A model generated the notes under the pieces. That model did no database searches, was not told the DNA's origin, and saw only the letters and a program-made list of their open reading frames with translations. This document shows positions 1-64,000 of a DNA stretch of 64,000 bases, one piece after another; within the stretch, counting starts at the first letter, position 1, and each line of letters opens with the position of its first letter. This DNA is from Micromonospora luteifusca (GTDB taxonomy: Bacteria; Actinomycetota; Actinomycetes; Mycobacteriales; Micromonosporaceae), in NCBI RefSeq assembly GCF_016907275.1, contig NZ_JAFBBP010000001.1, forward strand, positions 6,872,001 to 6,936,000, read 5' to 3'. The translations under genes and the position numbers were made by a program.

Positions 1-374
1 CCCGACTGCCGGTCGACAAGCTGGCCGACGACGTGGCGAGGACGTTCGCGGTGATCGAGCCGTACGGGGGTCGGCAGACCCGGTACTTCCGTTTTCCGGG
101 GCTGTGCCATGACGCGGCGGCGCTGGACGCGCTGGCGCCGCTGGGTGTGACGGTGGTCGACGGGGACGTGGTCAGCGGCGATCCGTTCGCGACGGCGTGG
201 AAGCCGTTGGTGCGGGCGGTGTTGGACCACGTCCGCCCCGGGTCGGTGGTGATCATGCATGTGACCGAGGCGAACGCGGCGATGACCGACGAGGCGTTGC
301 CGCACATCCTGGCTGGTCTGCGGGAGCGGGACCTGGTGCCGGCGCCGCTGTCGGAGGTGTTGGCCGGCGACTGA
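1..374 (+). CDS. Polysaccharide deacetylase (NodB-type), C-terminal part
   Basis: The reading frame is already open at the left edge, so this is the last ~124 residues of a longer protein. It contains an RFPG segment (NodB motif 3, RxxPG) about 25 residues from the visible start and an SVVIMHV segment that fits the final I/L-x-L-H motif of the family. Such enzymes remove N- or O-acetyl groups from cell-wall or extracellular polysaccharides with a metal ion, and are usually secreted or membrane anchored. The metal-binding D-D and HxxxH motifs and any signal peptide lie outside the window. Family call fairly safe; substrate unknown. Confidence 0.72.
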   Translation, partial: RLPVDKLADDVARTFAVIEPYGGRQTRYFRFPGLCHDAAALDALAPLGVTVVDGDVVSGDPFATAWKPLVRAVLDHVRPGSVVIMHVTEANAAMTDEALPHILAGLRERDLVPAPLSEVLAGD

Positions 375-449
375 CCGGCGCGCGCGTTCGGGCCGAGGTC
401 CGCGGCGTCCCCGGGTTGTTGGTTCCCCGGGGTGCCGGGTCGTGGCGGG

Positions 450-1394
450 TCAGATGTCTTGCGCGTCGTTGACGGTCATGACGATCTTGCCTCGCCGGGA
501 TCCGTGTTCGACCGTCTCGTGTGCGTCGGTCGCCTTCTGGATGGGGAATTCAGCCTCGATCGGCACCGTGAACCGGCCCTCGGTGAACAGTTCGGCGGCG
601 GCGCTCAGGCCGTGCCGGCCGTCGGGTTCACCGGCCAGTTGGCCGATGGACAGGCGAATGCCGTGGGTGGGTGCGGTGAAGTCGGCCAGGGTCAGCACGG
701 CTGCCGGGTCGCCGGTCAGTTGGAGCAGTTCGGTGAGGGAGCCGGCGCCGGCGACGTCGAGTGCGCGGTCCACCCGAGGCGCGTCCAGGGCGTTGAGTCG
801 GTTCGCGAGGCCGGGCCCGTAGGTGACGGGTGTCGCCCCGAGTTGGCGGAGGAAGTCGTGGTTGTCGGTGCGGGCGGTGCCGATGACCCGGATCCCGCGG
901 GCTGCGGCGAGTTGGACGGCGATGCTCCCGACGCCGCCCGCGGCGCCGTCGACGAGGAGGGTCATGCCGGGTCGCAGGTCCAGGAGGTCGAGGGCCCGGG
1001 TGGCCGTCTCGGTGCTGGAGCCCGCCGCGCCCGCTTGCGCCCATGGCATGGTTGCGGGCTTGTGTGCCCAGAGCGGCAGTACCGCGAACTGCGCACTTGC
1101 GCCGCCGAGCTTTGCCAGTTCGACGACACCGAAGACGTGGTCGCCGACCGTCACGCCGTCGACGTCGTCGCCGATCTCGTCGACGATTCCGGCCGCGTCG
1201 ACGCCGGGGATGTGCGGCAGTGGCAACTGGGCGCTCATCGGGGTGCGGCCCGCCCGGAGTCCGACGTCGACCGGGGAGACTCCGGCGGCCCGGACGCGGA
1301 TCCGGATCTGGCCGGCTCCTGGTCGTGGCGCGTCGGCCGTGGCGAGGTGAAGTACCTCCGGGCCGCCGAACCGGTCGAACTGCACTGCGAACAT
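450..1394 (-). CDS. NADPH:quinone-oxidoreductase-like MDR protein
   Basis: A 314-residue zinc-independent medium-chain dehydrogenase/reductase. The N-terminal GroES-like half (FGGPEVL, AAGVSPVD, PGVDAAGIV) is followed by the Rossmann nucleotide motif AAGGVG at residues 151-156. No structural-zinc cysteine cluster is visible, which fits the quinone oxidoreductase branch. ATG start with GAGGAG about 6 nt upstream (1401-1406). It is divergent from a TetR gene across ~100 bp that contain a palindrome, so TetR repression and induction by an electrophile or quinone is likely. The physiological substrate cannot be read from the sequence. Confidence 0.8.
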   Translation of the reverse strand: MFAVQFDRFGGPEVLHLATADAPRPGAGQIRIRVRAAGVSPVDVGLRAGRTPMSAQLPLPHIPGVDAAGIVDEIGDDVDGVTVGDHVFGVVELAKLGGASAQFAVLPLWAHKPATMPWAQAGAAGSSTETATRALDLLDLRPGMTLLVDGAAGGVGSIAVQLAAARGIRVIGTARTDNHDFLRQLGATPVTYGPGLANRLNALDAPRVDRALDVAGAGSLTELLQLTGDPAAVLTLADFTAPTHGIRLSIGQLAGEPDGRHGLSAAAELFTEGRFTVPIEAEFPIQKATDAHETVEHGSRRGKIVMTVNDAQDI

Positions 1395-1447
1395 CAGCGG
1401 CTCCTCAGCCTCGATAACGTGGTCGTAGCCGTACCGTAGCCCGGAAC

Positions 1448-1463
1448 CGGAGCAGCTGTTCCG
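1448..1463. promoter_or_regulatory. Palindrome, candidate TetR operator
   Basis: CGGAGCAGCTGTTCCG is a 16-bp palindrome with one mismatched pair, sitting between the divergent oxidoreductase and TetR genes. Its position and symmetry fit a TetR-dimer operator controlling both promoters. Binding is inferred. Confidence 0.45.
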
Positions 1464-1497
1464 CTATGGGTTCAAGTGAGAAGGGGGAGGGTTGAAG

Positions 1498-2055
1498 ATG
1501 CCTCAGAAGCAGCGCGCCGACGCCCGATCCAACCGTGAGCGGGTCGTGGCGGCAGCGCGGGAGACGTTCGCGGCGGCAGGGCTGGAAGCGCCCATGCGCG
1601 AGGTGGCCCGGCGGGCGGGGATCGGGGTGGCGACTCTCTATCGGCATTTCCCGACCCGCACCGACCTGGTCACGACGGTCCTCGCCGAGCGTGTCGAGGC
1701 CTGTGCTGTGCAGATGCGTCGTGCCCTCGACGATCCTGACCCGTGGCGGGCGCTGTCCGGCATGGTCCTGGAGTTCGCCGATCGGCAGATCCGTGACCAG
1801 GCGCTCAACGAGGCGCTGTTGGGGTCCGGCGAGATGGGTGCCGTCTTCGGTGCCGAACGGCGGGAGCACGCGCAGGCGTTGAACGTGCTGGTCGCCCGTG
1901 CACGGGCCGCGGGCGTGCTACGTGACGGCGTGGACGTGGACGATGTTCGGGCCGGTCTCCTGGCCATCGCGTCGCTGCGGCGGTTGCCGGCGAGGACGAG
2001 CGCCCAGGTGATCGGCAGGCTCGCCGATCTCGTCCTCGCCGGAATCCGCGTCTGA
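1498..2055 (+). CDS. TetR/AcrR family transcriptional regulator
   Basis: About 185 residues. The N-terminal helix-turn-helix reads REVARRAGIGVATLYRHFPTR, the canonical TetR recognition segment. The C-terminal half is the family's variable ligand-binding region (SetR/TetR_C type), rich in Leu and Ala. I take ATG 1498 because GGGAGG at 1484-1489 is then about 8 nt away; an in-frame TTG at 1492 would sit almost on top of that site. It faces the oxidoreductase gene across a palindrome and most likely represses that gene and itself. Confidence 0.85.
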   Translation: MPQKQRADARSNRERVVAAARETFAAAGLEAPMREVARRAGIGVATLYRHFPTRTDLVTTVLAERVEACAVQMRRALDDPDPWRALSGMVLEFADRQIRDQALNEALLGSGEMGAVFGAERREHAQALNVLVARARAAGVLRDGVDVDDVRAGLLAIASLRRLPARTSAQVIGRLADLVLAGIRV

Positions 2056-2062
2056 TTGGTGG

Positions 2063-3469
2063 TCAGTCGTCGCGGTGGTCGGTCCACCACTGCTGGCCGT
2101 CGGCGGGCAGGGTGTCGATCGGGTCGTAGTAGGCGTAGCGCTTGTTGAGTGCCTCCAGGTCGGCGGACTCGATGGAGGTGCGGTAGTTCTTGGTCCAGTA
2201 GGAGATGCCGCGTTCGCGGTCGTAGTCGGTGAGCATGTGCACCCAGCGCTTACCGACGAAGGGGACGTCGCAGACGATGCGGGGGGTGGCGTAGCCGGGG
2301 AGGTAGCCCATGATGTCGTGCTGGAGCTGCTGGGCGTGCCAGACCGGGACCCGCCAGTGTTCGGCGTTGGGGATCATGTCGCACATGTAGAAGTAGTAGG
2401 GCAGGATCCCGGCTTCGCCCTGTAGCGCGAAGCAGAGGTCGAGCAGCTCGGGGGTGGTGGCGTTGACGCCGCGCATGAGCACGCCCTGGTTGCGCACGTC
2501 GCGGACGCCGACGTCGAGGGCGGTCTGGGCGGCCTTGGCGACCAGTGGGGTGAGCGACTGGGCGTGGTTGACGTGCGTGTGGATGGCGAGGTTCACGCCG
2601 CGGCGGGCGGCGGTGCGGGCGACGCGCTCCAGGCCTTCGACGACGTCGGGTTGCAGCCAGTGCTGGGGGAGGCCCATGAGGGCCTTGGTGGCGAGCCGGA
2701 TGTCGCGGACCGTTTCCAGTTCCAGCAGCCGCATCAGGTACGACTCGAGGTTGCGCCAGGGGACGTTGGCCACGTCGCCGCCGGAGACGACGACGTCGCG
2801 TACGCCGGGGTGGCCCTTGAGGTAGGCGATGTGGGCGTCGTAGCGGTCGACGGGCTTGAGGGTGAGTTTGAGCTTGTCGACGGCGGGGGTGGAGTTGCCG
2901 ACGAGGTCCATGCGGGTGCAGTGGCCGCAGTACTGGGGGCAGGTGGAGAGCAGTTCGGCGAGGACCTTGGTGGGGTAGCGGTGGGTGAGGCCTTCGGCGA
3001 CCCACATGTCGTGTTCGTGCAGGCTGTCGCGGCTGGCGTAGGGGTGTGACGGCCAGTCGGTGCGTCGGTCGGAGGCGACCGGGATCATGTATCGGCGGAT
3101 GGGGTCGGCGAGCAGCGCCTCGGTGGTGAGGGGCGCGAACGGCACCATCGTGTTGATCATTTGGGGTGGTACGAGCATCGACATGGTGGCGAGGGCCTGT
3201 TGGTCGGCCTCGAGGTCGGTGTAGAAGCTGTCGTCGATGAGGTCGCCGAAGACGGCGCGGAGCTGCTTGATGTTCTTGACGCAGTTGACGCGTTGCCACT
3301 GGGCGGATTCCCACTGGTCGCGGGTGATGTGTCGCCAGCCGGGGAAGCGGGTCCAGTCGGGTTCGACCAGGGGGCGGCGGTGGTATTCGTATGGCTGCCC
3401 GGCGGTCGGTACGGCGACCGGGGCGTGACGGGGTTGAGGGATGGTCTCAACCGGTTGGGTCTGGGTCAC
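2063..3469 (-). CDS. kamA: L-lysine 2,3-aminomutase
   Basis: A 468-residue radical-SAM, PLP-dependent aminomutase converting L-lysine to L-beta-lysine, the first step of lysine fermentation by the aminomutase route. The radical-SAM cluster motif CxxxCxxC is at C177, C181 and C184 (CPQYCGHC), and the VVSGGD strand follows at 227-232. A lysine in DVPFVGK (K407) is in the position expected for the PLP aldimine. GTG start with GAGGAGG a few nt upstream. The divergent operon carries kdd, kamD, kamE and kal, which separates this from glutamate 2,3-aminomutase or EpmB. Enzymes of this type are usually oxygen-labile, so expression may be restricted to low-oxygen or special growth phases. Confidence 0.92.
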   Translation of the reverse strand: MTQTQPVETIPQPRHAPVAVPTAGQPYEYHRRPLVEPDWTRFPGWRHITRDQWESAQWQRVNCVKNIKQLRAVFGDLIDDSFYTDLEADQQALATMSMLVPPQMINTMVPFAPLTTEALLADPIRRYMIPVASDRRTDWPSHPYASRDSLHEHDMWVAEGLTHRYPTKVLAELLSTCPQYCGHCTRMDLVGNSTPAVDKLKLTLKPVDRYDAHIAYLKGHPGVRDVVVSGGDVANVPWRNLESYLMRLLELETVRDIRLATKALMGLPQHWLQPDVVEGLERVARTAARRGVNLAIHTHVNHAQSLTPLVAKAAQTALDVGVRDVRNQGVLMRGVNATTPELLDLCFALQGEAGILPYYFYMCDMIPNAEHWRVPVWHAQQLQHDIMGYLPGYATPRIVCDVPFVGKRWVHMLTDYDRERGISYWTKNYRTSIESADLEALNKRYAYYDPIDTLPADGQQWWTDHRDD

Positions 3470-3610
3470 GGCCCCTCCTCGGTGTTGCGGCTGATCATCG
3501 AAGCCCGAAGGCTACTGGAAAATATCCGGCGAAGAAATTAGTCTGCCGTAAGTTTTCCCGTTACGCGAGCCTTGACCGGGGCTTCGAGCGGCTGGGCAGG
3601 GGAGGTTGGC
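3470..3610. promoter_or_regulatory. Divergent promoter region kamA / kdd operon
   Basis: This 141-bp gap separates kamA from the kdd-kam operon. It contains an unusually A+T-rich core (about 3515-3560) with GGAAAA (3517-3522) mirrored by TTTTCC (3553-3558). That spacing, 30 bp apart, could suit a wrapping regulator of the Lrp/AsnC type, but no such regulator gene is adjacent. I see no cobalamin-riboswitch-like B12 box. Confidence 0.4.
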
Positions 3611-4672
3611 GTGACGTCACCGGTGGGACTGCACCGCGTCGTGCAACCGACGGGGGTGCTGCCGCAGGCGGCTTGGCGCCTGGACACGTCGGCGGCGATC
3701 GCACCGAACGAGGTGCGGATCCGGGTGCAGCGGCTCAACCTGGACGCGGCGAGCTTCCGGCAGTTGTCGGAGAAGCACGGTGGGGACGGCGACGCGGTCC
3801 GGGCCGAGGTGCTGGAGATCATCGCGACGCGGGGGAAGATGCAGAACCCGGTGACCGGTTCCGGCGGGATGCTGATCGGCACGGTCGAGGAGTCCGGCCG
3901 GCGTTCCCCGCTCGGGCTCAAGCCGGGGCAGCGGGTCGCCAGCCTGGTGTCGTTGACGCTGACCCCGCTGGTCGTGACCGACGGGCTGGCCCGCTGGGAC
4001 GGGCGCAGCGAGCAGGTGCCGTGTGACGGGTGGGCGATCCTGTTCGCCCGTTCCATCGCGGCGGTGCTGCCCGACGACGAGGACCCGCAGTTGTCCCTGG
4101 CCGTGCTGGACGTGTGCGGGGCGCCCGCGTTGACCGCGCGGGTGGTGTCGCGTCATGTCGAGGACCGGCGTCGTGTCGGTGACCCGACGCCGGTGCGGGT
4201 CGCGGTGATCGGCGGGGCGGGCAAGAGTGGGTCGCTGTCTCTGGCGGCGGCGCGGCGGGCAGGCGCCGCGCGTACCGTCGGGGTGGTGCCGGTCGCGGCG
4301 GAGCGCGACGCGCTGACGGCCGCCGGCCTGGCGTCGGTGGTGGCGTTGGCCGACGCGCGGGACCCGGTGGGGTTGTCCACCGCGGTGACCACCGCCCTGG
4401 GTGCCCCGGCGGACGTCACGGTCGTCTGTGTCGACGTGCCGGGGTGTGAGCACGGGGCGGTGTTGGCCACAGCCGACGGCGGCACAGTGATCTTCTTCTC
4501 GATGGCGACGAGTTTCTCCGCGGCCGCGTTGGGCGCCGAAGGGTTGGCCGCCGACGTGACGATGCTGGTGGGCAACGGGTACGTGCCGGGGCACGCGGAG
4601 TTGGCGCTGGGGCTGTTGCGCGCCGAGCCGGGGGTGCGTCAGCTGTTCGCGGCGCGGATCGCGGCAGACTGA
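3611..4672 (+). CDS. kdd: L-erythro-3,5-diaminohexanoate dehydrogenase
   Basis: A 353-residue NAD(P)-dependent dehydrogenase that oxidatively deaminates 3,5-diaminohexanoate, the product of KamDE, to 5-amino-3-oxohexanoate. The Rossmann segment VRVAVIGGAGKSGSLSLAAARRAG lies in the middle, and the N-terminal half has the MQNPVTGSGGMLIG signature typical of Kdd. GTG 3611 is chosen because GGGGAGG lies directly upstream; the frame is open further upstream without a better site. It is the first gene of the operon and is followed 4 nt later by the amidohydrolase. Confidence 0.88.
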   Translation: MTSPVGLHRVVQPTGVLPQAAWRLDTSAAIAPNEVRIRVQRLNLDAASFRQLSEKHGGDGDAVRAEVLEIIATRGKMQNPVTGSGGMLIGTVEESGRRSPLGLKPGQRVASLVSLTLTPLVVTDGLARWDGRSEQVPCDGWAILFARSIAAVLPDDEDPQLSLAVLDVCGAPALTARVVSRHVEDRRRVGDPTPVRVAVIGGAGKSGSLSLAAARRAGAARTVGVVPVAAERDALTAAGLASVVALADARDPVGLSTAVTTALGAPADVTVVCVDVPGCEHGAVLATADGGTVIFFSMATSFSAAALGAEGLAADVTMLVGNGYVPGHAELALGLLRAEPGVRQLFAARIAAD

Positions 4673-4676
4673 GGAC

Positions 4677-6242
4677 ATGACGAACCCCTCGACGTTGTAC
4701 CGCGGCGGCGTGCTGCACTGCCCCGCCGACCCGAGCGCCACCGCGCTGCTGGTGTCCGGTGGGCGGATTACCTGGTTGGGCACCGACGGTGACGCGCCGC
4801 CGGCCGACCGGGTGGTGGACCTGGGTGGGGCGTTGGTGACGCCGGCGTTCGTCGACGCGCACGTGCACGCCACCGACACCGGGTTGGCGTTGGCCGGGCT
4901 GGATCTGGCCGGGGTGCGCTCGGCGGGGCAGTTGCTGGACGCGGTGGCCGCGTTCGCGGCGGGTCTGCCGGGCGACGCGGTGGTGCTGGGGCACGGCTGG
5001 GACGAGTCGACCTGGTCGGATCCGGCGGTGCCGGACGCGGCGGCGTTGGGTCGGGCGGCCGGTGGGCGGCGGGTGTATGTGTCGCAGGCGTCGCTGCACT
5101 CGGCGTTGGTGTCGTCGGCGCTGCTGGCGGCGTGCCCGCAGGTGGTGCAGGCGGCCGGTTACGACGCGTCCGGGTGGTTGCGTCGCGACGCGCACCATGT
5201 GGTGCGGGCGGCGGCGCAGGGGTCGGTGAGTCGGGCGCAGCGGGTCGCCGCGCAGCGGGTGGCCCTTGCCCACGCGGCGTCGCTGGGTATCGCGGCGGTG
5301 CACGAGTGCGGTGGCCCGGAGATCTCCGACGAGGAGGACTTCACGGGCCTGCTGGGCATCTCCGGTGCGGGGTTGCCGGAGGTGTACGGGTACTGGGGTG
5401 AGCTGGGTGGTGCGGCGCGGGCCCGGGAGTTGGGCGCGGTGGGTGCCGGTGGTGACCTGTTCGCCGACGGGGCGTTGGGGTCGCGGACAGCGCACGTGTC
5501 GCAGGCGTACGGCGATGGTGACGGCTGCGGGCACGGATACCTGACGGCCGAGCAGGTGCGTGATCATCTGTTGGACTGCGTGGCGCACGGCCTGCAGGGT
5601 GGGTTCCACGCGATCGGTGACGCGGCGATCGGCACGGTCCTCGACGGTTTCGCCGGTGCCGCGCGAACGGTGGGTGTGGAGCGGTTGCGGGCCGCCCGGC
5701 ACCGTATCGAGCACGCCGAGGTCATGAACAAGCGGTTGATCGCGGGGTTCGTGGAGTACGGGATCGTGGCGAGCATGCAGCCGGCGTTCGACCGGTTGTG
5801 GGGCGGCGCGGGTCGGATGTACGAGTCGCGGCTGGGTCTGGACCGGTCGTTGGAGTCGAACCCGATGGGCGCGATGCACGGTGTGGGTGTGGCGTTGGCG
5901 TTCGGGTCGGATTCGCCGGTGACGCCGCTGGACCCGTGGGGGTCGGTGCGGGCCGCGGCGGCGCACCACAACCCGGCGCAGCGGATGAGTGTGCGGGCGG
6001 CGTTCGCCGCGCACACCCGTGGCGGGTGGCGGGCGGTGCACCTGGACGTCGAGGGGGTCCTCGCGTTGGGTGCGCCGGCGACGTTCGCGGTGTGGGCGAC
6101 GCCGGCCGGGGTGGAGCGGGGCCTGCCGGTGCTGCTGGCCGAGGACCCGGAGTTGCGGGGTCCGGACGATCCGACGCCGTTGCCGACGTGCCGGAGCCTG
6201 GTGCTGCGCGGTGAGGTCATCTACGAGGAAGGGTCATCGTGA
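4677..6242 (+). CDS. YtcJ-like amidohydrolase
   Basis: A 521-residue member of the amidohydrolase_3 group. The metal motif HxH is at H62/H64 in FVDAHVHAT, a late RIEHAEV segment gives another metal histidine, and AFGSDSPVTPLDPW supplies the catalytic Asp region. These enzymes hydrolyse amide or imine bonds. Its place between kdd and kamD, 4 nt after kdd, suggests a role in lysine catabolism, for example removal of a cyclised or acylated side product of amino-keto intermediates, but this is inference. The standard clostridial pathway has no such step. Confidence 0.8.
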   Translation: MTNPSTLYRGGVLHCPADPSATALLVSGGRITWLGTDGDAPPADRVVDLGGALVTPAFVDAHVHATDTGLALAGLDLAGVRSAGQLLDAVAAFAAGLPGDAVVLGHGWDESTWSDPAVPDAAALGRAAGGRRVYVSQASLHSALVSSALLAACPQVVQAAGYDASGWLRRDAHHVVRAAAQGSVSRAQRVAAQRVALAHAASLGIAAVHECGGPEISDEEDFTGLLGISGAGLPEVYGYWGELGGAARARELGAVGAGGDLFADGALGSRTAHVSQAYGDGDGCGHGYLTAEQVRDHLLDCVAHGLQGGFHAIGDAAIGTVLDGFAGAARTVGVERLRAARHRIEHAEVMNKRLIAGFVEYGIVASMQPAFDRLWGGAGRMYESRLGLDRSLESNPMGAMHGVGVALAFGSDSPVTPLDPWGSVRAAAAHHNPAQRMSVRAAFAAHTRGGWRAVHLDVEGVLALGAPATFAVWATPAGVERGLPVLLAEDPELRGPDDPTPLPTCRSLVLRGEVIYEEGSS

Positions 6243-6281
6243 GCGAGCGAACCCTCAGACACATGAGTGAGCGGATCATCG

Positions 6282-7838
6282 ATGAGCAAGCTTGATCTTG
6301 ATCCGGTGCTGGTGGCGCGGGCGCGGGAGTTGGCGCGTCGGGCCGGGCAGCCGGTGGTGGACCTGGCGCGCAGCCACACCACGGTGTCGGTGGAGCGGGC
6401 GGTGCTGCGGCTGGCCGGCGTGACCGGCGCCGACCCGGACGGCATCCCGTGGGTCAACCGTCTCGTCGACGCGGTCGCCGCGGACGTGGGGCTGGGCCAC
6501 GGGGTGGCGGTGCCGGTGTTCGACGCCCTGGTCCGGGAGGGCAGCACCGACGTGACGTTGCTGGCGCAGAAGGCCGCCGCCGGGTCGGTGCGTTTCACCC
6601 AGCCCACCGGTCGGGCCGCCACGGCGGCCCGGTCGGCGGCGCGCAGGGCGGTCGGCGCGGGCATCCGGCGTATTGACCGGCGGCGCGCCGAGCGGGACCG
6701 TCTCGTGAAGCGCCACGGTGATCCGGCGCAGCGGCCGTGGATCTACCTGATCGTGGCGACCGGTGACATCTACGAGGACATCCCGCAGGCGCAGGCCGCC
6801 GCGCGGGCGGGCGCGGACGTGATCGCGGTGATCCGCTCCACCGGGCAGTCGCTGCTGGACTACGTGCCGGAGGGCGCGACCCGGGAGGGGTTCGCCGGCA
6901 CGTACGCCACGCAGGAGAACTTCCGGCTGATGCGTGCCGCCCTCGACGAGTCGTCGAAGGAGGTCGGCCGCTACGTGCGGTTGACCAACTACGCGTCCGG
7001 GTTGTGCATGCCGGAGATGGCGGCCCTGGCGGGCCTTGAACGACTCGACATGATGTTGAACGACTCGATGTACGGGATCCTGTTCCGCGACATCAACCCG
7101 GTTCGCACGTTCGTCGACCAGCGGTTCTCCCGGCAGGTGCACGCCCGCGCCGGGATCATCATCAACACCGGTGAGGACAACTACCTGACCACCGCCGACG
7201 CGGTCGACGAGGCGCACACGGTGACGGTGTCGCAGCTGCTCAACGAGTACTTCGCGCACGAGGCGGGGTTGGCGGACTGGCAGTTGGGGTTGGGGCACGC
7301 GTTCGAGATCAACCCGGAGGTGCCGGAGTCGTTCCGGTTGGAGTTGGCGCACGCGTTGCTGGCCCGGGAGTTGTTCCCCGACGCGCCGCTGAAGTGGATG
7401 CCGCCGACGAAGCACATGACCGGCGACGTGTTCCGGGGCAACCTGCTCGACGGGTTCTTCAACCTGGCGGGCGCGCTGACCGGTCAGGGCATCCTGCTGG
7501 TGGGGATGATGACCGAGGCGGTGGTGACGCCATGGTTGTCCGACCGGGACATCGCCCTGCAGAACGTGCGGTACGTGCTGGGCGCGGCCGGTGGCCTGCA
7601 CGAGGACTTCGTGCCGGCGCCCGGCGGGTTCATCCGACGCCGCGCCAACCAGGTCCTCGGTGAGGCGCTGGACCTGCTGGAACGCATCGGGGAGCAGACG
7701 TTGCTCACGGCGATCGCCGAGGGCACGTTCGGGATCATGAAGCGGCCCGCGGACCGCGGTAAGGGCCTGTCCGGGGTCGCCGCGCACGAGGCGGACTACT
7801 GCAACCCGGCCACCGACATTCTGGAGGCTGGCGCGTGA
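6282..7838 (+). CDS. kamD: Beta-lysine 5,6-aminomutase, alpha subunit
   Basis: About 518 residues, the large subunit of the adenosylcobalamin- and PLP-dependent aminomutase that moves the 6-amino group of beta-lysine (or D-lysine) to C5. Family blocks are clear: YGILFRDINPVRTFVDQ, GIIINTGEDNYLTTADA and KWMPPTKHMTGDVFRG. I prefer ATG 6282 (MSKLDLDP...), which has an AGCGGA purine stretch upstream; GTG 6267 is also possible and would add five residues. The stop overlaps the kamE start by 4 nt, so the two subunits are probably translationally coupled. Confidence 0.92.
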   Translation: MSKLDLDPVLVARARELARRAGQPVVDLARSHTTVSVERAVLRLAGVTGADPDGIPWVNRLVDAVAADVGLGHGVAVPVFDALVREGSTDVTLLAQKAAAGSVRFTQPTGRAATAARSAARRAVGAGIRRIDRRRAERDRLVKRHGDPAQRPWIYLIVATGDIYEDIPQAQAAARAGADVIAVIRSTGQSLLDYVPEGATREGFAGTYATQENFRLMRAALDESSKEVGRYVRLTNYASGLCMPEMAALAGLERLDMMLNDSMYGILFRDINPVRTFVDQRFSRQVHARAGIIINTGEDNYLTTADAVDEAHTVTVSQLLNEYFAHEAGLADWQLGLGHAFEINPEVPESFRLELAHALLARELFPDAPLKWMPPTKHMTGDVFRGNLLDGFFNLAGALTGQGILLVGMMTEAVVTPWLSDRDIALQNVRYVLGAAGGLHEDFVPAPGGFIRRRANQVLGEALDLLERIGEQTLLTAIAEGTFGIMKRPADRGKGLSGVAAHEADYCNPATDILEAGA

Positions 7839-8593
7839 GCGGGGAGCAGAAGCAGATCGTGCGGCCGTACGGGGACACCACCGGCGACGGGATGGTGCAG
7901 GTGTCGTTCACCCTGCCGGTGGCCCACGACAAGCGGGCCGAGGGCGCGGCGGTGCAGTTGGCCAACCGGATGGGCATCGACCCGGCGATGGTGGTGCACG
8001 CCAAGCCGATGGGCGACGGGTTCACCTTCTTCGTCGTCTACGGGCGGGTCAACCACCTGGTCGACCTCAACGCCGTGCAGGTGGTGGAACGGGACTTCGC
8101 GTTGCTGTCGGCGAAGGACGTCAACACGGTGATCAAGCAGCGGTTGCGGCGCAAGCTGTCCGTGGTCGGGGCGTGCATCGGCACCGACGCGCACACCGTG
8201 GGCATCGACGCGATCCTCAACGTCAAGGGCATCGCGGGGGAGAAGGGCCTGGAGTACTACCGGGAGTTGAAGGTCACCAACATGGGTGCGCAGGTCAGCG
8301 TGCCGGAGTTGGTGGAGACCGCCCGGGCGGAGAAGGCCGACGCGGTGCTCGTGTCGCAGGTGGTCACCCAACGCGACGCGCACCTGCACAACACCCGGGA
8401 GATGTCCGCCGCGTTCCGGGAGGCGTTGCCGGCGGGCCGGCGGCCGCTGCTGATCGTCGGCGGCCCCCGTTTCGACGAGACGATGACCGACGAGTTGGGC
8501 GTGGACCGCATCTTCGGTCGCGGCACCACCCCCGGCGAGGTGGCCAGCTACCTCGTGCACGCCCTGATCACGCAGCGGAAGGCGACACCATGA
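7835..8593 (+). CDS. kamE: Beta-lysine 5,6-aminomutase, beta subunit
   Basis: A 252-residue cobalamin-binding subunit. The base-off/His-on motif DxHxxG is D118-A-H120-T-V-G123, followed by a Rossmann-like B12 domain with VLVSQVVTQRDAH and LLIVGGPRF. A lysine in GEKGLEYYRELKVTNMG is at the position used for the PLP aldimine in known enzymes. GTG start overlapping the kamD stop; its own stop overlaps the ATG of the next gene. Strict pairing with kamD makes the assignment firm. Confidence 0.92.
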   Translation: MSGEQKQIVRPYGDTTGDGMVQVSFTLPVAHDKRAEGAAVQLANRMGIDPAMVVHAKPMGDGFTFFVVYGRVNHLVDLNAVQVVERDFALLSAKDVNTVIKQRLRRKLSVVGACIGTDAHTVGIDAILNVKGIAGEKGLEYYRELKVTNMGAQVSVPELVETARAEKADAVLVSQVVTQRDAHLHNTREMSAAFREALPAGRRPLLIVGGPRFDETMTDELGVDRIFGRGTTPGEVASYLVHALITQRKATP

Positions 8594-8997
8594 CCGACTC
8601 CAGGCTCGGGTTGACGGTGACACACCGGCGGTATGTGCCGTACTCGCACGCCCACTACGCCGGGAACCTCGTCGACGGGGCGTACGCCCTCGGACTGTTC
8701 GGCGACGTCGCCACCGAGGTGTGCATCCGCACCGACTCCGACGAGGGTCTGTTCGCCGGGTACTCCGACGTGCGGTTCCACGCGCCCATCCGCGCCGGTG
8801 ACGTGGTGCAGGTGACCGCGCAGGTGTCGCGTGTCGGCACCCGCAGCCGCACCCTGGAGCTGAGCTGCGCGGTGGTGTGCCGGGGCCGCCCGGACCGCTC
8901 CGAGTCCGCCGCCGAGGTCCTCGACCCGCCGATCGTGGCGGTCACCGCGACCGGGACCGTGGTCGTTCCCGCCGCAGGTGTGAGTCGCGAGGAGTGA
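8590..8997 (+). CDS. kal: 3-aminobutyryl-CoA ammonia lyase-like hotdog protein
   Basis: A 135-residue single-hotdog protein starting at ATG 8590, overlapping the kamE stop. The N-terminus (VTHRRYVPYSHAHYAGNLVDGAYALGLFGD) and the FHAPIRAGDVVQVTAQV block match Kal, which releases ammonia from 3-aminobutyryl-CoA to give crotonyl-CoA, the last dedicated step of the pathway. Known Kal proteins are about 130 residues, so length fits. The preceding step needs a 3-keto-5-aminohexanoate cleavage enzyme (Kce), and no DUF849-type gene is present here. Confidence 0.82.
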   Translation: MTDSRLGLTVTHRRYVPYSHAHYAGNLVDGAYALGLFGDVATEVCIRTDSDEGLFAGYSDVRFHAPIRAGDVVQVTAQVSRVGTRSRTLELSCAVVCRGRPDRSESAAEVLDPPIVAVTATGTVVVPAAGVSREE

Positions 8998-9038
8998 GCC
9001 GGGGTCGCGAGCCCCGCAGTCGCGAACAGGGGAGGCCT

Positions 9039-10376
9039 GTGAGCCTGGCGGTCTGCGCGGACGTCGGGTCCACGTACACCAAGGTCGCGGTGGTGGACCT
9101 TGCCGCCGGTGTGCTGGTGGGCGCGGCGGCCGCGCCCACCACGGTGGGCACCGACGTGCTGCGCGGCCTGGACACCGCGGTCGCGGCGGCCACCGTCGGG
9201 CTCGATGTGCGTGACGTGCCGTGGTACGTGTGCTCGTCGGCCGGTGGTGGGCTGCGGCTGGCCGTGATCGGCTACGAGCCGCTGGTCACCGCGCAGGCGG
9301 GCCGGCGGGTCGGGTTGTCCGCCGGCGCGCACGTGGTGCACGTGGCGGCAGGCCGGCTCGGCGCGGCGGACCTGACGGCGCTGCGGTCGGCCCGACCGGA
9401 CGTGGTGCTGCTGGTCGGCGGCACCGACGGCGGCGACGCCGAGACGATCACCCACAACGCGACCCGCCTGGCCCGTGCCCGCTGGCGGGTACCTGTGGTG
9501 TTCGCCGGCAACGGTGACGTGCGCGCGCAGGTGACCGGGCTGCTGGAGGCCGCCGGGGTGCCGGTGACGGGCGCGGAGAACGTCCTACCACGGATCGGGG
9601 TGCTCGCCCCCGCGTCGGCGCGGGCGGCGATCCGCGCGGTGTTCCTGCGGCACGTCATCGGCGGTAAACGGCTGTCGAAGGGCACCCGGTTCGCGCGGCT
9701 GGTGCGGGCCGCCACCCCCGACGTGGTGCTCACCGGTGTGGAGGTGCTCGCCGACACCATCGGCGGTGATCTCGCCGTGGTCGACGTGGGTGGCGCCACC
9801 ACCGACGTGTACTCGGTGCTCACCCCCGACGAGCGGGCCACCGGGCCGGCCCGGGAGGTCACCGGCAGCCTGTGGCGGGCCCGCACCGTGGAAGGTGACC
9901 TGGGCATGCGGTGGAGCGCCCCCGGGGTCGTGCGTGCCGCCGTCGAGGAGCGGCTGCTCGCCGCCGGTGACGCTGACGACCTGGCCGCCGCCGCGGCACG
10001 CCGGGCCGCCGACCCGGCGTTCCTGGCCGTCGACGACGCCGAACGGGCCGTGGACGCCCGCATCGCCACCCTCGCGGCGACGGTGGCGTTGCGCCGGCAC
10101 GCCCGGGGTGCTGCCACGGGTGAGCGGGCCGGGCGGGACCTGCGCGACGTGCGGCTGCTGGTGGGTTCCGGTGGGGTGCTGCGGCACGCGCCGACGGACA
10201 CGTCCCGGCAGGTGTTGACGGCGGTCCTCGCCGACCACGCCGGCGGGTGGGCGTTGCCGCGCGCCGCCGCCACGGTCGTCGACGCCGACTATGTGCTGGC
10301 CGCCGGGGGGTTGCTCGCCGAGGAGCACCGGGCGGCGGCGGGAGCGTTGCTGCGCCACCATCTCCGCACGCATTGA
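9039..10376 (+). CDS. Glutamate-mutase MutL-type ASKHA ATPase, probable KamDE reactivator
   Basis: About 445 residues with the actin/Hsp70/sugar-kinase fold: phosphate-1 motif CADVGSTYTKVAVVD at the N-terminus, VVDVGGATTDVYSV in the middle, and a late LVGSGGVLRHA. Proteins of this family sit beside B12 aminomutases and mutases and are thought to act as ATP-driven reactivators that exchange damaged cobalamin. GTG 9039 has AGGGGAGG just upstream; the frame is open further back but overlaps kal. It ends the operon. The reactivation role for KamDE is inferred from family and location. Confidence 0.78.
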   Translation: MSLAVCADVGSTYTKVAVVDLAAGVLVGAAAAPTTVGTDVLRGLDTAVAAATVGLDVRDVPWYVCSSAGGGLRLAVIGYEPLVTAQAGRRVGLSAGAHVVHVAAGRLGAADLTALRSARPDVVLLVGGTDGGDAETITHNATRLARARWRVPVVFAGNGDVRAQVTGLLEAAGVPVTGAENVLPRIGVLAPASARAAIRAVFLRHVIGGKRLSKGTRFARLVRAATPDVVLTGVEVLADTIGGDLAVVDVGGATTDVYSVLTPDERATGPAREVTGSLWRARTVEGDLGMRWSAPGVVRAAVEERLLAAGDADDLAAAAARRAADPAFLAVDDAERAVDARIATLAATVALRRHARGAATGERAGRDLRDVRLLVGSGGVLRHAPTDTSRQVLTAVLADHAGGWALPRAAATVVDADYVLAAGGLLAEEHRAAAGALLRHHLRTH

Positions 10377-10855
10377 GACTCGCCGACCCGACACGCCGTG
10401 TCGCAACACACGACAGGCCGGGGGTGGGTTGACAACCGACGGGGGTCGGCACGTACCGTCTTTGAGTCCTACCACGGGAAGCGGCTGTTGTTCGCTTCGT
10501 CCCTTCGTCCGCTGGCCGAGCGACATTTTTCAGCGTCACAGTCGCGGCGGCCAGGTCCAGCGGGCGGGGGTCGGCGGGGCGGCGCGAACCGGCCGCGGTT
10601 ACCGGTGTACGGGCAGGGTGAGGTGCACGGCCAGTAGACAACGGCCCGGCGGGGGCAGCCAGTCCACGTCCGGTCGGTCCGAAGGTCGTCGTGCCCCATC
10701 CTCGCCACACCGGCCGGGAAGGGCCTGGGAGCATCGGGGCGCGGCGAGAGCCGCGCCCCGATTTCATGTCCGCTGGGCGGTCCGTGCCCGGTGGCCCGAT
10801 GCGGTCGCCACGCCCCCCAGCCAGGTAGCCTTCGCCCCGTGATCGAGGTAGAGCG
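10377..10855 (+). other. Gene-free stretch with promoter-like site and possible noncoding transcript
   Basis: These 479 bp lie between the kam operon and lnt and show no convincing coding frame. TTGACA at 10429-10434 with TACCGT at 10454-10459 (19-bp spacer) resembles a housekeeping promoter. An inverted repeat GAAGCG...CGCTTC (10478-10498) follows, and about 275 bp downstream is the strong terminator at 10734-10761. Either this is a long trailer of the kam operon or a separate RNA of roughly 280-300 nt. I could not match it to RNase P RNA, tmRNA, SRP RNA or a cobalamin riboswitch. Confidence 0.35.
10734..10761 (+). terminator. Strong intrinsic terminator hairpin
   Basis: A perfect 12-bp stem (TCGGGGCGCGGC / GCCGCGCCCCGA) closes a GAGA tetraloop and is followed by TTT on the plus strand. 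It terminates rightward transcription from the kam operon or the internal promoter before lnt. Confidence 0.8.
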
Positions 10856-12520
10856 GTGACGACCCTGGACCGGGATGAGGCCCTTACCCCGGCGGCGCTG
10901 CCCCGGCCGGTCGGTACCGGCGGGCCACTGCCGCTGAGCGTCGCCGCGCCCCTGGCCGTGCTCGCCGGGCTGGCCCTGCTGGTGGCGTTCCCCCCGTACG
11001 GGGTGTGGCCGCTCGCGCCGGTCGGTGTGGCGATGCTGGCCGCCGCCGCACACCGGCGCCGGTTGCGCGCCGGCGCCGGCCTGGGCTTCCTCACCGGGGT
11101 GGCGTTCTTCGCCCCGCTGCTGGCCTGGACGAACCTGCACACCGGTTACCTGCCGTGGGTGCTGCTGTCTCTGCTGCAGGCCGGTTACCTGGCGCTGCTG
11201 GGCGTGGCCACCGCCTGGGTGTCGCCGCTGGCCGACCGCAGCCGCTGGGCGTGGCCGGCGCTGACCGGGCTGCTGTGGGTGGGGCAGGAGGCGCTGCGCG
11301 ACCGCACCCCGTTCGGGGGGTTCCCGTGGGGGCGGCTGGCGTTCAGCCAGGACACCTCGCCGCTGCTGCGCCTGGCCTCGCTGGGCGGTGTGCCGCTGGT
11401 GACCTTCGCGGTGGCGCTCGTCGGCGGGTCGCTGGCCACCGCCGCCTGGCGGGGCTGGGCCGCCGCCCGACGTACCCCCCAGGACGACACGTCGCACGCT
11501 GGCGGCCCGCAGGGTGACACACCTGCGCGGCGGTGGGCGCCGGTGGCCGTACCGGCCGTCGTGGCGGTCGCGTTGACCGCCGGGGCTCTGCTGGTGCCGG
11601 TCGCCACCGCCGGGTCGGGCGCCACCGTCACCGTGGCGATCGTGCAGGGCAACGTTCCGCGGCTGGGCCTGGACTTCAACGCCCAACGGCAGGCGGTGCT
11701 GAACAACCACGTCGACGCCACCATTGAGTTGGCCGCGCGGGTCGCCGCCGGTCAGGAACGCCAACCCGACCTGGTGGTGTGGCCGGAGAACTCCAGCGAC
11801 ATCGACCCGCTGCGCAACCCCAGCGCCGGGACGCGGATCTCCCAGGCCGCCGACGCCATTCACGCGCCGATCCTCGTCGGCGCGGTGCTGCTCGGCCCCG
11901 GCCCCGGGCAGGTCCGCAACGCGGGCATCCTGTGGCGGCCCGGCACCGGCGCGGACATGAGTCAGCTGTACACGAAGCGCCACCCGGTGCCGTTCGCCGA
12001 GTACGTGCCGCTGCGCGACGTCGCCCGGATGGTCAGCAAGCAGGTCGACCTGATCCGCAGCGACTTCGTGGGCGGAAGCACCCCGGGCGTGGTACGCGCC
12101 GGCCCGGCCGTGCTCGGTGACGTGATCTGCTTCGAGGTCGCCTACGACGACGTGGTCCGCGACACCGTCATCGGCGGCGCCCAACTGCTGGTGGTGCAGA
12201 CCAACAACGCCACCTTCGACGTGGCGGAGGCCCGCCAGCAGTTGGCCATGGTGCGGCTGCGGGCCGTGGAGCACGGGCGGCCGGCGTTGATGGCGTCCAC
12301 GGTCGGCGTGTCCGGGTTCGTCGCACCCGACGGGCGGGTAAGCGATGCCACCGGGTTCAACACCCGGGAGGTCGTGGTGCGGCAGTTGCGGCTCGACGAC
12401 GGACGTACCCTCGCCACCCGCCTAGGTTGGTGGCCGGAGGTGGCGCTCGCCGCGCTGACCGTGGCGGCCCTGCTCGGCGCGGCAGTGCTGCGCCGGCGGC
12501 AGCGGGTCATGCCCGGATAG
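10856..12520 (+). CDS. lnt: Apolipoprotein N-acyltransferase
   Basis: A 554-residue membrane enzyme that adds the third acyl chain to the N-terminal cysteine of lipoproteins. The N-terminal ~250 residues carry several hydrophobic segments; the C-terminal half is the nitrilase-fold domain with the expected Glu-Lys-Cys triad: E311 (VVWPENSSD), K374 (YTKRHPVPF) and C425 (GDVICFEV). GTG start with GAGG 7 nt upstream. ppm1 lies 34 nt downstream, an arrangement known from mycobacteria, where the two are fused or adjacent and work together at the membrane. Confidence 0.93.
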   Translation: MTTLDRDEALTPAALPRPVGTGGPLPLSVAAPLAVLAGLALLVAFPPYGVWPLAPVGVAMLAAAAHRRRLRAGAGLGFLTGVAFFAPLLAWTNLHTGYLPWVLLSLLQAGYLALLGVATAWVSPLADRSRWAWPALTGLLWVGQEALRDRTPFGGFPWGRLAFSQDTSPLLRLASLGGVPLVTFAVALVGGSLATAAWRGWAAARRTPQDDTSHAGGPQGDTPARRWAPVAVPAVVAVALTAGALLVPVATAGSGATVTVAIVQGNVPRLGLDFNAQRQAVLNNHVDATIELAARVAAGQERQPDLVVWPENSSDIDPLRNPSAGTRISQAADAIHAPILVGAVLLGPGPGQVRNAGILWRPGTGADMSQLYTKRHPVPFAEYVPLRDVARMVSKQVDLIRSDFVGGSTPGVVRAGPAVLGDVICFEVAYDDVVRDTVIGGAQLLVVQTNNATFDVAEARQQLAMVRLRAVEHGRPALMASTVGVSGFVAPDGRVSDATGFNTREVVVRQLRLDDGRTLATRLGWWPEVALAALTVAALLGAAVLRRRQRVMPG

Positions 12521-12554
12521 CAACAGCCGGTACGCCGGCGGGAGCGGAGGAACC

Positions 12555-13364
12555 ATGATCCAGGCGACCGATACGATCCGACGCCCGGACGAGGTGCCCG
12601 GGGTGGGCCGGGTGCTGGTGGTGGTCCCCACCTACAACGAGGCCGACAACATCGCCGCGATCGTGGGCCGGGTCCGGCGCGCCGCCCCGGCGGTGCAGAT
12701 CCTCATCGCCGACGACAACAGCCCCGACGGCACCGGTGCGATCGCCGACGCCCTGGCCGACGGCGACGCGCACGTGCAGGTGATGCACCGCCAGGGCAAA
12801 CAGGGCCTCGGTGCCGCGTACCTGGCCGGGTTCGGTTGGGCGCGGGAGCGGGGCTATCAGGCGGTCGTGGAGATGGACGCCGACGGCTCGCACGCCCCGG
12901 AGGACCTGCCGGCGCTGCTGGACGCCGCCCGCGACGCCGACGTGGTGATCGGGTCGCGGTGGACCAGGGGTGCGCAGGTGGTCAACTGGCCGCTGCGGCG
13001 GCTGCTGCTGTCGCGCGGCGGCAACCTGTACGCGCGTCTCGCCCTGGGCATGCCCGTCTCGGACGCCACCGGCGGTTACCGGGTGTACCGGATCAGCGCG
13101 TTGGACGCCATCGACCTGGAGTCGGTGACGTCGCAGGGCTACTCGTTCCAGGTGGAGTTGTCCCGGCTGGCGCACCGGGCCGGGGTACGCATCGTGGAGG
13201 TGCCGATCACCTTCGCCGAACGGGAACGCGGGGACAGCAAGATGAGCCCGCGGATCGTGGCCGAAGCGCTCTGGCGGATCACCGCCTGGGGGCTGCAGGA
13301 CCGGCGGCAGGCGGTACGCCGTGGCCTGCACGGCACCTCCACCGGTCAGGCGCGGTGGCCGTGA
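12555..13364 (+). CDS. ppm1: Polyprenol-phosphate mannose synthase (GT2)
   Basis: A 269-residue GT-A glycosyltransferase that transfers mannose from GDP-mannose to polyprenyl phosphate, giving the lipid donor used by membrane mannosyltransferases. VVVPTYNEADNI starts the nucleotide fold, DDNSPDGTG follows, and the metal-binding DAD is in VVEMDADGSHAPEDLP. The late ERGDSKMS segment is typical of DPM1-type enzymes. No C-terminal membrane domain is present, as in Ppm1 D2-type proteins that depend on a partner such as Lnt. A GT39-type mannosyltransferase at the right edge of the window is a possible user of the product. Confidence 0.9.
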   Translation: MIQATDTIRRPDEVPGVGRVLVVVPTYNEADNIAAIVGRVRRAAPAVQILIADDNSPDGTGAIADALADGDAHVQVMHRQGKQGLGAAYLAGFGWARERGYQAVVEMDADGSHAPEDLPALLDAARDADVVIGSRWTRGAQVVNWPLRRLLLSRGGNLYARLALGMPVSDATGGYRVYRISALDAIDLESVTSQGYSFQVELSRLAHRAGVRIVEVPITFAERERGDSKMSPRIVAEALWRITAWGLQDRRQAVRRGLHGTSTGQARWP

Positions 13365-13431
13365 GCGCGGCCGTGTCATGCTGGATGAGCGGGACACGCC
13401 CATGGTGTCGCGGGAATGGCGATGAGGTGAA

Positions 13432-13956
13432 ATGCGCCGAGGACTGAGGTTCGTGCCGTTGGCCCTGCTGCTGGCGGTGGTGCTGGAGTTGGCGGTGTTC
13501 GTCGGTGTCGGGCGGGCGCTGGGTTTCGGGGCAGCCGTGCTGCTGGTGTTCGCCGCGTCCCTGCTGGGGCTGGTGCTGCTGCGCCGCGAGGGGATGCGCG
13601 CCTGGCGCGGTTTCCGCTCCGCCGCGGCCGCCGGCCAACCACCGGGCGGGCAGGTGACCGACGGGCTGGTGGGTTTGGCCGGCGCCCTGTTGCTGGCGGT
13701 GCCCGGCCTGGTCAGCGGCCTGATCGGGTTGCTGCTGCTGGTGCCGCCGGTGCGTCGACTGGCCCGCGCCGGGGTGCGACGCACCACCGAGCGGCGGGTG
13801 TCGTCGATGGTCGCCGGTGACCTGTTCGGGCCCCGCACGGTGCGGGTGCGCCAGGGAGCGCCGCAACCGCAACCGACCCCGCAGCCGGAGCAGCCGGTGG
13901 TGGTCGACGGCGGCCGGGCCATCGAGGGCGAGATCATCGAGCCGGGCCGGCACTGA
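13432..13956 (+). CDS. fxsA: FxsA family membrane protein
   Basis: A 174-residue protein with two or more membrane helices near the N-terminus (residues about 5-50) and another pair around 78-106. LRREGMRAWRGFRSA and GALLLAVPGLVSGLIGLLLLVPPVR are FxsA signatures. The C-terminal tail is charged and Pro/Gln-rich. FxsA was named in E. coli for an effect on phage exclusion when overproduced; its normal function is unknown. It follows ppm1 by 67 nt and ends just before a strong terminator. Confidence 0.85.
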   Translation: MRRGLRFVPLALLLAVVLELAVFVGVGRALGFGAAVLLVFAASLLGLVLLRREGMRAWRGFRSAAAAGQPPGGQVTDGLVGLAGALLLAVPGLVSGLIGLLLLVPPVRRLARAGVRRTTERRVSSMVAGDLFGPRTVRVRQGAPQPQPTPQPEQPVVVDGGRAIEGEIIEPGRH

Positions 13957-13994
13957 GCACATCGGCCCAGCAGGCCAGCGGAGTCACCGACAAC

Positions 13995-14034
13995 ACGACG
14001 GCGCCCCCGGGGGAAACCCCGGGGGCGCCGTCGT
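13995..14034. terminator. Very strong bidirectional terminator between fxsA and rbpA
   Basis: A perfect 18-bp stem with a GAAA tetraloop (loop 14013-14016; arms 13995-14012 and 14017-14034). It lies between two converging genes and can end transcription from both sides. There is no U-tract, as is common for high-GC actinobacterial terminators. Confidence 0.88.
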
Positions 14035-14049
14035 CACGCGTCGTGCGGC

Positions 14050-14391
14050 TCAGGCGCGGCCGCGACGAGTCCGAACCTCCTGGAGACGCTCCTCGAGGAT
14101 GTCCTCAAGCTCGGCGATCGAGCGCCGCTCCAGCAGCATGTCCCAGTGGGTACGCGGCGGCTTGGCCTTCTTCTGCTCCGGCTCGTTGCCGTCGACGAGT
14201 CGGGCGACGCTGCCGTCGAACTTGCATTCCCAGGTCATCGGAACCTCGGCGTCGACGGCAAACGGCACCTCGAACTGGTGGCCCTTGGCGCAGAGGTACT
14301 CGCGGGTCTGACGCGGCGCGAGCTCCGTGTTGCGGTCGGATTCATAGCTCACCGCGCCAAGGCGGCTTCCGCGCAGCATACGCTCGCCCAT
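14050..14391 (-). CDS. rbpA: RNA polymerase-binding protein RbpA
   Basis: A 113-residue actinobacterial transcription factor that binds the principal sigma factor and RNA polymerase and stabilises open complexes. VLRGSRLGAVSYESDRN-like N-terminus (here MLRGSRLGAVSYESDRN) and the KPPRTHWDMLLERRSI sigma-interaction segment are diagnostic. Zinc ligands C34, H38 and C56 are present, as in Streptomyces RbpA. ATG 14391 has GAGGGG about 9 nt upstream; the frame runs further back without a better start. RbpA also influences basal rifampicin tolerance, which is of interest next to the rox gene in this window. Confidence 0.95.
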   Translation of the reverse strand: MGERMLRGSRLGAVSYESDRNTELAPRQTREYLCAKGHQFEVPFAVDAEVPMTWECKFDGSVARLVDGNEPEQKKAKPPRTHWDMLLERRSIAELEDILEERLQEVRTRRGRA

Positions 14392-14432
14392 GATCGACTT
14401 CCCCTCGTTCGTGGTGCTGGTCTTCTGGGTGT

Positions 14433-14460
14433 AACGGTGCGTTCCCGTCGAGCCATTCCC
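14433..14460 (-). promoter_or_regulatory. SigR-type promoter of rbpA
   Basis: On the minus strand GGGAAT (14460-14455) is followed after 19 nt by GTT (14435-14433), matching the thiol-oxidative-stress sigma factor SigR consensus GGGAAT-N18/19-GTT. Transcription would start near 14426, about 35 nt before the rbpA ATG. rbpA of Streptomyces coelicolor is a known SigR target, so conservation of this control is likely. Confidence 0.65.
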
Positions 14461-14618
14461 GCCCGAGGGCGTGAGGCGTCCACGGGTGGGCCGGGACCAA
14501 GGGTAGCCGGCCGGGACGGTCACCCGGTCAGGTGATCCCCAGGCGGGTCGCAACGGGATGTTTGTCCGCTGCCACCGGGGATGTTAACCGCCAGAGCGTA
14601 GCGAAGGTTGCGCGGCGA

Positions 14619-15776
14619 TCACCGGGTGCCGTCCTCGGGCGTGGCGGCGCCGAGACGGGCCAGCGCCAACGCCAGGTCGCTGACCTGGTCACCGAGCTGC
14701 GCCACGCGCCGCTGCGCGAGGTCCCGGTCGGTTTCGGCGGCGTCGAGTCGTACCGTCAGGGCGGTGACGTGGCCCTCGGCGGTGGCCGCGGCCTGCCGGG
14801 TGGCGGTCAGCTCGGTGCTGAGCGTGTCACGGTGGGCGGTCGTGGCGGCCAGCTCCGCGCGCAGCCGCGCCGCCAGCTCCGCGGCCTCCTGCCGGGCGTC
14901 GTCGGCCTGCAGGGCCGCGACCTGGGCGCGGTCGCGGGCCCGGTCGGCCTGCTCCCGCGCGCGGGCGGCGTCGGCGGCCTCGGCGCGGGTCCGCGCCGCG
15001 TCGGCGCGGGCCTGCTCGATCTGCTGCCGCACGTCCTGCACCTCGGCCTGCCACCGCCCGGCCCGCTCGGTCGCCTCGGCGGCGGCCCGGGTGGCCCGCT
15101 CGGCGTCGGCGCGCGCCGCGTCGCGTTCGACGGTCAGGTCGGTCACCCGCTGCCGTTCGGTGTCCCGTTGCGCCCGCAGGTCGCGCACCTCGGCGCGCGC
15201 CTGGTCGCGGTCGCGTTCGGCCTGGGCACGCAGCGCCTCGGCGGCGCTGACGTCGTGGCGTGCCTGATCGCGGGCGACCTCGGCGCGCTGGGCCCGCTCG
15301 TCGGCCGCGGTGGCCTGCCGCACGGCCTGCTCGGCGCGCTGCCGGGCGTCGTCGGCATCGGCGAGAGCAGCGCGGGCCTGCTCCCGGGCACGCGCCGCGT
15401 CGGCGGCCGCGGTCTCGGCGTCGTCGCGGGCCTCGTCGCGTTCGGTCTGCGCCGCCGCGACCTCGGTGGCGGCCTCCGCGCGAGCCTGGGCGAGTTGCCG
15501 CTGCACACCCACCGGGGACAACTCGGCGTGCAGCGACTCGGTCAACGTCTCGACGATCTGATCGAGGCGGTCCACCGCCTCCCAGGTGCGGGCCACCTGC
15601 CCGGGCAGGCCGGGGGCGTTGCGGTGCCGCATCCGACTGTTGCGGGAGGCACGCTGGCAGGCGCCGTCGTTGTCCCGACAGTAGCGAAACGGTCGACCCG
15701 CGCCGACACGCTGCGGCACCGGCGCTCCACAGTGGGCACACGGGCGGGTCTCGGTGGTGGTGGGCTGGGCGTCCAT
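14619..15776 (-). CDS. Zinc-finger long coiled-coil protein
   Basis: A 385-residue protein of unknown function. The N-terminus has four cysteines spaced like a zinc ribbon (C13, C16, C33, C40). From about residue 80 to 370 it is almost uninterrupted Ala/Glu/Arg/Gln/Asp heptad-like sequence with no Pro, predicting one very long coiled coil. It resembles in layout DNA-associated coiled-coil proteins such as KfrA, but the DNA-binding N-terminus here is a zinc finger rather than a helix-turn-helix. The name of the family is not known to me. Confidence 0.75.
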   Translation of the reverse strand: MDAQPTTTETRPCAHCGAPVPQRVGAGRPFRYCRDNDGACQRASRNSRMRHRNAPGLPGQVARTWEAVDRLDQIVETLTESLHAELSPVGVQRQLAQARAEAATEVAAAQTERDEARDDAETAAADAARAREQARAALADADDARQRAEQAVRQATAADERAQRAEVARDQARHDVSAAEALRAQAERDRDQARAEVRDLRAQRDTERQRVTDLTVERDAARADAERATRAAAEATERAGRWQAEVQDVRQQIEQARADAARTRAEAADAARAREQADRARDRAQVAALQADDARQEAAELAARLRAELAATTAHRDTLSTELTATRQAAATAEGHVTALTVRLDAAETDRDLAQRRVAQLGDQVSDLALALARLGAATPEDGTR

Positions 15777-15810
15777 CGAGGTCGCAGTCTAGTGCCGGGC
15801 CACCGGTGGG

Positions 15811-17175
15811 TCAGCTCGCGGCCCGGGCGGTCACGTCCAGGGTGTAGCGGCGTTGCAGCAGCAACGCCGCGAGCATCGCCACCGCCGGCAGCAACCCGAA
15901 GCCGTAGCGGACCGCGGCCAGCGCCGCGTCCGGCTGCACCGGCGAATCACCGGCCGTCGAGGCCACGAAACCACCGACGGTCAGGCACAGGGCGTACGCG
16001 TACGGGCCGAGGGCCGCACCGGTGGCCTCGGTGGCCGTCCACACCCCGGTGTAGGTGCCGGCACCGGTTGGGTCGGCGGCGGTTGACTCGGCGGCGCGGA
16101 TCACGTCGGGCAGCATCGAGAACGGCAGCAGTTGCATGCCGGCGAACGCCACGCCGAGCACCGCCACCGCGCCGATCAGCACCGGCAGCCCGGCCGGGCG
16201 GCCCACCGCCAGCACCAGCGAGCCGAGCGCGAAGGCGCCCTGCGCGCCGAGCAGCGCCCGCTGCTTGCCGACGCGGCGGGCCACCACCAGCCAGGCCGGG
16301 GTGACCAGCAGGGCCGGCGCCACGAACGCGGCCACCAGCACCGTGGTCAGGCCGGGCGCCCGCAGCTCGTACTCGGCGTAGTAGGGCACCCCGGCGAGCA
16401 CCAGGTGGGTGGTGGTGGACATCGCCAGGTACGCCGCGACCAGCCAGCGGAACTGCGCGTCGCGCAACGCCGTGCGCAGTGCCCGCCATCCGCTGTGACC
16501 CGCGGGTGTGGTGGCCGTGGCGGATCCGCGCAACCGGGCGATGCCGGCGACACCGACCAGCATGGCCACCAGCATTCCGACCGCGAGGACCACGCCCATC
16601 CGTTGGTAACCGCCGCGGGTCGCGGCGTCGCCGCCGGTGAGCAGCGGGGCCAGCAGCCCGGCGACCAGGATGCCCAGGGTCAGCACGACCATCCGGAACG
16701 CCATCAGCCGGGTGCGTTCGTGGTAGCCGATCCGCAGGTCCGCCGGGGTGGCCAGGTAGGGCACCTGGTAGGTGGCGAAGAGCAGATTGCCGGCGACGAA
16801 GAACACCGCCACCCACGCGGCCGCCGGAGCGCCGGTGAGTCCACCGGGCACGGCGAAGAGCGCGGCGAACGCGATCGGCAGGGCGCAGCCGAGCAGCAGC
16901 AGTCGACGCCGGTCGCCGCGTCGGGTCTGCTCGACGTCGGCGCGGTGGCCCACCCAGGGGTGCAGCAGCACGTCGGCGATCTTCGGCAGCAGCAGCGCGA
17001 GGCCGGCCAGCCACGGCCCGACGGCCAGCACGTCGGTGAGGAAGTAGAGCAGCAGCAGGCCGGGCACGGTCACCCAGACACCCATGCCGAGCGAGCCGGC
17101 CGCGAAGCCCGCCAGAGGGCCTCGGGGAAGCGTCGTGTCGGTGGCGGCCGCGGGCCGCCGGTCGAGCCCGATCAT
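15811..17175 (-). CDS. MFS transporter of the GPH (glycoside-cation symporter) type
   Basis: About 454 residues with 12 predicted membrane helices. The N-terminal half includes LPKIADVLLHPWVGHRAD, the GPH/MelB-like variant of the loop 2-3 motif, and the C-terminal half has AGMQLLPFSMLPDVI, typical of that group. ATG 17175 has GGAGAGG about 8 nt upstream; the frame is open far beyond this but only antisense to tetR. It is divergent from a TetR gene with an 18-bp operator in the 48-bp gap. Substrate unknown; GPH members carry sugars, but actinobacterial ones are often linked to lipids or drugs. Confidence 0.8.
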   Translation of the reverse strand: MIGLDRRPAAATDTTLPRGPLAGFAAGSLGMGVWVTVPGLLLLYFLTDVLAVGPWLAGLALLLPKIADVLLHPWVGHRADVEQTRRGDRRRLLLLGCALPIAFAALFAVPGGLTGAPAAAWVAVFFVAGNLLFATYQVPYLATPADLRIGYHERTRLMAFRMVVLTLGILVAGLLAPLLTGGDAATRGGYQRMGVVLAVGMLVAMLVGVAGIARLRGSATATTPAGHSGWRALRTALRDAQFRWLVAAYLAMSTTTHLVLAGVPYYAEYELRAPGLTTVLVAAFVAPALLVTPAWLVVARRVGKQRALLGAQGAFALGSLVLAVGRPAGLPVLIGAVAVLGVAFAGMQLLPFSMLPDVIRAAESTAADPTGAGTYTGVWTATEATGAALGPYAYALCLTVGGFVASTAGDSPVQPDAALAAVRYGFGLLPAVAMLAALLLQRRYTLDVTARAAS

Positions 17176-17193
17176 CGCCGCGTCCTCTCCGCA

Positions 17194-17211
17194 ATCCAAC
17201 GGTTGCTGGAT
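17194..17211. promoter_or_regulatory. TetR operator copy 1
   Basis: ATCCA-N8-TGGAT inverted repeat in the gap between the MFS gene and tetR. The same arms and spacing recur at 17904-17921 just after tetR, which strongly supports a specific binding site. Confidence 0.7.
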
Positions 17212-17223
17212 TCTAGGGGCAGA

Positions 17224-17880
17224 ATGGCGGCCATGACCATGCCCCGACGCCGTCCGGGCCGGCCCCGCCGCGACGAGACCCGGCCCACCCGCGAGGTGGT
17301 GCTCACCGCGGCGACCGCGCTCTTCGCCGAACGTGGCTTCGACGCCGTCGGGCTGCGGGAGGTCGCCGCCGCCGCCGGGGTCGACGTCGCCACGGTCGCG
17401 CACCACACGGGTACGAAGGCGGCGCTCTACGACGCCTGCTTCGCCCGGGTCTTCGCCGCCGAACGGGAGGTGCTCACCGAGGCTGCCGAGCAGGCCCGCT
17501 CGGCCCTCGACGCGGGGCCGGACGCGGCGCGGCGAGCCCTGCACGAGCTGGTCGACGTCTTCGTCGACTTCCTGGAGGACCGCCCGGAAACCACCGCGTT
17601 GTGGCTGCGACGCTGGCTGGAACCGCAGCGGCACGCCGACCTCGACCAGCGCTACGCCGAGCCGTTGTACCGGTTGGTCACGGAGCTGCTCACCGCCGCG
17701 GCGGCGACCGGCGCGCTGACGGAACCGACCCCGCACATCACCGTCCGCAGCCTGGTGTGGGCGACTCACGGGCACGTGGTGGCACTGGCCGCGGGTGCCC
17801 CGGGCGCGCGGGAACGGCGTGAGTTCCGGGCGTTCGTGCATCGCCTGCTCGACGGGTTGTACGGCTCGTCGACCCCTTGA
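17224..17880 (+). CDS. TetR family transcriptional regulator
   Basis: About 218 residues. An Arg-rich N-terminal arm (RRRPGRPRRDETR) precedes the helix-turn-helix REVAAAAGVDVATVAHHTGTKAALYDACF. Three in-frame ATGs (17224, 17233, 17239) are possible; the first is used here. The gene lies between a divergent MFS transporter and a downstream flavin monooxygenase/SDR pair, and a matching 18-bp inverted repeat flanks it on both sides, so it probably represses all four genes including itself. Confidence 0.85.
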   Translation: MAAMTMPRRRPGRPRRDETRPTREVVLTAATALFAERGFDAVGLREVAAAAGVDVATVAHHTGTKAALYDACFARVFAAEREVLTEAAEQARSALDAGPDAARRALHELVDVFVDFLEDRPETTALWLRRWLEPQRHADLDQRYAEPLYRLVTELLTAAAATGALTEPTPHITVRSLVWATHGHVVALAAGAPGARERREFRAFVHRLLDGLYGSSTP

Positions 17881-17903
17881 CGGGCCGCCGCCGCACGGCG
17901 ATT

Positions 17904-17921
17904 ATCCATCAGACGTTGGAT
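17904..17921. promoter_or_regulatory. TetR operator copy 2
   Basis: ATCCA-N8-TGGAT again, in an A+T-rich patch 16 bp before the monooxygenase ATG. Identical arm and spacer lengths to copy 1 indicate that the same TetR regulates this operon. Confidence 0.7.
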
Positions 17922-17936
17922 TAATTGGGGGCGGCG

Positions 17937-19286
17937 ATGGGCGTACCACCTCAGGTGGCGGTGATCGGCGCCGGCGCGGCCGGTCTCGCCGCCGTCAAGG
18001 CACTGCGCGACGCTGACGTGCCCACTGTCGGCTTCGAGGCCAGCGACCAGGTCGGCGGCCTCTGGGTGTACGGGGCAGCCGACTCGCCCGCGTACCGCAC
18101 GCTGCACCTGAACACCAGCCGGGGCCGCACCCAGTTCGCCGACCACCCGATGCCCACCGACTGGCCCGACTACCCCGACCACCGCCGCATCGCCGGCTAC
18201 CTCGCCGACTACGCCGACCGCTTCGGGCTGGGCGACACCATCCGGCTGCGCCACACCGTCGAGCGGGTCACCCAGGACCCTGCCGGCACCTGGACGGTGA
18301 CCGCGAGCGGGCCGGGCGGGTCGGTCGAGGTCACCGTCGACGCCGTGGTCGTCGCCAACGGGCACAACCGGGTGCCCCGGTTGCCCAGCCCGCCGTACCC
18401 GGGCACCTGCACAGCGGAACAGATGCACAGCCACGACTACCGGGGCCCGGAGCAGTTGGCCGGCAAGCGGGTCCTGGTCGTCGGCGGCGGAAACTCCGCG
18501 ATGGACATCGCCGTCGACGCCTCGTACGCCGCCACCCGCACCCTGCTCTCGCTGCGCCGTGGTGTCTGGGTTGTGCCGAAGCACCTGCTGGGCCGCCCCT
18601 CGGACACCCTCAACGGGGCGCTGGCCCGCCGGCTGCCGTGGCGACTGCGCCAGCGCATCAGCCAGGTGATGCTGAGCACCACCGTCGGCAACCCCACCCG
18701 CTACGGACTGCCCGCACCGGCGCACGGCTTCCTGCAGGACCACCCGACGCTCTCCGACGGGTTGCTGTCGCGGCTGACCCACGGGGACGTCGAGGCCCGA
18801 CCCGGCGTCGCCGCCCTCGACGGCGACCGGGTCGAGTTCACCGACGGCCGACGCGACGACGTGGACCTGATCATCTGGTGCACCGGCTACCGGGTGGAGA
18901 TCCCCTTCCTCGACCCGGCGCTGCTCGCCGGGGGCGCCGACACCCTGCCGTTGTACCGGCACGTGTTCCACCCTGACGCCCCCGGCCTGACCTTCGTGGG
19001 GCTGATGCAGTCCACCGGTTCCGCGTTCCCCCTGGTGGAGGCGCAGGCGAAGCTGATCGCCGCGCACCTCGCCGGCCGGTACGCGCTGCCGGACCCGGCC
19101 CGGCAGCGGGCCGCGTGCCGGGCCGAGTTGCGGGCGGCGACCGCCCGGTGGGGTCAGCGCCGCCCGGCGATGCGTGTCGACTTCGACGCCTACCTGGCCG
19201 AGTTGACCCGGGAGTTGGCCGCCGGGACCCGCCGGGCCCGCGCCGGCACCCTCGGCCCGGCCTCGCCGGTCGGAGCAGGTCAGTGA
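17937..19286 (+). CDS. Flavin-containing monooxygenase (FMO/BVMO-like)
   Basis: A 449-residue two-dinucleotide-fold flavoprotein. FAD motif VIGAGAAGLAA is at the N-terminus, the NADPH motif VVGGGNSAMDIA is central, and YPGTCTAEQMHSHDYRG corresponds to the FMO fingerprint. IIWCTGYRVEIPFL is the conserved C-terminal block. Such enzymes oxygenate soft nucleophiles or ketones with NADPH and O2. ATG 17937 follows GGGGGCGGCG rather than a clean ribosome site. It overlaps the following SDR by 4 nt (GTGA), and both probably act on the substrate sensed by the upstream TetR. Confidence 0.85.
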   Translation: MGVPPQVAVIGAGAAGLAAVKALRDADVPTVGFEASDQVGGLWVYGAADSPAYRTLHLNTSRGRTQFADHPMPTDWPDYPDHRRIAGYLADYADRFGLGDTIRLRHTVERVTQDPAGTWTVTASGPGGSVEVTVDAVVVANGHNRVPRLPSPPYPGTCTAEQMHSHDYRGPEQLAGKRVLVVGGGNSAMDIAVDASYAATRTLLSLRRGVWVVPKHLLGRPSDTLNGALARRLPWRLRQRISQVMLSTTVGNPTRYGLPAPAHGFLQDHPTLSDGLLSRLTHGDVEARPGVAALDGDRVEFTDGRRDDVDLIIWCTGYRVEIPFLDPALLAGGADTLPLYRHVFHPDAPGLTFVGLMQSTGSAFPLVEAQAKLIAAHLAGRYALPDPARQRAACRAELRAATARWGQRRPAMRVDFDAYLAELTRELAAGTRRARAGTLGPASPVGAGQ

Positions 19287-20128
19287 GCGGCCGCCCGACG
19301 CGCGGGCTCACCGGGCGGCGGGTGCTGGTGACCGGGGCGAGCGGGACCTTCGGCCGGCATCTCGGCGCCGCGCTGAGCGCAGCCGGCGCCCGGGTGGTGG
19401 GGCTCGACCTGCACGCGCGCCCCGACGACGCCGTGCCGGTGCTCGGTTGTGACCTGACCGACCCGGCGGCCGTGCCGGCGGCGGTGCGGGCTGCCGTCGA
19501 CCGGCTCGGCGGGCTCGACCTACTGATCAACAACGCCGGGGTCGGTGGTCCCGCCCCGGCCGAGTTGCCACCCGACGAGGTGGTCCGCCAGCAGTTGGAG
19601 GTCAACCTGCTCGGCGCGTGGCGGACCACCGCTGCCGCGCTGCCGCCGCTGCTCACCGCCCACGGGCGGGTGATCTTCGTGGCGAGCCGGATGGCGGTGC
19701 TGCCACTGCCACTCGCCGCCGCGTACGGGGTCAGCAAACGGGCCCTGGTCGCCTACGCAGACGCGCTGCGCCACGAGGTCGGCACCCACGTCGGGGTGAG
19801 CGTGGTCTACCCGAGCATGGTTGCCTCACCCATCCACGACAGCACCGCCGAGGCCGGTCTGTCCCTGCGGGGCGTGTCCCGTCCCGAGCCCGTCGACGGG
19901 GTGGTCGCGGCGATCCTGCGCGCCGCCACCGCCCGGCGGGCGCCCAGGGACGTGGCGACCACCAGGCGCGGACGACTGGAGATGGCCGTCGGCCGGCACG
20001 CGCCCGCGCTGGCCGACCGGCTGGTACGCCGTACCCTCGCCGCCCGGCTCGCCGCCGGTGACCTGGACGCCGCGCCGCTGGCCGCCGGGATGCTCCGCCG
20101 CCACCGCCACCGCGACCCCGGCAGCTGA
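19283..20128 (+). CDS. Short-chain dehydrogenase/reductase
   Basis: A 281-residue classical SDR. Cofactor motif TGASGTFG, NNAG at the end of strand 4, catalytic Ser in VASRM and the YGVSK Tyr/Lys pair are all present. The GTG start overlaps the monooxygenase stop, so the two are co-translated. A C-terminal extension of about 40 residues is Arg-rich. Likely interconverts an alcohol and ketone in the same pathway as the FMO. Confidence 0.85.
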   Translation: MSGRPTRGLTGRRVLVTGASGTFGRHLGAALSAAGARVVGLDLHARPDDAVPVLGCDLTDPAAVPAAVRAAVDRLGGLDLLINNAGVGGPAPAELPPDEVVRQQLEVNLLGAWRTTAAALPPLLTAHGRVIFVASRMAVLPLPLAAAYGVSKRALVAYADALRHEVGTHVGVSVVYPSMVASPIHDSTAEAGLSLRGVSRPEPVDGVVAAILRAATARRAPRDVATTRRGRLEMAVGRHAPALADRLVRRTLAARLAAGDLDAAPLAAGMLRRHRHRDPGS

Positions 20129-20156
20129 AACTGGCCGAGCTGCGGATCCGTGCCCG

Positions 20157-21008
20157 CTAGTGGTCCACGTCCATGCGCTGTGTACCGATGACCGACAGCA
20201 GCCTCAGCGCCTCCTCCGACGCTGAACCGGGCGCGGCGGTGTAGATCACGACCTGCTGGTCCCGGTCGGTGATGTCGAGAACGTCGCAGTTGACGGTGAC
20301 CGGACCGACCAGCGGGTGCTGGAAGGTCTTGCGCAGGGAGCGCTCGGCACCCACGTCGTGCGAGGCCCACAGCCGGGCGAAATCCTCGCTTCCGGCGAGG
20401 AGCTCATCCACCAGCCCGGTCACCCCCGGATCGTTGGGGTAGCGGGCCGCGGTGGCGCGCAGGCGGCGGGCCGAGACGCGGGCGAAAGCGTCCGCGTCCG
20501 ACACCCCGTACAGCCGCCGCCCCTGCCGGTGTGGCCCCAGAAAGACCTGGCGCACCAGGTTGCGCTCTCGACGCGGCAGGGCGGAGAAGTCCTCCATCAG
20601 GGCAGCGGCAAGATCGTTCCAGGCGAGCACCTCGTACGCCGCGGACGTCACGATCGCGGCCGCCTGCGGCAGCCGTCGCAGGAGGTCGAGGACGCTCTGG
20701 CGTACCTCGCGGTTGGGTCCCGGCGGCGGCCCGGGTGGTGCGCCGGCGAGGTGGTGCAGGTGGGTGCGCTCGGCGTTCGACAGCCGCAGGGCGCGGGCCA
20801 GACCGGCCAGCACCTCCCGCGACGGGCGCGGGCCGCGGGCCTGCTCCAGGCGGGTGTAGTACTCGGTCGAGATGAACGCCAACTGCGCCGCCTCCTCGCG
20901 GCGCAACCCCGGGGTGCGGCGGCGTGGTCCGGCGGGCAGACCAACGTCGGCAGGGGCGATTTGTTCGCGCCTGCTGCGCAGGAAGACAGCCAGCTCTCGT
21001 CGGTCCAC
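20157..21008 (-). CDS. XRE-family regulator with MmyB-like sensor domain
   Basis: A 283-residue regulator: N-terminal helix-turn-helix (RREEAAQLAFISTEYYTRLEQARGPRPS) followed by the MmyB-like ligand-binding domain, a PAS-like fold common in actinobacteria (AYEVLAWNDLAAALMEDFSALPRRERNLVRQVF; C-terminal HPLVGPVTVNCDVLDITDRDQQVVIYTAAPGSASEEAL). GTG 21008 is the start that gives the standard N-terminus VDRRELAVFLRSRREQ. It is divergent from an SDR gene across an 87-bp gap containing a 17-bp inverted repeat. MmyB-type regulators commonly repress the neighbouring SDR; the ligand is unknown, with fatty acids reported for some. Confidence 0.85.
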   Translation of the reverse strand: MDRRELAVFLRSRREQIAPADVGLPAGPRRRTPGLRREEAAQLAFISTEYYTRLEQARGPRPSREVLAGLARALRLSNAERTHLHHLAGAPPGPPPGPNREVRQSVLDLLRRLPQAAAIVTSAAYEVLAWNDLAAALMEDFSALPRRERNLVRQVFLGPHRQGRRLYGVSDADAFARVSARRLRATAARYPNDPGVTGLVDELLAGSEDFARLWASHDVGAERSLRKTFQHPLVGPVTVNCDVLDITDRDQQVVIYTAAPGSASEEALRLLSVIGTQRMDVDH

Positions 21009-21029
21009 GCCGCAAGTGTGCACGGCATT

Positions 21030-21074
21030 CGCGGAGCCGATCCAGGTACGGCCAGTGCCTGGATCGGCTCCGCG
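21030..21074. promoter_or_regulatory. Perfect 17-bp inverted repeat, operator of the MmyB/SDR pair
   Basis: Arms 21030-21046 and 21058-21074 are exact reverse complements (core GGAGCCGATCCAGG / CCTGGATCGGCTCC) separated by 11 bp. It covers the space between the two divergent genes, 21 bp from each start, so a bound regulator would block both promoters. Confidence 0.7.
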
Positions 21075-21095
21075 CACGGATGCAGGCTCGCTGCC

Positions 21096-21896
21096 ATGGA
21101 CAACACACCGAACACTGACAAATCCGCCCCCGCCGCGGCGGGCCTGCTGTCCGGCAAGGTCGCCTTCATCACCGGAGCCGGGCGCGGTATCGGGGCCGCG
21201 GCGGCACGGCTGTTCGCTGCCGAGGGCGCCCGGGTGCTGCTCGCGGCCCGCACTGAGGAGCAGTTGAAGGCGGTGACCGAGGAGGTCCGGGCAGCGGGCG
21301 GCACCGCGGACCACGTGGTGTGTGACCTGGCCGACGCGGCCAGCGTTCGCGCCGCCGTCGACCGGGCGGTGGAGCTGTACGGCCGCCTCGACGTCGCCTT
21401 CAACAACGGCGCGACGTTCGTGCCACCCGGCCCGATGGACCAGGTGCGCGAGACCGACTTCGACCACGTCTACACCGTGAACCTCAAGGGCCCGTGGCTG
21501 GCCATGGTTGCCGAGATCGGCGCGATCCGGGCCACCGCCGGCACGGGAGCCATCGTCAACAACTCCAGCATCGGCAGCTTGCGGGGCAACCCTGTACTGC
21601 CCGCATACGGCGCGATGAAGCGGGCCGTCAACAGCCTCACCGAGTCGGCGGCCATCACCTACGGCCCGGAGGGCATCCGGGTCAACGCCATCGCTCCCGG
21701 CAACACACGGACCGAGATGATCCGTACCTGGGAGGCGTACTCGCCCGGTCTCGTCGAGCGGCTCAAGGCATCCACGCCGCTGCGCCGTGCCGCCGAGCCC
21801 GACGAAATCGCCCAGGCCGCCGCCTGGCTGCTCAGTGATCGCGCCTCGTTCGTCACCGGCGCGGTCCTGCGGGTCGACGGCGGGGCGCGGGCCTGA
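21096..21896 (+). CDS. Short-chain dehydrogenase/reductase
   Basis: A 266-residue classical SDR: TGAGRGIG cofactor motif, NNGA (slightly altered NNAG), catalytic Ser in VNNSS, YGAMK as the Tyr/Lys pair, and the C-terminal FVTGAVLRVDGG. The YGAMK and ...VNAIAPGNTRTEM pattern is typical of glucose/3-oxoacyl-ACP-reductase-like actinobacterial SDRs. It is the likely main target of the divergent MmyB-type regulator. Substrate unknown. Confidence 0.86.
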   Translation: MDNTPNTDKSAPAAAGLLSGKVAFITGAGRGIGAAAARLFAAEGARVLLAARTEEQLKAVTEEVRAAGGTADHVVCDLADAASVRAAVDRAVELYGRLDVAFNNGATFVPPGPMDQVRETDFDHVYTVNLKGPWLAMVAEIGAIRATAGTGAIVNNSSIGSLRGNPVLPAYGAMKRAVNSLTESAAITYGPEGIRVNAIAPGNTRTEMIRTWEAYSPGLVERLKASTPLRRAAEPDEIAQAAAWLLSDRASFVTGAVLRVDGGARA

Positions 21897-21904
21897 GCGA
21901 CGAC

Positions 21905-22555
21905 TCAGGGTGTCGCGACCGCCGCGCGGGACCGGTCCGCGGCGATCCGGACGGCCAGCGCCGCGAGGGCCGTCCCGGTCACCCACCGCTGCACCCGCAG
22001 CCACACCGGTCGGCGGGCGAAGAACCCGGCCAGCGCGCCGGCGCTGAGCACGATCAGCGCGTTGACGCTCAGCGCCACGGCGATCTGGGTCAGGCCCAGC
22101 AACAGGCTCTGCATCGCCAGCTGCCCCCGCGCCGGGTCGACGAACTGCGGCAGCAGCGACACGTAGAGGATGGCGATCTTCGGGTTCAGCAGGTTGGTGA
22201 CCAGGCCCATGGTGAACAGGCGCCGAGGCGGGTCCGGCGGCAGCGGCGCGGGCGTGAACGGTGAGCGCCCACCGGGACGCAGCGTCCGCCAGGCCAGCCA
22301 GAGCAGGTAGCCGGCCCCGGCGAGCTTCACCACCGCGTACAGCGTCGGCACCAGGACGAAGACGGCGGCGAGGCCGGCGACCGCCGCCGCGAGGTAGACG
22401 CCGAACCCGGCCGCCACCCCGAGCAGCGAGATCAGCCCGGCCCGGCGGCCCTGCGCCACCGACCGGGAGACCAGATAGACCATGTTCGGGCCGGGCGTGA
22501 GCACCAGCCCCAACGCCACCAGCGCGATACCCAGCAGTGCACCCGTGCCCACCAT
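21905..22555 (-). CDS. LysE/RhtB family amino-acid exporter
   Basis: About 216 residues with six predicted helices. LVLTPGPNMVYLVSRSVAQGRRAG is the diagnostic N-terminal LysE/RhtB motif and LVTNLLNPKIAILYVSLLPQF the second conserved block. ATG 22555 gives the standard N-terminus; a GTG at 22582 would add nine residues. It converges on the SDR with only 8 bp between stops. Exports an amino acid or a related small metabolite; which one is not evident. Confidence 0.85.
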   Translation of the reverse strand: MVGTGALLGIALVALGLVLTPGPNMVYLVSRSVAQGRRAGLISLLGVAAGFGVYLAAAVAGLAAVFVLVPTLYAVVKLAGAGYLLWLAWRTLRPGGRSPFTPAPLPPDPPRRLFTMGLVTNLLNPKIAILYVSLLPQFVDPARGQLAMQSLLLGLTQIAVALSVNALIVLSAGALAGFFARRPVWLRVQRWVTGTALAALAVRIAADRSRAAVATP

Positions 22556-22783
22556 GACGGCCCCCGTTTCCCGAACACTCACACCGACCGTAGGCGAGTC
22601 GACCGACCCGGAGCAGGGCCAACGGGCAGGTGGTGGCCTGCCTCGCGCAACCGGTCACCCGGGCGCAAACCTCCCGGGCGGCGCCCACCGGGAATGGTCG
22701 CCAGGCCAGGTGCGCTGATCCGTTGCAGTGCGCGTAGCCGTCCGGAGGCCGCGCGTTACGGTGGCCAGGGGAGGTGCCGCAGG

Positions 22784-23266
22784 GTGACCGATGCGTGGGA
22801 AGCGGCCGTGGAGGCGCAGATCAGGGGAGCCGTACAACGCGGCGAGTTCGACGACCTGCCCGGCATGGGCAAGCCGATCCCCGGCCGAGGAGCACCGTAC
22901 GACGAGTCGTGGTGGATCAAGAGTTTCCTGGAGCGCGAGGCGCTGCCCAGCGACCTGCTCCTGCCCACCCCACTGCAACTGCGTCGGCGTGTCGAGCAGG
23001 TCCCCGACGAGGTCCGTGACCTGCCCACCGAACAGTCCGTACGGGACTTCGTGGCCCAACTCAACGCCCAGATCGTGGCCTGGCTGCGAAACCCCGACGG
23101 CCCCCGCGTAGCGGTGCGGCCGGTGAACGCCGACGAGGTGGTCCGCCACTGGCGCGCCGGACGTGCCCGACGCGAGCAGCTTGCGCCCGCCACCGAGCCG
23201 GTGACCGCCGCGCCGGCCCGCCGGCCCCGCCGCGGCTGGTGGCTGCGCTGGCGTCGCCGGGGCTGA
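22784..23266 (+). CDS. DUF1992 (DnaJ-homologue subfamily C member 28-like) protein
   Basis: A 160-residue protein dominated by the DUF1992 domain: AWEAAVEAQIRGAVQRGEFDDLPGMGKPI, then a segment rich in RRRVEQVPDEVRDLPTE and an FVAQLNAQIVAW helix. The C-terminus is Arg/Trp-rich. GTG 22784 has AGGGGAGG 9 nt upstream. The biochemical role of DUF1992 is not established; it is found alone in bacteria and with a J domain in eukaryotes. Confidence 0.82.
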   Translation: MTDAWEAAVEAQIRGAVQRGEFDDLPGMGKPIPGRGAPYDESWWIKSFLEREALPSDLLLPTPLQLRRRVEQVPDEVRDLPTEQSVRDFVAQLNAQIVAWLRNPDGPRVAVRPVNADEVVRHWRAGRARREQLAPATEPVTAAPARRPRRGWWLRWRRRG

Positions 23267-23311
23267 CCGCCGCACCGCGAACGACGGGCGACACCTTCCC
23301 GCCGGCCGTCG

Positions 23312-23347
23312 GAACTCGTCCCGAACGGATCCGAACAGATCCGAACG
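23312..23347. repeat. Phased CGAAC direct repeats before the MFS gene
   Basis: Three tandem 10-bp units begin CCGAAC at 23321, 23331 and 23341; a fourth GAAC lies at 23312. The 10-bp phase puts the motif on one face of the helix. They end 90 bp before the MFS start and could be a binding site for an oligomeric regulator. Confidence 0.45.
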
Positions 23348-23436
23348 CCTGGTCCCCGCCCGGCCCCCGCCAGCGCGGCTACGGTCTGGGCCGAGCGCCC
23401 TGACGACAGCGGGCGCGGGGACCTGACGGGGGCGAA

Positions 23437-24726
23437 GTGTCCGAGCGCGCCGCGACGTACGCCGAGGTGTTCGCGGTGCGCGAATACCGCCACCTGTTCG
23501 GGGCGTACCTGCTGTCCCTGGCCGGTGACCAGCTCACGGCCGTGACCGTGGCGTACCTGATCTTCACCGAGACCGGCTCCGCCGCCCTGGCCGCGGCCGG
23601 CTACGCCAGTTCCTACCTCGCCTGGCTCACCGGCGGACCGCTGCTGACCGGCCTCGCCGACCGGTTCCCCCGGCGCACCGTCATGATCGCGTGCGACCTT
23701 GGCCGCGCGGCGCTCATTCCGCTGGCGGCGCTGCCGGTCCTCCCCGCGCCGGCCCTGGTGGCGCTCCTCTTCGTGGTCAACCTGATGCGGCCACCGTTCG
23801 TGGCGGCGCGGGCGGCGCTGATGCCGGAAGTGCTCGACGGTGACCGCTACGCCGTGGCCAACGGCGTGGACAACATTTGCGCCCAGGTCGTGCAGGTGGT
23901 CGGTTTCGCCGTCGGGGGGAGCCTGGTGGCGTTGCTGTCGCTGCGCGGTGCCCTGCTGGTGGATGCTGGCACGTTCCTGGTCTCCGCCCTGCTGATCACG
24001 ATCGGCGTGCGTTCCCGGCCCGCGTCCCGACCGCCATCGAGCCCGACCCGTCGTGGCCGTGCGATCGGTCTGCGGGTGATCTTCACCGATACCCGGCTGC
24101 GGTCCTACGTGCTCGTCCTCTGGACGGCCAGCGCCTTCACCTACGCCGCCGAAGGGCTGATGGCACCGTTGGCCCGACAGTACGGCGGTGGCGCCGGCAC
24201 CGTCGGACTGTTGCTCGCGGCGGCGCCGTTGGGGATGGCCGTCGGCGGAGTCGCCCTCACCCGGTTCTGCCCACCGGCGGCCCGACCACGGCTCATCCTG
24301 CCCCTGGCCACCCTGTCGACCGGGGTGCTGACGGTGGCCTGGCTGGTGCCTCCGCTGTGGGTGATGCTGCTGCTGTTGGTGCTGGCCGGCGCGGCGAGCG
24401 CCTTCGCCATCCCGCTCAACGCCCTGTTCGGCCGGGCGGTGCCGACGGAGTACCGGGGACGAGCGTTCGGGGTGGCCATCACCGGTCTCAGCGGGCTCCA
24501 GGGAGCGGCGATGGTCATGGCGGGTCTGGCCGCCGACCGGTGGTCGGCCACCACGGTGATCGGGTTCAGCGGATTGTCGGGCGCGGTGGCGGTCCTCGCC
24601 TTCGTGCCGCTGTGGCCGCGCCGGCCCGCCCCCACACCGGTGACGTTCGACTCTCCGGTCGAACAAGGCCGAACGACTTCGAACACCGACAGCCCTACCG
24701 CCGAAGCGAGCGGCGGCCGACGCTGA
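23437..24726 (+). CDS. MFS transporter (drug-efflux-like)
   Basis: A 429-residue major-facilitator protein with about 12 helices. The N-terminal FAVREYRHLFGAYLLSLAGDQLTAVTVAYLIF and LADRFPRRTVMIACDLGRA (motif A, loop 2-3) are typical of actinobacterial MFS exporters of the enterobactin-exporter/DHA3 type. GTG start after a weak GGGGGCGA. Phased CGAAC repeats lie upstream and again inside its 3' end. It precedes the NRPS-like block by about 270 bp but a separate transporter exists inside that block. Confidence 0.8.
   Translation: MSERAATYAEVFAVREYRHLFGAYLLSLAGDQLTAVTVAYLIFTETGSAALAAAGYASSYLAWLTGGPLLTGLADRFPRRTVMIACDLGRAALIPLAALPVLPAPALVALLFVVNLMRPPFVAARAALMPEVLDGDRYAVANGVDNICAQVVQVVGFAVGGSLVALLSLRGALLVDAGTFLVSALLITIGVRSRPASRPPSSPTRRGRAIGLRVIFTDTRLRSYVLVLWTASAFTYAAEGLMAPLARQYGGGAGTVGLLLAAAPLGMAVGGVALTRFCPPAARPRLILPLATLSTGVLTVAWLVPPLWVMLLLLVLAGAASAFAIPLNALFGRAVPTEYRGRAFGVAITGLSGLQGAAMVMAGLAADRWSATTVIGFSGLSGAVAVLAFVPLWPRRPAPTPVTFDSPVEQGRTTSNTDSPTAEASGGRR
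24660..24684. repeat. Second set of phased CGAAC repeats
   Basis: CGAAC occurs at 24660, 24670 and 24680, again with exact 10-bp period, inside the last codons of the MFS gene. It repeats the pattern seen upstream of the same gene. It may be chance within coding DNA or a second site for the same protein. Confidence 0.3.
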
Positions 24727-24774
24727 GATCACCTGGCGGGCACGGGGCCGCCACGTACGGGAGAGGAGAAGCGC

Positions 24775-24813
24775 ATGCGCAACGTCCGCAACCGTGGCAT
24801 CAGCTGGACCTGA
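24775..24813 (+). CDS. Tiny ORF with strong ribosome site (12 aa)
   Basis: MRNVRNRGISWT, preceded by GAGAGGAGAAG at 24761-24771 with ideal spacing. It lies in the leader of the NRPS-like operon. The strong initiation signal argues for translation; the function, as leader peptide or otherwise, is unknown. A following 13-codon ATG frame (24816-24857) has no clear ribosome site and is not annotated. Confidence 0.4.
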   Translation: MRNVRNRGISWT

Positions 24814-24901
24814 CCATGACGCTCCATTTCGTTGGGAGCGCCTCCAGAGCCACCTGATGGCCGGAGGAGACCGACCACTGTGCCGAGAGGAGGTGTGGGA
24901 G

Positions 24902-24928
24902 ATGCGGAAGGACGACTGCGTGAAGTGA
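24902..24928 (+). CDS. Tiny ORF with near-perfect ribosome site (8 aa)
   Basis: MRKDDCVK. AGGAGGT at 24888-24894 is a near-perfect Shine-Dalgarno sequence with 7 nt spacing to ATG 24902. The ORF ends 16 nt before a perfect 14-bp hairpin, and the first structural gene begins 23 nt after that hairpin. The arrangement is that of an attenuation leader peptide. It contains no run of a single amino acid, so what it would sense is unclear. Confidence 0.45.
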   Translation: MRKDDCVK

Positions 24929-24944
24929 GAGCCGTGTGAAGCGC

Positions 24945-24977
24945 GGTGGGTGGTCGCCGGCGAGGCGACCACCCACC
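24945..24977 (+). promoter_or_regulatory. Leader hairpin, candidate attenuator of the NRPS-like operon
   Basis: Perfect 14-bp stem (24945-24958 with 24964-24977) and a 5-nt GGCGA loop, between the tiny ORF and the first condensation gene. An upstream CGACCAC (24872-24878) can pair instead with GTGGTCG (24950-24956) in the left arm, so a competing structure is possible. No U-tract follows. Confidence 0.55.
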
Positions 24978-25000
24978 CACCCCTCGACGCTGGAGAAGCC

Positions 25001-26188
25001 ATGCACAATCCGGGTGACCACCCGCTCACCATGGGTCAGCTCTCGATGTGGCGCGCCCTCTCGGTACGCCCCCCGGAGCAGCTGTGGGAGTCCAACCTGG
25101 ACCTCACCTGGTCGACTCCGGCCGGGACCACCGAGGAACAGGTTCGGCAGGCGCTCACCGCCCTGGCCGTGCGGCACGAGTCACTGCGCACCGTGTACCG
25201 CGCGGCCGATGATCCCGGCGGCGTGCGGCAGGTGGTCCTGCGCGACCCGATCGTGCGGTTCACCGAGGCGTCCGTACGCGACCCGTTCGACCTGACCGCT
25301 CAACCGGCATGGCGAGCCTGGGTGCGTACCCCCGACGACGGCGGAACACCGCAGGTCCGTGTCCTGATCCACCACATTGCGGCCGATGGCGCCGCGGTGC
25401 GGATCCTGGAGTCCGACTTTCACGCACTGCTGCGCGGTGACCGTCCCGCCGATGCCCCCACTCCGCGCGAGATGGCCGAACGCCAACGCTCCGACGCCTT
25501 CCGGGCCAAGCTGGTCGCAGCCGGCGAATACCGTCGACGGATCGTCGCTGCCGCACCAACGGTGCCGGTGTCCCGGGGTCCGATGGTGCGGGCTTGCGCA
25601 CACACCGGCATTCCGCACGGCGCGGTTCGTGACGCGGCACGGCAGCTGGGGGTCACCCTGCCCACCCTGCTGCTCACGGTGTACGCGCAGACGCTGGCCA
25701 CGACCACGGACCGGCCAGATCACCTGCTCTGGCAGTTGTCCGCGAACCGGATGGACCCCACGGTGCGGCGTCTGGTGTCCTCCATGACCCAGCTGGTGCC
25801 CATGCTGGTCGAGTGCGACCCCGACGGACCGCTGCGCCCGCTGGCCCGTGACATCAACGTCGCGGCGGTGCGAGCCCTGCAGCACGGCGTGTACGACCCG
25901 TTCGACGTCGAGCTCACGGACTTCGACCACGGCACCTTCTTCACCTTCATCCCGGCGCCGGCCGACGCCGCTTCCGACCCCGCGCCGTCGACGCCGGAGC
26001 CCGGGCGGATCGAGTTCCTCGCTCCCCGCGCGTACAGCGGAGCAAGCTTCTACGTGCTGGCGGAGGTGCACCCGTACGTGCAGCTCACCATGCGGGTGAT
26101 GCGCAGCGGGTACGGGCGCCCCGAGGTGGAACGCTTCCTGAGCACCATGACCGACCTGCTGCTGCGCGCGGTCAAGGACGCGGCATGA
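25001..26188 (+). CDS. Free-standing NRPS condensation-domain protein (C1)
   Basis: A 395-residue protein consisting of one condensation domain. The N-terminal LTMGQLSMWRA is C1-like, LAVRHESLRTVY is motif C2, and the catalytic HHxxxDG is intact at H124-H125-I-A-A-D129-G130. It would form an amide or ester between carrier-bound and free or carrier-bound partners. ATG 25001 has GGAGAAG just upstream; an in-frame GTG at 24950 would run through the hairpin. It overlaps the next gene by 4 nt, first in a seven-gene compact operon. Confidence 0.85.
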   Translation: MHNPGDHPLTMGQLSMWRALSVRPPEQLWESNLDLTWSTPAGTTEEQVRQALTALAVRHESLRTVYRAADDPGGVRQVVLRDPIVRFTEASVRDPFDLTAQPAWRAWVRTPDDGGTPQVRVLIHHIAADGAAVRILESDFHALLRGDRPADAPTPREMAERQRSDAFRAKLVAAGEYRRRIVAAAPTVPVSRGPMVRACAHTGIPHGAVRDAARQLGVTLPTLLLTVYAQTLATTTDRPDHLLWQLSANRMDPTVRRLVSSMTQLVPMLVECDPDGPLRPLARDINVAAVRALQHGVYDPFDVELTDFDHGTFFTFIPAPADAASDPAPSTPEPGRIEFLAPRAYSGASFYVLAEVHPYVQLTMRVMRSGYGRPEVERFLSTMTDLLLRAVKDAA

Positions 26189-27516
26189 CCAGCAGTCTGT
26201 GGCGACACCGTGACTTCATGGTGTTGTGGTCGGGCAAGACCCTCAGCGAGGTCGGCGACGCGGTGTCGATGCTGGCCATTCCGCTGCTGGCCGTCACCGT
26301 GCTGGACGCCTCCGCCGTGGAGGTCGGTGTCCTCAGCGCCACCCGGATGGTGGCCTACCTGTTTCTCTCCCTGCCCGCCGGGGTGTGGGTGGACCGGATG
26401 CGCAAACGCCGGGTGATGGTGGTGTGTCACTTCGTGCGGGCCGGGCTGGTGGCCACCGTCGCCGTCAGCGCGTGGGCCGGCTGGGTCACGATGACGCAAC
26501 TGTGGATCGTGGCGCTGCTGTCCAGCGTCTGCACCGTGCTGTACGAGACCGCGCACCAGAGTTTCCTGCCGTCGATCGTCAGCAGAGACCAGTTGATCGA
26601 CGCCAACGGCAAGCTGACGACCACGTACTCGGTCTCGCGGATCGCCGGGTACGGCGTGGGCGGCGCGCTGGTGTCGGCGCTGGGCGCGGCGCGTACCGTG
26701 GGCGTCGACGCGCTCGCCTACGTGCTGAACGCCGTGTCCCTCCTGCTGATCCGTGATGCCGAGCAGCGGCCGGCCGTGGCGCGGCGTCGGGACTTCCGCC
26801 GCGAGCTGGGCGACGGCCTGTCCTTCGTGTTCCGCCACCCGGTCATGCCCCGACTGGTGGCGGCCGCGGCCTCGTTCAACCTGTTCAGTCAGATGCTCTT
26901 CGCGTTGGCGGTCCTGTACCTCGTACGCGACCTGCGCCTGAGCGAAGGCATGGTCGGTGTGGTGATGGGGCTGACCACGCTGGGCGGGATCGTCGGTGGC
27001 CTGGCGTCCGCACGGCTGGCGCGCATGGTGGGCACGGCCCGGATCATCTGGATCGCCCCGCTGGCGATCGGCTGGACGGTGCTCCTCGTACCGGCCGCCC
27101 AGTCCAGCTGGGGTCCTGCCGCCTACACGGTCGGCATGGCGGGAATGGGAGTGGTGTTCGCCATCTTCAACTCGGCGTCAGTCAGCTACCGACAGATGGT
27201 CTGCCCTCCGGAGCTGCTGGGCAGGATGACGGCGTCCGTCCGATTCGTGCTCTTCGGGGTGATGCCGGTGGGCGCCCTGGCGGGCGGGCTGCTCGGCAGT
27301 TGGCTGGGGGTGCGACCGACGCTGTGGATCGCGGCCGTCGGCGTGTGGGCGTCCGGCCTGTTGCTCTACTTCTCGCCGCTGCGGCGGTGGCGTGACCTGC
27401 CGGACGAGGCCGACGCGCCAGCCGACGGGCAGCCGACGACGAGCTTCCCGGCGCCGCACGGGCGGTCGCCGGTCGACCCGGCCGGCAAGGCCATCGGAGG
27501 TGTACGAGGTGCATGA
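26185..27516 (+). CDS. MFS exporter of the NRPS-like operon
   Basis: A 443-residue MFS protein with about 12 helices; the N-terminus RHRDFMVLWSGKTLSEVGDAVSMLAIPLLAV and the loop GVWVDRMRKRRVMVV (motif A) place it with DHA3-type exporters. ATG start overlaps the C1 stop by 4 nt, and its 3' end overlaps the next condensation gene by 8 nt. Its location makes it the probable exporter and self-protection determinant for the product. Confidence 0.86.
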   Translation: MTSSLWRHRDFMVLWSGKTLSEVGDAVSMLAIPLLAVTVLDASAVEVGVLSATRMVAYLFLSLPAGVWVDRMRKRRVMVVCHFVRAGLVATVAVSAWAGWVTMTQLWIVALLSSVCTVLYETAHQSFLPSIVSRDQLIDANGKLTTTYSVSRIAGYGVGGALVSALGAARTVGVDALAYVLNAVSLLLIRDAEQRPAVARRRDFRRELGDGLSFVFRHPVMPRLVAAAASFNLFSQMLFALAVLYLVRDLRLSEGMVGVVMGLTTLGGIVGGLASARLARMVGTARIIWIAPLAIGWTVLLVPAAQSSWGPAAYTVGMAGMGVVFAIFNSASVSYRQMVCPPELLGRMTASVRFVLFGVMPVGALAGGLLGSWLGVRPTLWIAAVGVWASGLLLYFSPLRRWRDLPDEADAPADGQPTTSFPAPHGRSPVDPAGKAIGGVRGA

Positions 27517-28606
27517 GCAGCCGTTCGGCCAGCGCATTCTCTCCTGGACGGGTGGGCCGGCGAACCCCGACCGGTTCGTCGCACTGGGCGGGCTCCGGCT
27601 GCCCGCGGAACCCGACCCGGCCGCCCTGCGGCACACCCTGGACACGATCCTGGCCCGGCACCCCGTGCTGGGTGCGGGGCCGGTCCCGCTGCGCACGGTC
27701 GACGACGTGTGGGCGGCGGCCGCCGCGGGCCGCTACCCGCCAGATGCGAAATGCCTGCTCTGGGCGTACCTGGCCGGTCGCGAGCTGCTGCTCGTGGCGC
27801 ACCACAACGTGTCCGACCCCTGGTCGATGCGACTGCTGCTGCGCGAGGTGCTGAAGCCGGGGACCGGGCCAGCCCCCTCCTACCACGGCAGCACGTCGAC
27901 CCCGGCGCCCAAGCGGGTCAACCGGTCCGTGCCGTTCTGGCGCGAGATGCTCGCCGACGTACCGGCCCTGGCCGCCGCCCCGGGCTCCGGCGACGACGAG
28001 GGCACGGCCGAGATCAGAACGCCGAGCGGCATCACCCAACAGCAGGCGGCCGAGGTCGCCCGGGCCGTGCGCAGCACACCGTTTGTCGTCCTGCTCACCG
28101 CGTTCGCGCAGGCCCTCACCCCGCTCAGCCCGGGCGAGGCCGTCATCCCCGTGCTGACGCACGGCCGGCAGCGCTCCGACTGGGACACCGTGGGGCTGTA
28201 CATGAACGCGCTGCCGGTGCGGCTCCGCACGCTGACGGTGGGCGCGGTGCACCGCGCGTTCGCCGAGGCGTACGCGCACGAGATCCCATTTCCGGTGCTG
28301 CTGGACACGGTGCCGCAGGCCGACGCGCTGTTCGCCGACGGTGGGCCGGGCCTGGCCCAGTTCGAGGTGATCCAGGTGCCCGAGGGCGCCGGGATCGAGC
28401 CGCTGACGATCCCGCCGGGGCTCGGGCTGGGCGGGCCGTTGCTGCCCGTCAACGGAATGACGTTCTGGCTCGAGCCGGGCGCGGGCGGCGCCTACACCGT
28501 CTGCGTGCGCTACCGCCGCTCGTACTCCGAGGCCGACATGCAAGCCCTGGTCCGCCGATTCATCGACAGTTGGGAGGAGATCCGTGCAGACGCGCAGCGA
28601 GCTTGA
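27509..28606 (+). CDS. Second free-standing condensation-like protein (C2) with altered active site
   Basis: About 365 residues, shorter than a full C domain (about 430). The catalytic segment reads LLVAHHNVSDPWSM, so HHxxxDG has become HHxxxDP (H98, H99, D103, P104): the second His is kept and the Gly is replaced by Pro. The N-terminal RHExLRT motif is weak (LARHPVLGAG). GTG 27509 is chosen because GGAGG at 27496-27500 is 8 nt away. It may be catalytic with an unusual acceptor, or a structural or docking partner. Confidence 0.72.
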   Translation: MHEQPFGQRILSWTGGPANPDRFVALGGLRLPAEPDPAALRHTLDTILARHPVLGAGPVPLRTVDDVWAAAAAGRYPPDAKCLLWAYLAGRELLLVAHHNVSDPWSMRLLLREVLKPGTGPAPSYHGSTSTPAPKRVNRSVPFWREMLADVPALAAAPGSGDDEGTAEIRTPSGITQQQAAEVARAVRSTPFVVLLTAFAQALTPLSPGEAVIPVLTHGRQRSDWDTVGLYMNALPVRLRTLTVGAVHRAFAEAYAHEIPFPVLLDTVPQADALFADGGPGLAQFEVIQVPEGAGIEPLTIPPGLGLGGPLLPVNGMTFWLEPGAGGAYTVCVRYRRSYSEADMQALVRRFIDSWEEIRADAQRA

Positions 28607-28814
28607 GACGATGTTGACCCGGCTCTGGAGCGAAAAGTTGAACGTCACACCGGTGGGTGTCGACGACGACTTCTTCGCCCTCGGCGGCGATTCGCTGCTC
28701 GCCGCCGACCTGCTGATGGATCTCTACGATCAGCTCGGCGTCGAGGTTGACGCTGCGGTTCTGTTCCTCAAGCCGACCATCGCCGAGCTGGTCGACGAGG
28801 TGCTGGCCGCATGA
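28584..28814 (+). CDS. Free-standing peptidyl carrier protein
   Basis: A 76-residue four-helix carrier protein. The phosphopantetheine site is S37 in DDDFFALGGDSLLAADLLMDL. GTG start lies inside the end of the C2 gene (23-nt overlap) and the stop overlaps the P450 ATG. As the only carrier in the operon it should be the loading point for the amino acid activated by the adenylation protein and the platform for the P450. Confidence 0.92.
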   Translation: MQTRSELETMLTRLWSEKLNVTPVGVDDDFFALGGDSLLAADLLMDLYDQLGVEVDAAVLFLKPTIAELVDEVLAA

Positions 28815-30019
28815 GGACCCCGCCGTGTGGGCACGCCCGCCCCCCGGGCAGGGTCGACCTCGCCGACCCCGACCTGCATGGCAGCGGCGACCCACACGCC
28901 GCGTGGCGAAGGCTGCGCCGGTGGGATCCCGTCAGCTGGCAACCGGTGCAGGACAGGTCGGGCTTCTGGGCGGTCACCCGCCACACCGACGTCAGAACCG
29001 TCCTGGCCGACCATGGCAGGTTCACCTCCACCGGTGGGGTGGTGCTCACCATGCTCGGCCGGCCCGAACCGGCGCAGAACCAGCAGTTCGCGGCGACCGA
29101 CCCGCCACGGCACGGCCTCATCCGGGGGCCGCTGCAGCAGCACATGACCGCACGTGCGGTGGCACGACACGAGCCGGCCATCCGTTCCTTCGTACGGGAG
29201 ATGCTCCGGCCCGCCGACGGGCTCCTGGACTTCGCCTCGCTCACCTCCGCCCTGCCGATGGCCTTCCTGGGACCACTGATGGGGATCCCGGCGGCGGACT
29301 GGCCCACCCTGGCGCGGTGGGTGTCCATGTCGGTGGCCGAACAGGACCCGGACGTCATGCTGCCGGGCGGGCCGTCCGCGACCCTCGACCGCGGACACCG
29401 GGAACTGTTCGCGTACCTGCTCGACCTGGTGATCTCACACCGGAAGCGTCCGCGCGGCGACCTGGTCGACCTGTTGGGGGCCATGCCGCTGCGCGCAGGG
29501 GCGATCGTGGCCAACTGCTACAGCCTGCTGCTCGGCGGCAGCGCGGCCTTCCCGCACGTGCCCCGCGCGGTCCTGGCCGAGCTGATTCGCACCGGGCGTT
29601 ACGAGGACTGGGCCCGGCGGCCCGAGCGGATCGGCCGGGCGGTGGAGGAGGCGCTACGGTTCACCTCACCGGCCGGGCACTTCATGCGACTGGCGACGAG
29701 CGACACCACCCTCGGCGGCGTACGCGTCGCGGCCGGCGACGCCGTCGTGGTGTGGCTCGGGTCGGCGAACCGTGACGAGTCCGTTTTCCGCGACCCCGAC
29801 ACCCTCGACCCGGACCGGCACCCGAACCGGCACCTGGCCTTCGGGGAGGGGCGGCACTACTGCCTTGGGGCGGCGGTCGCCAGGCTGACGTTGCGCGTCT
29901 TCTTCGAGGAACTCTTCGCCACCTTCACGTCCTTCGAACCGGCTGGCGAGGTCGAGCGGGTACGGTCGATCTGGTTGGGCGGGATCAAGCGGATGCCGGT
30001 CCGGGCCGGTCGGCGGTGA
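28811..30019 (+). CDS. Cytochrome P450
   Basis: A 402-residue bacterial P450. Haem-binding loop HLAFGEGRHYCLG with C351, and the ExxR helix EEALRF are normal. The I-helix, usually AGxET/DT, reads LLLGGSAAF (242-247): both the acidic residue and the Thr that deliver protons to oxygen are missing. That pattern occurs in P450s that work on carrier-bound substrates or use substrate-assisted oxygen activation. Next to a free carrier protein and a free adenylation domain, the likely job is oxidation, for instance beta-hydroxylation, of a carrier-bound amino acid. Confidence 0.88.
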   Translation: MRTPPCGHARPPGRVDLADPDLHGSGDPHAAWRRLRRWDPVSWQPVQDRSGFWAVTRHTDVRTVLADHGRFTSTGGVVLTMLGRPEPAQNQQFAATDPPRHGLIRGPLQQHMTARAVARHEPAIRSFVREMLRPADGLLDFASLTSALPMAFLGPLMGIPAADWPTLARWVSMSVAEQDPDVMLPGGPSATLDRGHRELFAYLLDLVISHRKRPRGDLVDLLGAMPLRAGAIVANCYSLLLGGSAAFPHVPRAVLAELIRTGRYEDWARRPERIGRAVEEALRFTSPAGHFMRLATSDTTLGGVRVAAGDAVVVWLGSANRDESVFRDPDTLDPDRHPNRHLAFGEGRHYCLGAAVARLTLRVFFEELFATFTSFEPAGEVERVRSIWLGGIKRMPVRAGRR

Positions 30020-31317
30020 TCCCCGAGGCGCTGGCCGCCCAGCTGCGCTCGCGCCGGGAGGCGCTGGCTGTGGTGGATCCCGAGCAGTCCCTGACGTACG
30101 CCGACCTGGACGGCTTGAGCGGCGCGGTCGCCGCCCACCTCGAGCAGCAGGGGGTGGCCGTCGGAGAACCGGTCATCGTGCACACCCGGCTGTCGCGCTG
30201 GGCCATCGTGGCGATGCTCGGCGTACTGAGAGTGGGCGCGCGCTACGTCCCCATCGACGCGGCCTTCCCCGCGACCCGCCGCGAGTTGATGGCCGCCGGC
30301 AGCGGCGCGCGCGTCACACTCACCGAGGAGCTGCTGGCGACGTTGCGTCCGGCCCGCTTCGACTGGCGGGACGGGCCGGACGCGTACACGCTGTTCACCA
30401 GCGGCTCGACCGGCGTGCCGAAGGCGGTCACGGTGTCTCGGGCGGCCCTGAGCTACTCGACCAGAGCCCGGCTGGAGTACTACGGTCGCCCACCCGAGCG
30501 GTTCATGCTGTGCTCGTCCATCTCCTTCGACAGCTCCGTGGCGGGCGTCTACTGGACGCTGTGCACGGGAGGCACCCTGGTCATCCCGAGCGACCGACCG
30601 TTCGACGTGCGGGCGATCGTCCGGGCCAGCGCCGCGCACCGGCCCACCCACACGCTGATGGTGCCGTCCCTGTACCGCCTGGTGCTGCGTTCGCCGGTGC
30701 CCAGCCTGACAACCGTGATCGTGGCCGGGGAGAGCTGCCCGCCCGGCCTGGTCGACCTGCACCACGAGCGGATGCCCGAGGCGACGCTCTACAACGAGTA
30801 CGGCCCCACCGAGTGCACCGTCTGGAGCACCGTGCACAAATGCGCGGTGGGCGAGGACCCGGTGCCCATCGGCCGCCCGATCCCCGGCACGGCGGTCTCG
30901 ATCGACGACGGCGAGCTGTGCATCTCCTCGCCCGGCGTGGTGTCCGGTGCGCCGATGTACCGCACCGGCGACCGGGTCAGCATGGGCGCCGACGGTCTGC
31001 TGCGGTACCACGGACGCGTCGACGAGCAGCTTAAAATTGGCGGGATGCGTATCGAGCCGGCCGAGATCGAGCACGCGCTGATGGCCCACCCGGCGGTGCT
31101 CCTTGCCGGCGTGGCCGTCCCCTACCGGGGTGTCGCGTACGTCGTCTGTGGCGAGCCGGTGGAGCAGAAGGCTCTGCGCGCACACCTGCTCGACCGGCTG
31201 CCCGCCGTGGCCGTGCCCACCGTGTTCGAGCGGGTGGAGTCCCTGTCCACTCTGCCCAACGGCAAACTCGACCGGCGTGCCCTGAGCCGGTCCGACCACA
31301 CTCGACATGACGGTTGA
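30016..31317 (+). CDS. Free-standing adenylation domain, histidine-like pocket
   Basis: A 433-residue stand-alone NRPS adenylation protein: A3 LFTSGSTGVPKAV, A5 YNEYGPTEC, A7 YRTGD, A8 GRVDEQLKIGGMRIEPAEIE and A10 LPNGKLDR with K417. Aligning to the phenylalanine domain GrsA by eye gives the ten pocket residues D172, S173, A176, M215, I235, A237, E261, V269, W270, K417 (DSAMIAEVWK). D-S...A-E-V...K resembles histidine codes such as the bacitracin DSELTAEVCK. Asp at the first position indicates an alpha-amino acid. It should load the adjacent carrier protein. No MbtH-like gene is in the window. Confidence 0.85.
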   Translation: MIPEALAAQLRSRREALAVVDPEQSLTYADLDGLSGAVAAHLEQQGVAVGEPVIVHTRLSRWAIVAMLGVLRVGARYVPIDAAFPATRRELMAAGSGARVTLTEELLATLRPARFDWRDGPDAYTLFTSGSTGVPKAVTVSRAALSYSTRARLEYYGRPPERFMLCSSISFDSSVAGVYWTLCTGGTLVIPSDRPFDVRAIVRASAAHRPTHTLMVPSLYRLVLRSPVPSLTTVIVAGESCPPGLVDLHHERMPEATLYNEYGPTECTVWSTVHKCAVGEDPVPIGRPIPGTAVSIDDGELCISSPGVVSGAPMYRTGDRVSMGADGLLRYHGRVDEQLKIGGMRIEPAEIEHALMAHPAVLLAGVAVPYRGVAYVVCGEPVEQKALRAHLLDRLPAVAVPTVFERVESLSTLPNGKLDRRALSRSDHTRHDG

Positions 31318-32782
31318 GCCGCGCGCGTGCACGGCGCGTTTCCCCGTGACCGCCGCCTACGCGGGCACCGCCCGGATCGACGAGCTGCGTGCCACCGAGT
31401 ACCGGCACCTCGACCGCGATGGCCGCGTCTACCTCGACTACACCGGTGCCGGGGTGGCCGCACAGGCACAGGTCATCGCCCATCACGACCGGTTGCTCGC
31501 GGGCCTGTACAGCAACCCGCACTCGGAGAACCCCACCTCGGAGGCGAGCGGCGGGCTGGTCGAGTCGGCCCGGCGGGCGGTGCTCGACTTCTTCCGCGCC
31601 GACCCAGGCGAGTACGCGGTCATCTTCACGCCCAACGCCAGTGGCGCATGCCGGCTGGTGGGCGAGGCGTACGGCTTCGGGCGGGGCCGCCCGCTCGTGC
31701 TGACGTGGGACAACCACAACTCCGTCAACGGCATCCGGGAGTACGCCCGCGCGGCCCGCTCGCCGGTCCGCTACGTGCCGCCAGCCGGGCCCGACCTGCG
31801 GGTGGCCGAAGCCGATGTGCTCGCCGCGCTGGCCGGGGGTAGAGGCGGGCTTGTCGGCCGTCCCTGGTCGCGCGGGTCGGGCCCCGCGGGGCTCTTCGCG
31901 TACCCGGCGCAGAGCAACTTCACCGGCGTGCAGCATCCGCTCGGATGGGTGGACCTGGCCCAGCAGCACGGGTACGACGTGCTGCTCGACGCCGCGGCCT
32001 TCGCCCCGACGAACCGGCTGGACCTGAGCGTCGTACGGCCGGATTTCGTCTGCCTGAGCTGGTACAAGCTCTTTGGCTACCCCACCGGTGTCGGGGCGCT
32101 GCTCGCCCGACGTGACGCGCTGACCCGGCTGCGCCGCCCCTGGTTCGCGGGTGGCACCATCCGGGCGGTCAGTGTGCAGGGTGACTGGCATCAGCCGATG
32201 GGGGACGAGACGGGGTTCGAGGACGGCACGCTCAACTTCCTCAGCATCCCCGACGTGGAGTTCGGGCTGCGCTGGCTCGACTCGATCGGCGTGGACCTCG
32301 TGCACACCCGGGTCGGCCTGCTCACCGGCTGGCTGCTGCAGCGGCTGACCGCGTTGCGGCACCGCAACGGCCAGCCGCTGGTCCGGGTCTATGGGCCGTC
32401 GACGGGCGACGCCCGGGGTGGCACCCTGGCCTTCAACTTCCGCTACCCCGACGGCACGCTCGTCGACGAGCGGCTCGTCGCGTTCGAATCCTCGGCTGCC
32501 GGGTTCGCCCTGCGGACGGGTTGCTTCTGCAATCCGGGCTCGGCCGAGGCCGCCTTCGGGATCAACCGCGGGCTGCTGCGCCGTACGAACCTCGCGCACG
32601 TCGAGACGATCGACCAGCATCTCGCCGCGCTGGGGCTGCCCACCGGCGGCGCGGTACGCGTCTCCTTCGGTCTGGCCTCCACCGCGGCGGACGCGGAACG
32701 CTTCCTGGCCTTCAGCGAGTCGACCTACCTGGACCGTGCCGGTCCCGCCGACGTCCGGCTGGCACCACGGATCCGTTGCTGA
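31307..32782 (+). CDS. MoCo-sulfurase-like PLP enzyme (class V aminotransferase fold)
   Basis: A 491-residue fold-type I PLP protein. DAAAFAPTNRLDLS gives the PLP-binding Asp (D228) and SWYKLFGYPTGVG the aldimine Lys (K254). The C-terminal LRTGCFCNPGSAE (C406, C408) matches the persulfide-forming cysteine region of molybdenum-cofactor sulfurases and cysteine desulfurases. A MOSC domain, which completes true MoCo sulfurases, is absent; an unrelated MOSC gene lies at 48535. Last gene of the NRPS-like operon, so it may supply sulfur to the product or perform C-S cleavage or elimination on it. Which one is open. Confidence 0.82.
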   Translation: MTVEPRACTARFPVTAAYAGTARIDELRATEYRHLDRDGRVYLDYTGAGVAAQAQVIAHHDRLLAGLYSNPHSENPTSEASGGLVESARRAVLDFFRADPGEYAVIFTPNASGACRLVGEAYGFGRGRPLVLTWDNHNSVNGIREYARAARSPVRYVPPAGPDLRVAEADVLAALAGGRGGLVGRPWSRGSGPAGLFAYPAQSNFTGVQHPLGWVDLAQQHGYDVLLDAAAFAPTNRLDLSVVRPDFVCLSWYKLFGYPTGVGALLARRDALTRLRRPWFAGGTIRAVSVQGDWHQPMGDETGFEDGTLNFLSIPDVEFGLRWLDSIGVDLVHTRVGLLTGWLLQRLTALRHRNGQPLVRVYGPSTGDARGGTLAFNFRYPDGTLVDERLVAFESSAAGFALRTGCFCNPGSAEAAFGINRGLLRRTNLAHVETIDQHLAALGLPTGGAVRVSFGLASTAADAERFLAFSESTYLDRAGPADVRLAPRIRC

Positions 32783-32822
32783 AATGCGCCCCGGCCGCTG
32801 CCGCCCACGACCGAGGTGCGAG

Positions 32823-33398
32823 TCAGTCGACTGCGGCCCGCCACACCCAGGATGTGCGCCTCGCCCGGCCGGGCAGCTCGACCCGGCCGGTCATCCAGAG
32901 CAGCACGTCGGGTGCGGGGCCGTCCGGGGCGTCCGGAAAGAGCCGGCGCAGCACCACCGTGCTCAACCGCTGCGGCGGCTGCCACGGCACGCCGAGGCCG
33001 ACGGTGATGTCGTACGTGTGCAGCAGGGTCTCCGCCACGCCCATCGCGGCGAAGCCCTCCGGGTCGCAGGGGCCGAAGTGCCAGGCCCGCGCGTCCGACC
33101 CGGTGCCATCGACTGCCACGGCGAGCAGCCCGGCGCAGGCGCGCACCACGGCGAGCACCTGCGTCGGGCTCGCGGTGGGGGAGACCCGCAGGTCGTACGG
33201 CAGGTAACCGTCCTGCGGGAGGCCGGTGACCTGGCCGGCGTACCCGAGCAGGTCGTGCGCGACGTGCGCCGCGGTGGTCCAGCAGCTCCAGGTCAGAGTG
33301 CCGGCCGGCACCGACCAGTCGCGCTCCTGGTGCAGGAGCAGGACCTGGGTCATCTCGTCGGCCGCCTGGAGCAGGTCGGCGCCGGTCACCGCTGACAT
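32823..33398 (-). CDS. Mycothiol-dependent maleylpyruvate isomerase-family (DinB-like) protein
   Basis: About 191 residues of the MDMPI_N/DinB-like helical bundle: WTTAAHVAHDLLGYAGQV carries the first metal-ligand His and AETLLHTYDITVGLG the C-terminal His pair of the family. Members use mycothiol or bind a metal in detoxification and isomerisation reactions. ATG 33398 has a GAGGG site nearby. It converges on the NRPS-like operon with 40 bp between stops, and may be unrelated to it. Confidence 0.75.
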   Translation of the reverse strand: MSAVTGADLLQAADEMTQVLLLHQERDWSVPAGTLTWSCWTTAAHVAHDLLGYAGQVTGLPQDGYLPYDLRVSPTASPTQVLAVVRACAGLLAVAVDGTGSDARAWHFGPCDPEGFAAMGVAETLLHTYDITVGLGVPWQPPQRLSTVVLRRLFPDAPDGPAPDVLLWMTGRVELPGRARRTSWVWRAAVD

Positions 33399-33443
33399 CC
33401 GTCGACCCTCGCAGTGCGGACCCGGGTGGCGCAATCGGAATCG

Positions 33444-33950
33444 TCAGCCGGCCGCCGAGGGATGCGAGTCGAGGCGGGCCGTCGAACCCGCCGCCAGAGC
33501 CTGGTCGACGTGCTCGACGCCCGCGCGGACAAGGTCGCCGTACTGGTCGGCCGGCAACTGCTCGACGAGGCTCCGAGCCGTCGCCAGATGTGCCCGGGCC
33601 ATGGCCGTGTTGCTGAGCCGGCGGTGCACGTCGGCCAGGTTCAGGTGCAGCGACGGCAGGAAGCCCTGCACCTGGAGGGCGTGATGGTATTGCCGGGCGC
33701 GGTCGTCGGTGAGGTCGGTGACGGCGGCCAGGGCGCGTTCGTCCCACCTCAGTTCGGCCTCGGCGGTGTCCTGCAGGTCGGCGAGGTAGTGGGCGAGGGT
33801 GCAGCGGTGCAGCGCGTCACCGGTGGGGCCGATCTCGTCCCACAGTGCGGTGAGCAGCTCGCGGGCCTGGCCCGGCGTACCGGAGTGGCCGAGCTGCACC
33901 GCTTCGATGATGCGCGTCATGGTCGGGTCGGGTGTCGGCTGGTCGTCCAT
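33444..33950 (-). CDS. Hypothetical helical (TPR-like) protein
   Basis: A 168-residue soluble protein rich in Ala, Leu, Arg and His; helices such as ALHRCTLAHYLADLQDTAEAELRWDERALAAVTDLT and LHLNLADVHRRLSNTAMARAHLATAR look like tetratricopeptide repeats. Related small TPR-like proteins are common in actinobacteria without assigned function. Same strand as the preceding DinB-like gene. Confidence 0.65.
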   Translation of the reverse strand: MDDQPTPDPTMTRIIEAVQLGHSGTPGQARELLTALWDEIGPTGDALHRCTLAHYLADLQDTAEAELRWDERALAAVTDLTDDRARQYHHALQVQGFLPSLHLNLADVHRRLSNTAMARAHLATARSLVEQLPADQYGDLVRAGVEHVDQALAAGSTARLDSHPSAAG

Positions 33951-34098
33951 GTCGCCGATGCTCGGGCCTCGACCGGGTCGAGGGTCAAATCACCGGCGGG
34001 GCCGACCTCACCGGGGACGAGGCAGAGCTGCGCCGACTCCTCGACGCCGTCAACCCCGATCCGCGGTGAGGTCGGGCCCTTACGCTGCCGCCCAGCCG

Positions 34099-34962
34099 TC
34101 AGGCCTGGGCGACGATGACCTCGAGCACCGAGCGGACGGACGTCGGACGGTGCCCGATGAGGGTCTCCAGCGTCGGGTCGGTGACGGCGAACTCTCCCCG
34201 GCGGGCCGCGCGGTACATGCCGAGGGTGAAGTCGGCTGCTGCCGCGGGCATGCCACCCGCGATGGCGGTTGCCCTCCACTGGTCGTCATCCGCGACGACG
34301 CGCCTGATGGTGCGGCCCGTGATGTCGGTGAGGACGCCGGCGACCGCTTCGAGGTCGAGCATCTCCGGCGCGGTCAGGGCAGGCGTGATCCCGTCGAGTG
34401 CGCCATCCTCGGCGAGGGCGATGGCCGCGGCCTCGGCAAGGTCGGCGTGCGCGGTCCAGGAGACCGGACCGTCCGCCGGCGCCACGAGCTGTCCGGTTTC
34501 GAGTGCCGCGCTGATGGCGAAGCTGAGCGTGCTCGCGTAGAAGCCGTTGCGCAGGGCGGTGAAGGGGACATCCAGCCTCGCCAGGTACTCCTCGGTCGCG
34601 GCGTGAGTGAGCTGAGGGCTGAACAGTGATTCCCTGGAGGCGGCTTGGTGGCTGGTGTACAGGATGCGTTTGGCTCCAGCGGCGTGAGCGGCGTCGATGG
34701 CGGCGCGGTTCGCCACGACCGCCTCCCCGCCGCGGATGGCGGCGGACACGATGAGGACCTGGTGGGCGCCCTCGAAGGCGTGTTCCAGGGTGGCCGGGTC
34801 GGTGAAGTCTCCGGCGCGGACCCGTACGCCGCGCTCGGCGAAGCTCGCGGCCTTGGCCACGTCGCGCACGCTGACGCCCACGGTGTCGGCGGGAACCCGT
34901 TCGAGCAGCCGATCGACGATCTGAGATCCGAGCTGACCGGTGGCACCGGTGATGACGAGCAT
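34099..34962 (-). CDS. NmrA-like NAD(P)H-binding oxidoreductase (QorB type)
   Basis: A 287-residue atypical SDR. MLVITGATGQLGSQIV gives the GxxGxxG cofactor loop, and the catalytic Tyr/Lys pair of classical SDRs is absent, as in NmrA and QorB-type NAD(P)H:quinone reductases. ATG 34962 has GGAG 8 nt upstream. It is divergent from a TetR regulator across 86 bp with repeated GTTAGCAyTGAT elements, implying TetR control and induction by an electrophile or quinone. Confidence 0.82.
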   Translation of the reverse strand: MLVITGATGQLGSQIVDRLLERVPADTVGVSVRDVAKAASFAERGVRVRAGDFTDPATLEHAFEGAHQVLIVSAAIRGGEAVVANRAAIDAAHAAGAKRILYTSHQAASRESLFSPQLTHAATEEYLARLDVPFTALRNGFYASTLSFAISAALETGQLVAPADGPVSWTAHADLAEAAAIALAEDGALDGITPALTAPEMLDLEAVAGVLTDITGRTIRRVVADDDQWRATAIAGGMPAAAADFTLGMYRAARRGEFAVTDPTLETLIGHRPTSVRSVLEVIVAQA

Positions 34963-35000
34963 GGTGAACACTCCTGTGCTATCGGCGTTATCGGCTCGAC

Positions 35001-35046
35001 GTTAGCACTGATAATCCGAAGGTAACAAGGTGCTGTTAGCATTGAT
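35001..35046. promoter_or_regulatory. Repeated GTTAGCAyTGAT elements, candidate TetR operators
   Basis: GTTAGCACTGAT (35001-35012) and GTTAGCATTGAT (35035-35046) are 12-bp direct repeats differing at one base, between the divergent NmrA and TetR genes. The second ends 2 bp before the tetR ATG. GATAAT (35010-35015) resembles a -10 element for tetR. Confidence 0.5.
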
Positions 35047-35048
35047 TC

Positions 35049-35765
35049 ATGGCTGCGGCGCAGGACACGACATCCCGAGACGACGTCCGATCCGGCATCG
35101 TCGCGGCAGCGAGCCAGCTGCTGCGGGACGAGGGCGCGACCGCGGTGACGACGCGAGCGGTCGCCCAGGCGGCAGGCGTGCAGGCGCCCACCATCTACCG
35201 CTTGTTCGGCGACAAGGACGGCCTGATCGACGCCGTCGCGGAACACGTCATGGCCACCTACGTCTCCGCCAAAGCGGCTGCGGTCGCCGAGGGTGATCCC
35301 GTAGCGGACCTGCGCTCCGGATGGCGCGTGCACGTCGAGTTCGGATTGGCCAACCCTGAGCTGTACGCACTCCTGGGCGCTCGGGGGCGCGGCGGGCCGT
35401 CGCCGGCGACGGCCGCGGGCATCGAGGTGCTGCGCACCCGCGTACGGCGACTGGCCGCCGCCGGCCTGCTCCGTGTCGATGAGCAGCGCGCACTCATGAT
35501 GATCCACGCCGCGGGCAACGGCACCATTCTTGCCCTGCTGGCGACGTCCGAGGAGAAGCGCGACGCTGGTCTGAGTGACGCCATGCTCGATGCCGTCCTC
35601 AGCAGCATCCTCGTGACCGCGCCGGCGACACCCGACACGACCATGAGCGCGGTCGCGGTCACCTTCGCCACGGTGGTGCCCGACCTTCCGGGGCTCAGCG
35701 ATGCCGAACGCGCGCTCATGACGGAGTGGCTCAACCGATCGCTGACCGCACCGCACACTCCCTGA
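35049..35765 (+). CDS. TetR family transcriptional regulator
   Basis: A 238-residue regulator with helix-turn-helix TRAVAQAAGVQAPTIYRLFGDKDGLIDAVAEHV near the N-terminus and a long C-terminal effector domain. It should control the divergent NmrA-like reductase and itself through the repeats in the short intergenic region. Confidence 0.86.
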   Translation: MAAAQDTTSRDDVRSGIVAAASQLLRDEGATAVTTRAVAQAAGVQAPTIYRLFGDKDGLIDAVAEHVMATYVSAKAAAVAEGDPVADLRSGWRVHVEFGLANPELYALLGARGRGGPSPATAAGIEVLRTRVRRLAAAGLLRVDEQRALMMIHAAGNGTILALLATSEEKRDAGLSDAMLDAVLSSILVTAPATPDTTMSAVAVTFATVVPDLPGLSDAERALMTEWLNRSLTAPHTP

Positions 35766-35801
35766 CCGCGACAGGGCACTTCGACCCTGCCGGTGGTGTG
35801 G

Positions 35802-36449
35802 TCAGGGGTTGTTCAGGTAGGCCAGGACGGCAAGCACGCGGCGATTGTTGTTGTCGTCGTCGGTGATGCCGAGTTTGCCGAACAGGGAGGTGGTGTACTT
35901 GCTGATGGCGCTGTCGCTGAGGAAGAGCCGTTGGCCGATGGCATGGTTGGACAGCCCTTCGGCCATGAGGCCGAGCACGGAGCGTTCGCGCTCGGTGAGC
36001 CGTTCGAGACGTCGGTTCGAGGACCCGCTGGACAGCAGTTTGGCGATGACGGCCGGGTCCATGGCGGTGCCGCCGGCCGCGACGCGTTCCAGGGCGTCGA
36101 TGAACTGGTCGGCGTCGAACACGCTGTCTTTCAGGAAATAGCCGATGCCGCCGGAGCCGTCGGCCAGAAGTTCACGGGCGTACAGCTGCTCGACGTACTG
36201 GGACAGGATCAGGACGGGCAGTCCGGGCAGTTCGCGGCGGGCCGCGAGAGCCGCCCGCAGGCCCTCGTCCGACTGGGTCGGTGGCATGCGGACGTCGACG
36301 ACCGCGACATCCGGCCGATGCCTCAGCAGCGCCTGGAGTGTCTCGGCTCCGGTGGTTGCCGTCGCCACCACCTCGTGCCCGTACGCCTCGAGGAGGCGGA
36401 CCATGCCGTCGCGCAGGAGGTAGAGGTCCTCGGCTACAACGATTCGCAT
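35802..36449 (-). CDS. NarL/LuxR-family response regulator
   Basis: A 215-residue two-domain regulator. The receiver carries the phospho-acceptor D52 (VAVVDVRMPPTQ) and the GGIGYFLKDSV segment with the conserved Lys; the C-terminal LuxR helix-turn-helix is LTERERSVLGLMAEGLSNHAIGQRLFLSDSAISKYTTSLFGKLG. It overlaps the upstream histidine kinase by 16 nt, forming a two-component pair. Confidence 0.92.
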   Translation of the reverse strand: MRIVVAEDLYLLRDGMVRLLEAYGHEVVATATTGAETLQALLRHRPDVAVVDVRMPPTQSDEGLRAALAARRELPGLPVLILSQYVEQLYARELLADGSGGIGYFLKDSVFDADQFIDALERVAAGGTAMDPAVIAKLLSSGSSNRRLERLTERERSVLGLMAEGLSNHAIGQRLFLSDSAISKYTTSLFGKLGITDDDNNNRRVLAVLAYLNNP

Positions 36450-37702
36450 GGCACCATCATCCTCACGCGGGTCGGGCCACCTGCCGGGCTGGTGATCTCC
36501 ACGGTGCCGTCGAAGGCCGTGAGGCGACGGCGTAGCCCCGCAAGACCACCGTCGGCACGCTCACCGGCGCCGCCGCGACCGTCGTCTTCGACGTCGACGA
36601 CGATGGTGGTGGTGGTGGTGGTGTCCCGGGCGATGGAGATCCGTGCCCGGGTCGCCTGGGCGTGCTTGACCGCGTTGGTCAGCAGTTCGGCGACTCCGAA
36701 GTAGAGTGCGGACTCGATCGGCGGGTCCAGGCGCAGCCGAAGGTCGGCGCTGACATCCGTTTCGAGCGGGCTGTCCAGGGCGAGAGCGCGAACCGCGTCA
36801 ACGAGCCCCCGGTCGTTCAGCACCGGCGGGTTGATGCCCCGGACCAGGTCGCGGAGCTCGGTCAGCGACGCGGTGGCACCGGCCCGCGCCTCCCTCATCA
36901 GTGCCTTGGCCTGGGCAGGGTTGGTTTCCATCAGCTTCTCGGCGGTCGCCAGGGAGAGCCCGAGGGAGACCAGACGGGCCTGCGCCCCGTCGTGCAGGTC
37001 CCGCTCGATCCGGCGGATCTCGGCGGCCTGGGCGACCGTGGCGTCGGCACGCTGGGCGGTCAGCTCGTCCACCCGATCCGCCAGCGCCATCGCGGGCGTC
37101 GGGCGCAGGAAGCGGACGGCCACCGGTTCGACGAACCGCCAGGCGTACGGGGCGGTGGTGAAGGCCACGACCAGGCCGACCGCCCCGACCAGGCGCGCGA
37201 AGGGCGCCGGTTGGCTGAGCCCGAGCACCGCCGCTGCTGCCCCCACCGGTGGCAGGGACGCGACCACGCCCGCGGTGAGTGGCGCGACCGCCGTGAACCG
37301 CAGGTCACGCCAGTTGGCGGGGTCTATCCACCGAACCCGCCACCTCTGATCCAGGAGGGCGTCGCGGCTGGTGCGCTCGTAGCTGAAGCCGTTCCACCAG
37401 TAACCGGTGGACAATTGCGTCACCGGCGGTGCCTGCCGGTATCCGGCGGGGATGACGCTGGTCGTCCACCTGGCGACGAGGAAGCGGACCATCCGGCAGA
37501 CCGGGCGGGACAGGGCGAGCGTGCCCACGCACACCAGCACGAACGGCGCGACCCACGACCACGGGTTGCCCGCCCCCCACCAGATCCCCAGCGCCACGGC
37601 GGCGGCCCATACGGCCGGCACCAGAAGACTGACGACCGTCACGACGCACGCCCGTACGAACCCCACGCCGACGCGCGCCAGCCACGAACCCAGCTGCCTC
37701 AT
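36434..37702 (-). CDS. Membrane sensor histidine kinase (HisKA_3 type)
   Basis: A 422-residue kinase. Hydrophobic segments lie around residues 15-65 and 140-195, followed by the dimerisation helix with phospho-accepting H237 (IRRIERDLHDGAQARLVSLG) and the ATPase domain (N-box LLTNAVKHA, G1 VEDDGRGG). The D box shows a run of five Thr codons. The membrane part is a DUF1707/sensor-like domain without a large extracellular loop, typical of envelope or antibiotic stress sensors. Co-transcribed with the response regulator. Confidence 0.9.
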   Translation of the reverse strand: MRQLGSWLARVGVGFVRACVVTVVSLLVPAVWAAAVALGIWWGAGNPWSWVAPFVLVCVGTLALSRPVCRMVRFLVARWTTSVIPAGYRQAPPVTQLSTGYWWNGFSYERTSRDALLDQRWRVRWIDPANWRDLRFTAVAPLTAGVVASLPPVGAAAAVLGLSQPAPFARLVGAVGLVVAFTTAPYAWRFVEPVAVRFLRPTPAMALADRVDELTAQRADATVAQAAEIRRIERDLHDGAQARLVSLGLSLATAEKLMETNPAQAKALMREARAGATASLTELRDLVRGINPPVLNDRGLVDAVRALALDSPLETDVSADLRLRLDPPIESALYFGVAELLTNAVKHAQATRARISIARDTTTTTTIVVDVEDDGRGGAGERADGGLAGLRRRLTAFDGTVEITSPAGGPTRVRMMVPCESL

Positions 37703-37783
37703 GTTTCTACCTTCGCTCTCCGTTCGGTGCTCTCACTGTGCACCGCGCGGAGCCCGTTTCCGCCCTGGCCGGCCGGGGAGTGG

Positions 37784-37813
37784 GTCTGTCCCCACCCAGC
37801 TGTGGGTCCAGAC
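37784..37813. promoter_or_regulatory. Inverted repeat before the two-component operon
   Basis: ACCCA-GCTG-TGGGT (37794-37807), flanked by GTCTG and CAGAC, in the gap between the kinase gene and a divergent membrane-protein gene. It could be a binding site for the LuxR-type regulator at both promoters; symmetry of the outer arms is imperfect. Confidence 0.3.
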
Positions 37814-37853
37814 GGATACCGGGTCGGCCGAGCGCTTCGTAGCGTCGGTGACC

Positions 37854-38309
37854 ATGCAGACCAACACGAATACCGTGCCCGCAGTCGCCTACCTCGACCG
37901 GCCCGAAACCCGAAGAGCAATTCGCACGGTGACGAGCAGCATCACGGTCTACGCCACGCTGAGCACCGCCGCCCTTCTGGCCGTCATCGCGGTGTCGAGC
38001 AGCGGTCATCTGGTGAACACCTTCATGTGGGTCCGAGCGGTTCTCCTGCCGGTAGCCGCTCCGCTGATCTACCAGATTGCCGTCTCCGCTTCCCGCGGGT
38101 CCCGGCGGGCCTTCGAGCGAGTGGCCGCCCTCACCGTCATCATGCCGATCGCGATCATCGGCGTCGACGGGATCCCGGGCATCTGCCCGCCGTGGTACGC
38201 CGTTCTGCAGGTTGTCTGCATGCTGCCCATCATCCGAATCGCGTTCATCACCCGCGGCCCCGCACTGCGCGCCGCGTTCCCCAAGCAGGGCCGGGCAGAG
38301 CTGCGCTGA
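37854..38309 (+). CDS. Small hypothetical membrane protein
   Basis: A 151-residue protein with four predicted hydrophobic helices (about residues 27-47, 55-78, 88-107, 115-130). The N-terminus is Thr/Asn-rich. It is divergent from the two-component genes and is a likely target of that system. No family recognised. Confidence 0.65.
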   Translation: MQTNTNTVPAVAYLDRPETRRAIRTVTSSITVYATLSTAALLAVIAVSSSGHLVNTFMWVRAVLLPVAAPLIYQIAVSASRGSRRAFERVAALTVIMPIAIIGVDGIPGICPPWYAVLQVVCMLPIIRIAFITRGPALRAAFPKQGRAELR

Positions 38310-38439
38310 CACGAGATCCGGCCCCCAGGGTGCGGTCGAGTTCCGCCCGCTGGCATGGCCGTGTTCGCCATACCAGCGGGCGGTGGATGTCCGACGAGAA
38401 TGCCGGTCACGCTCAAATCCTGGCCGACAGCGCCGCAGA

Positions 38440-40074
<1,635 letters not shown>

Positions 40075-40182
40075 CTACAAGCCCGCGCATCATCTCGTCC
40101 AACCCTTTTCTGTACGTCGGCGAGCCGCCCCCGCCCGGCCAACCGCAGAGCTCGCTCGTCGCCTCCCGAGCCTGAGTGCGGT

Positions 40183-40211
40183 TTGCTTTCAAGCGCACTC
40201 GAAGCTTTAGC
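40183..40211 (+). promoter_or_regulatory. MerR-type promoter of the SDR gene
   Basis: TTGCTT (40183-40188) and TTTAGC (40206-40211), 17 bp apart, enclose an imperfect palindrome TCAAGCGCACTCGA (40189-40202). An operator inside the spacer is typical of MerR-controlled promoters, and a MerR gene follows the SDR. TSS would be only a few bases before the SDR ATG. Confidence 0.5.
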
Positions 40212-40220
40212 GTCGGGGCC

Positions 40221-41093
40221 ATGACCACGACGAACGGGACGAAGACATGGATCGTCACGGGCGCGAGTTCGGGCCTCGGCCTGGCGCTCGCCGAGGCGGC
40301 ACTCGCGGCCGGCGAGCATGTGATCGGGACGGCGCGACGGGCCGACCGGTTCAACGGGCTCAAGGCACGGTACGGGGATCAGCTCCTCGCCATCGAGCAC
40401 GATGTGCGCGACACGGCGGGAGCGGCCGTGGTCGTGCAGCGGGCGCTGGAGGTCTTCGGGCGCGTCGACGTGCTCGTCAACAATGCCGGCGCCGGACAGG
40501 TCGGCGCCGCCGAAGAGATCACCGATGCCGCGCTACGGGCCATGCTCGAGCAGCACCTGTTCGGCCCGGCCGCCTATGTGCGTGCCGTGCTGCCCCACCT
40601 GCGGGGGCGTCGCTCGGGTGCGATCGTGCAGATGAGCAGTCAGGGCGGGCGGATGTCGTTTCCCGCCGTCGGCAGCTACTCAGCCGGCAAGTTCGCGCTT
40701 GAGGGCTGGTCGGAGGCACTCGCGGGCGAGGTCGCACCGTTCGGCATCTGCGTCCTCATCGTCGAGCCCAGTCGCTTCCGCACCGCGTTCAACGCCGCCG
40801 ACGTGCTCAACACAGCGCAGCAGAGTTCGATCTACGACGAGGCCACCAGTGCCGTGCGCGCGAACATGGCCGAGGCCGACGGCATCCAGGAGGGCGACCC
40901 GGCACGCGCCGCCCGGGTGATCCGCGACATGCTCGACACCCCCGACGCGCCGCTGCGGCTCCCGCTCGGTGCCGAGGCCGTTCGCAATCTCACCCGCGTC
41001 TACCGTGGTGCGCTCGACGACGTCGAGAAATGGGCGTCTGTGAGCGAGTCGGCAGACTTCCCAGGCATGCCGCCCGCCGTGCGCGCGTTCTGA
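40221..41093 (+). CDS. Short-chain dehydrogenase/reductase
   Basis: A 290-residue SDR: TGASSGLG cofactor loop, NNAG, QMSSQGG with catalytic Ser, and YSAGK as the Tyr/Lys pair. The long C-terminal part with PSRFRTAF and DMLDTPDAPLRLPLGAEAV is usual for the oxidoreductases paired with MerR regulators. Divergent from rox and followed 19 nt later by a MerR gene. Confidence 0.86.
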   Translation: MTTTNGTKTWIVTGASSGLGLALAEAALAAGEHVIGTARRADRFNGLKARYGDQLLAIEHDVRDTAGAAVVVQRALEVFGRVDVLVNNAGAGQVGAAEEITDAALRAMLEQHLFGPAAYVRAVLPHLRGRRSGAIVQMSSQGGRMSFPAVGSYSAGKFALEGWSEALAGEVAPFGICVLIVEPSRFRTAFNAADVLNTAQQSSIYDEATSAVRANMAEADGIQEGDPARAARVIRDMLDTPDAPLRLPLGAEAVRNLTRVYRGALDDVEKWASVSESADFPGMPPAVRAF

Positions 41094-41112
41094 CCGCCGT
41101 ACGCTGTGGGCC

Positions 41113-41586
41113 ATGGCCACTGAAGCGCTGATCGAACGCATCCTCGCGGCCAGCGACGGGCCATCCTCGTCGGCGATCGATGCGCTGCACGAGCTGCTCG
41201 ACGACGCCACGATCGACGCCTCGGCAACGCCCAAGAGTGTTGCCGAGGCAGCCCGGCTTGTCGGCCTGTCGACGCACACCCTCCGGTACTACGAGCAGGA
41301 GGGACTCGTTCGGCCCGCTCGCAACGCCTCCGGGTACCGCGAGTACTCCGCGTTCGACCTGCGCCGCCTCGTCTTCCTCACCCGGATGCGCCTGTCCGGC
41401 ATGACCATGACCGACCTCAAGCGCTACATCCTGCTCGTCGAGCAGGGCCCGAACACCATCCCGGAACGCCGCCGCATCATGCTCGACCAGCAAGACCGAA
41501 TCACGCGGCAGATACGTGAGCTCGGCCTGGCGTTGGAGACCACCGAGTACAAAATCCGCGTCTACGACGGACACCCGGAAGGCTGA
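41113..41586 (+). CDS. MerR family transcriptional regulator
   Basis: A 157-residue regulator. A 40-residue N-terminal extension precedes the winged helix SVAEAARLVGLSTHTLRYYEQEGLVRPARNASGYREYSAFD and the dimerisation helix with LVEQGPNTIPERRRIMLDQQDRITRQIRELGLALE. The extension is unusual for MerR. No metal-binding cysteines are present, so it senses an organic ligand or stress. Probably activates the upstream SDR gene. Confidence 0.86.
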   Translation: MATEALIERILAASDGPSSSAIDALHELLDDATIDASATPKSVAEAARLVGLSTHTLRYYEQEGLVRPARNASGYREYSAFDLRRLVFLTRMRLSGMTMTDLKRYILLVEQGPNTIPERRRIMLDQQDRITRQIRELGLALETTEYKIRVYDGHPEG

Positions 41587-41717
41587 CGCCCGCCCGCCGT
41601 CCAAGAGGTTGATGTGCGCGTTTGTTCAGCAGCTCGATCTCGGGCCGTTCCGCGTCCCCGCCCCTGACCTCAAGATCAAAGATTTGGCGGGCTGGGACAG
41701 CTATCCAAGCGTCGGGC

Positions 41718-42506
41718 CTAGCCCTGGACATCCCGGCTCAGGTGCTCGGCGTGCGCGGTGATCCACGCCGCGTCGCGTTGGTAAAGCCCGACGTGACTGC
41801 GAATGTTCTCTTGTCCTTGATCAGCCCGGGCTTTGGTGAAGGCGGCGAGGTCGTGTAGTCGATGGATTGCGACCTGGAGGATGTGAGCCGGTTCCAGCCC
41901 CGAGCCATAGGCATCGCAGAGCATGCGCAGGCGACGTGCCCGCTCGTCCAGGTCACCGTTGACAGCGTCACGGTTGTCTGGATCCGCCAGCGGCACCAGC
42001 CGATAGGCAAGATAGGCCAGGTCCCATGACCGGGGACCGGGCGACGCGGTGTCCCAGTCGATGACCCCCGTGAGCCGTCGGTCGGTGAACACCATGTTGT
42101 ACGGCGCGAAGTCGTTGTGGCAGATGACCTCAGCCGGCTGCCGCGCCGGAAACTGCCAAACAGCGTCGGTGGTGTCGAAGCTCGCGCTGGCCTCGTGAAG
42201 TTGCGCGAGGTGGACACCGGCATCGGTGAGAACGCTCTGGCTCCAGATCCAGTCTGGTAGCGGGTACTGAGGCACGACACCCGGCAGGTAGGAGACGGTG
42301 TCGCGTCCGTGTTCATCGGTTCCCAACGGCTGCGGCGACCAGGTGAGGCCACGCTCGCGAAGGTGTCCCAGCAGGCGCTGAACCGTCGGGCTCCAGGCAC
42401 CGCCACCTCGCCGGACAGTGGCGCCGACGCGCGTCGCACCCCCCATGTTGCCCCCGTCCAGCACTTCCTCCTGCTCGCTAACCGCGTCCGCGCTGTGGTC
42501 GCTCAT
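41718..42506 (-). CDS. APH-family phosphotransferase
   Basis: A 262-residue aminoglycoside-phosphotransferase-fold kinase. The Brenner motif is VICHNDFAPYNMVF (HxDxxxxN) and the metal-binding Asp is in LTGVIDWDTASPGPRSWDLAYLAYRL. The N-terminal lobe is short. Substrate is not clear: the fold covers aminoglycosides, choline, homoserine and other hydroxyls, and antibiotic resistance cannot be claimed from sequence alone. Confidence 0.82.
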   Translation of the reverse strand: MSDHSADAVSEQEEVLDGGNMGGATRVGATVRRGGGAWSPTVQRLLGHLRERGLTWSPQPLGTDEHGRDTVSYLPGVVPQYPLPDWIWSQSVLTDAGVHLAQLHEASASFDTTDAVWQFPARQPAEVICHNDFAPYNMVFTDRRLTGVIDWDTASPGPRSWDLAYLAYRLVPLADPDNRDAVNGDLDERARRLRMLCDAYGSGLEPAHILQVAIHRLHDLAAFTKARADQGQENIRSHVGLYQRDAAWITAHAEHLSRDVQG

Positions 42507-42823
42507 GCCCTAGATCCTGGGGGAGTGGGGACGGCAAAGCCACGTGCTCGGGGGTTGGTAAGACGGGGCTGAGGAACATCGGTGCAGCCGTTGACGCTGA
42601 GATTGATCATGGAGCGCGGGGTCCGTCTGCTCGTTGCGGTGGTACGTGGATGCGCCATCGCGGCGTACCCGGGACAGCCGTCTCCAGCCGCCGCTCCCAC
42701 CCGGTCCCGTTGACGAGATCGGGCTCCCTCCGGGCGTCGATGTGAGCGAAGCGACCCCGGGGTTGCGTACGCACGTGGTCTAAAATTTGAATCTTGCCGG
42801 TCGGCCAGCTTGTGGAGGAAGCC
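42507..42823. other. Gene-free stretch between divergent phosphotransferase and nitrilase genes
   Basis: No convincing gene in 317 bp. TAAAAT at 42781-42786 is a likely -10 element for the nitrilase gene, with no good -35. A run of short frames on the minus strand has no family resemblance I can defend. Confidence 0.4.
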
Positions 42824-43504
42824 TTGCGCATCGCCGTCGCTCAGCCTGCGGTCGTGGCGTACGACGTCGCCGCGAACGTGGCCACTCATGCGAAGATCGT
42901 GCGTACGGCAGGGGCGAGGCTGGTGGTGTTCCCGGAGTTGTCGCTGACGGGGTACAACCTCGACGCGCCAGCGTTGACTTGCGACGATCCGCGGCTGGTA
43001 CAGATCGTGGCGGCGTGCGCTGATGCCGACGCGGTCGCGTTGGTCGGCGCGCCGCTCGCTGATGCTGATGGCCACGCCTACATCGCGACGTTGCTGGTCG
43101 ACGGCGAGAGCGTGACGGTTGCCTATCGGAAGATCCATCTGCACCCCCCGGAGGACGAGCGGTTTACTCCGGGCGACAAGCACGTCGTGCTCGACCTCGA
43201 CGGGCGACGGCTCGGGCTGGCGATCTGCCGGGACGCCTCGCTTGCCGAGCATGCGGCCGCGACGGTCACGGCAGGCGCCGATGTATACGTTGCGAGCACC
43301 CTCAACTCGCCTACGGACCCGCGCGATGCGCGGATGCACGCGCGTGCGACTACGCACCGGATGCATGTGGTGCTGTCCTGCGGCGCGGGGCCGGACGGGC
43401 CGCTGTTGACTGCGGGTGGCTCCGGGTTTTGGGCGCCGGACGGTACAGTCATCGCACAGGCCGGCGCCACGCCGGGTGAGGTGGTCGTGACCGACTTGCC
43501 CTGA
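42824..43504 (+). CDS. Carbon-nitrogen hydrolase (nitrilase superfamily)
   Basis: About 226 residues with the Glu-Lys-Cys triad: VVFPELSLTGY, VAYRKIHLHPPEDERFTPG and LAICRDASL. Typical omega-amidase or N-carbamoyl-amidase-like size is about 260-280, so it is short. TTG 42824 is chosen because GGAGGA (42813-42818) is 5 nt upstream; an in-frame TTG at 42794 adds ten residues. Hydrolyses a small amide or nitrile; substrate unknown. Confidence 0.82.
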   Translation: MRIAVAQPAVVAYDVAANVATHAKIVRTAGARLVVFPELSLTGYNLDAPALTCDDPRLVQIVAACADADAVALVGAPLADADGHAYIATLLVDGESVTVAYRKIHLHPPEDERFTPGDKHVVLDLDGRRLGLAICRDASLAEHAAATVTAGADVYVASTLNSPTDPRDARMHARATTHRMHVVLSCGAGPDGPLLTAGGSGFWAPDGTVIAQAGATPGEVVVTDLP

Positions 43505-43723
43505 CATGCCACTTGGCTTACAGGCCTGGTGACCAACGATCTTGCCGAAACTAGTGCTGAAGGACTCTGCTGGCAGGCTGACGGCCACCGTCGAGGATGC
43601 CGCACGTCAGCTCGGACGACGCATGCTCATGTAGCTGGCAGCGACGCGTGGGCGCGGTCCCCTGTGCGACGGTGCGACGAGAGGCTCGTGTTCTCGGAGT
43701 CTGATGCCGGCGACGCGTCGGCG

Positions 43724-44215
43724 TCAGGCAAGCTTTGCGCTATACGGGTGGTTTTCGATGGGCATCACTCGTGGACTGGGCCCGTGCCACCCGTTGGAAA
43801 GCAAGGCCAGCGTGGGCAGTAACTGGGAGTGCGCCGGTTCGGGTAGGGCGTCGGCGGTGAACCAGCCGAGTTCGTCGAACTTGTGCGGTTCGCCGATAGT
43901 GACCGTGGTCGGGTCGACTCGTACGGCGAAGGTCACGGCGACCCAGTGCGAGGGTGGGTCGTCGCGCAGCACATTGCGTACACCGAGGATGGTGATGTCG
44001 AGCGGCTGTGTGGAGTACTCCTCCCGGACCTCCCGGCTGACGGCGGCTTCAAAGGTCTCACCGAACTCCAGTGCTCCCGCGCCGGTGTCCCAGGTCCCTG
44101 GCTCGTCGCGGGCGCCGGAGCTGCGCCGGGCGAGCAGCACTCGTCCTGCGCCGTCGTGGCAGACAAATACGCAGGAGACCGCCGGGGCGCGATCCTTCGC
44201 GTTCTGTTCGGTCAT
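43724..44215 (-). CDS. Nudix hydrolase
   Basis: A 163-residue Nudix protein. The Nudix box GALEFGETFEAAVSREVREEY matches GX5EX7REUXEEX and coordinates the metal. It follows a HAD phosphatase gene whose stop overlaps its ATG by one base, so the two are translated together. Likely hydrolyses a nucleoside diphosphate derivative; the HAD partner could act on the monophosphate product. Confidence 0.85.
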   Translation of the reverse strand: MTEQNAKDRAPAVSCVFVCHDGAGRVLLARRSSGARDEPGTWDTGAGALEFGETFEAAVSREVREEYSTQPLDITILGVRNVLRDDPPSHWVAVTFAVRVDPTTVTIGEPHKFDELGWFTADALPEPAHSQLLPTLALLSNGWHGPSPRVMPIENHPYSAKLA

Positions 44216-44895
44216 CAGAAGTGCTCCAGCAAGTCGTTGAATGTACGTAGCTGCAGGACCTTGTCGTTGGGGTCGAGTTCGTCGTGCTCGAGTGCCCAGG
44301 TGTGCTCGTTGGGGATGAACACGGCATTCCAGCCGGCCTGACGGGCCGGGATGATGTCGGACTTCGGCGAGTTACCGATCATCCATGTCGTTTCGGGGTT
44401 CAACCCCAGCTGCGCAGTCAACTGGCGGTAGGTGTCGACATCCTTCTCGGCCACGATGTGGATGCTGCCGAAGTGGCCGGCCAGTCCGGACGCGTCGAGC
44501 TTGCCCTGCTGCTCCTCGGGCACGCCCTTGGTCAACAGTGCCAGCTCATGCCGGCGGCCGAGTTCCTGCAAGGTCTCAGCAACTTCGGGAACCAACTCGA
44601 CGCGATGCTGCACCAGCGCTGCTGCGAGCTCGTCGATCTGCCGGCGCTCCTTGTCCGTGACCGGCCTCGCGTGCAACCGTTCGAAGCAGTCCCGCAGGGT
44701 ACGCAGGAACACCCGGCTGCCGTAGCCGTGCGTCACCGTGTTCGCCGCCTCCACGTCGCGCAGGACCGCCCGGATCGAGGCATCATCCAGCGTGGGATGA
44801 GCCAGCCAGGCGATGAAGTCATCGACTACCCGATCGAAGCGGACGTTGTTCTCCCACAAGGTGTCGTCGGCGTCGAACAGCAGCACCAGACCCAT
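44215..44895 (-). CDS. HAD-superfamily hydrolase
   Basis: A 226-residue HAD phosphatase: motif I LLFDADDTLWENN (nucleophile Asp and general acid Asp), motif II in LALLTKG, motif III Lys near VAEKD, and motif IV IGNSPKSDIIPARQAGWNAVFIP. A cap of helices lies between. Coupled to a Nudix gene by a one-base overlap. Dephosphorylates an unidentified phosphometabolite. Confidence 0.86.
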   Translation of the reverse strand: MGLVLLFDADDTLWENNVRFDRVVDDFIAWLAHPTLDDASIRAVLRDVEAANTVTHGYGSRVFLRTLRDCFERLHARPVTDKERRQIDELAAALVQHRVELVPEVAETLQELGRRHELALLTKGVPEEQQGKLDASGLAGHFGSIHIVAEKDVDTYRQLTAQLGLNPETTWMIGNSPKSDIIPARQAGWNAVFIPNEHTWALEHDELDPNDKVLQLRTFNDLLEHF

Positions 44896-45045
44896 CCACC
44901 CACCCTCTCGTTCTGCGTCACCGCCAACCTGCGGCGAGAACTCATTTGATCACGGAGCCCTACCGGACGTCGCATGAGTCATCGCCAGCGATGAGACAGG
45001 CCCTTGACTGGAACGAAAAGTCACGCTAAGGACGGGAGAGTTAGG

Positions 45046-46035
45046 TCACGACAGCCGCACTGAGACATTCCCCCGGTAGGAACCCTGTAGCAGGGAGAGG
45101 AACGCCTGCGGCACGTCCTCGATCCCACCTTCGATCACGGTCTGGGGGTAGACGAAGCGGCCCTGGTCGAGCCAGCTGCTGAAGTGCTCGCGCCAGGCCG
45201 TGATCTGATCGGCCGTGTGGTAGCAGGAGAACGGCAGCAGCTCGACGCCCCTGGCCTCGGCCGCCGAGCGATCGGGCTGCGGAAAGCGCTGCGCTGCGTC
45301 ACCGAGCTGGCTGGACAGTGAGCCGCAGAGGGCGAAGCGCGCTCCGGGCCGGGCCGCCTGCATCGCGCCCTGGTACTGCTCGCCGCCCACGACGTCGAAG
45401 AAGACCGAGATGCCCTCGGGCGCGAGCTCCCGCAGCCGGTCGGCCGTCGAGCCGTCGTGGTAGTCGAAGGCGGCGTCGTAGCCGAGCTCGTTCACCAGGT
45501 AGTCGACCTTCGCCGGGCTGCCGGCGCTGCCGATCACCCGCGCGGCGCCACGGCACTTCGCGATCTGTCCAGCCAGCGAGCCAACTCCGCCCGCCGCGCC
45601 GGAGACGAACACCACGTCGCCTTCGCCGACGGCCGCTACCTTGGCCATCCCGTAGTAGGCGGTCGGTCCCTGGCCGAGGTAGTAGCCGGGGTCGGCGAAG
45701 AGCTCACGATTGAGCTTGACGTACGAGCCGGCCGGGCCGGCCGAGTACTCGCTCCAGCCGGTCATCGACTGGACCAGGTCGCCGACCTCGAGTTCGGGGC
45801 TGTCGGATCGAACGACGGTGCCGATGGCGGCCACCCCTACCCGCTGCCCCGGCTGCCAGGCCGGAACCGGGATGGTGCAATCGGCCCGCATCAACTCCAG
45901 GTAGGTCGCGGCGAGCCCGATCTGGTCGATGCGTACCAGGACCTCGCCGTCCACCTCGGTCTTGGCGGCGGTGAAATGGTCGAGCGTGGGGGTGCCGGTG
46001 ATCTGGGCAGTCAGCTGAATCTCACGGGTGATCAA
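45046..46035 (-). CDS. Zinc-independent MDR oxidoreductase (CurA/PTGR-like)
   Basis: A 329-residue NADPH-dependent reductase. FVSGAAGGVGSLAGQIAKCRG is the nucleotide motif and FFDVVGGEQYQGAMQAARPGARFALCG the second conserved block of the leukotriene B4 12-hydroxydehydrogenase/CurA branch, which reduces C=C bonds of enones. TTG start at 46035 with AAGGA upstream. Divergent from a WYL-domain regulator across a 25-bp near-palindrome. Confidence 0.83.
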   Translation of the reverse strand: MITREIQLTAQITGTPTLDHFTAAKTEVDGEVLVRIDQIGLAATYLELMRADCTIPVPAWQPGQRVGVAAIGTVVRSDSPELEVGDLVQSMTGWSEYSAGPAGSYVKLNRELFADPGYYLGQGPTAYYGMAKVAAVGEGDVVFVSGAAGGVGSLAGQIAKCRGAARVIGSAGSPAKVDYLVNELGYDAAFDYHDGSTADRLRELAPEGISVFFDVVGGEQYQGAMQAARPGARFALCGSLSSQLGDAAQRFPQPDRSAAEARGVELLPFSCYHTADQITAWREHFSSWLDQGRFVYPQTVIEGGIEDVPQAFLSLLQGSYRGNVSVRLS

Positions 46036-46083
46036 TTTCTGTCCTTACCTCGGGTGCGGCCGTCGAGATCGACTTTAAGGAGG

Positions 46084-46108
46084 CTTCCGGCCAGTTCCTG
46101 ACCGGAAG
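46084..46108. promoter_or_regulatory. 25-bp near-palindrome, WYL-regulator operator
   Basis: CTTCCGG (46084-46090) and CCGGAAG (46102-46108) are exact reverse complements; inside them CAG and CTG also pair. It lies between the MDR gene and the WYL regulator, so a dimer would control both. Confidence 0.65.
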
Positions 46109-46126
46109 TCGAGGCAGGATGTCAGC

Positions 46127-47083
46127 ATGGCGAACACCAGCTCACGGACCCTCAGGCTGCTCTCGCTGCTGCAGACCCACCGGCACTGGTCGGGTCTGGC
46201 ACTGGCCGACCGGCTCGGGGTTTCCGAGCGGACGCTGCGCCGCGATGTCGAGCGGCTGCGCGAGCTCGGCTACCCGGTTGGCGCGGCCCGAGGCACCGAC
46301 GGCGGCTACCAGCTCGCGCCCGGCGCCGTCCTGCCGCCGCTGCTGCTGGACGACGAGGAGGCGGTGGCCCTCGCGGTGGGCGTTGGCGACGCGGCGCAGA
46401 GTGGGATCGCGGGTATGGAGGAGGCGTCACTGCGAGCACTCACCAAGGTGGTGCGGGTCCTGCCGCCCCGGCTGCGGGCCAGGGTGGACGCCCTGCGGGC
46501 GGTGACCCTCTCCGCTGTCGTGTCCGGGCCAGTCGTCGCGGCGGGGCTGCTCACCGCGGTCGCCCAGGCTTGCCGGGACGAGGAGCGGCTGCGGTTCGGC
46601 TACACGGCCAGGAGCTCCGCACCCAGCGAGCGCGACGTCGAGCCGCACCGCGTCGTCGCACTCGGCGGACGCTGGTACCTGGTGGCCTACGACCTGGGTC
46701 GGCACGACTGGCGTAGTTTCCGGCTCGACCGGATGACCGAGCCGACGGCGACCGGCACGCGTTTCCGGCCGCGCCTGCTCCCGGCCGAGGACGCCGTGGC
46801 CTTCGTTCAGGCAGCGAGCGGGGCCCCGGCTCCGTACACGGTCGAGGTCCTTGTGCACGCGGCCTCCGCGCGGGTGCGGCAGGTGGTTGGCCGCTGGGGC
46901 ACGATCGAAGCGGTCGATCAGGACAGCTGCCGTCTCACCATGACCTCGACCTCTCTCGACTGGCCGACCCAGGCCCTGGGCAACGTGGGTGCCGAGTTCG
47001 AGGTGCTGGGGCCGCCGGAGTTCGCCGCGCACGTCCAGGAGTGGGGCGCCCGCTTCATCCGGGCCATCCGCGCACCCGCATGA
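46127..47083 (+). CDS. WYL-domain transcriptional regulator (YafY-like)
   Basis: A 318-residue regulator. N-terminal HTH_11 (TLRLLSLLQTHRHWSGLALADRLGVSERTLRRDVERLRELGYPV) is followed by GTDGGYQLAPGAVLPPLLLDDEEAVAL and the WYL domain with RVVALGGRWYLVAYDLGRHDWRSFRLDRM. This arrangement (HTH-WYL-WCX) regulates neighbouring genes in actinobacteria; ligands are nucleic acids or nucleotides in some cases. It should control the divergent MDR reductase. Confidence 0.88.
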   Translation: MANTSSRTLRLLSLLQTHRHWSGLALADRLGVSERTLRRDVERLRELGYPVGAARGTDGGYQLAPGAVLPPLLLDDEEAVALAVGVGDAAQSGIAGMEEASLRALTKVVRVLPPRLRARVDALRAVTLSAVVSGPVVAAGLLTAVAQACRDEERLRFGYTARSSAPSERDVEPHRVVALGGRWYLVAYDLGRHDWRSFRLDRMTEPTATGTRFRPRLLPAEDAVAFVQAASGAPAPYTVEVLVHAASARVRQVVGRWGTIEAVDQDSCRLTMTSTSLDWPTQALGNVGAEFEVLGPPEFAAHVQEWGARFIRAIRAPA

Positions 47084-47286
47084 CCTTCCTCGCTGTGGGC
47101 GTCGGTGGCGTCGGCCTTGCGGCCCTGCCCGGTGGCGAACACCCGCGCCCTGGCCGACAGCTTCGGTGGGACGTCAACGACTTACTGGGGCCAATTTCGC
47201 CAGTGGTTGCCGGTCGGTGATTGACGTGTTGGCCGCAGCGCAGATGCGTGAGTTCGCCGAGCGCCGCTGTGGCAGGCACCTGAAGG

Positions 47287-48387
47287 TCAGTGGTCGACGA
47301 CGCGGCCGAGGAAGCGCTCACCAACCTCGGCGATGTCCTCGGCTGTCCACTCGAGGGCGGGTGCGGCGACGGTGACCTCGGTCATCGCCATACCCGGCAC
47401 GCCTGTTTCCTGCCATCCGGCGACGAACCACACCTTTTCCTCCTCGGCGAGTGCCAGCGTAGCGTCGTTGAGCGCCTGCGCCGGGTGGGGCAGCCAGAGG
47501 CGGAATCGATGGGTGTGCGGAGGTTCTGGATACACCCGCGCGCCGGGAAGCGCGGTGAGTGCCGCGGCGACTGTTCGCGCGTGCCGCACATACTCGGGGA
47601 TGCGTGGCAGCTCCCTGTCGAGGCCGGCGAGTGCGGTCAGAGCGGCTGGCCACTGCTGAAACACCTCGCCGCCGTAGCGGTGCCTCCAGATGCGGGCGTA
47701 GGAGGCGAGCTGCGTGGTGCCCGCGAGCGCCGCCCCGCTGATACCGCCGATCGTCTTATAGAACGAGACGTAGGTGCTGTCGGCGAGGTCGGCGATCTCG
47801 CTGAGGGTGTGTGCCAGGTGTGGGGTGGATTCCCAGATTCGGGCGCCGTCGAAATGTACGCGGGCGCCGATGGCGCGCGCTGCTGCGGATGCGGCGGCGA
47901 GCTCGTCCCAGGAGGGGAGGACGAAGCCGGCGTCGCGCAGGGGGAGTTCGATGACGACGGTGCTCACGGGTTCGGCGAGGGCGGTGATCTCCTCGGCGGT
48001 GGGGTTGCGGGGCGCGGTGGTCAGCCAGGTACTGCGCAGGCCGCTCAGGTGGGCGTAGGCATGCCGTTCGTTCACCTCCTGGTGGCCGAGCGGGTGGAGA
48101 GCCACCGTCGGGTGCCCGGTGCGGTCAGCGCCATAGCGCAGCGCGACCTGCTGGGCCATCGTGCCGGTGGGGAAGAAGACGGCGGCCTCGGTTCCCAGTA
48201 GTTCTGCCACGCGTTCTTCCAGCGTGTTCACCGGACCGTCGCCGTAGAAGTCGGGCTGACCGTCCAGATCACCGCCTGCGTCCAGGTCCGCGAGCCGCTC
48301 CCTCATGGTCGCGGGCCGGATGCCGGAAAGGATCTGATCGCAGGCGCGCAGCGCGGCAAGCCGACGCTGCCTGGTGTTGTGGGACAT
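47287..48387 (-). CDS. Threonine aldolase-like PLP enzyme
   Basis: A 366-residue fold-type I PLP protein. VHFDGARIWES carries the PLP Asp, YVSFYKTIGGISGA the aldimine Lys, and PGMAMTEVTV is near the C-terminus. It fits the low-specificity L-threonine aldolase / beta-eliminating lyase family (PF01212), which cleaves beta-hydroxy amino acids to glycine and an aldehyde. The family is broad and the true substrate may differ. ATG 48387 is chosen by homology; there is no clear ribosome site. Confidence 0.8.
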   Translation of the reverse strand: MSHNTRQRRLAALRACDQILSGIRPATMRERLADLDAGGDLDGQPDFYGDGPVNTLEERVAELLGTEAAVFFPTGTMAQQVALRYGADRTGHPTVALHPLGHQEVNERHAYAHLSGLRSTWLTTAPRNPTAEEITALAEPVSTVVIELPLRDAGFVLPSWDELAAASAAARAIGARVHFDGARIWESTPHLAHTLSEIADLADSTYVSFYKTIGGISGAALAGTTQLASYARIWRHRYGGEVFQQWPAALTALAGLDRELPRIPEYVRHARTVAAALTALPGARVYPEPPHTHRFRLWLPHPAQALNDATLALAEEEKVWFVAGWQETGVPGMAMTEVTVAAPALEWTAEDIAEVGERFLGRVVDH

Positions 48388-48534
48388 CGGCGGATCGTCG
48401 CATCGCAGCGCAACAGGGGCCAATCGGTTTTCCGGCGGCAGGCGATCAGCGGCGCGCAGTCACGTTGCCACTGAGCGGTCGCTACGACGACCGCATCTGT
48501 GTAATAGAGGACATCGGCGACCAGTTACGGGTCT

Positions 48535-49362
48535 TCAGCGAACGAGCTGCCCCAGTCGGAGTCGGCCTGGCTGGACGACATCGGCGTAGGTCCCGAAGCA
48601 GGCTGCCCGCCCGAGCCCGGCCACAGGGATGCGGTAGTACCGGGCCAGGGCGCTCAGCACCGAGAGGTCGGCCGGCAGTTCGGCCTGGGAGAGTCCGGGG
48701 ATAACGCACCTCGGAGTGGGCAGGAGCACCCGGAGCACGACATCGCCCAGGCGTAGTTCCTGCCCCGGTTCGGGGTCACGCGGTGCGTCGATGACCAGGT
48801 TCGGGCGAAACCGCGCCGCGGCCACACTGACACCTCCCATGCGCTCACCCAGCAGAGACAGCGCACCGGTGGTCACGATATGAACGGCGCCGAAGTCGAC
48901 GAACCGGCCAACCCGCCCCGCGCCCGCGATCGCCGTGATGGTTTCCTGACCGGGCCGGGCACCGCCCATCCAATCCGGCACCATGCCGACGTCATCAGGC
49001 AACGTCCGGTGCAGTCTCGCGTCGGGCGGCAACTCGCGGCTCAGCCGCACCGGGCGGCCCAGGTGGTTGCTGAGTGCGGCATCTGCCGCGGCGCTTCCGG
49101 CTGGCAGCGATGTGCCGTCGACATGCAGCGTCAGCATCGTCTCCGGGCCGTCATCCCGCATGCTCGTACCGACATCGAGCAGGCGCCCCCATCGTCCTGG
49201 GTGTTTGGCGCTGCCGACCGTCCCGTCGAGGCGGTCGATACAGGCCCACATCCTGTCGCCCCGCAGACCGGTCTGCTCGACGTCAGCCGCGTTGAGAACC
49301 TCACCCCGGGCGCTCTTGAGCGGGTAACGCCGGAGTGCGACAACCGTCTGCATGACGATCAT
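48535..49362 (-). CDS. MOSC-domain protein (YcbX/mARC-like)
   Basis: About 275 residues. The N-terminal MOSC_N beta-barrel starts with VVALRRYPLKSARGEVLNAADVEQTGLRGDRMWACID and the MOSC domain contains the molybdenum-binding cysteine in TPRCVIPGLSQ. Such proteins carry Moco and reduce N-hydroxylated compounds or act as sulfur carriers. No cytochrome b5 or ferredoxin domain is attached. The start is uncertain between ATG 49362 and 49353. Confidence 0.83.
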   Translation of the reverse strand: MIVMQTVVALRRYPLKSARGEVLNAADVEQTGLRGDRMWACIDRLDGTVGSAKHPGRWGRLLDVGTSMRDDGPETMLTLHVDGTSLPAGSAAADAALSNHLGRPVRLSRELPPDARLHRTLPDDVGMVPDWMGGARPGQETITAIAGAGRVGRFVDFGAVHIVTTGALSLLGERMGGVSVAAARFRPNLVIDAPRDPEPGQELRLGDVVLRVLLPTPRCVIPGLSQAELPADLSVLSALARYYRIPVAGLGRAACFGTYADVVQPGRLRLGQLVR

Positions 49363-50049
49363 GCTGCCCCACTGCCGTAACACCTCGGAGACGGGTGGCA
49401 CGAGGAACGTCCACTCTATGTCGCCGAGCGGGTGGTGTGGTTCGACCTCCTGAGCGGAGAGCCGAGACCTGGCCGTTCGAGCGTCGCTCGCAACGCCTCA
49501 CATCAGCTGGCAGCAGACAGCGTTTGACGCCTGCGCTCGGATTATCGGATTGCCGGTAACGATAATTCGGTAATTCACCTCTACAAAAGGGGCAAATGAT
49601 CACTACATCATAATGACAGTTAATGTGCGTAACGCATCAGGCTGGTGTACGGGCCGGTTTGGAGACGCCGCCAGTAGGCCGTTGTTGAGCGTCAGCCGCA
49701 CTCCAGCGGCCAGCGACCCGGCCGTTCAGTAGGGACGACACCGTCCTTCAGTACGCGCGTCACCGATCTTCAGTGGCTCGGTCTTCGCGGGTTGAGGAAG
49801 ATCAGTTCGGCGATTCCTCCCCAACGGCCTGACCAGAAGGGCTCTCCGACACCGCACCGCCTCCCGCGAGATCGCCGTCGGGGCGGGCGGCCCGAGGTGG
49901 ACCGCGGCGACCCGTGCAGCGGCGACGACCGACGCGTCCGTGCTCTTCCGGCGCCGCCCCGGCTTGTCGCCGTGCCCTGGCGCGGAGGCCGGATCGGGCA
50001 ACTGCCGGGGCGGTGCGGGGCGCGGGGCGCGGGCGGGCAGGATGGCGGG
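49363..50049. other. Gene-poor region with an A+T-rich island
   Basis: 687 bp between divergent mosc and btuF-like genes with no convincing CDS. Around 49540-49640 the base composition drops sharply in G+C, with TATCGGATTGCCGGTAACG-like sequence and GCGTAACGC. The right half (about 49740-49950) is GC-rich and may hold an unidentified remnant on the minus strand. It contains the promoters of the flanking genes. Confidence 0.35.
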
Positions 50050-50934
50050 ATGCGCCTGGTCTCCCTGCTGCCGTCCGCCACCGAGATCGTCTACGCCCTG
50101 GGTCTCGCCGAGGACCTGGTCGGGGTGACCTTCGAGTGCGAGGTGCCGGCGGCCGACCGGGCCGGCAAGACCGTCGTCGTGGGCGGCCGGGACACCCGGG
50201 GCATGAGCCCCGGCGAGATCGACGCGTACGTCAAGGGGCAGCTCGCCGCGGGTGCCGACCTCTACACCCTGCACGCGGGCGCGCTCGCCGGGCTCGACCC
50301 CGACCTGATCCTCACCCAGGACCTGTGCCGGGTCTGCGCCCTGCCCGCCGGGCGGGTCGCCGACGCCGTGGACCACCTCGGCTGCCGGGCTGACGTGCTG
50401 TCGCTGGACCCGTACACCCTGGAGGAGGTGCTCGGCACCATCCTCGCGGTCGGGGCGGCGGCCCACGTACCGGATCGGGCGGAGGCCCTGGTGGACGGCC
50501 TGCGGGCGCGGCTGGCCGGGGTCAGCGCCGCGGTGGCCGGCCGGGCCCGGCGCCGGGTCGCGGTGGTGGAGTGGGTGGACCCGCCGTTCGGCGCCGGTCA
50601 CTGGATCCCAGACCAGGTCCGGGCCGCCGGCGGCAAGCCGGTGGCCACCCACCCCGGCGCCCGCTCGACACCCACCACCTGGGCGGCGCTGCGGGCGGCG
50701 GCGCCGGAGGTCGTGCTGGTCACCCCGTGCGGCTTCCACCTCGACGGGGCGGCCGAGCAGGCCGCGGCGGTGGTCCCGCACTTCCCGGACGCGGAGGTCT
50801 GGGCCGTCGACGCGGACGGGCTGATCGTGCGGGCCGGACCCCGGCTGGTCGACGGGGTCGAGGCGATCGCGGGGATCCTGCACCCGGACGCCGTGCCGGC
50901 CCCGCCGGCGGGCAGCATCCGCCGGGTGGCCTGA
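50050..50934 (+). CDS. BtuF-like periplasmic-binding fold protein without signal peptide
   Basis: A 294-residue protein of the helical-backbone metal-receptor (BtuF/FhuD) fold: MRLVSLLPSATEIVYALGLAEDLVGVTFEC and LDPDLILTQDLCRVC are typical of the cytoplasmic cobalamin-binding-like subgroup. There is no signal sequence or lipobox and no ABC-transporter genes nearby, so it is not a standard import component. Possibly a cytosolic cobalamin or tetrapyrrole binder; it may matter for the B12-dependent kam enzymes, which is speculation. Confidence 0.75.
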   Translation: MRLVSLLPSATEIVYALGLAEDLVGVTFECEVPAADRAGKTVVVGGRDTRGMSPGEIDAYVKGQLAAGADLYTLHAGALAGLDPDLILTQDLCRVCALPAGRVADAVDHLGCRADVLSLDPYTLEEVLGTILAVGAAAHVPDRAEALVDGLRARLAGVSAAVAGRARRRVAVVEWVDPPFGAGHWIPDQVRAAGGKPVATHPGARSTPTTWAALRAAAPEVVLVTPCGFHLDGAAEQAAAVVPHFPDAEVWAVDADGLIVRAGPRLVDGVEAIAGILHPDAVPAPPAGSIRRVA

Positions 50935-51046
50935 CGCCGCCCGGCCCGGTCCGCCGACGCGCGGTCGGGTCGCCGCCCGTCGGTGGGCCCGCTGGCACAG
51001 CTCCCGCTCGGCCCGGCCGGCGAGGTAGTCGCCGGCCGCAGGCGGG

Positions 51047-51442
51047 TTAGGCAGGTCGGTGCGAGGGCCGGCCCTCCGGGCCGAGCGGGGCGAGCCGACG
51101 CCAGCGCGGCAGCTCGGTGACCACGGTGGACAGCGCCGCGGCGGTCACGACCAGGGCGGCCGGCCACGGCCACGCGAACCAGGCCGAGACCGCCGCAGCG
51201 ACCAGTTGCAACCCCACCAGCGCGATGGTGACCGCCCCGGGCACGGGGACCAGGACGTGGTTCTTGTCGCCGGGGGTGGCGAAAACGGTCGGCAGCCCCA
51301 CGAGGACGACCACCGAGGCGACCGCCAGCGGCACCGAGTGCGGGGCGAGCGCCCACGGCGTGGCCACCCAGGCGATCAGCTCGCTGAGGAACCGCAGCGC
51401 GGAGGAGAGGTCCGGTCGGCCCGGCGATCCGTTGTCGATCAC
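51047..51442 (-). CDS. Small membrane protein, DUF2568 (YrdB) family
   Basis: About 131 residues with four hydrophobic segments; RFLSELIAWVATPWAL and LPTVFATPGDKNHVLVPVPG are the YrdB/DUF2568 signatures. Function unknown. Start uncertain: GTG 51442 gives a normal N-terminus, GTG 51484 adds fourteen residues; neither has a strong ribosome site. Confidence 0.75.
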   Translation of the reverse strand: MIDNGSPGRPDLSSALRFLSELIAWVATPWALAPHSVPLAVASVVVLVGLPTVFATPGDKNHVLVPVPGAVTIALVGLQLVAAAVSAWFAWPWPAALVVTAAALSTVVTELPRWRRLAPLGPEGRPSHRPA

Positions 51443-51490
51443 CGGGCCAGTATGCCGGGACTGAGCACCGTCGTTCCGGTGCACCCGAGC

Positions 51491-51673
51491 CTAGTCAGGC
51501 GGCTGCTGGAAGAGGCGCTCCCGGTCGTCGAATCCGCGCAGCCGGTGCAGGCCGAGGTCGAGCAGGGAGGCGCCGGCGGGCAGCGGGTCGGCCCGGCGGG
51601 CGGTGGACGCCGAGCAGAGCACCTCCCGGCCGGGCTCGGACTCAAGGTGCCACTCGGCCACGCCCAGGGCAAG
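51491..51673 (-). pseudogene. Remnant of a class III nucleotide-cyclase domain
   Basis: On the minus strand a frame ending in the stop at 51491-51493 encodes GREVLCSASTARRADPLPAGASLLDLGLHRLRGFDDRERLFQ, which has the pattern of the C-terminal tail of adenylate/guanylate-cyclase domains (HGGQVLLSxATxxL...LPxGVxLRDLGxHRLKDL). Nothing upstream in frame belongs to the family and no proper start is present, so only the tail has survived next to the subtilase gene. Confidence 0.45.
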
Positions 51674-51824
51674 GTCGGCCCTCCGCTCGGTGGTTGTCCA
51701 GCGCTCCCGGGGCTCGGGCCGGCAGGCCTCGGCCCACGATCGTGCCCGCTCACGGGGCGGGCCAGCCCCGCCGGGGACCGGCTGACCGGTTCCGGCGGGA
51801 CTGGCCCTAGGAGTGGTGCCGGCC

Positions 51825-54800
51825 TCAGCCGGTACGCAGGGCGATGTTCACGGTGTTCTTCGCCCCCCGGATCGTGGTCACCGTCGACGCCGGCTGGAAT
51901 CCGGGCGCGGCTGCGGTGACCTGGACCTTCTGGTTCTTCGCCAGCCGCAGCTGGTAGCGGCCGTGGGCGTCGGTCACCACGGTGTAGCTGACCGGCCCGC
52001 AGCCCTGTTGACCGTGCCCGTCGGCCTGGTAGTCGCCGCAGACGGTCACGGTCGCGCCCGCGACCGCGCCATCGGTGGCGGCGTCGGTCACCGTCCCGCT
52101 CAGCGTCGCCCAGTTCGGCGGCGCCTCGAAGTGACCGGTCACCGCCACGTTGCTCCCCGGGTACGGGGTGTCGCTGAGCACGACCAGCCGCGCGGCCAGA
52201 TCACCCGGCTGGGTGACCGCGTCGCCGTCGACCCGGACGGTCACCTCGACCGACCGGCCCGGCGCCACGTCGAACTCCGGCTTGTCCACCGACAGCCACG
52301 GCACGTCCGCCGTACCGCCGCAGTAGTCGTACCCCGGCAGCATCTCGGCGCTGAGCTGCGGGTTCCACAGGCCCACCGAACCACCGACCCGGTACACGCC
52401 GCAGGCGGTGGCGGCGTCGGAGGTCGGGAGGTTCACGTTGGGCAGGCGGCCCCAACTGTCCGAGACTCGGTCGTACTCGATTGCCTCGTTGGTCAACATG
52501 GAGCCGTTCTGCAGGCCGCTGAAGAGCTGCAACTTGTCGTAGGCGCCGCTGGCGCCCATGGCGAAGACGCCGTACGGCGCGTCCGCGCCCCGGGTCCATT
52601 CGCCGCTGGCCGGGTCGAACACGAAGGTCGACGCGACCATGTTGTCACCGTCGTACCCGCCGGCGCAGACGACCCGCTCGGCGACCCCGGCGCAGCCGGG
52701 AGCGTTCACCCCGACCGGGTAGTCGGTGAGACGGGTCCACGAGTCCTGGATCGGGTCGTACCGGTAGACCGTCGCGGCGTGCGGCGGGCAGGACTCGAAG
52801 CAGCCTCCGACGACGTAGAGCCGCCCATCGAGCGCCGCGATCGCGGCGTCGCTGACGGGCTGCGGCAGGTCTGCCGCCCGTCCCCAGGAGTCCTGGGCGG
52901 GATCGTAGACGTACACCGTCTTGAGCACGGTGCCCTGCATGCTCGTGCCACCGACGACGTACATCTTGTCGTCGAGGAAGATGCCGGACCCGTTCGCGAC
53001 CGCCTCCGGGGAGTCGGCGATCGGGCTCCACGTGAGAGTCACCGGGTCGTAGACGTACCCGCCGCGGGTCATTCCCTCCAGGAAGCCGTTGGTGGTCCCA
53101 CCCACGGAGTAGAGCTTGCCCGCGTGGTAGCCCGCGGCGTTGTACAGGATCCGGGTCGGGTAGTTGGCGATCCGGACCCACGGCTCGACGGCCGGGGTCG
53201 CGTCCTCCGGACTGGCCAGCTCCGCCGGCTGGACCGGCTGGCCCGCCGGCGCCTTCGGCAACGGTCCCGTCCTCGGCGGATCCACCTTGACGCGCCGCAG
53301 CGGCGCGCCGGGCCGCTCGGCGACCCGTTGACCGGCCGGGCCGGTGGGGGTGACGACCTGCTCGCCCAGCTTGACGTGCACCGGACTAGTGCCGTCGTTG
53401 GTGAGGGTGAGGGTACGGGTGGCCGACTTCCCGAGCCGCGTGGTGAGGTCGAGGCTCTCTGCGTTGACCTTCAGGTGCCCGGCGCGCAGGCGCCAGTCCT
53501 TGGTGGTGACGCGGTCCGGCGACACGGTGGTGCGTGCCTCGCCGGTGGCGTACCGGGGGTACCTGACCGTGAACGTCGGCTTGGCCTGCGAGCTGAACAG
53601 CCAGTAGAAGCCGTCCGGCAGGTTCGGGTCGAGCGGCGTCGCGGCGCTCACCGCGAGCTCGCTCCGGCTCGCCTTGTCGACCAGCTTCGCGCCGTCGACG
53701 GGGTCACCGGTGTTGTCGTCGCGCACCACGCCGGTGACCAAGCCACCGGGGGTCGGACCGCAGGCGCCGACGGTGACCTCGTCCACCTGCCACAGGGCGA
53801 TACCGCTGCCGGCGTAGTGGAAACGCAGCCGGGTCCGCGCCTGACCGGCGGCCTGCGGCAGCGGAACGCTCACCGGCCCGAGCGCGTTCTCGGTGTTCTT
53901 CTGCCAGACGGTAGTCCAGGTCGAGCCGCCGTCGACGCTCAGGTCGATGCCCACCCGCGCGGTCCCGCCCTCACCCAGGTAGAGCGTCTTGAACGCGAGT
54001 TGCGGTGCGCTCTGACCCGACAGGTCGACCACCGGCGAGACGAGGTTGGTGTCCTCCTCCGTCAGGTCGTTGTGCCAGGAGTCGGCGGTGGCGAACCCGG
54101 CAGTGCCCCCGGTGACGTTGTCCAGACCACCAGGCTCGTCGAACTGCCAGGCGTGCCCGCCACCGAGGTTGTCCTCGACCGTCCAGCCCGCCCGCTCGGC
54201 CGGGTCCGTCCAACCCTCGAAGTTCGCCCGCAGCGGGTACGCGTAGCCGGGCGCCAGGCACGACGTCTCGTCGATCCCCGTCCGGACGTCCCGGACCACG
54301 GCCCCCTCACCGACCGGTACGTCGACCGCGCTGGTCCGGTAGCCCGGGTAGAGCGGGGTGACGATCAGGTGGTAGGTCGAGTCGGCCGGCAGGGTCAGCT
54401 CGTAACGGCCAGTCTTCGGGTCCGTGAACCACGGTCCGACCGGCAGGCCGGGCGCGTTGATCCGCGCGTACAGCGGCCAGCCGTGTCCGGAGTCGTCGGT
54501 GACCGTTCCGCTGACCTCGACCTCGGCGCTGCGCTGGAGGCGGATGTCCCGGGTGGCGTTGGCGCCGGCGGTGACGGTCGCCGACGCGGTGCCGTCGCCG
54601 TAACCGTAGGCGGAGGCGATGACGCCGTACTCGCCGGCCGAGAGCGTGGCGGCGTAGCTGCCGTCGGCGCCGGTGGTGACCGTACGGTGGATCGGGCCGC
54701 TGATCCGGACCTCGGCACCGCTGATCGGCTCGCCGGTCTTCGCGTCGGTGACCTTGCCGGCCAACTGGCCCGTCTCGCCACCCGGGGCCTCCGCGATCGC

Positions 54801-56249
54801 GGTGTAGGCGTCCAGCTTGCCCTGGCCCCAGACGTTGTTGTTGGTCGGCGTACCGCCGCAACTGGTGTCGCTGACGTCGACGGCGACCTGGTCGAGCACG
54901 GCCGTGGTGCCGGCGATGTCCCCGATGAGTCCGGGCGCGGCCGACCACAGCAGGGCGATCGCGCCGGCCACGTGTGGGCTCGCCATCGACGTACCACTCA
55001 ATACGCCGTAGCCGCCGCCCGGAACGCTGGAGCGGACGTCCACTCCGGGGGCGGCGATGTTCGGCTTGGTGATGCCGCCCGCGCCGGGGCCCCGGCTGGA
55101 GAAGTACCCGATCTTGCCGTTCACGTCGAAGGCGCCGGCGCTGTAGGTGGACGCGTAGTCCCCCGGGGTGCCGGAGGTGTCGCAGCCTCCCTCGCCCGCG
55201 TTGCCGTTGGAGAACATCGGGAAGATGCCGGCGGCCCGCCAGTCCTCGACGATGTCGGCGAACCACGGGTCACTGGCGGCGCCGTTGTCGGTGCCCCACG
55301 AGTTGTTCACGATGTGCGGGCGCAGATCCGGCCGCGGGTCCTGGCCGGCCAGGTTCGTCGGCGCGAGCATCCACTCCGCCGAGGCGAGCAGCGCGAAGTC
55401 GGAGCAGCCCCGCTCCTCGCAGCCCTTGGCGGCGATCCAGCGGGCACCGGGCGCGACACCGATGTGGTTGCCGGGACCGCCGTCGCCGACCATCGTGCCC
55501 ATCGTGTGCGTGCCGTGCTGGTTGTTGTCGCAGGGCGCGAGCGACGGCGAGCCGCAGACCTGGGACGGATCGAACCAGTTGTAGTCGTGCGAGAAGCCGG
55601 CCTCGCCCGTGTTGCCCCGGTACGACTTCACCAGGGCGGGGTGGTCGAACTGCACGCCACTGTCGATGCTGCCCACGACGATGCCCTCGCCGCGCGTGCC
55701 GTCCGCCCACACCCGGTCGGCACCGATCGCGTGGACGCCCCACTCCACCTCGTCGACGTCGGCGACCTGCTGCGCCTTCAGCGGCTCCGGCAGCTCGTAC
55801 ATGCGGTGCACCTGAATGGCGCTGACCTCGGTCTCCTTGGCGAGGGTCTCGGCCAGGCCGAGGGTGCCGCGGGGGACGTAGACGGTGTTGGAGGCGTAGA
55901 AGGTGTGGTACTCCACGCCCTCCGCCTTCAGCCGGCGGACGACGTCGGCCTGGCTCTGCTCGGCCGTCTTTCGCAGCGCCTCGACGACCGCCGCGCCGCG
56001 CGCGTTCCAGTCCTTGACGGCCGACGCCGCGGACAGGTCGGCGCGGTCTTCCAGGCGTACCCAGAACGGCTGCACCGGAAGGGTCCGCATGCTCGCCCGC
56101 AGCTCCGGCTGGAGCTTCTCCGGGGCTGCTGCGGCGGGCTGGCCGGGCCCACCGGTCACGGCCGTCACGCCGGCCACCAGGCCGAGCGCAGCGACTAGGC
56201 TGACGAGCTGGGACCAACGTGCACGCCGGGCGGTTCGGACGGTGCTCAT
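51825..56249 (-). CDS. Large secreted S8 subtilase with kelch repeats and carboxypeptidase-regulatory-like domains
   Basis: A 1474-residue secreted protease. Residues 1-42 are a long Sec signal peptide. The S8 triad is D196 (GSIDSGVQ), H245 (HGTHTMGT) and S421 ([11 protein letters not shown]) with an intervening NGN oxyanion site. After the protease come carboxypeptidase-regulatory-like beta domains (about 493-640 and again at 1380-1470), a jelly-roll-like region (about 660-830), and a kelch-type beta-propeller (about 1020-1310; repeats with LYVVGG and YDPxxDSW). ATG 56249 has GGGAGG 7 nt upstream. Two paralogous regulators follow divergently. Substrate unknown; the propeller probably binds protein or glycan. 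Confidence 0.9.
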
Positions 56250-56549
56250 CGGGCACCTCCCGCCCGTGGCGCGACGGTGACAGGGCCGGCGCACGGGAGC
56301 GCCGGTTCGGGCGGTGTCGCGCTCGGCCAGGTCGGATCCAGGGGTACTGCTTCGGTTGGCACGCTGCGCACTCTCCTTCGGCGAGTCGACTCACGACTGC
56401 GCCCGTCGGCTGAGCCGATCGGCCATGGTCGCGAGCGCACCCGGCACCGGCACAGGTTTCCTGGCGAGCGCGCCTGCCGACGATGCCACCACTGCCGATT
56501 CGGCAGAAGGCGGTTGTGACGTCCGGTTCACGCCACCGGCGGGAACCGG
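56250..56549. promoter_or_regulatory. Divergent control region of the subtilase and its regulators
   Basis: 300 bp between the subtilase and the first TrmB-like gene. It holds CTGCCG-ATT-CGGCAG (56492-56506), a 6-bp palindrome 43 bp before the regulator ATG, and CCGGCGC...GCGCCGG (56286-56305) in the subtilase leader. No gene of its own. Confidence 0.4.
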
Positions 56550-57581
56550 ATGGACATCAACCCGGGGTTGCCGCACGATGAACGGGTGCTGCGGATCTTG
56601 GGGGTCACGGCGGCCGAGCAGGCGCTCTACGAGTGGTTGCTCGAACGCCCGGTGGTTCCCCTTGAGACGCTCGACCGGTCGGCCGCCGACCAGCCGTGGC
56701 GAGGGCAGGCCCGTGCGCTGCTCGCCCGGCTCGAGGAGTTGGGGCTGGCGCTGCGACTGCCAGGGGCGCCGGCGCGATTCCAGGCGGTGGCACCGGACGA
56801 GGTCTCCGATGTACTGACCCTCGCCGGTGAACGCGCTCTGTCCCGCGCCCGGGCCCGGCGCGCCCGGCTGGCGGCGGTCTTCCACGCCGGTCAGCACCCG
56901 CACGACGCGGGAGGCCTCGTCGAGATCCTGCACGGAAAGCAGGCGATCAAGCAAGCGTTCATCGACGTCCAGCTCAGCGCCCGTCATGAGGTACGGGTCT
57001 TCGACGCTCCGCCCTACGTGGACGTCCCGCCCCTGAACGAGCCGGTGGAGTTGGAGCTGCTGCGCCAGGGCATCCACTATCGGGTGATCTACGACCGGCG
57101 GGGGCTCGACGATCCCGGCCGGCTCGCCGACTTCGCACAGGGGCTCTCCGTCGGCGAGGAGATCCGCGTCTCCACCGTGCCGATCAAGCTGGTGCTCAGT
57201 GACCACCCGCTGGCGCTGCTCCCGGTCCACCCCGAGAACGTCGAGTCCGCCATGCTCGTCCGCGACCCGACCCTGATCGAGATGCTCGGCGCGCTGTTCG
57301 AGATCACCTGGGAGCAGGGCGTCCCGTTGCAGGTACGCGACGGCCACCCGCAGCTCGTGGAGGTCGGCGACGCACCGTCGCCGGTCGAGGGCGAACTGCT
57401 ACCCCTGCTCGCGGCCGGGCTGACCGACGCGGCGATCGCCGCCCAGCAGGGCTGCACCGAACGCACGGTGCGTCGCCGGATCAGCGCGATGCTGCGGCGG
57501 TTGGGGGCGGCCAGCCGGTTCCAGGCCGGCTACCAGGCCATCCGCCGCGGCTGGATCACCACGTCCGGAGGCGTGATCTGA
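56550..57581 (+). CDS. TrmB/LuxR-type helix-turn-helix regulator, copy 1
   Basis: A 343-residue regulator. The N-terminus resembles a TrmB winged helix (GVTAAEQALYEWLLERPVVPLETLDRSAADQPW), the centre a TrmB-like effector domain (VRVFDAPPYVDVPPLNEPVE...VIYDRRGLDDPGRL), and the C-terminus a LuxR-type helix-turn-helix (LLPLLAAGLTDAAIAAQQGCTERTVRRRISAMLRRLGAASRFQAGYQA). This three-part form is common beside actinobacterial S8 proteases. A close paralogue follows 2 nt later. Confidence 0.82.
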   Translation: MDINPGLPHDERVLRILGVTAAEQALYEWLLERPVVPLETLDRSAADQPWRGQARALLARLEELGLALRLPGAPARFQAVAPDEVSDVLTLAGERALSRARARRARLAAVFHAGQHPHDAGGLVEILHGKQAIKQAFIDVQLSARHEVRVFDAPPYVDVPPLNEPVELELLRQGIHYRVIYDRRGLDDPGRLADFAQGLSVGEEIRVSTVPIKLVLSDHPLALLPVHPENVESAMLVRDPTLIEMLGALFEITWEQGVPLQVRDGHPQLVEVGDAPSPVEGELLPLLAAGLTDAAIAAQQGCTERTVRRRISAMLRRLGAASRFQAGYQAIRRGWITTSGGVI

Positions 57582-57583
57582 CA

Positions 57584-58576
57584 GTGCCGACGCATCCGGA
57601 GGGCGACCTCGACGCGGCCGGCCTGACCGCGGTCGAGTCCGCGGCGTACGAACTGGTCGTCGCGCAGCCGGGTGCCACGGCGGCCGACCTCGACCGGTCC
57701 TGGATCCGTTCCGAGCCGCTGCGTGACGCGCTCGGCGCGCTCGCCGCCGCCGGGCTCGTCGTGGCGGGCGACGACGACCCGACCACCTACACGGCCGTCG
57801 ACCCCGAGGTCGCCCTCGACGCACCGATCCGGGCGTACGAGCGGCGGTTGCAGGCCGCCCGCGAGCACCTCCACCGCCTGGCCGCGGTCCACCGCACGGA
57901 CCCCAGCCTCACCGACTCGACCGCCGTGCTGGAGGTGGTCAGCGGGCGCGAGGCGGTGCTGGAACGGCTCCACCGCCTCCGGCGTACGGCCGAGACGGAG
58001 ATCCTCTGCCTGGACAAGCCCCCGTACCTCGACGGGGCCGGCACGACGAGCGGTGGGGTCGAGCTGCTCGGGCGAGGCGTGCGCTCCCGCACCATCTACG
58101 AGCGCTCGTCCCTCGAACAGCCGGGCGCCCTGCACGGGCTCGAACAGCTCGTTGCCGCCGGCCAGCAGGCCCGGGTACTGCCGACCCTGCCACTCAAGCT
58201 CTACCTCGCCGACGGCCGGTACGGCCTGCTCATCCGCCGGCCCGACGACGAGGGTGGGAGCGCCGTGCTGCTCCGGCCCTGCGCGCTCCTCGACGCCCTG
58301 GGGCACCTCTTCGAAGGGCTGTGGCGGTCCGCCCTGCCACTGCAACCCTCTCCGGCCGCGCCACCGAACCACCGCCCTCCGGTCGAGCACCGACGCCTCA
58401 TCGCGCTCCTGCTCTCCGGGCTCACCGACGAGGCGATCGCGCGCCAGCTCGGCGTCGGCTACCGCACCGCGCAGCGACACATCGCGGCGCTGATGGCCTC
58501 ACTCGGCGCCCGTACCCGGTTTCAGGCCGGTGTGCAGGCCGCCCGCCGGGAAGAGCGGGAAGAGCACGAACCGTAG
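57584..58576 (+). CDS. TrmB/LuxR-type helix-turn-helix regulator, copy 2
   Basis: A 330-residue paralogue of the preceding protein with the same layout: TAVESAAYELVVAQPGATAADLDRSWI, ILCLDKPPYLDGAG and LIALLLSGLTDEAIARQLGVGYRTAQRHIAALMASLGARTRFQAG. GTG start 2 nt after the first copy's stop, so the two are co-translated and may heterodimerise. Together they probably control the divergent subtilase. Confidence 0.82.
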   Translation: MPTHPEGDLDAAGLTAVESAAYELVVAQPGATAADLDRSWIRSEPLRDALGALAAAGLVVAGDDDPTTYTAVDPEVALDAPIRAYERRLQAAREHLHRLAAVHRTDPSLTDSTAVLEVVSGREAVLERLHRLRRTAETEILCLDKPPYLDGAGTTSGGVELLGRGVRSRTIYERSSLEQPGALHGLEQLVAAGQQARVLPTLPLKLYLADGRYGLLIRRPDDEGGSAVLLRPCALLDALGHLFEGLWRSALPLQPSPAAPPNHRPPVEHRRLIALLLSGLTDEAIARQLGVGYRTAQRHIAALMASLGARTRFQAGVQAARREEREEHEP

Positions 58577-58731
58577 GAGCCGCTGTCGCCCGGCTCAGCA
58601 GCCGCAGAGTTCGGCTTTGCCGACTCGGGTGGCGGACACGCTATCCTCATCCGCCGCCTTGCTCCGACCTCGCCCGGGCGAAGTGTGGCCCAGAACCCAA
58701 CTCTCCACCAGCGGGCGAGCTCAGCGAGAGT

Positions 58732-59200
58732 TCAGCAGCGCCGTTCCCGCTGAGCTTGCGCGGTCTGGATCAGCCAGCGGCCGTCGTCGTAAAGGACCGC
58801 CTTGGCCACGACCGGGTAGCGGGTGCTCTGGCCGGGCGCGGAAACCGCCTCACCGGTGCTCTTGCGGACCACACGCCAGTTGCCGTGGTCGAAGCAGTCC
58901 TCGATCTGCACCGTGAAGGGCCGAGAGCTGACATTCACCTGCGTCGCCTGCGGCGACCAGGACGACGTGCCCGCGTTGATCAGTCCCTGCTGCTGGTGCT
59001 GCTGCAGAGTCAGCCGGATCTGCGTCAGCAGCGGGTCCGCCGTGTACCGCCGCAAATCCCCGCCCGAGACGTCACTGGTCGCCATCGCGGCCAGCTGCGC
59101 CTCCCGATAGCTGTTGTAGGCGGCCAGGGCGTCGGCCCGGGCCTCGGCGGCCTCCGCATCCTCGGTCGAGGACGGGGCGGCGGCGGCGCTGCACGTCGGG
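58732..59200 (-). pseudogene. Decapitated secreted/lipoprotein gene
   Basis: The frame encodes about 150 residues of a family of actinobacterial secreted proteins (LAAYNSYREAQLAAM...LRRYTADPLLTQIRLTLQQHQQQGLINAG...VQIEDCFDHGNWRVVRKSTGE). Such proteins normally begin with a signal peptide and lipobox; here the cysteine occurs as RPTCSAAAAPSS without a hydrophobic stretch, and no start codon exists before the mature part. Upstream DNA belongs to an HNH gene. A 5' truncation is the simplest reading. Confidence 0.6.
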
Positions 59201-59338
59201 CGCTCTCGGACCCGCCCGGACTGGGCCGGCCGACAAGGTTTAGTGGTGCGCGTTCGTCGTCGGCCGCGACATCGTCTCGGCGCACAATCCCGGCCGCGCC
59301 GCGACGCGGTCTCCGGACCTGAGCCGAGCCTCCGCCCA

Positions 59339-59800
59339 CTACGTCCGGGCGTACGCGGCGCGTGCCTGCGCCACTTCCGCCGCTTGGCGCTCTCGCCAAC
59401 GGCGCTGACTGTCGCGATTGCACGCGCGGCACGTCCGGCGGTACCGGCCCGTTGCTTCATCAACCTCGCGGTCGTGTCCGTTGCGGCAGGTCGGGGCCTG
59501 CGTTCTCGTGCGGCAGTTGTCCGCGTGACTGACCTGTCGCAGATGCGTGGGTTCGACGCAGTCCTTGACGTTGCAGAGGTGGTCGACTTCCAAGTCGGGG
59601 TCATAGCCCCCGACGAAGACGGCGTACGCCGCGATGTGTGCCCACGCCCGGCCCGCGACCTTCTGGTAAACGCCGCGTTGTGTGCCGTAGCCACGGATGA
59701 TCAGGCAGCCGTCATCCCGTCTGATCGATCGCTCGGTGAGATGCTGCCGGAGACTGTCCTCGGTGAAGTGTCGTGACAAACCGTTGATCTCGCTCAGCAC
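59339..59800 (-). CDS. HNH endonuclease
   Basis: A 153-residue small HNH nuclease. YDPDLEVDHLCNVKDCVEPTHLRQVSHADNCR is the metal-binding HNH core, followed by a zinc-like CRNGHDRE...CRACNRD pair of motifs and a basic C-terminal helix. GTG start. Stand-alone HNH proteins of this form are typical of phage or mobile DNA. It overlaps the region where the neighbouring secreted-protein gene has lost its 5' end, so insertion of this gene may have caused the damage. Confidence 0.8.
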   Translation of the reverse strand: MLSEINGLSRHFTEDSLRQHLTERSIRRDDGCLIIRGYGTQRGVYQKVAGRAWAHIAAYAVFVGGYDPDLEVDHLCNVKDCVEPTHLRQVSHADNCRTRTQAPTCRNGHDREVDEATGRYRRTCRACNRDSQRRWRERQAAEVAQARAAYART

Positions 59801-59860
59801 ACCGTGACCCTATGTCACGCCCTGCGACCCATGGGCGTGCCCCGGAGGGCCCGACGCACA

Positions 59861-60793
59861 ATGGCGATCATGGCTTCGTCCCACACCTTTGAGCCGATTC
59901 TGCGCCGCATCGCCGCCGAGATCGAGAGCCTGGCTGGACGTGGTCGGCCTGCCGACTACATCCCGGCGCTCGCGGTACACGACCCGCGCCGGTTCGGCAT
60001 GGCAGTCGCGGAGCTGGACGGCACGGTGTACGGAGTCGGAGACTGGCGGCAGCCCTTCTCCACGCAGTCCATCTCCAAGGTCTTCACCCTCGCCCTCGAC
60101 CTGGCCCGCGAGGGCGACACCCTGTGGAAGCACGTCAGCCGCGAGCCCTCCGGCAACCCCTTCAACTCCCTGGTGCAACTGGAGTACGAGAACGGCATCC
60201 CGCGCAACCCGTTCATCAACGCCGGCGCACTCGTCGTCACCGATCGTCTGCACACCCAGACCGGCGACGCGGCGGGCACCCTGCTGGAGTTCCTGCGCGC
60301 GGAGAGCGGCAACGCGGCGCTCGCCATCAACGATGGCGTCGCCGCCTCCGAGTCCGCCCATGGCGACCGCAACGCCGCGCTCGCGCACTTCATGGCGTCG
60401 TACGGGAACATCGGAAACCCGGTCGCGGTCCTCCTCGACCAGTACTTCCGCCAGTGCTCCATCGAGGCATCCTGCGCCGACCTCGCCCTGGCCACCGGCT
60501 TCCTCGCTCGGCACGGCATCCGCGCGGACGGCACCCGCCTGTTGACCCAGAGTCAGGCCAAACAGGTCAATGCCATCATGCTCACCTGCGGAACGTACGA
60601 CGCCGCAGGCGACTTCGCCTACCGCGTGGGTCTGCCCGGCAAGAGCGGCGTCGGCGGCGGCATCATCGCCGTCGTCCCCGGCTGCTGCACGCTCTGCGTG
60701 TGGGGGCCCGGCCTGGACGAGCGGGGCAACTCGGTCACGGGAGTTGCGGCGCTGGACCGCTTCACGACGCTCACGGGACTATCGGTGTTCTGA
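59861..60793 (+). CDS. glsA: Glutaminase A
   Basis: A 310-residue serine-dependent glutaminase that hydrolyses glutamine to glutamate and ammonia. The beta-lactamase-like SxxK is S70-I-S-K73 in FSTQSISKVF; YENGIPRNPFINAGALVVTD, YGNIGNPVAVLLDQYFRQCSIE and GVGGGIIAVVPG are conserved blocks. ATG 59861 with GGAGGG 11 nt upstream; ATG 59870 is an alternative. Confidence 0.92.
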   Translation: MAIMASSHTFEPILRRIAAEIESLAGRGRPADYIPALAVHDPRRFGMAVAELDGTVYGVGDWRQPFSTQSISKVFTLALDLAREGDTLWKHVSREPSGNPFNSLVQLEYENGIPRNPFINAGALVVTDRLHTQTGDAAGTLLEFLRAESGNAALAINDGVAASESAHGDRNAALAHFMASYGNIGNPVAVLLDQYFRQCSIEASCADLALATGFLARHGIRADGTRLLTQSQAKQVNAIMLTCGTYDAAGDFAYRVGLPGKSGVGGGIIAVVPGCCTLCVWGPGLDERGNSVTGVAALDRFTTLTGLSVF

Positions 60794-60869
60794 CCGCGGG
60801 CCGTCTTCAACAGGCTGTCCTGCTGGACTGTGTCCTTCCGGGTCCCGGGCATTCAGCGAGGAGGTCACT

Positions 60870-61352
60870 GTGACCACGCAACGGCTCAGGGTTGCCGCGT
60901 ACGCGGTGTGTCTGCGGGACGAGCATCTGCTGCTCGCCCGCTGGGTTTCGCCGGACCGGGCTCGGCAGCACTGGACGCTGCCCGGCGGTGGGGTCGAGCA
61001 CGCCGAGGATCCGTTCGACGCCGTCGTGCGGGAGGTGGCTGAGGAGACGGGGTACGAGGCTCAGGTCGAGCAGTTGCTCGGCGTGAACTCGCGAACGAGG
61101 AACGTGGAAAGCTACGACGGCGGAGTTGTCGACCTGCACATGCTGGCCGTCTTCTACCGGGCCCGGATCGTTGCCGGTGAGCTTCGATTCGAGACGGACG
61201 GCACCACCGACCTGGCGCAGTGGATACCACTGGCAGAGGTCGCCGGCCTGGAGCGTTCGGTGGTTGTCGACATCGGGCTTGACCTGCACGGCAGCGCGCC
61301 GCTCACGGGGCACGCGGAGCCGATTCGCAGGACGGGGCTGATGCGGCACTGA
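60870..61352 (+). CDS. Nudix hydrolase
   Basis: A 160-residue Nudix protein. The box is GGGVEHAEDPFDAVVREVAEETGYE. GTG 60870 has GAGGAGG 5 nt upstream. The N-terminus VTTQRLRVAAYAVCLRDEHLLLARW fits the MutT/ADP-ribose group. Substrate unknown. Confidence 0.85.
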   Translation: MTTQRLRVAAYAVCLRDEHLLLARWVSPDRARQHWTLPGGGVEHAEDPFDAVVREVAEETGYEAQVEQLLGVNSRTRNVESYDGGVVDLHMLAVFYRARIVAGELRFETDGTTDLAQWIPLAEVAGLERSVVVDIGLDLHGSAPLTGHAEPIRRTGLMRH

Positions 61353-61466
61353 TCAGCTGCCGAAGCCGGCAATGGCGTACGCGGCGAAGCCGAGCAGCGC
61401 GAAGACCGTTGCTGCGGCGAGCGCTTGCAGACGTACCCGGTTGGTCCGCGCGACGAGCAGGGTCAT
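61353..61466 (-). pseudogene. C-terminal fragment of a membrane protein
   Basis: Thirty-seven codons on the minus strand encode a basic stretch followed by one hydrophobic helix (VFALLGFAAYAIAGFGS) ending in a stop. An in-frame stop sits two codons upstream of its ATG. It probably is the last helix of a lost membrane protein, joined to the DUF1048 fragment at about 61466. Confidence 0.35.
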
Positions 61467-61704
61467 CGTCTACAAGGAGATGCAGAGGTACCTGTTCAAG
61501 GTCGGTCCGATCGACCTGGCCGGGCCCTTGCTCCCCGGGATCGTCGACTTCTTCGAAGAGGGCGCCGCGGCCGGCAAGGGAGTCCTGGAACTTATCGGCA
61601 ACGACGTCGCCGCCTTCTGCGACGACCTGGTCAAGGACACCCCCACCTACGCGGACGCCGTTCAGGAGTCCATCAGCGGGAGGCCCGGCACGGACGAGAG
61701 GTGA
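61467..61704 (+). pseudogene. 5'-truncated DUF1048 gene
   Basis: Encodes VYKEMQRYLFKVGPIDLAGPLLPGIVDFFEEGAAAGKGVLELIGNDVAAFCDDLVKDTPTYADAVQESI, the C-terminal two thirds of a DUF1048 protein (normally about 110 residues and next to a PadR regulator). The preceding codons are antisense to a membrane-protein tail, so the normal N-terminus is missing. Translation could restart at ATG 61480. Confidence 0.6.
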
Positions 61705-61834
61705 CGCCCCTCGTCATCCTGCCGGCGGGGCGCCAGCCGCACGACGCGCTGGCAAGCTACTCAGCTCGCCAGCGCGTACCCGCGCGTCGCTGTGGTGGTC
61801 GATCAGCACAGCGACGCGCGGGCCGACCGGGGCC

Positions 61835-62575
61835 TCAGGCCTGGCGGTCGAGCCATTCCCGGTAGGCGGTGGGTGCGATGACGGCGTCGTCGGAGGCGAT
61901 GAGGACGTCGCCGGGGGCGGCGGCGAACATGCCGGCGCCGTTGTCGGTGGTGACGGTGCGCTGGTCACCGCGGGCGGCGAGAGTGATGCGCCCCAGCTCG
62001 TCGAGGGTGAACACGTCCGGGCCGGCGACGTTGCGGATGCCCCGCAGGGGCTTGCCCATGCTGACGTCGGCGACGGCCTGCGCCACGTCGGTGGCGGCCA
62101 TCGGCTGCACCGGCGTGCTGGGCAGTCGGACGGTGGTGTCGTCTGCGGTCCAGGACAGGATCGCGTCGACGAACTCGAAGAACTGAGTGGCGCGGACGAT
62201 CGAGTACGGGACGGGACCGGCCGTGAGGATGTCCTCCTGGAGGGCCTTGGCGCGGTAGTAGGCCAGGTCCGGCACCTGGTCGACGCCGACGATGGAGAGC
62301 ACCACCGCGTGGCCGACACCCGCGCCTGCGGCAGCGGCCAGCAGGTTGTCCATGGTCGTCTGGAAGAAGGCGGGCGAGGCGTCGTCGAAGGTCGGCGAGT
62401 TGGTCAGGTTGACGACGACCTCGGCTCCGGTGAGTGCCTCGGACAGGCCCTGCCCGGTGAGGAGATCCACCCCGGTGGACAGCGAGTGTGGCACCGCTTC
62501 GTGCCCGGCCGCCTGCAGGATCTTCACGACCTGCGACCCGATGAGCCCAGTCCCACCCAGTACGGCGATCTTCAT
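61835..62575 (-). CDS. NmrA-like NAD(P)-binding reductase
   Basis: A 246-residue atypical SDR. MKIAVLGGTGLIGSQVV gives the cofactor loop; VVLSIVGVDQVPDLAYYRAKALQEDIL carries the conserved YxxxK-like segment. It is divergent from an RsrR-type redox regulator with two operators between. In Streptomyces venezuelae RsrR is likewise divergent from a single NAD(P)-dependent reductase gene, its main target. Confidence 0.86.
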   Translation of the reverse strand: MKIAVLGGTGLIGSQVVKILQAAGHEAVPHSLSTGVDLLTGQGLSEALTGAEVVVNLTNSPTFDDASPAFFQTTMDNLLAAAAGAGVGHAVVLSIVGVDQVPDLAYYRAKALQEDILTAGPVPYSIVRATQFFEFVDAILSWTADDTTVRLPSTPVQPMAATDVAQAVADVSMGKPLRGIRNVAGPDVFTLDELGRITLAARGDQRTVTTDNGAGMFAAAPGDVLIASDDAVIAPTAYREWLDRQA

Positions 62576-62629
62576 GCCAATGCACCTTCCCGTGACTATG
62601 CGGCCGTTTGTCCGGCCTGAGGCAGCCGA

Positions 62630-62654
62630 TACTCGGACCTCTTCTGTCCGAGTA
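62630..62654. promoter_or_regulatory. RsrR operator 1
   Basis: TACTCGGA-N9-TCCGAGTA, part of a larger perfect inverted repeat (62629-62638 with 62646-62655). The 25-bp span fits the long inverted-repeat class of RsrR sites. Confidence 0.7.
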
Positions 62655-62657
62655 TGT

Positions 62658-62682
62658 TACTCGGATATTTGGAGTCCGGGTA
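62658..62682. promoter_or_regulatory. RsrR operator 2
   Basis: TACTCGGA-N9-TCCGGGTA, same arms and spacing as operator 1 with one mismatch, 28 bp downstream and 24 bp before the regulator ATG. It would block the regulator's own promoter. Confidence 0.65.
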
Positions 62683-62706
62683 ACGGGGGTTGGCTAGGGT
62701 GAAGCC

Positions 62707-63189
62707 ATGAAGATGTCCGGCGGGGTCGAGTGGGCTCTGCACTGCTGCGTGGTCCTCACGGCCAGCAGCACGCCCGTCCCGGCGGCCAAGCTGGCGGAGC
62801 TGCACGACGTCTCCAGCAGCTACCTCGCCAAGCAGCTCCAGTCCCTCGCCCGCGCCGGCCTGATCCATTCCGTGCAGGGCAAGTCGGGCGGTTACGTGCT
62901 GACCCGCGTGCCGGAGAGCATCACTCTGCTCGACGTGGTCCGGGCCGTCGACGGTGCCGGCCCGACCTTCGTCTGCACGGAGATCCGCCAGCGGGGACCC
63001 TTCGCGACGCCAGCCGACGCCTGCACCACGCCGTGTCCGGTCGCCCGCGCGATGTGGGCGGCCGAGGAGGCGTGGCGCCAGGCGCTCGCCGCCGTCACGA
63101 TCGCCGACCTTGCCCGCGACGTCGACGCCACCTCCGGGCCTGAGGCCATGGTCGGCATCCAGACCTGGCTCACCAGCGGAGCCGGCTGA
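62707..63189 (+). CDS. rsrR: RsrR-type Rrf2 [2Fe-2S] redox regulator
   Basis: A 160-residue Rrf2-family repressor. The winged helix contains SSSYLAKQLQSLARAGLIHSVQGKSGGY. The four residues that bind the [2Fe-2S] cluster in Streptomyces venezuelae RsrR, namely Glu8, His12, Cys90 and Cys110, are found at exactly those positions here (VEWALHCC... E8, H12; FVCTE C90; TTPCPV C110). A fourth cysteine, C106, is extra. The ligand set differs from the three-cysteine NsrR/IscR. The cluster acts as a one-electron redox switch for DNA binding. ATG 62707 after two operators, divergent from the NmrA reductase. Confidence 0.86.
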   Translation: MKMSGGVEWALHCCVVLTASSTPVPAAKLAELHDVSSSYLAKQLQSLARAGLIHSVQGKSGGYVLTRVPESITLLDVVRAVDGAGPTFVCTEIRQRGPFATPADACTTPCPVARAMWAAEEAWRQALAAVTIADLARDVDATSGPEAMVGIQTWLTSGAG

Positions 63190-63195
63190 ACACGG

Positions 63196-64000
63196 TCAGC
63201 CGGTGTGGCGTACCTCGCTGTCCCAGATCTGCGCCCACGGACGCCGCAGCCCTCGGCACACCTGGATCGGGCCGCCGTTCTCGTCGTTGTCCACCTCGAC
63301 CCGCTGGTCCACCCGCCCGGCGGGCGTGCACTGCTCGAACCAGGTGTTCAGCTGGTCGGGGCGCTCCCAGCCGACGGCGATGACCACGTCCGCGTCGGCG
63401 GGCGGCCGACCGAAGTCGGCCATGCTGTTGTGCCCGGAGTACGCCCGGGGCAGACCACGGGCTGGCCCGTACCGGGCCACCGCACCGGCCTCGCCGTAGT
63501 TGCCGGTGAGCACGACCGCCCGTGAACGCTCCTGCGGTGGCAAGCCACGATGGACGGCGGCGAGAGAGTCGGCGAACGCCGGCCAGCCGATCGTCTCGCC
63601 GGCGTCGTAGTTGACGTCGACCACGAAACCGGGCAACCGCTCGGCCGGCAGCACCGGCAGCAGCAGCACGATGTTGGGCAGCAGGAACGGCACCGTGCCC
63701 AGCGCGAGCAGCCCCCGCCGCAACCGGACCGACCCGCGCGACGCCCACGCGACGGTGACCACCGCGCCGGCCGCGGTGAGGACCAGCAGCAGCGGCGCGT
63801 CGTAGTAGCCCTTGCCGCCGGCGATCAGCACGATGCCGACCACGACCAACCAGGCCCAGCCCACCGCCCGGTAGGCCCGCCACGCCGGTCGCCGCAGCAG
63901 CGCGACGAGGCCGGCGATCCAGATCGGTACGGCGAACGGGCTGATGATGACGAACTGGAGAGTGAGGGCGTCGAGGCGGCCACTGTAGGAGCTGTCGCCG
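63196..64000 (-). CDS. GT39-type membrane mannosyltransferase, C-terminal part
   Basis: The frame is open to the right edge, so this is the last ~268 residues. SSYSGRLDALTLQFVIISPFAVPIWIAGLVALLRR at the start and VVVGIVLIAGGKGYYDAPLLLVL are typical of glycosyltransferase family 39 (ArnT/PMT-like) proteins of actinobacteria, with several helices and an extracytoplasmic C-terminal domain (NYGEAGAVARYG...ADVVIAVGW). The enzymes use polyprenyl-phosphate sugars, such as the product of the ppm1 gene at 12555. Catalytic DE motif is outside the window. Confidence 0.82.
   Translation of the reverse strand, partial: GDSSYSGRLDALTLQFVIISPFAVPIWIAGLVALLRRPAWRAYRAVGWAWLVVVGIVLIAGGKGYYDAPLLLVLTAAGAVVTVAWASRGSVRLRRGLLALGTVPFLLPNIVLLLPVLPAERLPGFVVDVNYDAGETIGWPAFADSLAAVHRGLPPQERSRAVVLTGNYGEAGAVARYGPARGLPRAYSGHNSMADFGRPPADADVVIAVGWERPDQLNTWFEQCTPAGRVDQRVEVDNDENGGPIQVCRGLRRPWAQIWDSEVRHTG

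Follow-up and report, generated by a model that had tools for sequence, protein, structure and literature searches.

A putative type II NRPS operon of Micromonospora luteifusca and the exporter gene and tiny open reading frames upstream of it

Gene layout and genomic setting

Can NRPS domains that are each encoded as a separate protein make up a biosynthetic unit of their own, and where does that unit begin and end? The question is raised by a locus of Micromonospora luteifusca (assembly GCF_016907275.1, contig NZ_JAFBBP010000001.1, positions 6,872,001-6,936,000 of the forward strand), a 64,000-nt stretch termed here the window, to whose positions all coordinates refer. The features discussed are as follows.

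MFSup, 23437-24726, + strand: MFS exporter (MFS_1, 98.5 bits)
mini1, 24775-24813, + strand: 12-codon ORF MRNVRNRGISWT with ribosome-binding site GGAGAGGAG
mini2, 24902-24928, + strand: 8-codon ORF MRKDDCVK with ribosome-binding site GGAGGTG
Hairpin, 24945-24977, + strand: GC-rich, 14-bp stem
C1, 25001-26188, + strand: free-standing condensation protein (PF00668, 57.2 bits), HHxxxDG intact
MFS exporter, 26185-27516, + strand: PF05977, 128 bits
C2, 27509-28606, + strand: free-standing condensation protein (PF00668, 33.5 bits), HHxxxDP variant
PCP, 28584-28814, + strand: discrete carrier of 76 aa with GGDSL (PF00550, 61 bits)
P450, 28811-30019, + strand: PF00067, 73 bits, Cys ligand and ExxR present
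A, 30016-31317, + strand: discrete adenylation protein (PF00501, 189 bits; AMP-binding_C, 30 bits)
PLP, 31307-32782, + strand: cysteine-desulfurase-like protein (Aminotran_5, PF00266, 110 bits)

The operon runs C1-MFS-C2-PCP-P450-A-PLP with all seven genes on the + strand, and successive junctions overlap by 4, 8, 23, 4, 4 and 11 nt, so that coordinates and Pfam scores confirm the gene families, single direction and 4-23 nt overlaps given by a sequence-only reading of this DNA. The start codons of C1 and C2 were picked by comparison with relatives, whose genes were called with a codon-based caller that places the window P450 start late (28946). That reading had also described discrete domains with one carrier and no thioesterase, which holds among the ten proteins scanned for families at the operon. 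No large NRPS adjoins the operon, and one just outside the window was rejected: PF00668 matches occur at six places genome-wide, the nearest other one lying ~0.81 Mb off. Nothing reached the Rfam gathering threshold between 22500 and 33500. Ten proteins encoded in the flanks belong to commonplace families (LysE, DJC28, FMO-like, SDRs, NmrA, regulators, FAD monooxygenase) and several flank genes on either side also border loci without the operon, making an extension of the cluster into the flanks unlikely. The conserved unit begins, however, upstream of C1, with a second MFS gene (MFSup) and two tiny ORFs. The proposed seven-gene unit stands as to its order; it missed MFSup and the tiny ORFs, and it included a PLP gene that is absent beside five of 13 cores.

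A search of relatives for the syntenic block, as the same reading had advised, revealed clear C2 orthologues in 13 of the 160 genomes examined from the genus. Eleven of these preserve the core order and two have it rearranged; the arrangement is thus not due to chance. Its heart is A-PCP-P450-C2, which recurs with varied neighbours in the 13 same-genus C2 loci and in seven of 20 further loci, and was seen in at least 20 genomes of the family, a lower bound because weaker P450 and C hits were only partly examined. Locus analysis covered the C2 hits other than the weak ones of G013, G022, G061, G066, G076, G085, G099, G140 and G149, and other than G907 and G953; gene-family names at relatives' loci, in both regulator and flank/orphan comparisons, derive from single-linkage clustering. 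Among 396 genomes of the phylum the C2 profile matched five at 1e-20, of which only the window's own match was strong (9e-205; the others 7e-30 or weaker), and an occurrence of the cassette outside the bacterial family was accordingly rejected for this set.

Condensation, carrier, adenylation and P450 proteins

The two condensation proteins are unlike in their relationships. C1 carries HHIAADG, with HHxxxDG retained in all 13 aligned sequences, and its best PDB matches are LgrA chains (E 1e-6); it is not close to the free-standing C enzyme that C2 matches best (0.0014). C2 displays HHNVSDP, in which Gly is replaced by Pro and, in L078 and L079, the first His by Gln. Its top PDB match is the free-standing enzyme 4znm/4zxw (E 9e-35, runner-up 3.6e-18), a chain named as the C-domain of a type II peptide synthetase that we take to be SgcC5. 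The HHxxxDP of C2 represents no wide departure, because 4znm/4zxw itself reads HHTAADA. The predicted C2 model (mean pLDDT 52) was too poor for a structure search. The specificity code of A, assigned by GrsA reference positions, is tentatively read as DSALIAEVWK; seven of its ten letters match the His (bacitracin) code, a comparison made with no reference sequence in the alignment, and a paper search found no such histidine code in print. The code is tentatively considered histidine-like.

By sequence, the locus thus holds the components of a type II NRPS: a discrete A, a carrier with a Ser site and a free-standing C. In the type II NRPS of C-1027 these roles are taken by SgcC1 (A), SgcC2 (PCP) and SgcC5 (C). 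The window resembles that system in its discrete A, PCP and C proteins, in a set without thioesterase and in a C2 whose nearest PDB chain is a type II C, and differs from it in three respects: a P450 replaces the halogenase and the flavin hydroxylase, the C proteins number two, and no acceptor pathway is recognised. SgcC5 is described, in a passage of PMC10212144, as a free-standing ester and amide enzyme. The bleomycin-type precedent suggested earlier gives way to this enediyne type II NRPS as the closest one, given the PDB match of C2 and the P450 relatives located beside or fused to carriers. The remark that the set was not recognised as a described pathway holds in so far as a limited literature search found no assigned product for the operon, although a type II NRPS precedent does exist.

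The P450 has the heme motif FGEGRHYCLG. In the PDB its profile ranks 4l0e third (254 bits) and 3mgx fifth (216 bits), with two CYP125MRCA chains above 4l0e and CYP126 above 3mgx; 4l0e and 3mgx are presumably P450sky and OxyD, respectively. Common to the window P450 and these enzymes are the I-helix context NC..(L/I)(L/I)G and a carrier gene next door. In contrast with the GGDET/GGNET of P450sky/OxyD, the I-helix of the window reads GGSAA, with neither the acid nor the Thr of the acid-alcohol pair. The acid is absent in all aligned family members, and all 13 P450 relatives from newly added loci lack it and keep Thr. As judged from the alignments, acid loss is family-wide, which rejects it as a special trait of the window; what sets the window clade apart is only the loss of Thr. 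Plain hydroxylation is unsure, since the acid is gone throughout the family and the window clade has also lost Thr.

P450 matches at 1e-90 occur in 35 genus genomes, and 12 of their loci were analysed; left aside were G057, the weaker hits of G006, G065, G069, G071, G072, G088, G116, G119 and G144, and the second hit of G032. Similar P450s lie near A and PCP domains in L235-L237, L240, L241 and L244. In L238 (genome G073), the only one of the 12 with an operon-family A at >50%, a homologous P450 and a PCP are fused in a single frame; next come a homologous A (57%) and a protein resembling a thioesterase. By these neighbourhoods the window P450 is assigned to a carrier-linked family, and the fusion is suggestive of P450 tailoring on the carrier. 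In nikkomycin- and novobiocin-type cassettes, which combine A-PCP with a P450, one amino acid is loaded and oxidised on the carrier. The likeness to them (NikP1, NikQ, NovH, NovI) is one of organisation and lies in genus P450 relatives that adjoin A-PCP and thioesterase-like proteins (L235, L236); in the window, by contrast, A and PCP are separate and C proteins stand in place of a thioesterase.

The analysis shows families, motifs, conservation, distribution and the linkage of the tiny ORFs; catalysis, substrate, acceptor, export and regulation we infer. The operon probably constitutes a fully dissociated NRPS of type II that makes, oxidises and exports a small amino-acid conjugate, a reading to which we assign a probability of about 0.63. 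A would activate one alpha-amino acid, tentatively L-histidine, and load it onto the discrete PCP; the P450 would oxidise the bound residue; C2 would move it onto the amine or hydroxyl of a small acceptor and C1 would form a second bond. Release would occur by transfer to the acceptor, and therefore no thioesterase would be needed. The MFS proteins would export the product, MFSup probably also guarding the producer. An exported product in which one oxidised amino acid is linked to a small partner, as first guessed, is plausible. The presence of two C proteins for a single carrier is unexplained by this model.

The PLP enzyme

The PLP enzyme (491 aa) shares with SufS desulfurases its fold (Foldseek match to SufS, E 1.7e-21, ~21% identity) and the PLP Lys, at position 254. 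It differs from SufS in its length, in the motif RTGCFCNPG, in an invariant C-terminal Cys and in scores far under curated cut-offs (85.8 bits against TIGR01979, where 475.1 are required). It adjoins the core in eight of the 13 same-genus C2 loci and is missing beside the core in the other five (L073-L075, L078, L079); in the core-bearing genomes G111 and G063 it was not found anywhere. The in-operon copies form one clade (100/99). This dispensable distribution and the tree led us to reject the enzyme as a core member and to regard it as a desulfurase-like add-on, recruited once in one lineage, that may provide sulfur.

It is unlikely that the enzyme is instead integral to the window pathway, with a product carrying cysteine sulfur as proposed for the paulomycin isothiocyanate, for which a passage of PMC4425429 provides Pau31 as precedent. 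The desulfurase-like fold, the two Cys-containing signatures, the 11-nt overlap with A and the single in-operon clade agree with such a role. Against it stand the core loci that lack the gene, the 20 loci around stand-alone or distant copies, in which no match to C1, C2, PCP or A was found, the invariant residues common to both kinds of copies, and a family scan of the operon proteins that turned up neither a sulfur carrier nor anything ThiF-like.

MFSup, the tiny open reading frames and the hairpin

MFSup was identified in 22 of 160 genus genomes (1e-100; 64-94% identical, the window itself excluded) and also adjoins the core in the rearranged L078 and L079. The mini1 motif, M-x5-R-G-[IV]-S-W-T, recovered 22 genus genomes and one false match, with no control matches, and 12 stretches in a genome-contig search; the pattern fixes length and the residues of codons 7-12, and independent support comes from the MFSup loci, which were found without it and all 22 of which have mini1 within about 200 nt. 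MFSup and mini1 thus occupy an identical set of genomes. The one amino-acid difference seen in codons 7-12 is I/V, all other changes there being synonymous, and among seven orphan loci mini1 differs at 2% of bases per pair versus 33-45% in the flanks, a divergence overstated by ungapped comparison. We conclude that mini1 is a genuine gene associated with MFSup.

Of the 15 genus genomes in which C2 was seen together with the other core genes, 14 have the pair, as do eight of the 145 others. The MFSup tree does not decide between operon loss and later gain at the orphan loci; in L179 and L180 a stretch resembling the ribosome-binding site of mini2, noticed by eye ahead of the hairpin, gives a hint of loss. 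The mini2 pattern (M-x-K-x-D-C-x-x) gave no control matches and was found in 11 of the 160 genomes, which are precisely the ones that reach >=61% C2 identity. Between the end of mini2 and the hairpin lie 16 nt, and another 23 nt separate the hairpin from the C1 start, giving the layout of a leader-attenuator: a short ORF with ribosome-binding site, a strong hairpin, then the operon. The hairpin is a possible terminator or attenuator, transcription of C1 probably starts upstream of it, and mini2 is probably a leader peptide. Across eight sequences two pairs are changed on both sides, outer pairs are broken in two sequences and the RNAalifold covariation term is about zero (+0.09).

Could the tiny ORFs be regulatory, with mini2, perhaps mini1, acting as leader for hairpin read-through, or mini1 as an exported signal sensed by an HTH/NB-ARC/TPR regulator? 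We consider this less likely than not. The spacing around the hairpin, the restriction of mini2 to operon-bearing genomes, strong hairpins 3' of mini1 in L078, L079 and most orphan loci, and an 868-aa regulator of one such family near L069, L071, L072, L076, L078 and L079 are all consistent with it. The covariation term speaks against it, as does a regulator not found nearby in the window, L067 and L068; no conserved antiterminator or alternative pairing was seen in upstream sequences inspected by eye. For mini1, a leader role is countered by its conservation in orphan loci; in 8/10 of these the gene called next to it is convergent.

A further proposal, an NRPS-RiPP hybrid in which mini1 (perhaps mini2) is the ribosomal acceptor or scaffold for the oxidised amino acid and MFSup the exporter, appears distinctly improbable. 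It would account for the constraint on mini1 in orphan loci, its constant proximity to MFSup, the almost purely synonymous variation of codons 7-12 and its doubling in L140. A precedent is offered by biarylitides, the smallest known RiPP precursors according to a passage of PMC13417212, with genes of 18 bp. These are likewise below routine annotation size, near a P450 and actinobacterial; mini1 and mini2, however, have 12 and eight codons rather than five and other motifs than the MRYYH-type core, the P450 is carrier-linked, and orphan copies lack a P450. Moreover, no core was found in the eight genomes that keep MFSup-mini1 as orphans, mini1 was not found upstream of C1 in the core-bearing L073-L075, anywhere in G048, or within the ranges scanned in L135, L136, L141 and L144, and no peptidase family was found among the window operon proteins.

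The type II NRPS unit proposed here appears to represent an uncharacterised compact family of Micromonospora and neighbouring taxa, short enough for expression as a whole. Its companion mini1, tied to one exporter in 22/22 genomes, is missed by ordinary gene finding; it might serve as precursor, signal or regulator. Were the hybrid proposal true, a 12-residue peptide ending RG[IV]SWT would be encoded by one of the smallest natural-product genes known, with its exporter co-inherited.

Organization of the operon and its distribution in the genus

The seven genes C1, MFS, C2, PCP, P450, A and PLP lie where the sequence-only reading had placed them, in a single direction and within the families it had named, as established from domain families and re-derived coordinates, and they display the overlaps it had described at their junctions (4, 8, 23, 4, 4 and 11 nt). 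The genome, a single contig of 7,163,903 bases, contains six condensation-domain places (E 0.001), two of which are C1 and C2, in the operon at 6.90 Mb. The others lie far off, at ~0.69 Mb (two), 5.89 Mb and 6.09 Mb, and large NRPS genes just outside the window, which would have spoken against that reading, thus do not come into play. A literature search found no product assigned to the operon, which is a weak negative.

C2 was matched at 1e-10 in 30 of 160 same-genus genomes, and 13 of these contain clear orthologues with identities of 46-100% (G000, G005, G074, G019, G062, G041, G010, G107, G048, G038, G148, G111 and G063; the G107 locus is split across two contigs). The 13 neighbourhoods adopt three arrangements. 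Eight display MFSup-C1-MFS-C2-PCP-P450-A-PLP, MFSup being the upstream MFS exporter gene (23437-24726); G048, G038 and G148 display C1-MFS-C2-PCP-P450-A, with both MFSup and PLP missing alongside; and in G111 and G063 the core is divided between the strands, C1-MFS-C2-A on one and PCP-P450 on the opposite one, with MFSup divergent from C1. Large regulators adjoin the operons of some relatives (L073:13779-16448; L069:2737-5343, the one checked for HTH, NB-ARC and TPR domains), and the window's copy is without one alongside.

The MFSup-mini1 pair and the region preceding C1

Two ORFs with strong ribosome-binding sites, mini1 and mini2, sit between MFSup and C1, together with a hairpin:

24775-24813, + strand: mini1, 12-codon ORF, product MRNVRNRGISWT
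24902-24928, + strand: mini2, 8-codon ORF, product MRKDDCVK
24945-24977, + strand: hairpin with a 14-bp stem, starting 16 nt after the end of mini2, with the C1 start 23 nt further

The mini1 pattern was matched in 23 of 160 genus genomes, of which the G028 match ends in TGG and is not this ORF, leaving 22; the reversed control gave no matches in the same 160 genomes. MFSup at 1e-100 was found in the identical 22 genomes, with mini1 within ~200 nt 3′ of MFSup in all of them, and no MFSup locus lacking a mini1 match was found among the 160 genomes. The order MFSup-mini1 holds even where MFSup faces away from C1 (L078, L079 and L134). A stricter pattern recovered 12 stretches from genome_contigs, 11 from Micromonospora and one from Micromonosporaceae bacterium KJ-029. 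Codons 7-12 of 24 mini1 copies display synonymous changes only, I/V excepted, a constancy that the search pattern itself partly enforces. In L140 (13938-14165) mini1 is present in tandem as two near-identical copies, MSRKTNRGVSWT and MRRKTNRGISWT. MFSup is in pieces at L134:11983-12570 (G914) and L182:6192-7465 (G112), possibly through sequencing error, and the nearby mini1 is intact.

Of the 15 genus genomes in which the core (A-PCP-P450-C2) was seen, namely the 13 with C2 orthologues plus G110 and G026, 14 carry the pair, versus 8 of the other 145; it is absent from G073, which carries a fused P450 variant. This distribution agrees with MFSup acting as an exporter or in resistance. At ten orphan loci the pair has no adjacent core; two of these genomes (G038 and G148) have the core elsewhere, and it was not found in the other eight. 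In seven of these loci, one clade in the MFSup tree, mini1 differs by 2% per pair versus 33-45% for the flanks in an ungapped comparison. The next called gene is convergent at eight of the ten orphan loci, and mini1 is therefore not just a leader for a downstream gene.

The mini2 pattern occurs in 11 of 160 genomes, precisely those with C2 identities of at least 61%, and its control gave no matches in the 160. The likeliest role of mini2 is that of a leader peptide. Most orphan loci contain a similar hairpin and no mini2. Among eight sequences two stem pairs are altered on both sides, but covariation support is modest, since the overall term is +0.09 and the outer pairs are broken in two sequences. 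As there is little room between hairpin and C1, transcripts of C1 probably run through the hairpin; inspection by eye revealed no conserved antiterminator.

Gain or loss of the C1-PLP block and of the PLP enzyme

Seven orphan loci (L178, L181, L182 and L184-L187) share the window's flanks, and their post-hairpin sequence joins the window stretch at ~32817. The C1-PLP block is thus present or absent as a unit at these sites. In the MFSup tree the window, L067 and L068 (98/91) group with seven orphans (99/96), a topology compatible with both loss and gain of the block.

The PLP protein has a desulfurase-like fold (cysteine desulfurase SufS, E 1.7e-21; predicted model, mean pLDDT 75) and scores far under the curated family cut-offs. 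At 1e-40 it was matched in 31 of 397 order genomes. The surroundings of such hits, fetched for 20 loci, showed no match to C1, C2, PCP or A; L090 and L092 contain distant P450s (29-35%). It was found at the same threshold in 9 of 15 cassette genomes checked (G110 has a fragment only) and not in the other six. The in-operon copies form a single clade (support 100/99), and with the cassette genomes lacking PLP this means that PLP was recruited once and that the core persists without it. Invariant PLP residues are common to in-operon and stand-alone copies. In the stand-alone orthologues (L080-L099) a C-terminal Cys is invariant, and a permease-like protein (F3) often adjoins, judged by eye.

The core proteins and their relatives

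The specificity residues of A, read tentatively at the GrsA reference positions, are D-S-A-L-I-A-E-V-W-K, and the flanking motifs are nearly invariant among aligned relatives. Seven of ten letters match DSELTAEVCK, which we take to be the code of the bacitracin histidine module; a literature search for this string found no paper. Histidine as substrate is a lead, not a result. The top PDB match of C2 is 4znm/4zxw (E 9e-35; second-best 3.6e-18), titled as the C-domain of a type II peptide synthetase and presumably SgcC5; its motif is HHTAADA where C2 has HHNVSDP. SgcC5 is free-standing and can form both ester and amide bonds, according to an excerpt of PMC10212144. C1 retains an intact HHxxxDG motif, its nearest PDB entries being LgrA chains (1e-6), with 4znm at 0.0014.

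The P450 profile ranked CYP125MRCA chains first, followed by 4l0e, CYP126 and 3mgx. We take 4l0e to be P450sky and 3mgx to be OxyD; they carry GGDET and GGNET, respectively, where the window P450 has GGSAA. The I-helix acid is absent in 11/11 members of one alignment and 13/13 family members from newly fetched loci; the Thr is retained in those 13 and in L140, L141, L143 and L144, and is missing in the window type. The P450 may therefore carry out a plain hydroxylation, though this is not certain.

At 1e-90 the profile was matched by 35 of the 160 genomes in the genus, and 12 of the further loci were fetched. In L238 (G073; 9349-13017) a PCP and a P450 (59%) share a single reading frame as a fusion, behind which come an A homologue (57%) and a thioesterase-like protein. 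No match to C or MFS was found there, and the locus represents a shorter variant of the core. At several other fetched loci similar P450s (45-53%) lie close to ordinary NRPS proteins with A and PCP domains. Together with the L238 fusion, these neighbours support the idea that the P450 acts on a carrier-bound residue. In L236 (8591-12685) and L239 (7032-11093) the stretch between PCP and A domains encodes three consecutive members of this carrier-linked P450 family.

At family level, the C2 profile matched 89 of 350 genomes at 1e-20; among 396 phylum genomes the sole strong match was the window's own. Twenty further loci were fetched from profile matches, two of them from the phylum-level search. 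Seven (L134, L135, L136, L140, L141, L143 and L144) combine A, PCP and P450 with a C2-like protein, and the other 13 do not; C2 identity to L078 is 32-42% in the seven, except in L134 (71%). The cassette is thereby present in at least 20 genomes, all within the window's family. In L137, L138, L139, L142, L145, L147, L148 and L151 an A (30-34% identical) has PCP and C matches close by; these loci belong to other NRPS families, in which C is often apart.

L136 also encodes a 66-residue Cys-rich ORF (1174-1374) ending in CVRSTSCCC, which looks like a peptide precursor and has no match in Pfam or NCBIfam. It is followed by three proteins (an unassigned one of 176 residues, an ABC exporter and a signal-peptidase-like one) as well as a related A-C-PCP-P450 set. 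In L135 (675-12902) the related cassette is accompanied by a dehydroquinate-synthase-like cyclase, aminotransferases including a DegT member, and a luciferase-like monooxygenase, and its acceptor is perhaps an aminocyclitol. In L136 the cassette lies near a second C, an AurF-like protein and a protein resembling fatty-acyl-AMP ligases. Because these neighbours differ, the cassette may serve different acceptors in different loci.
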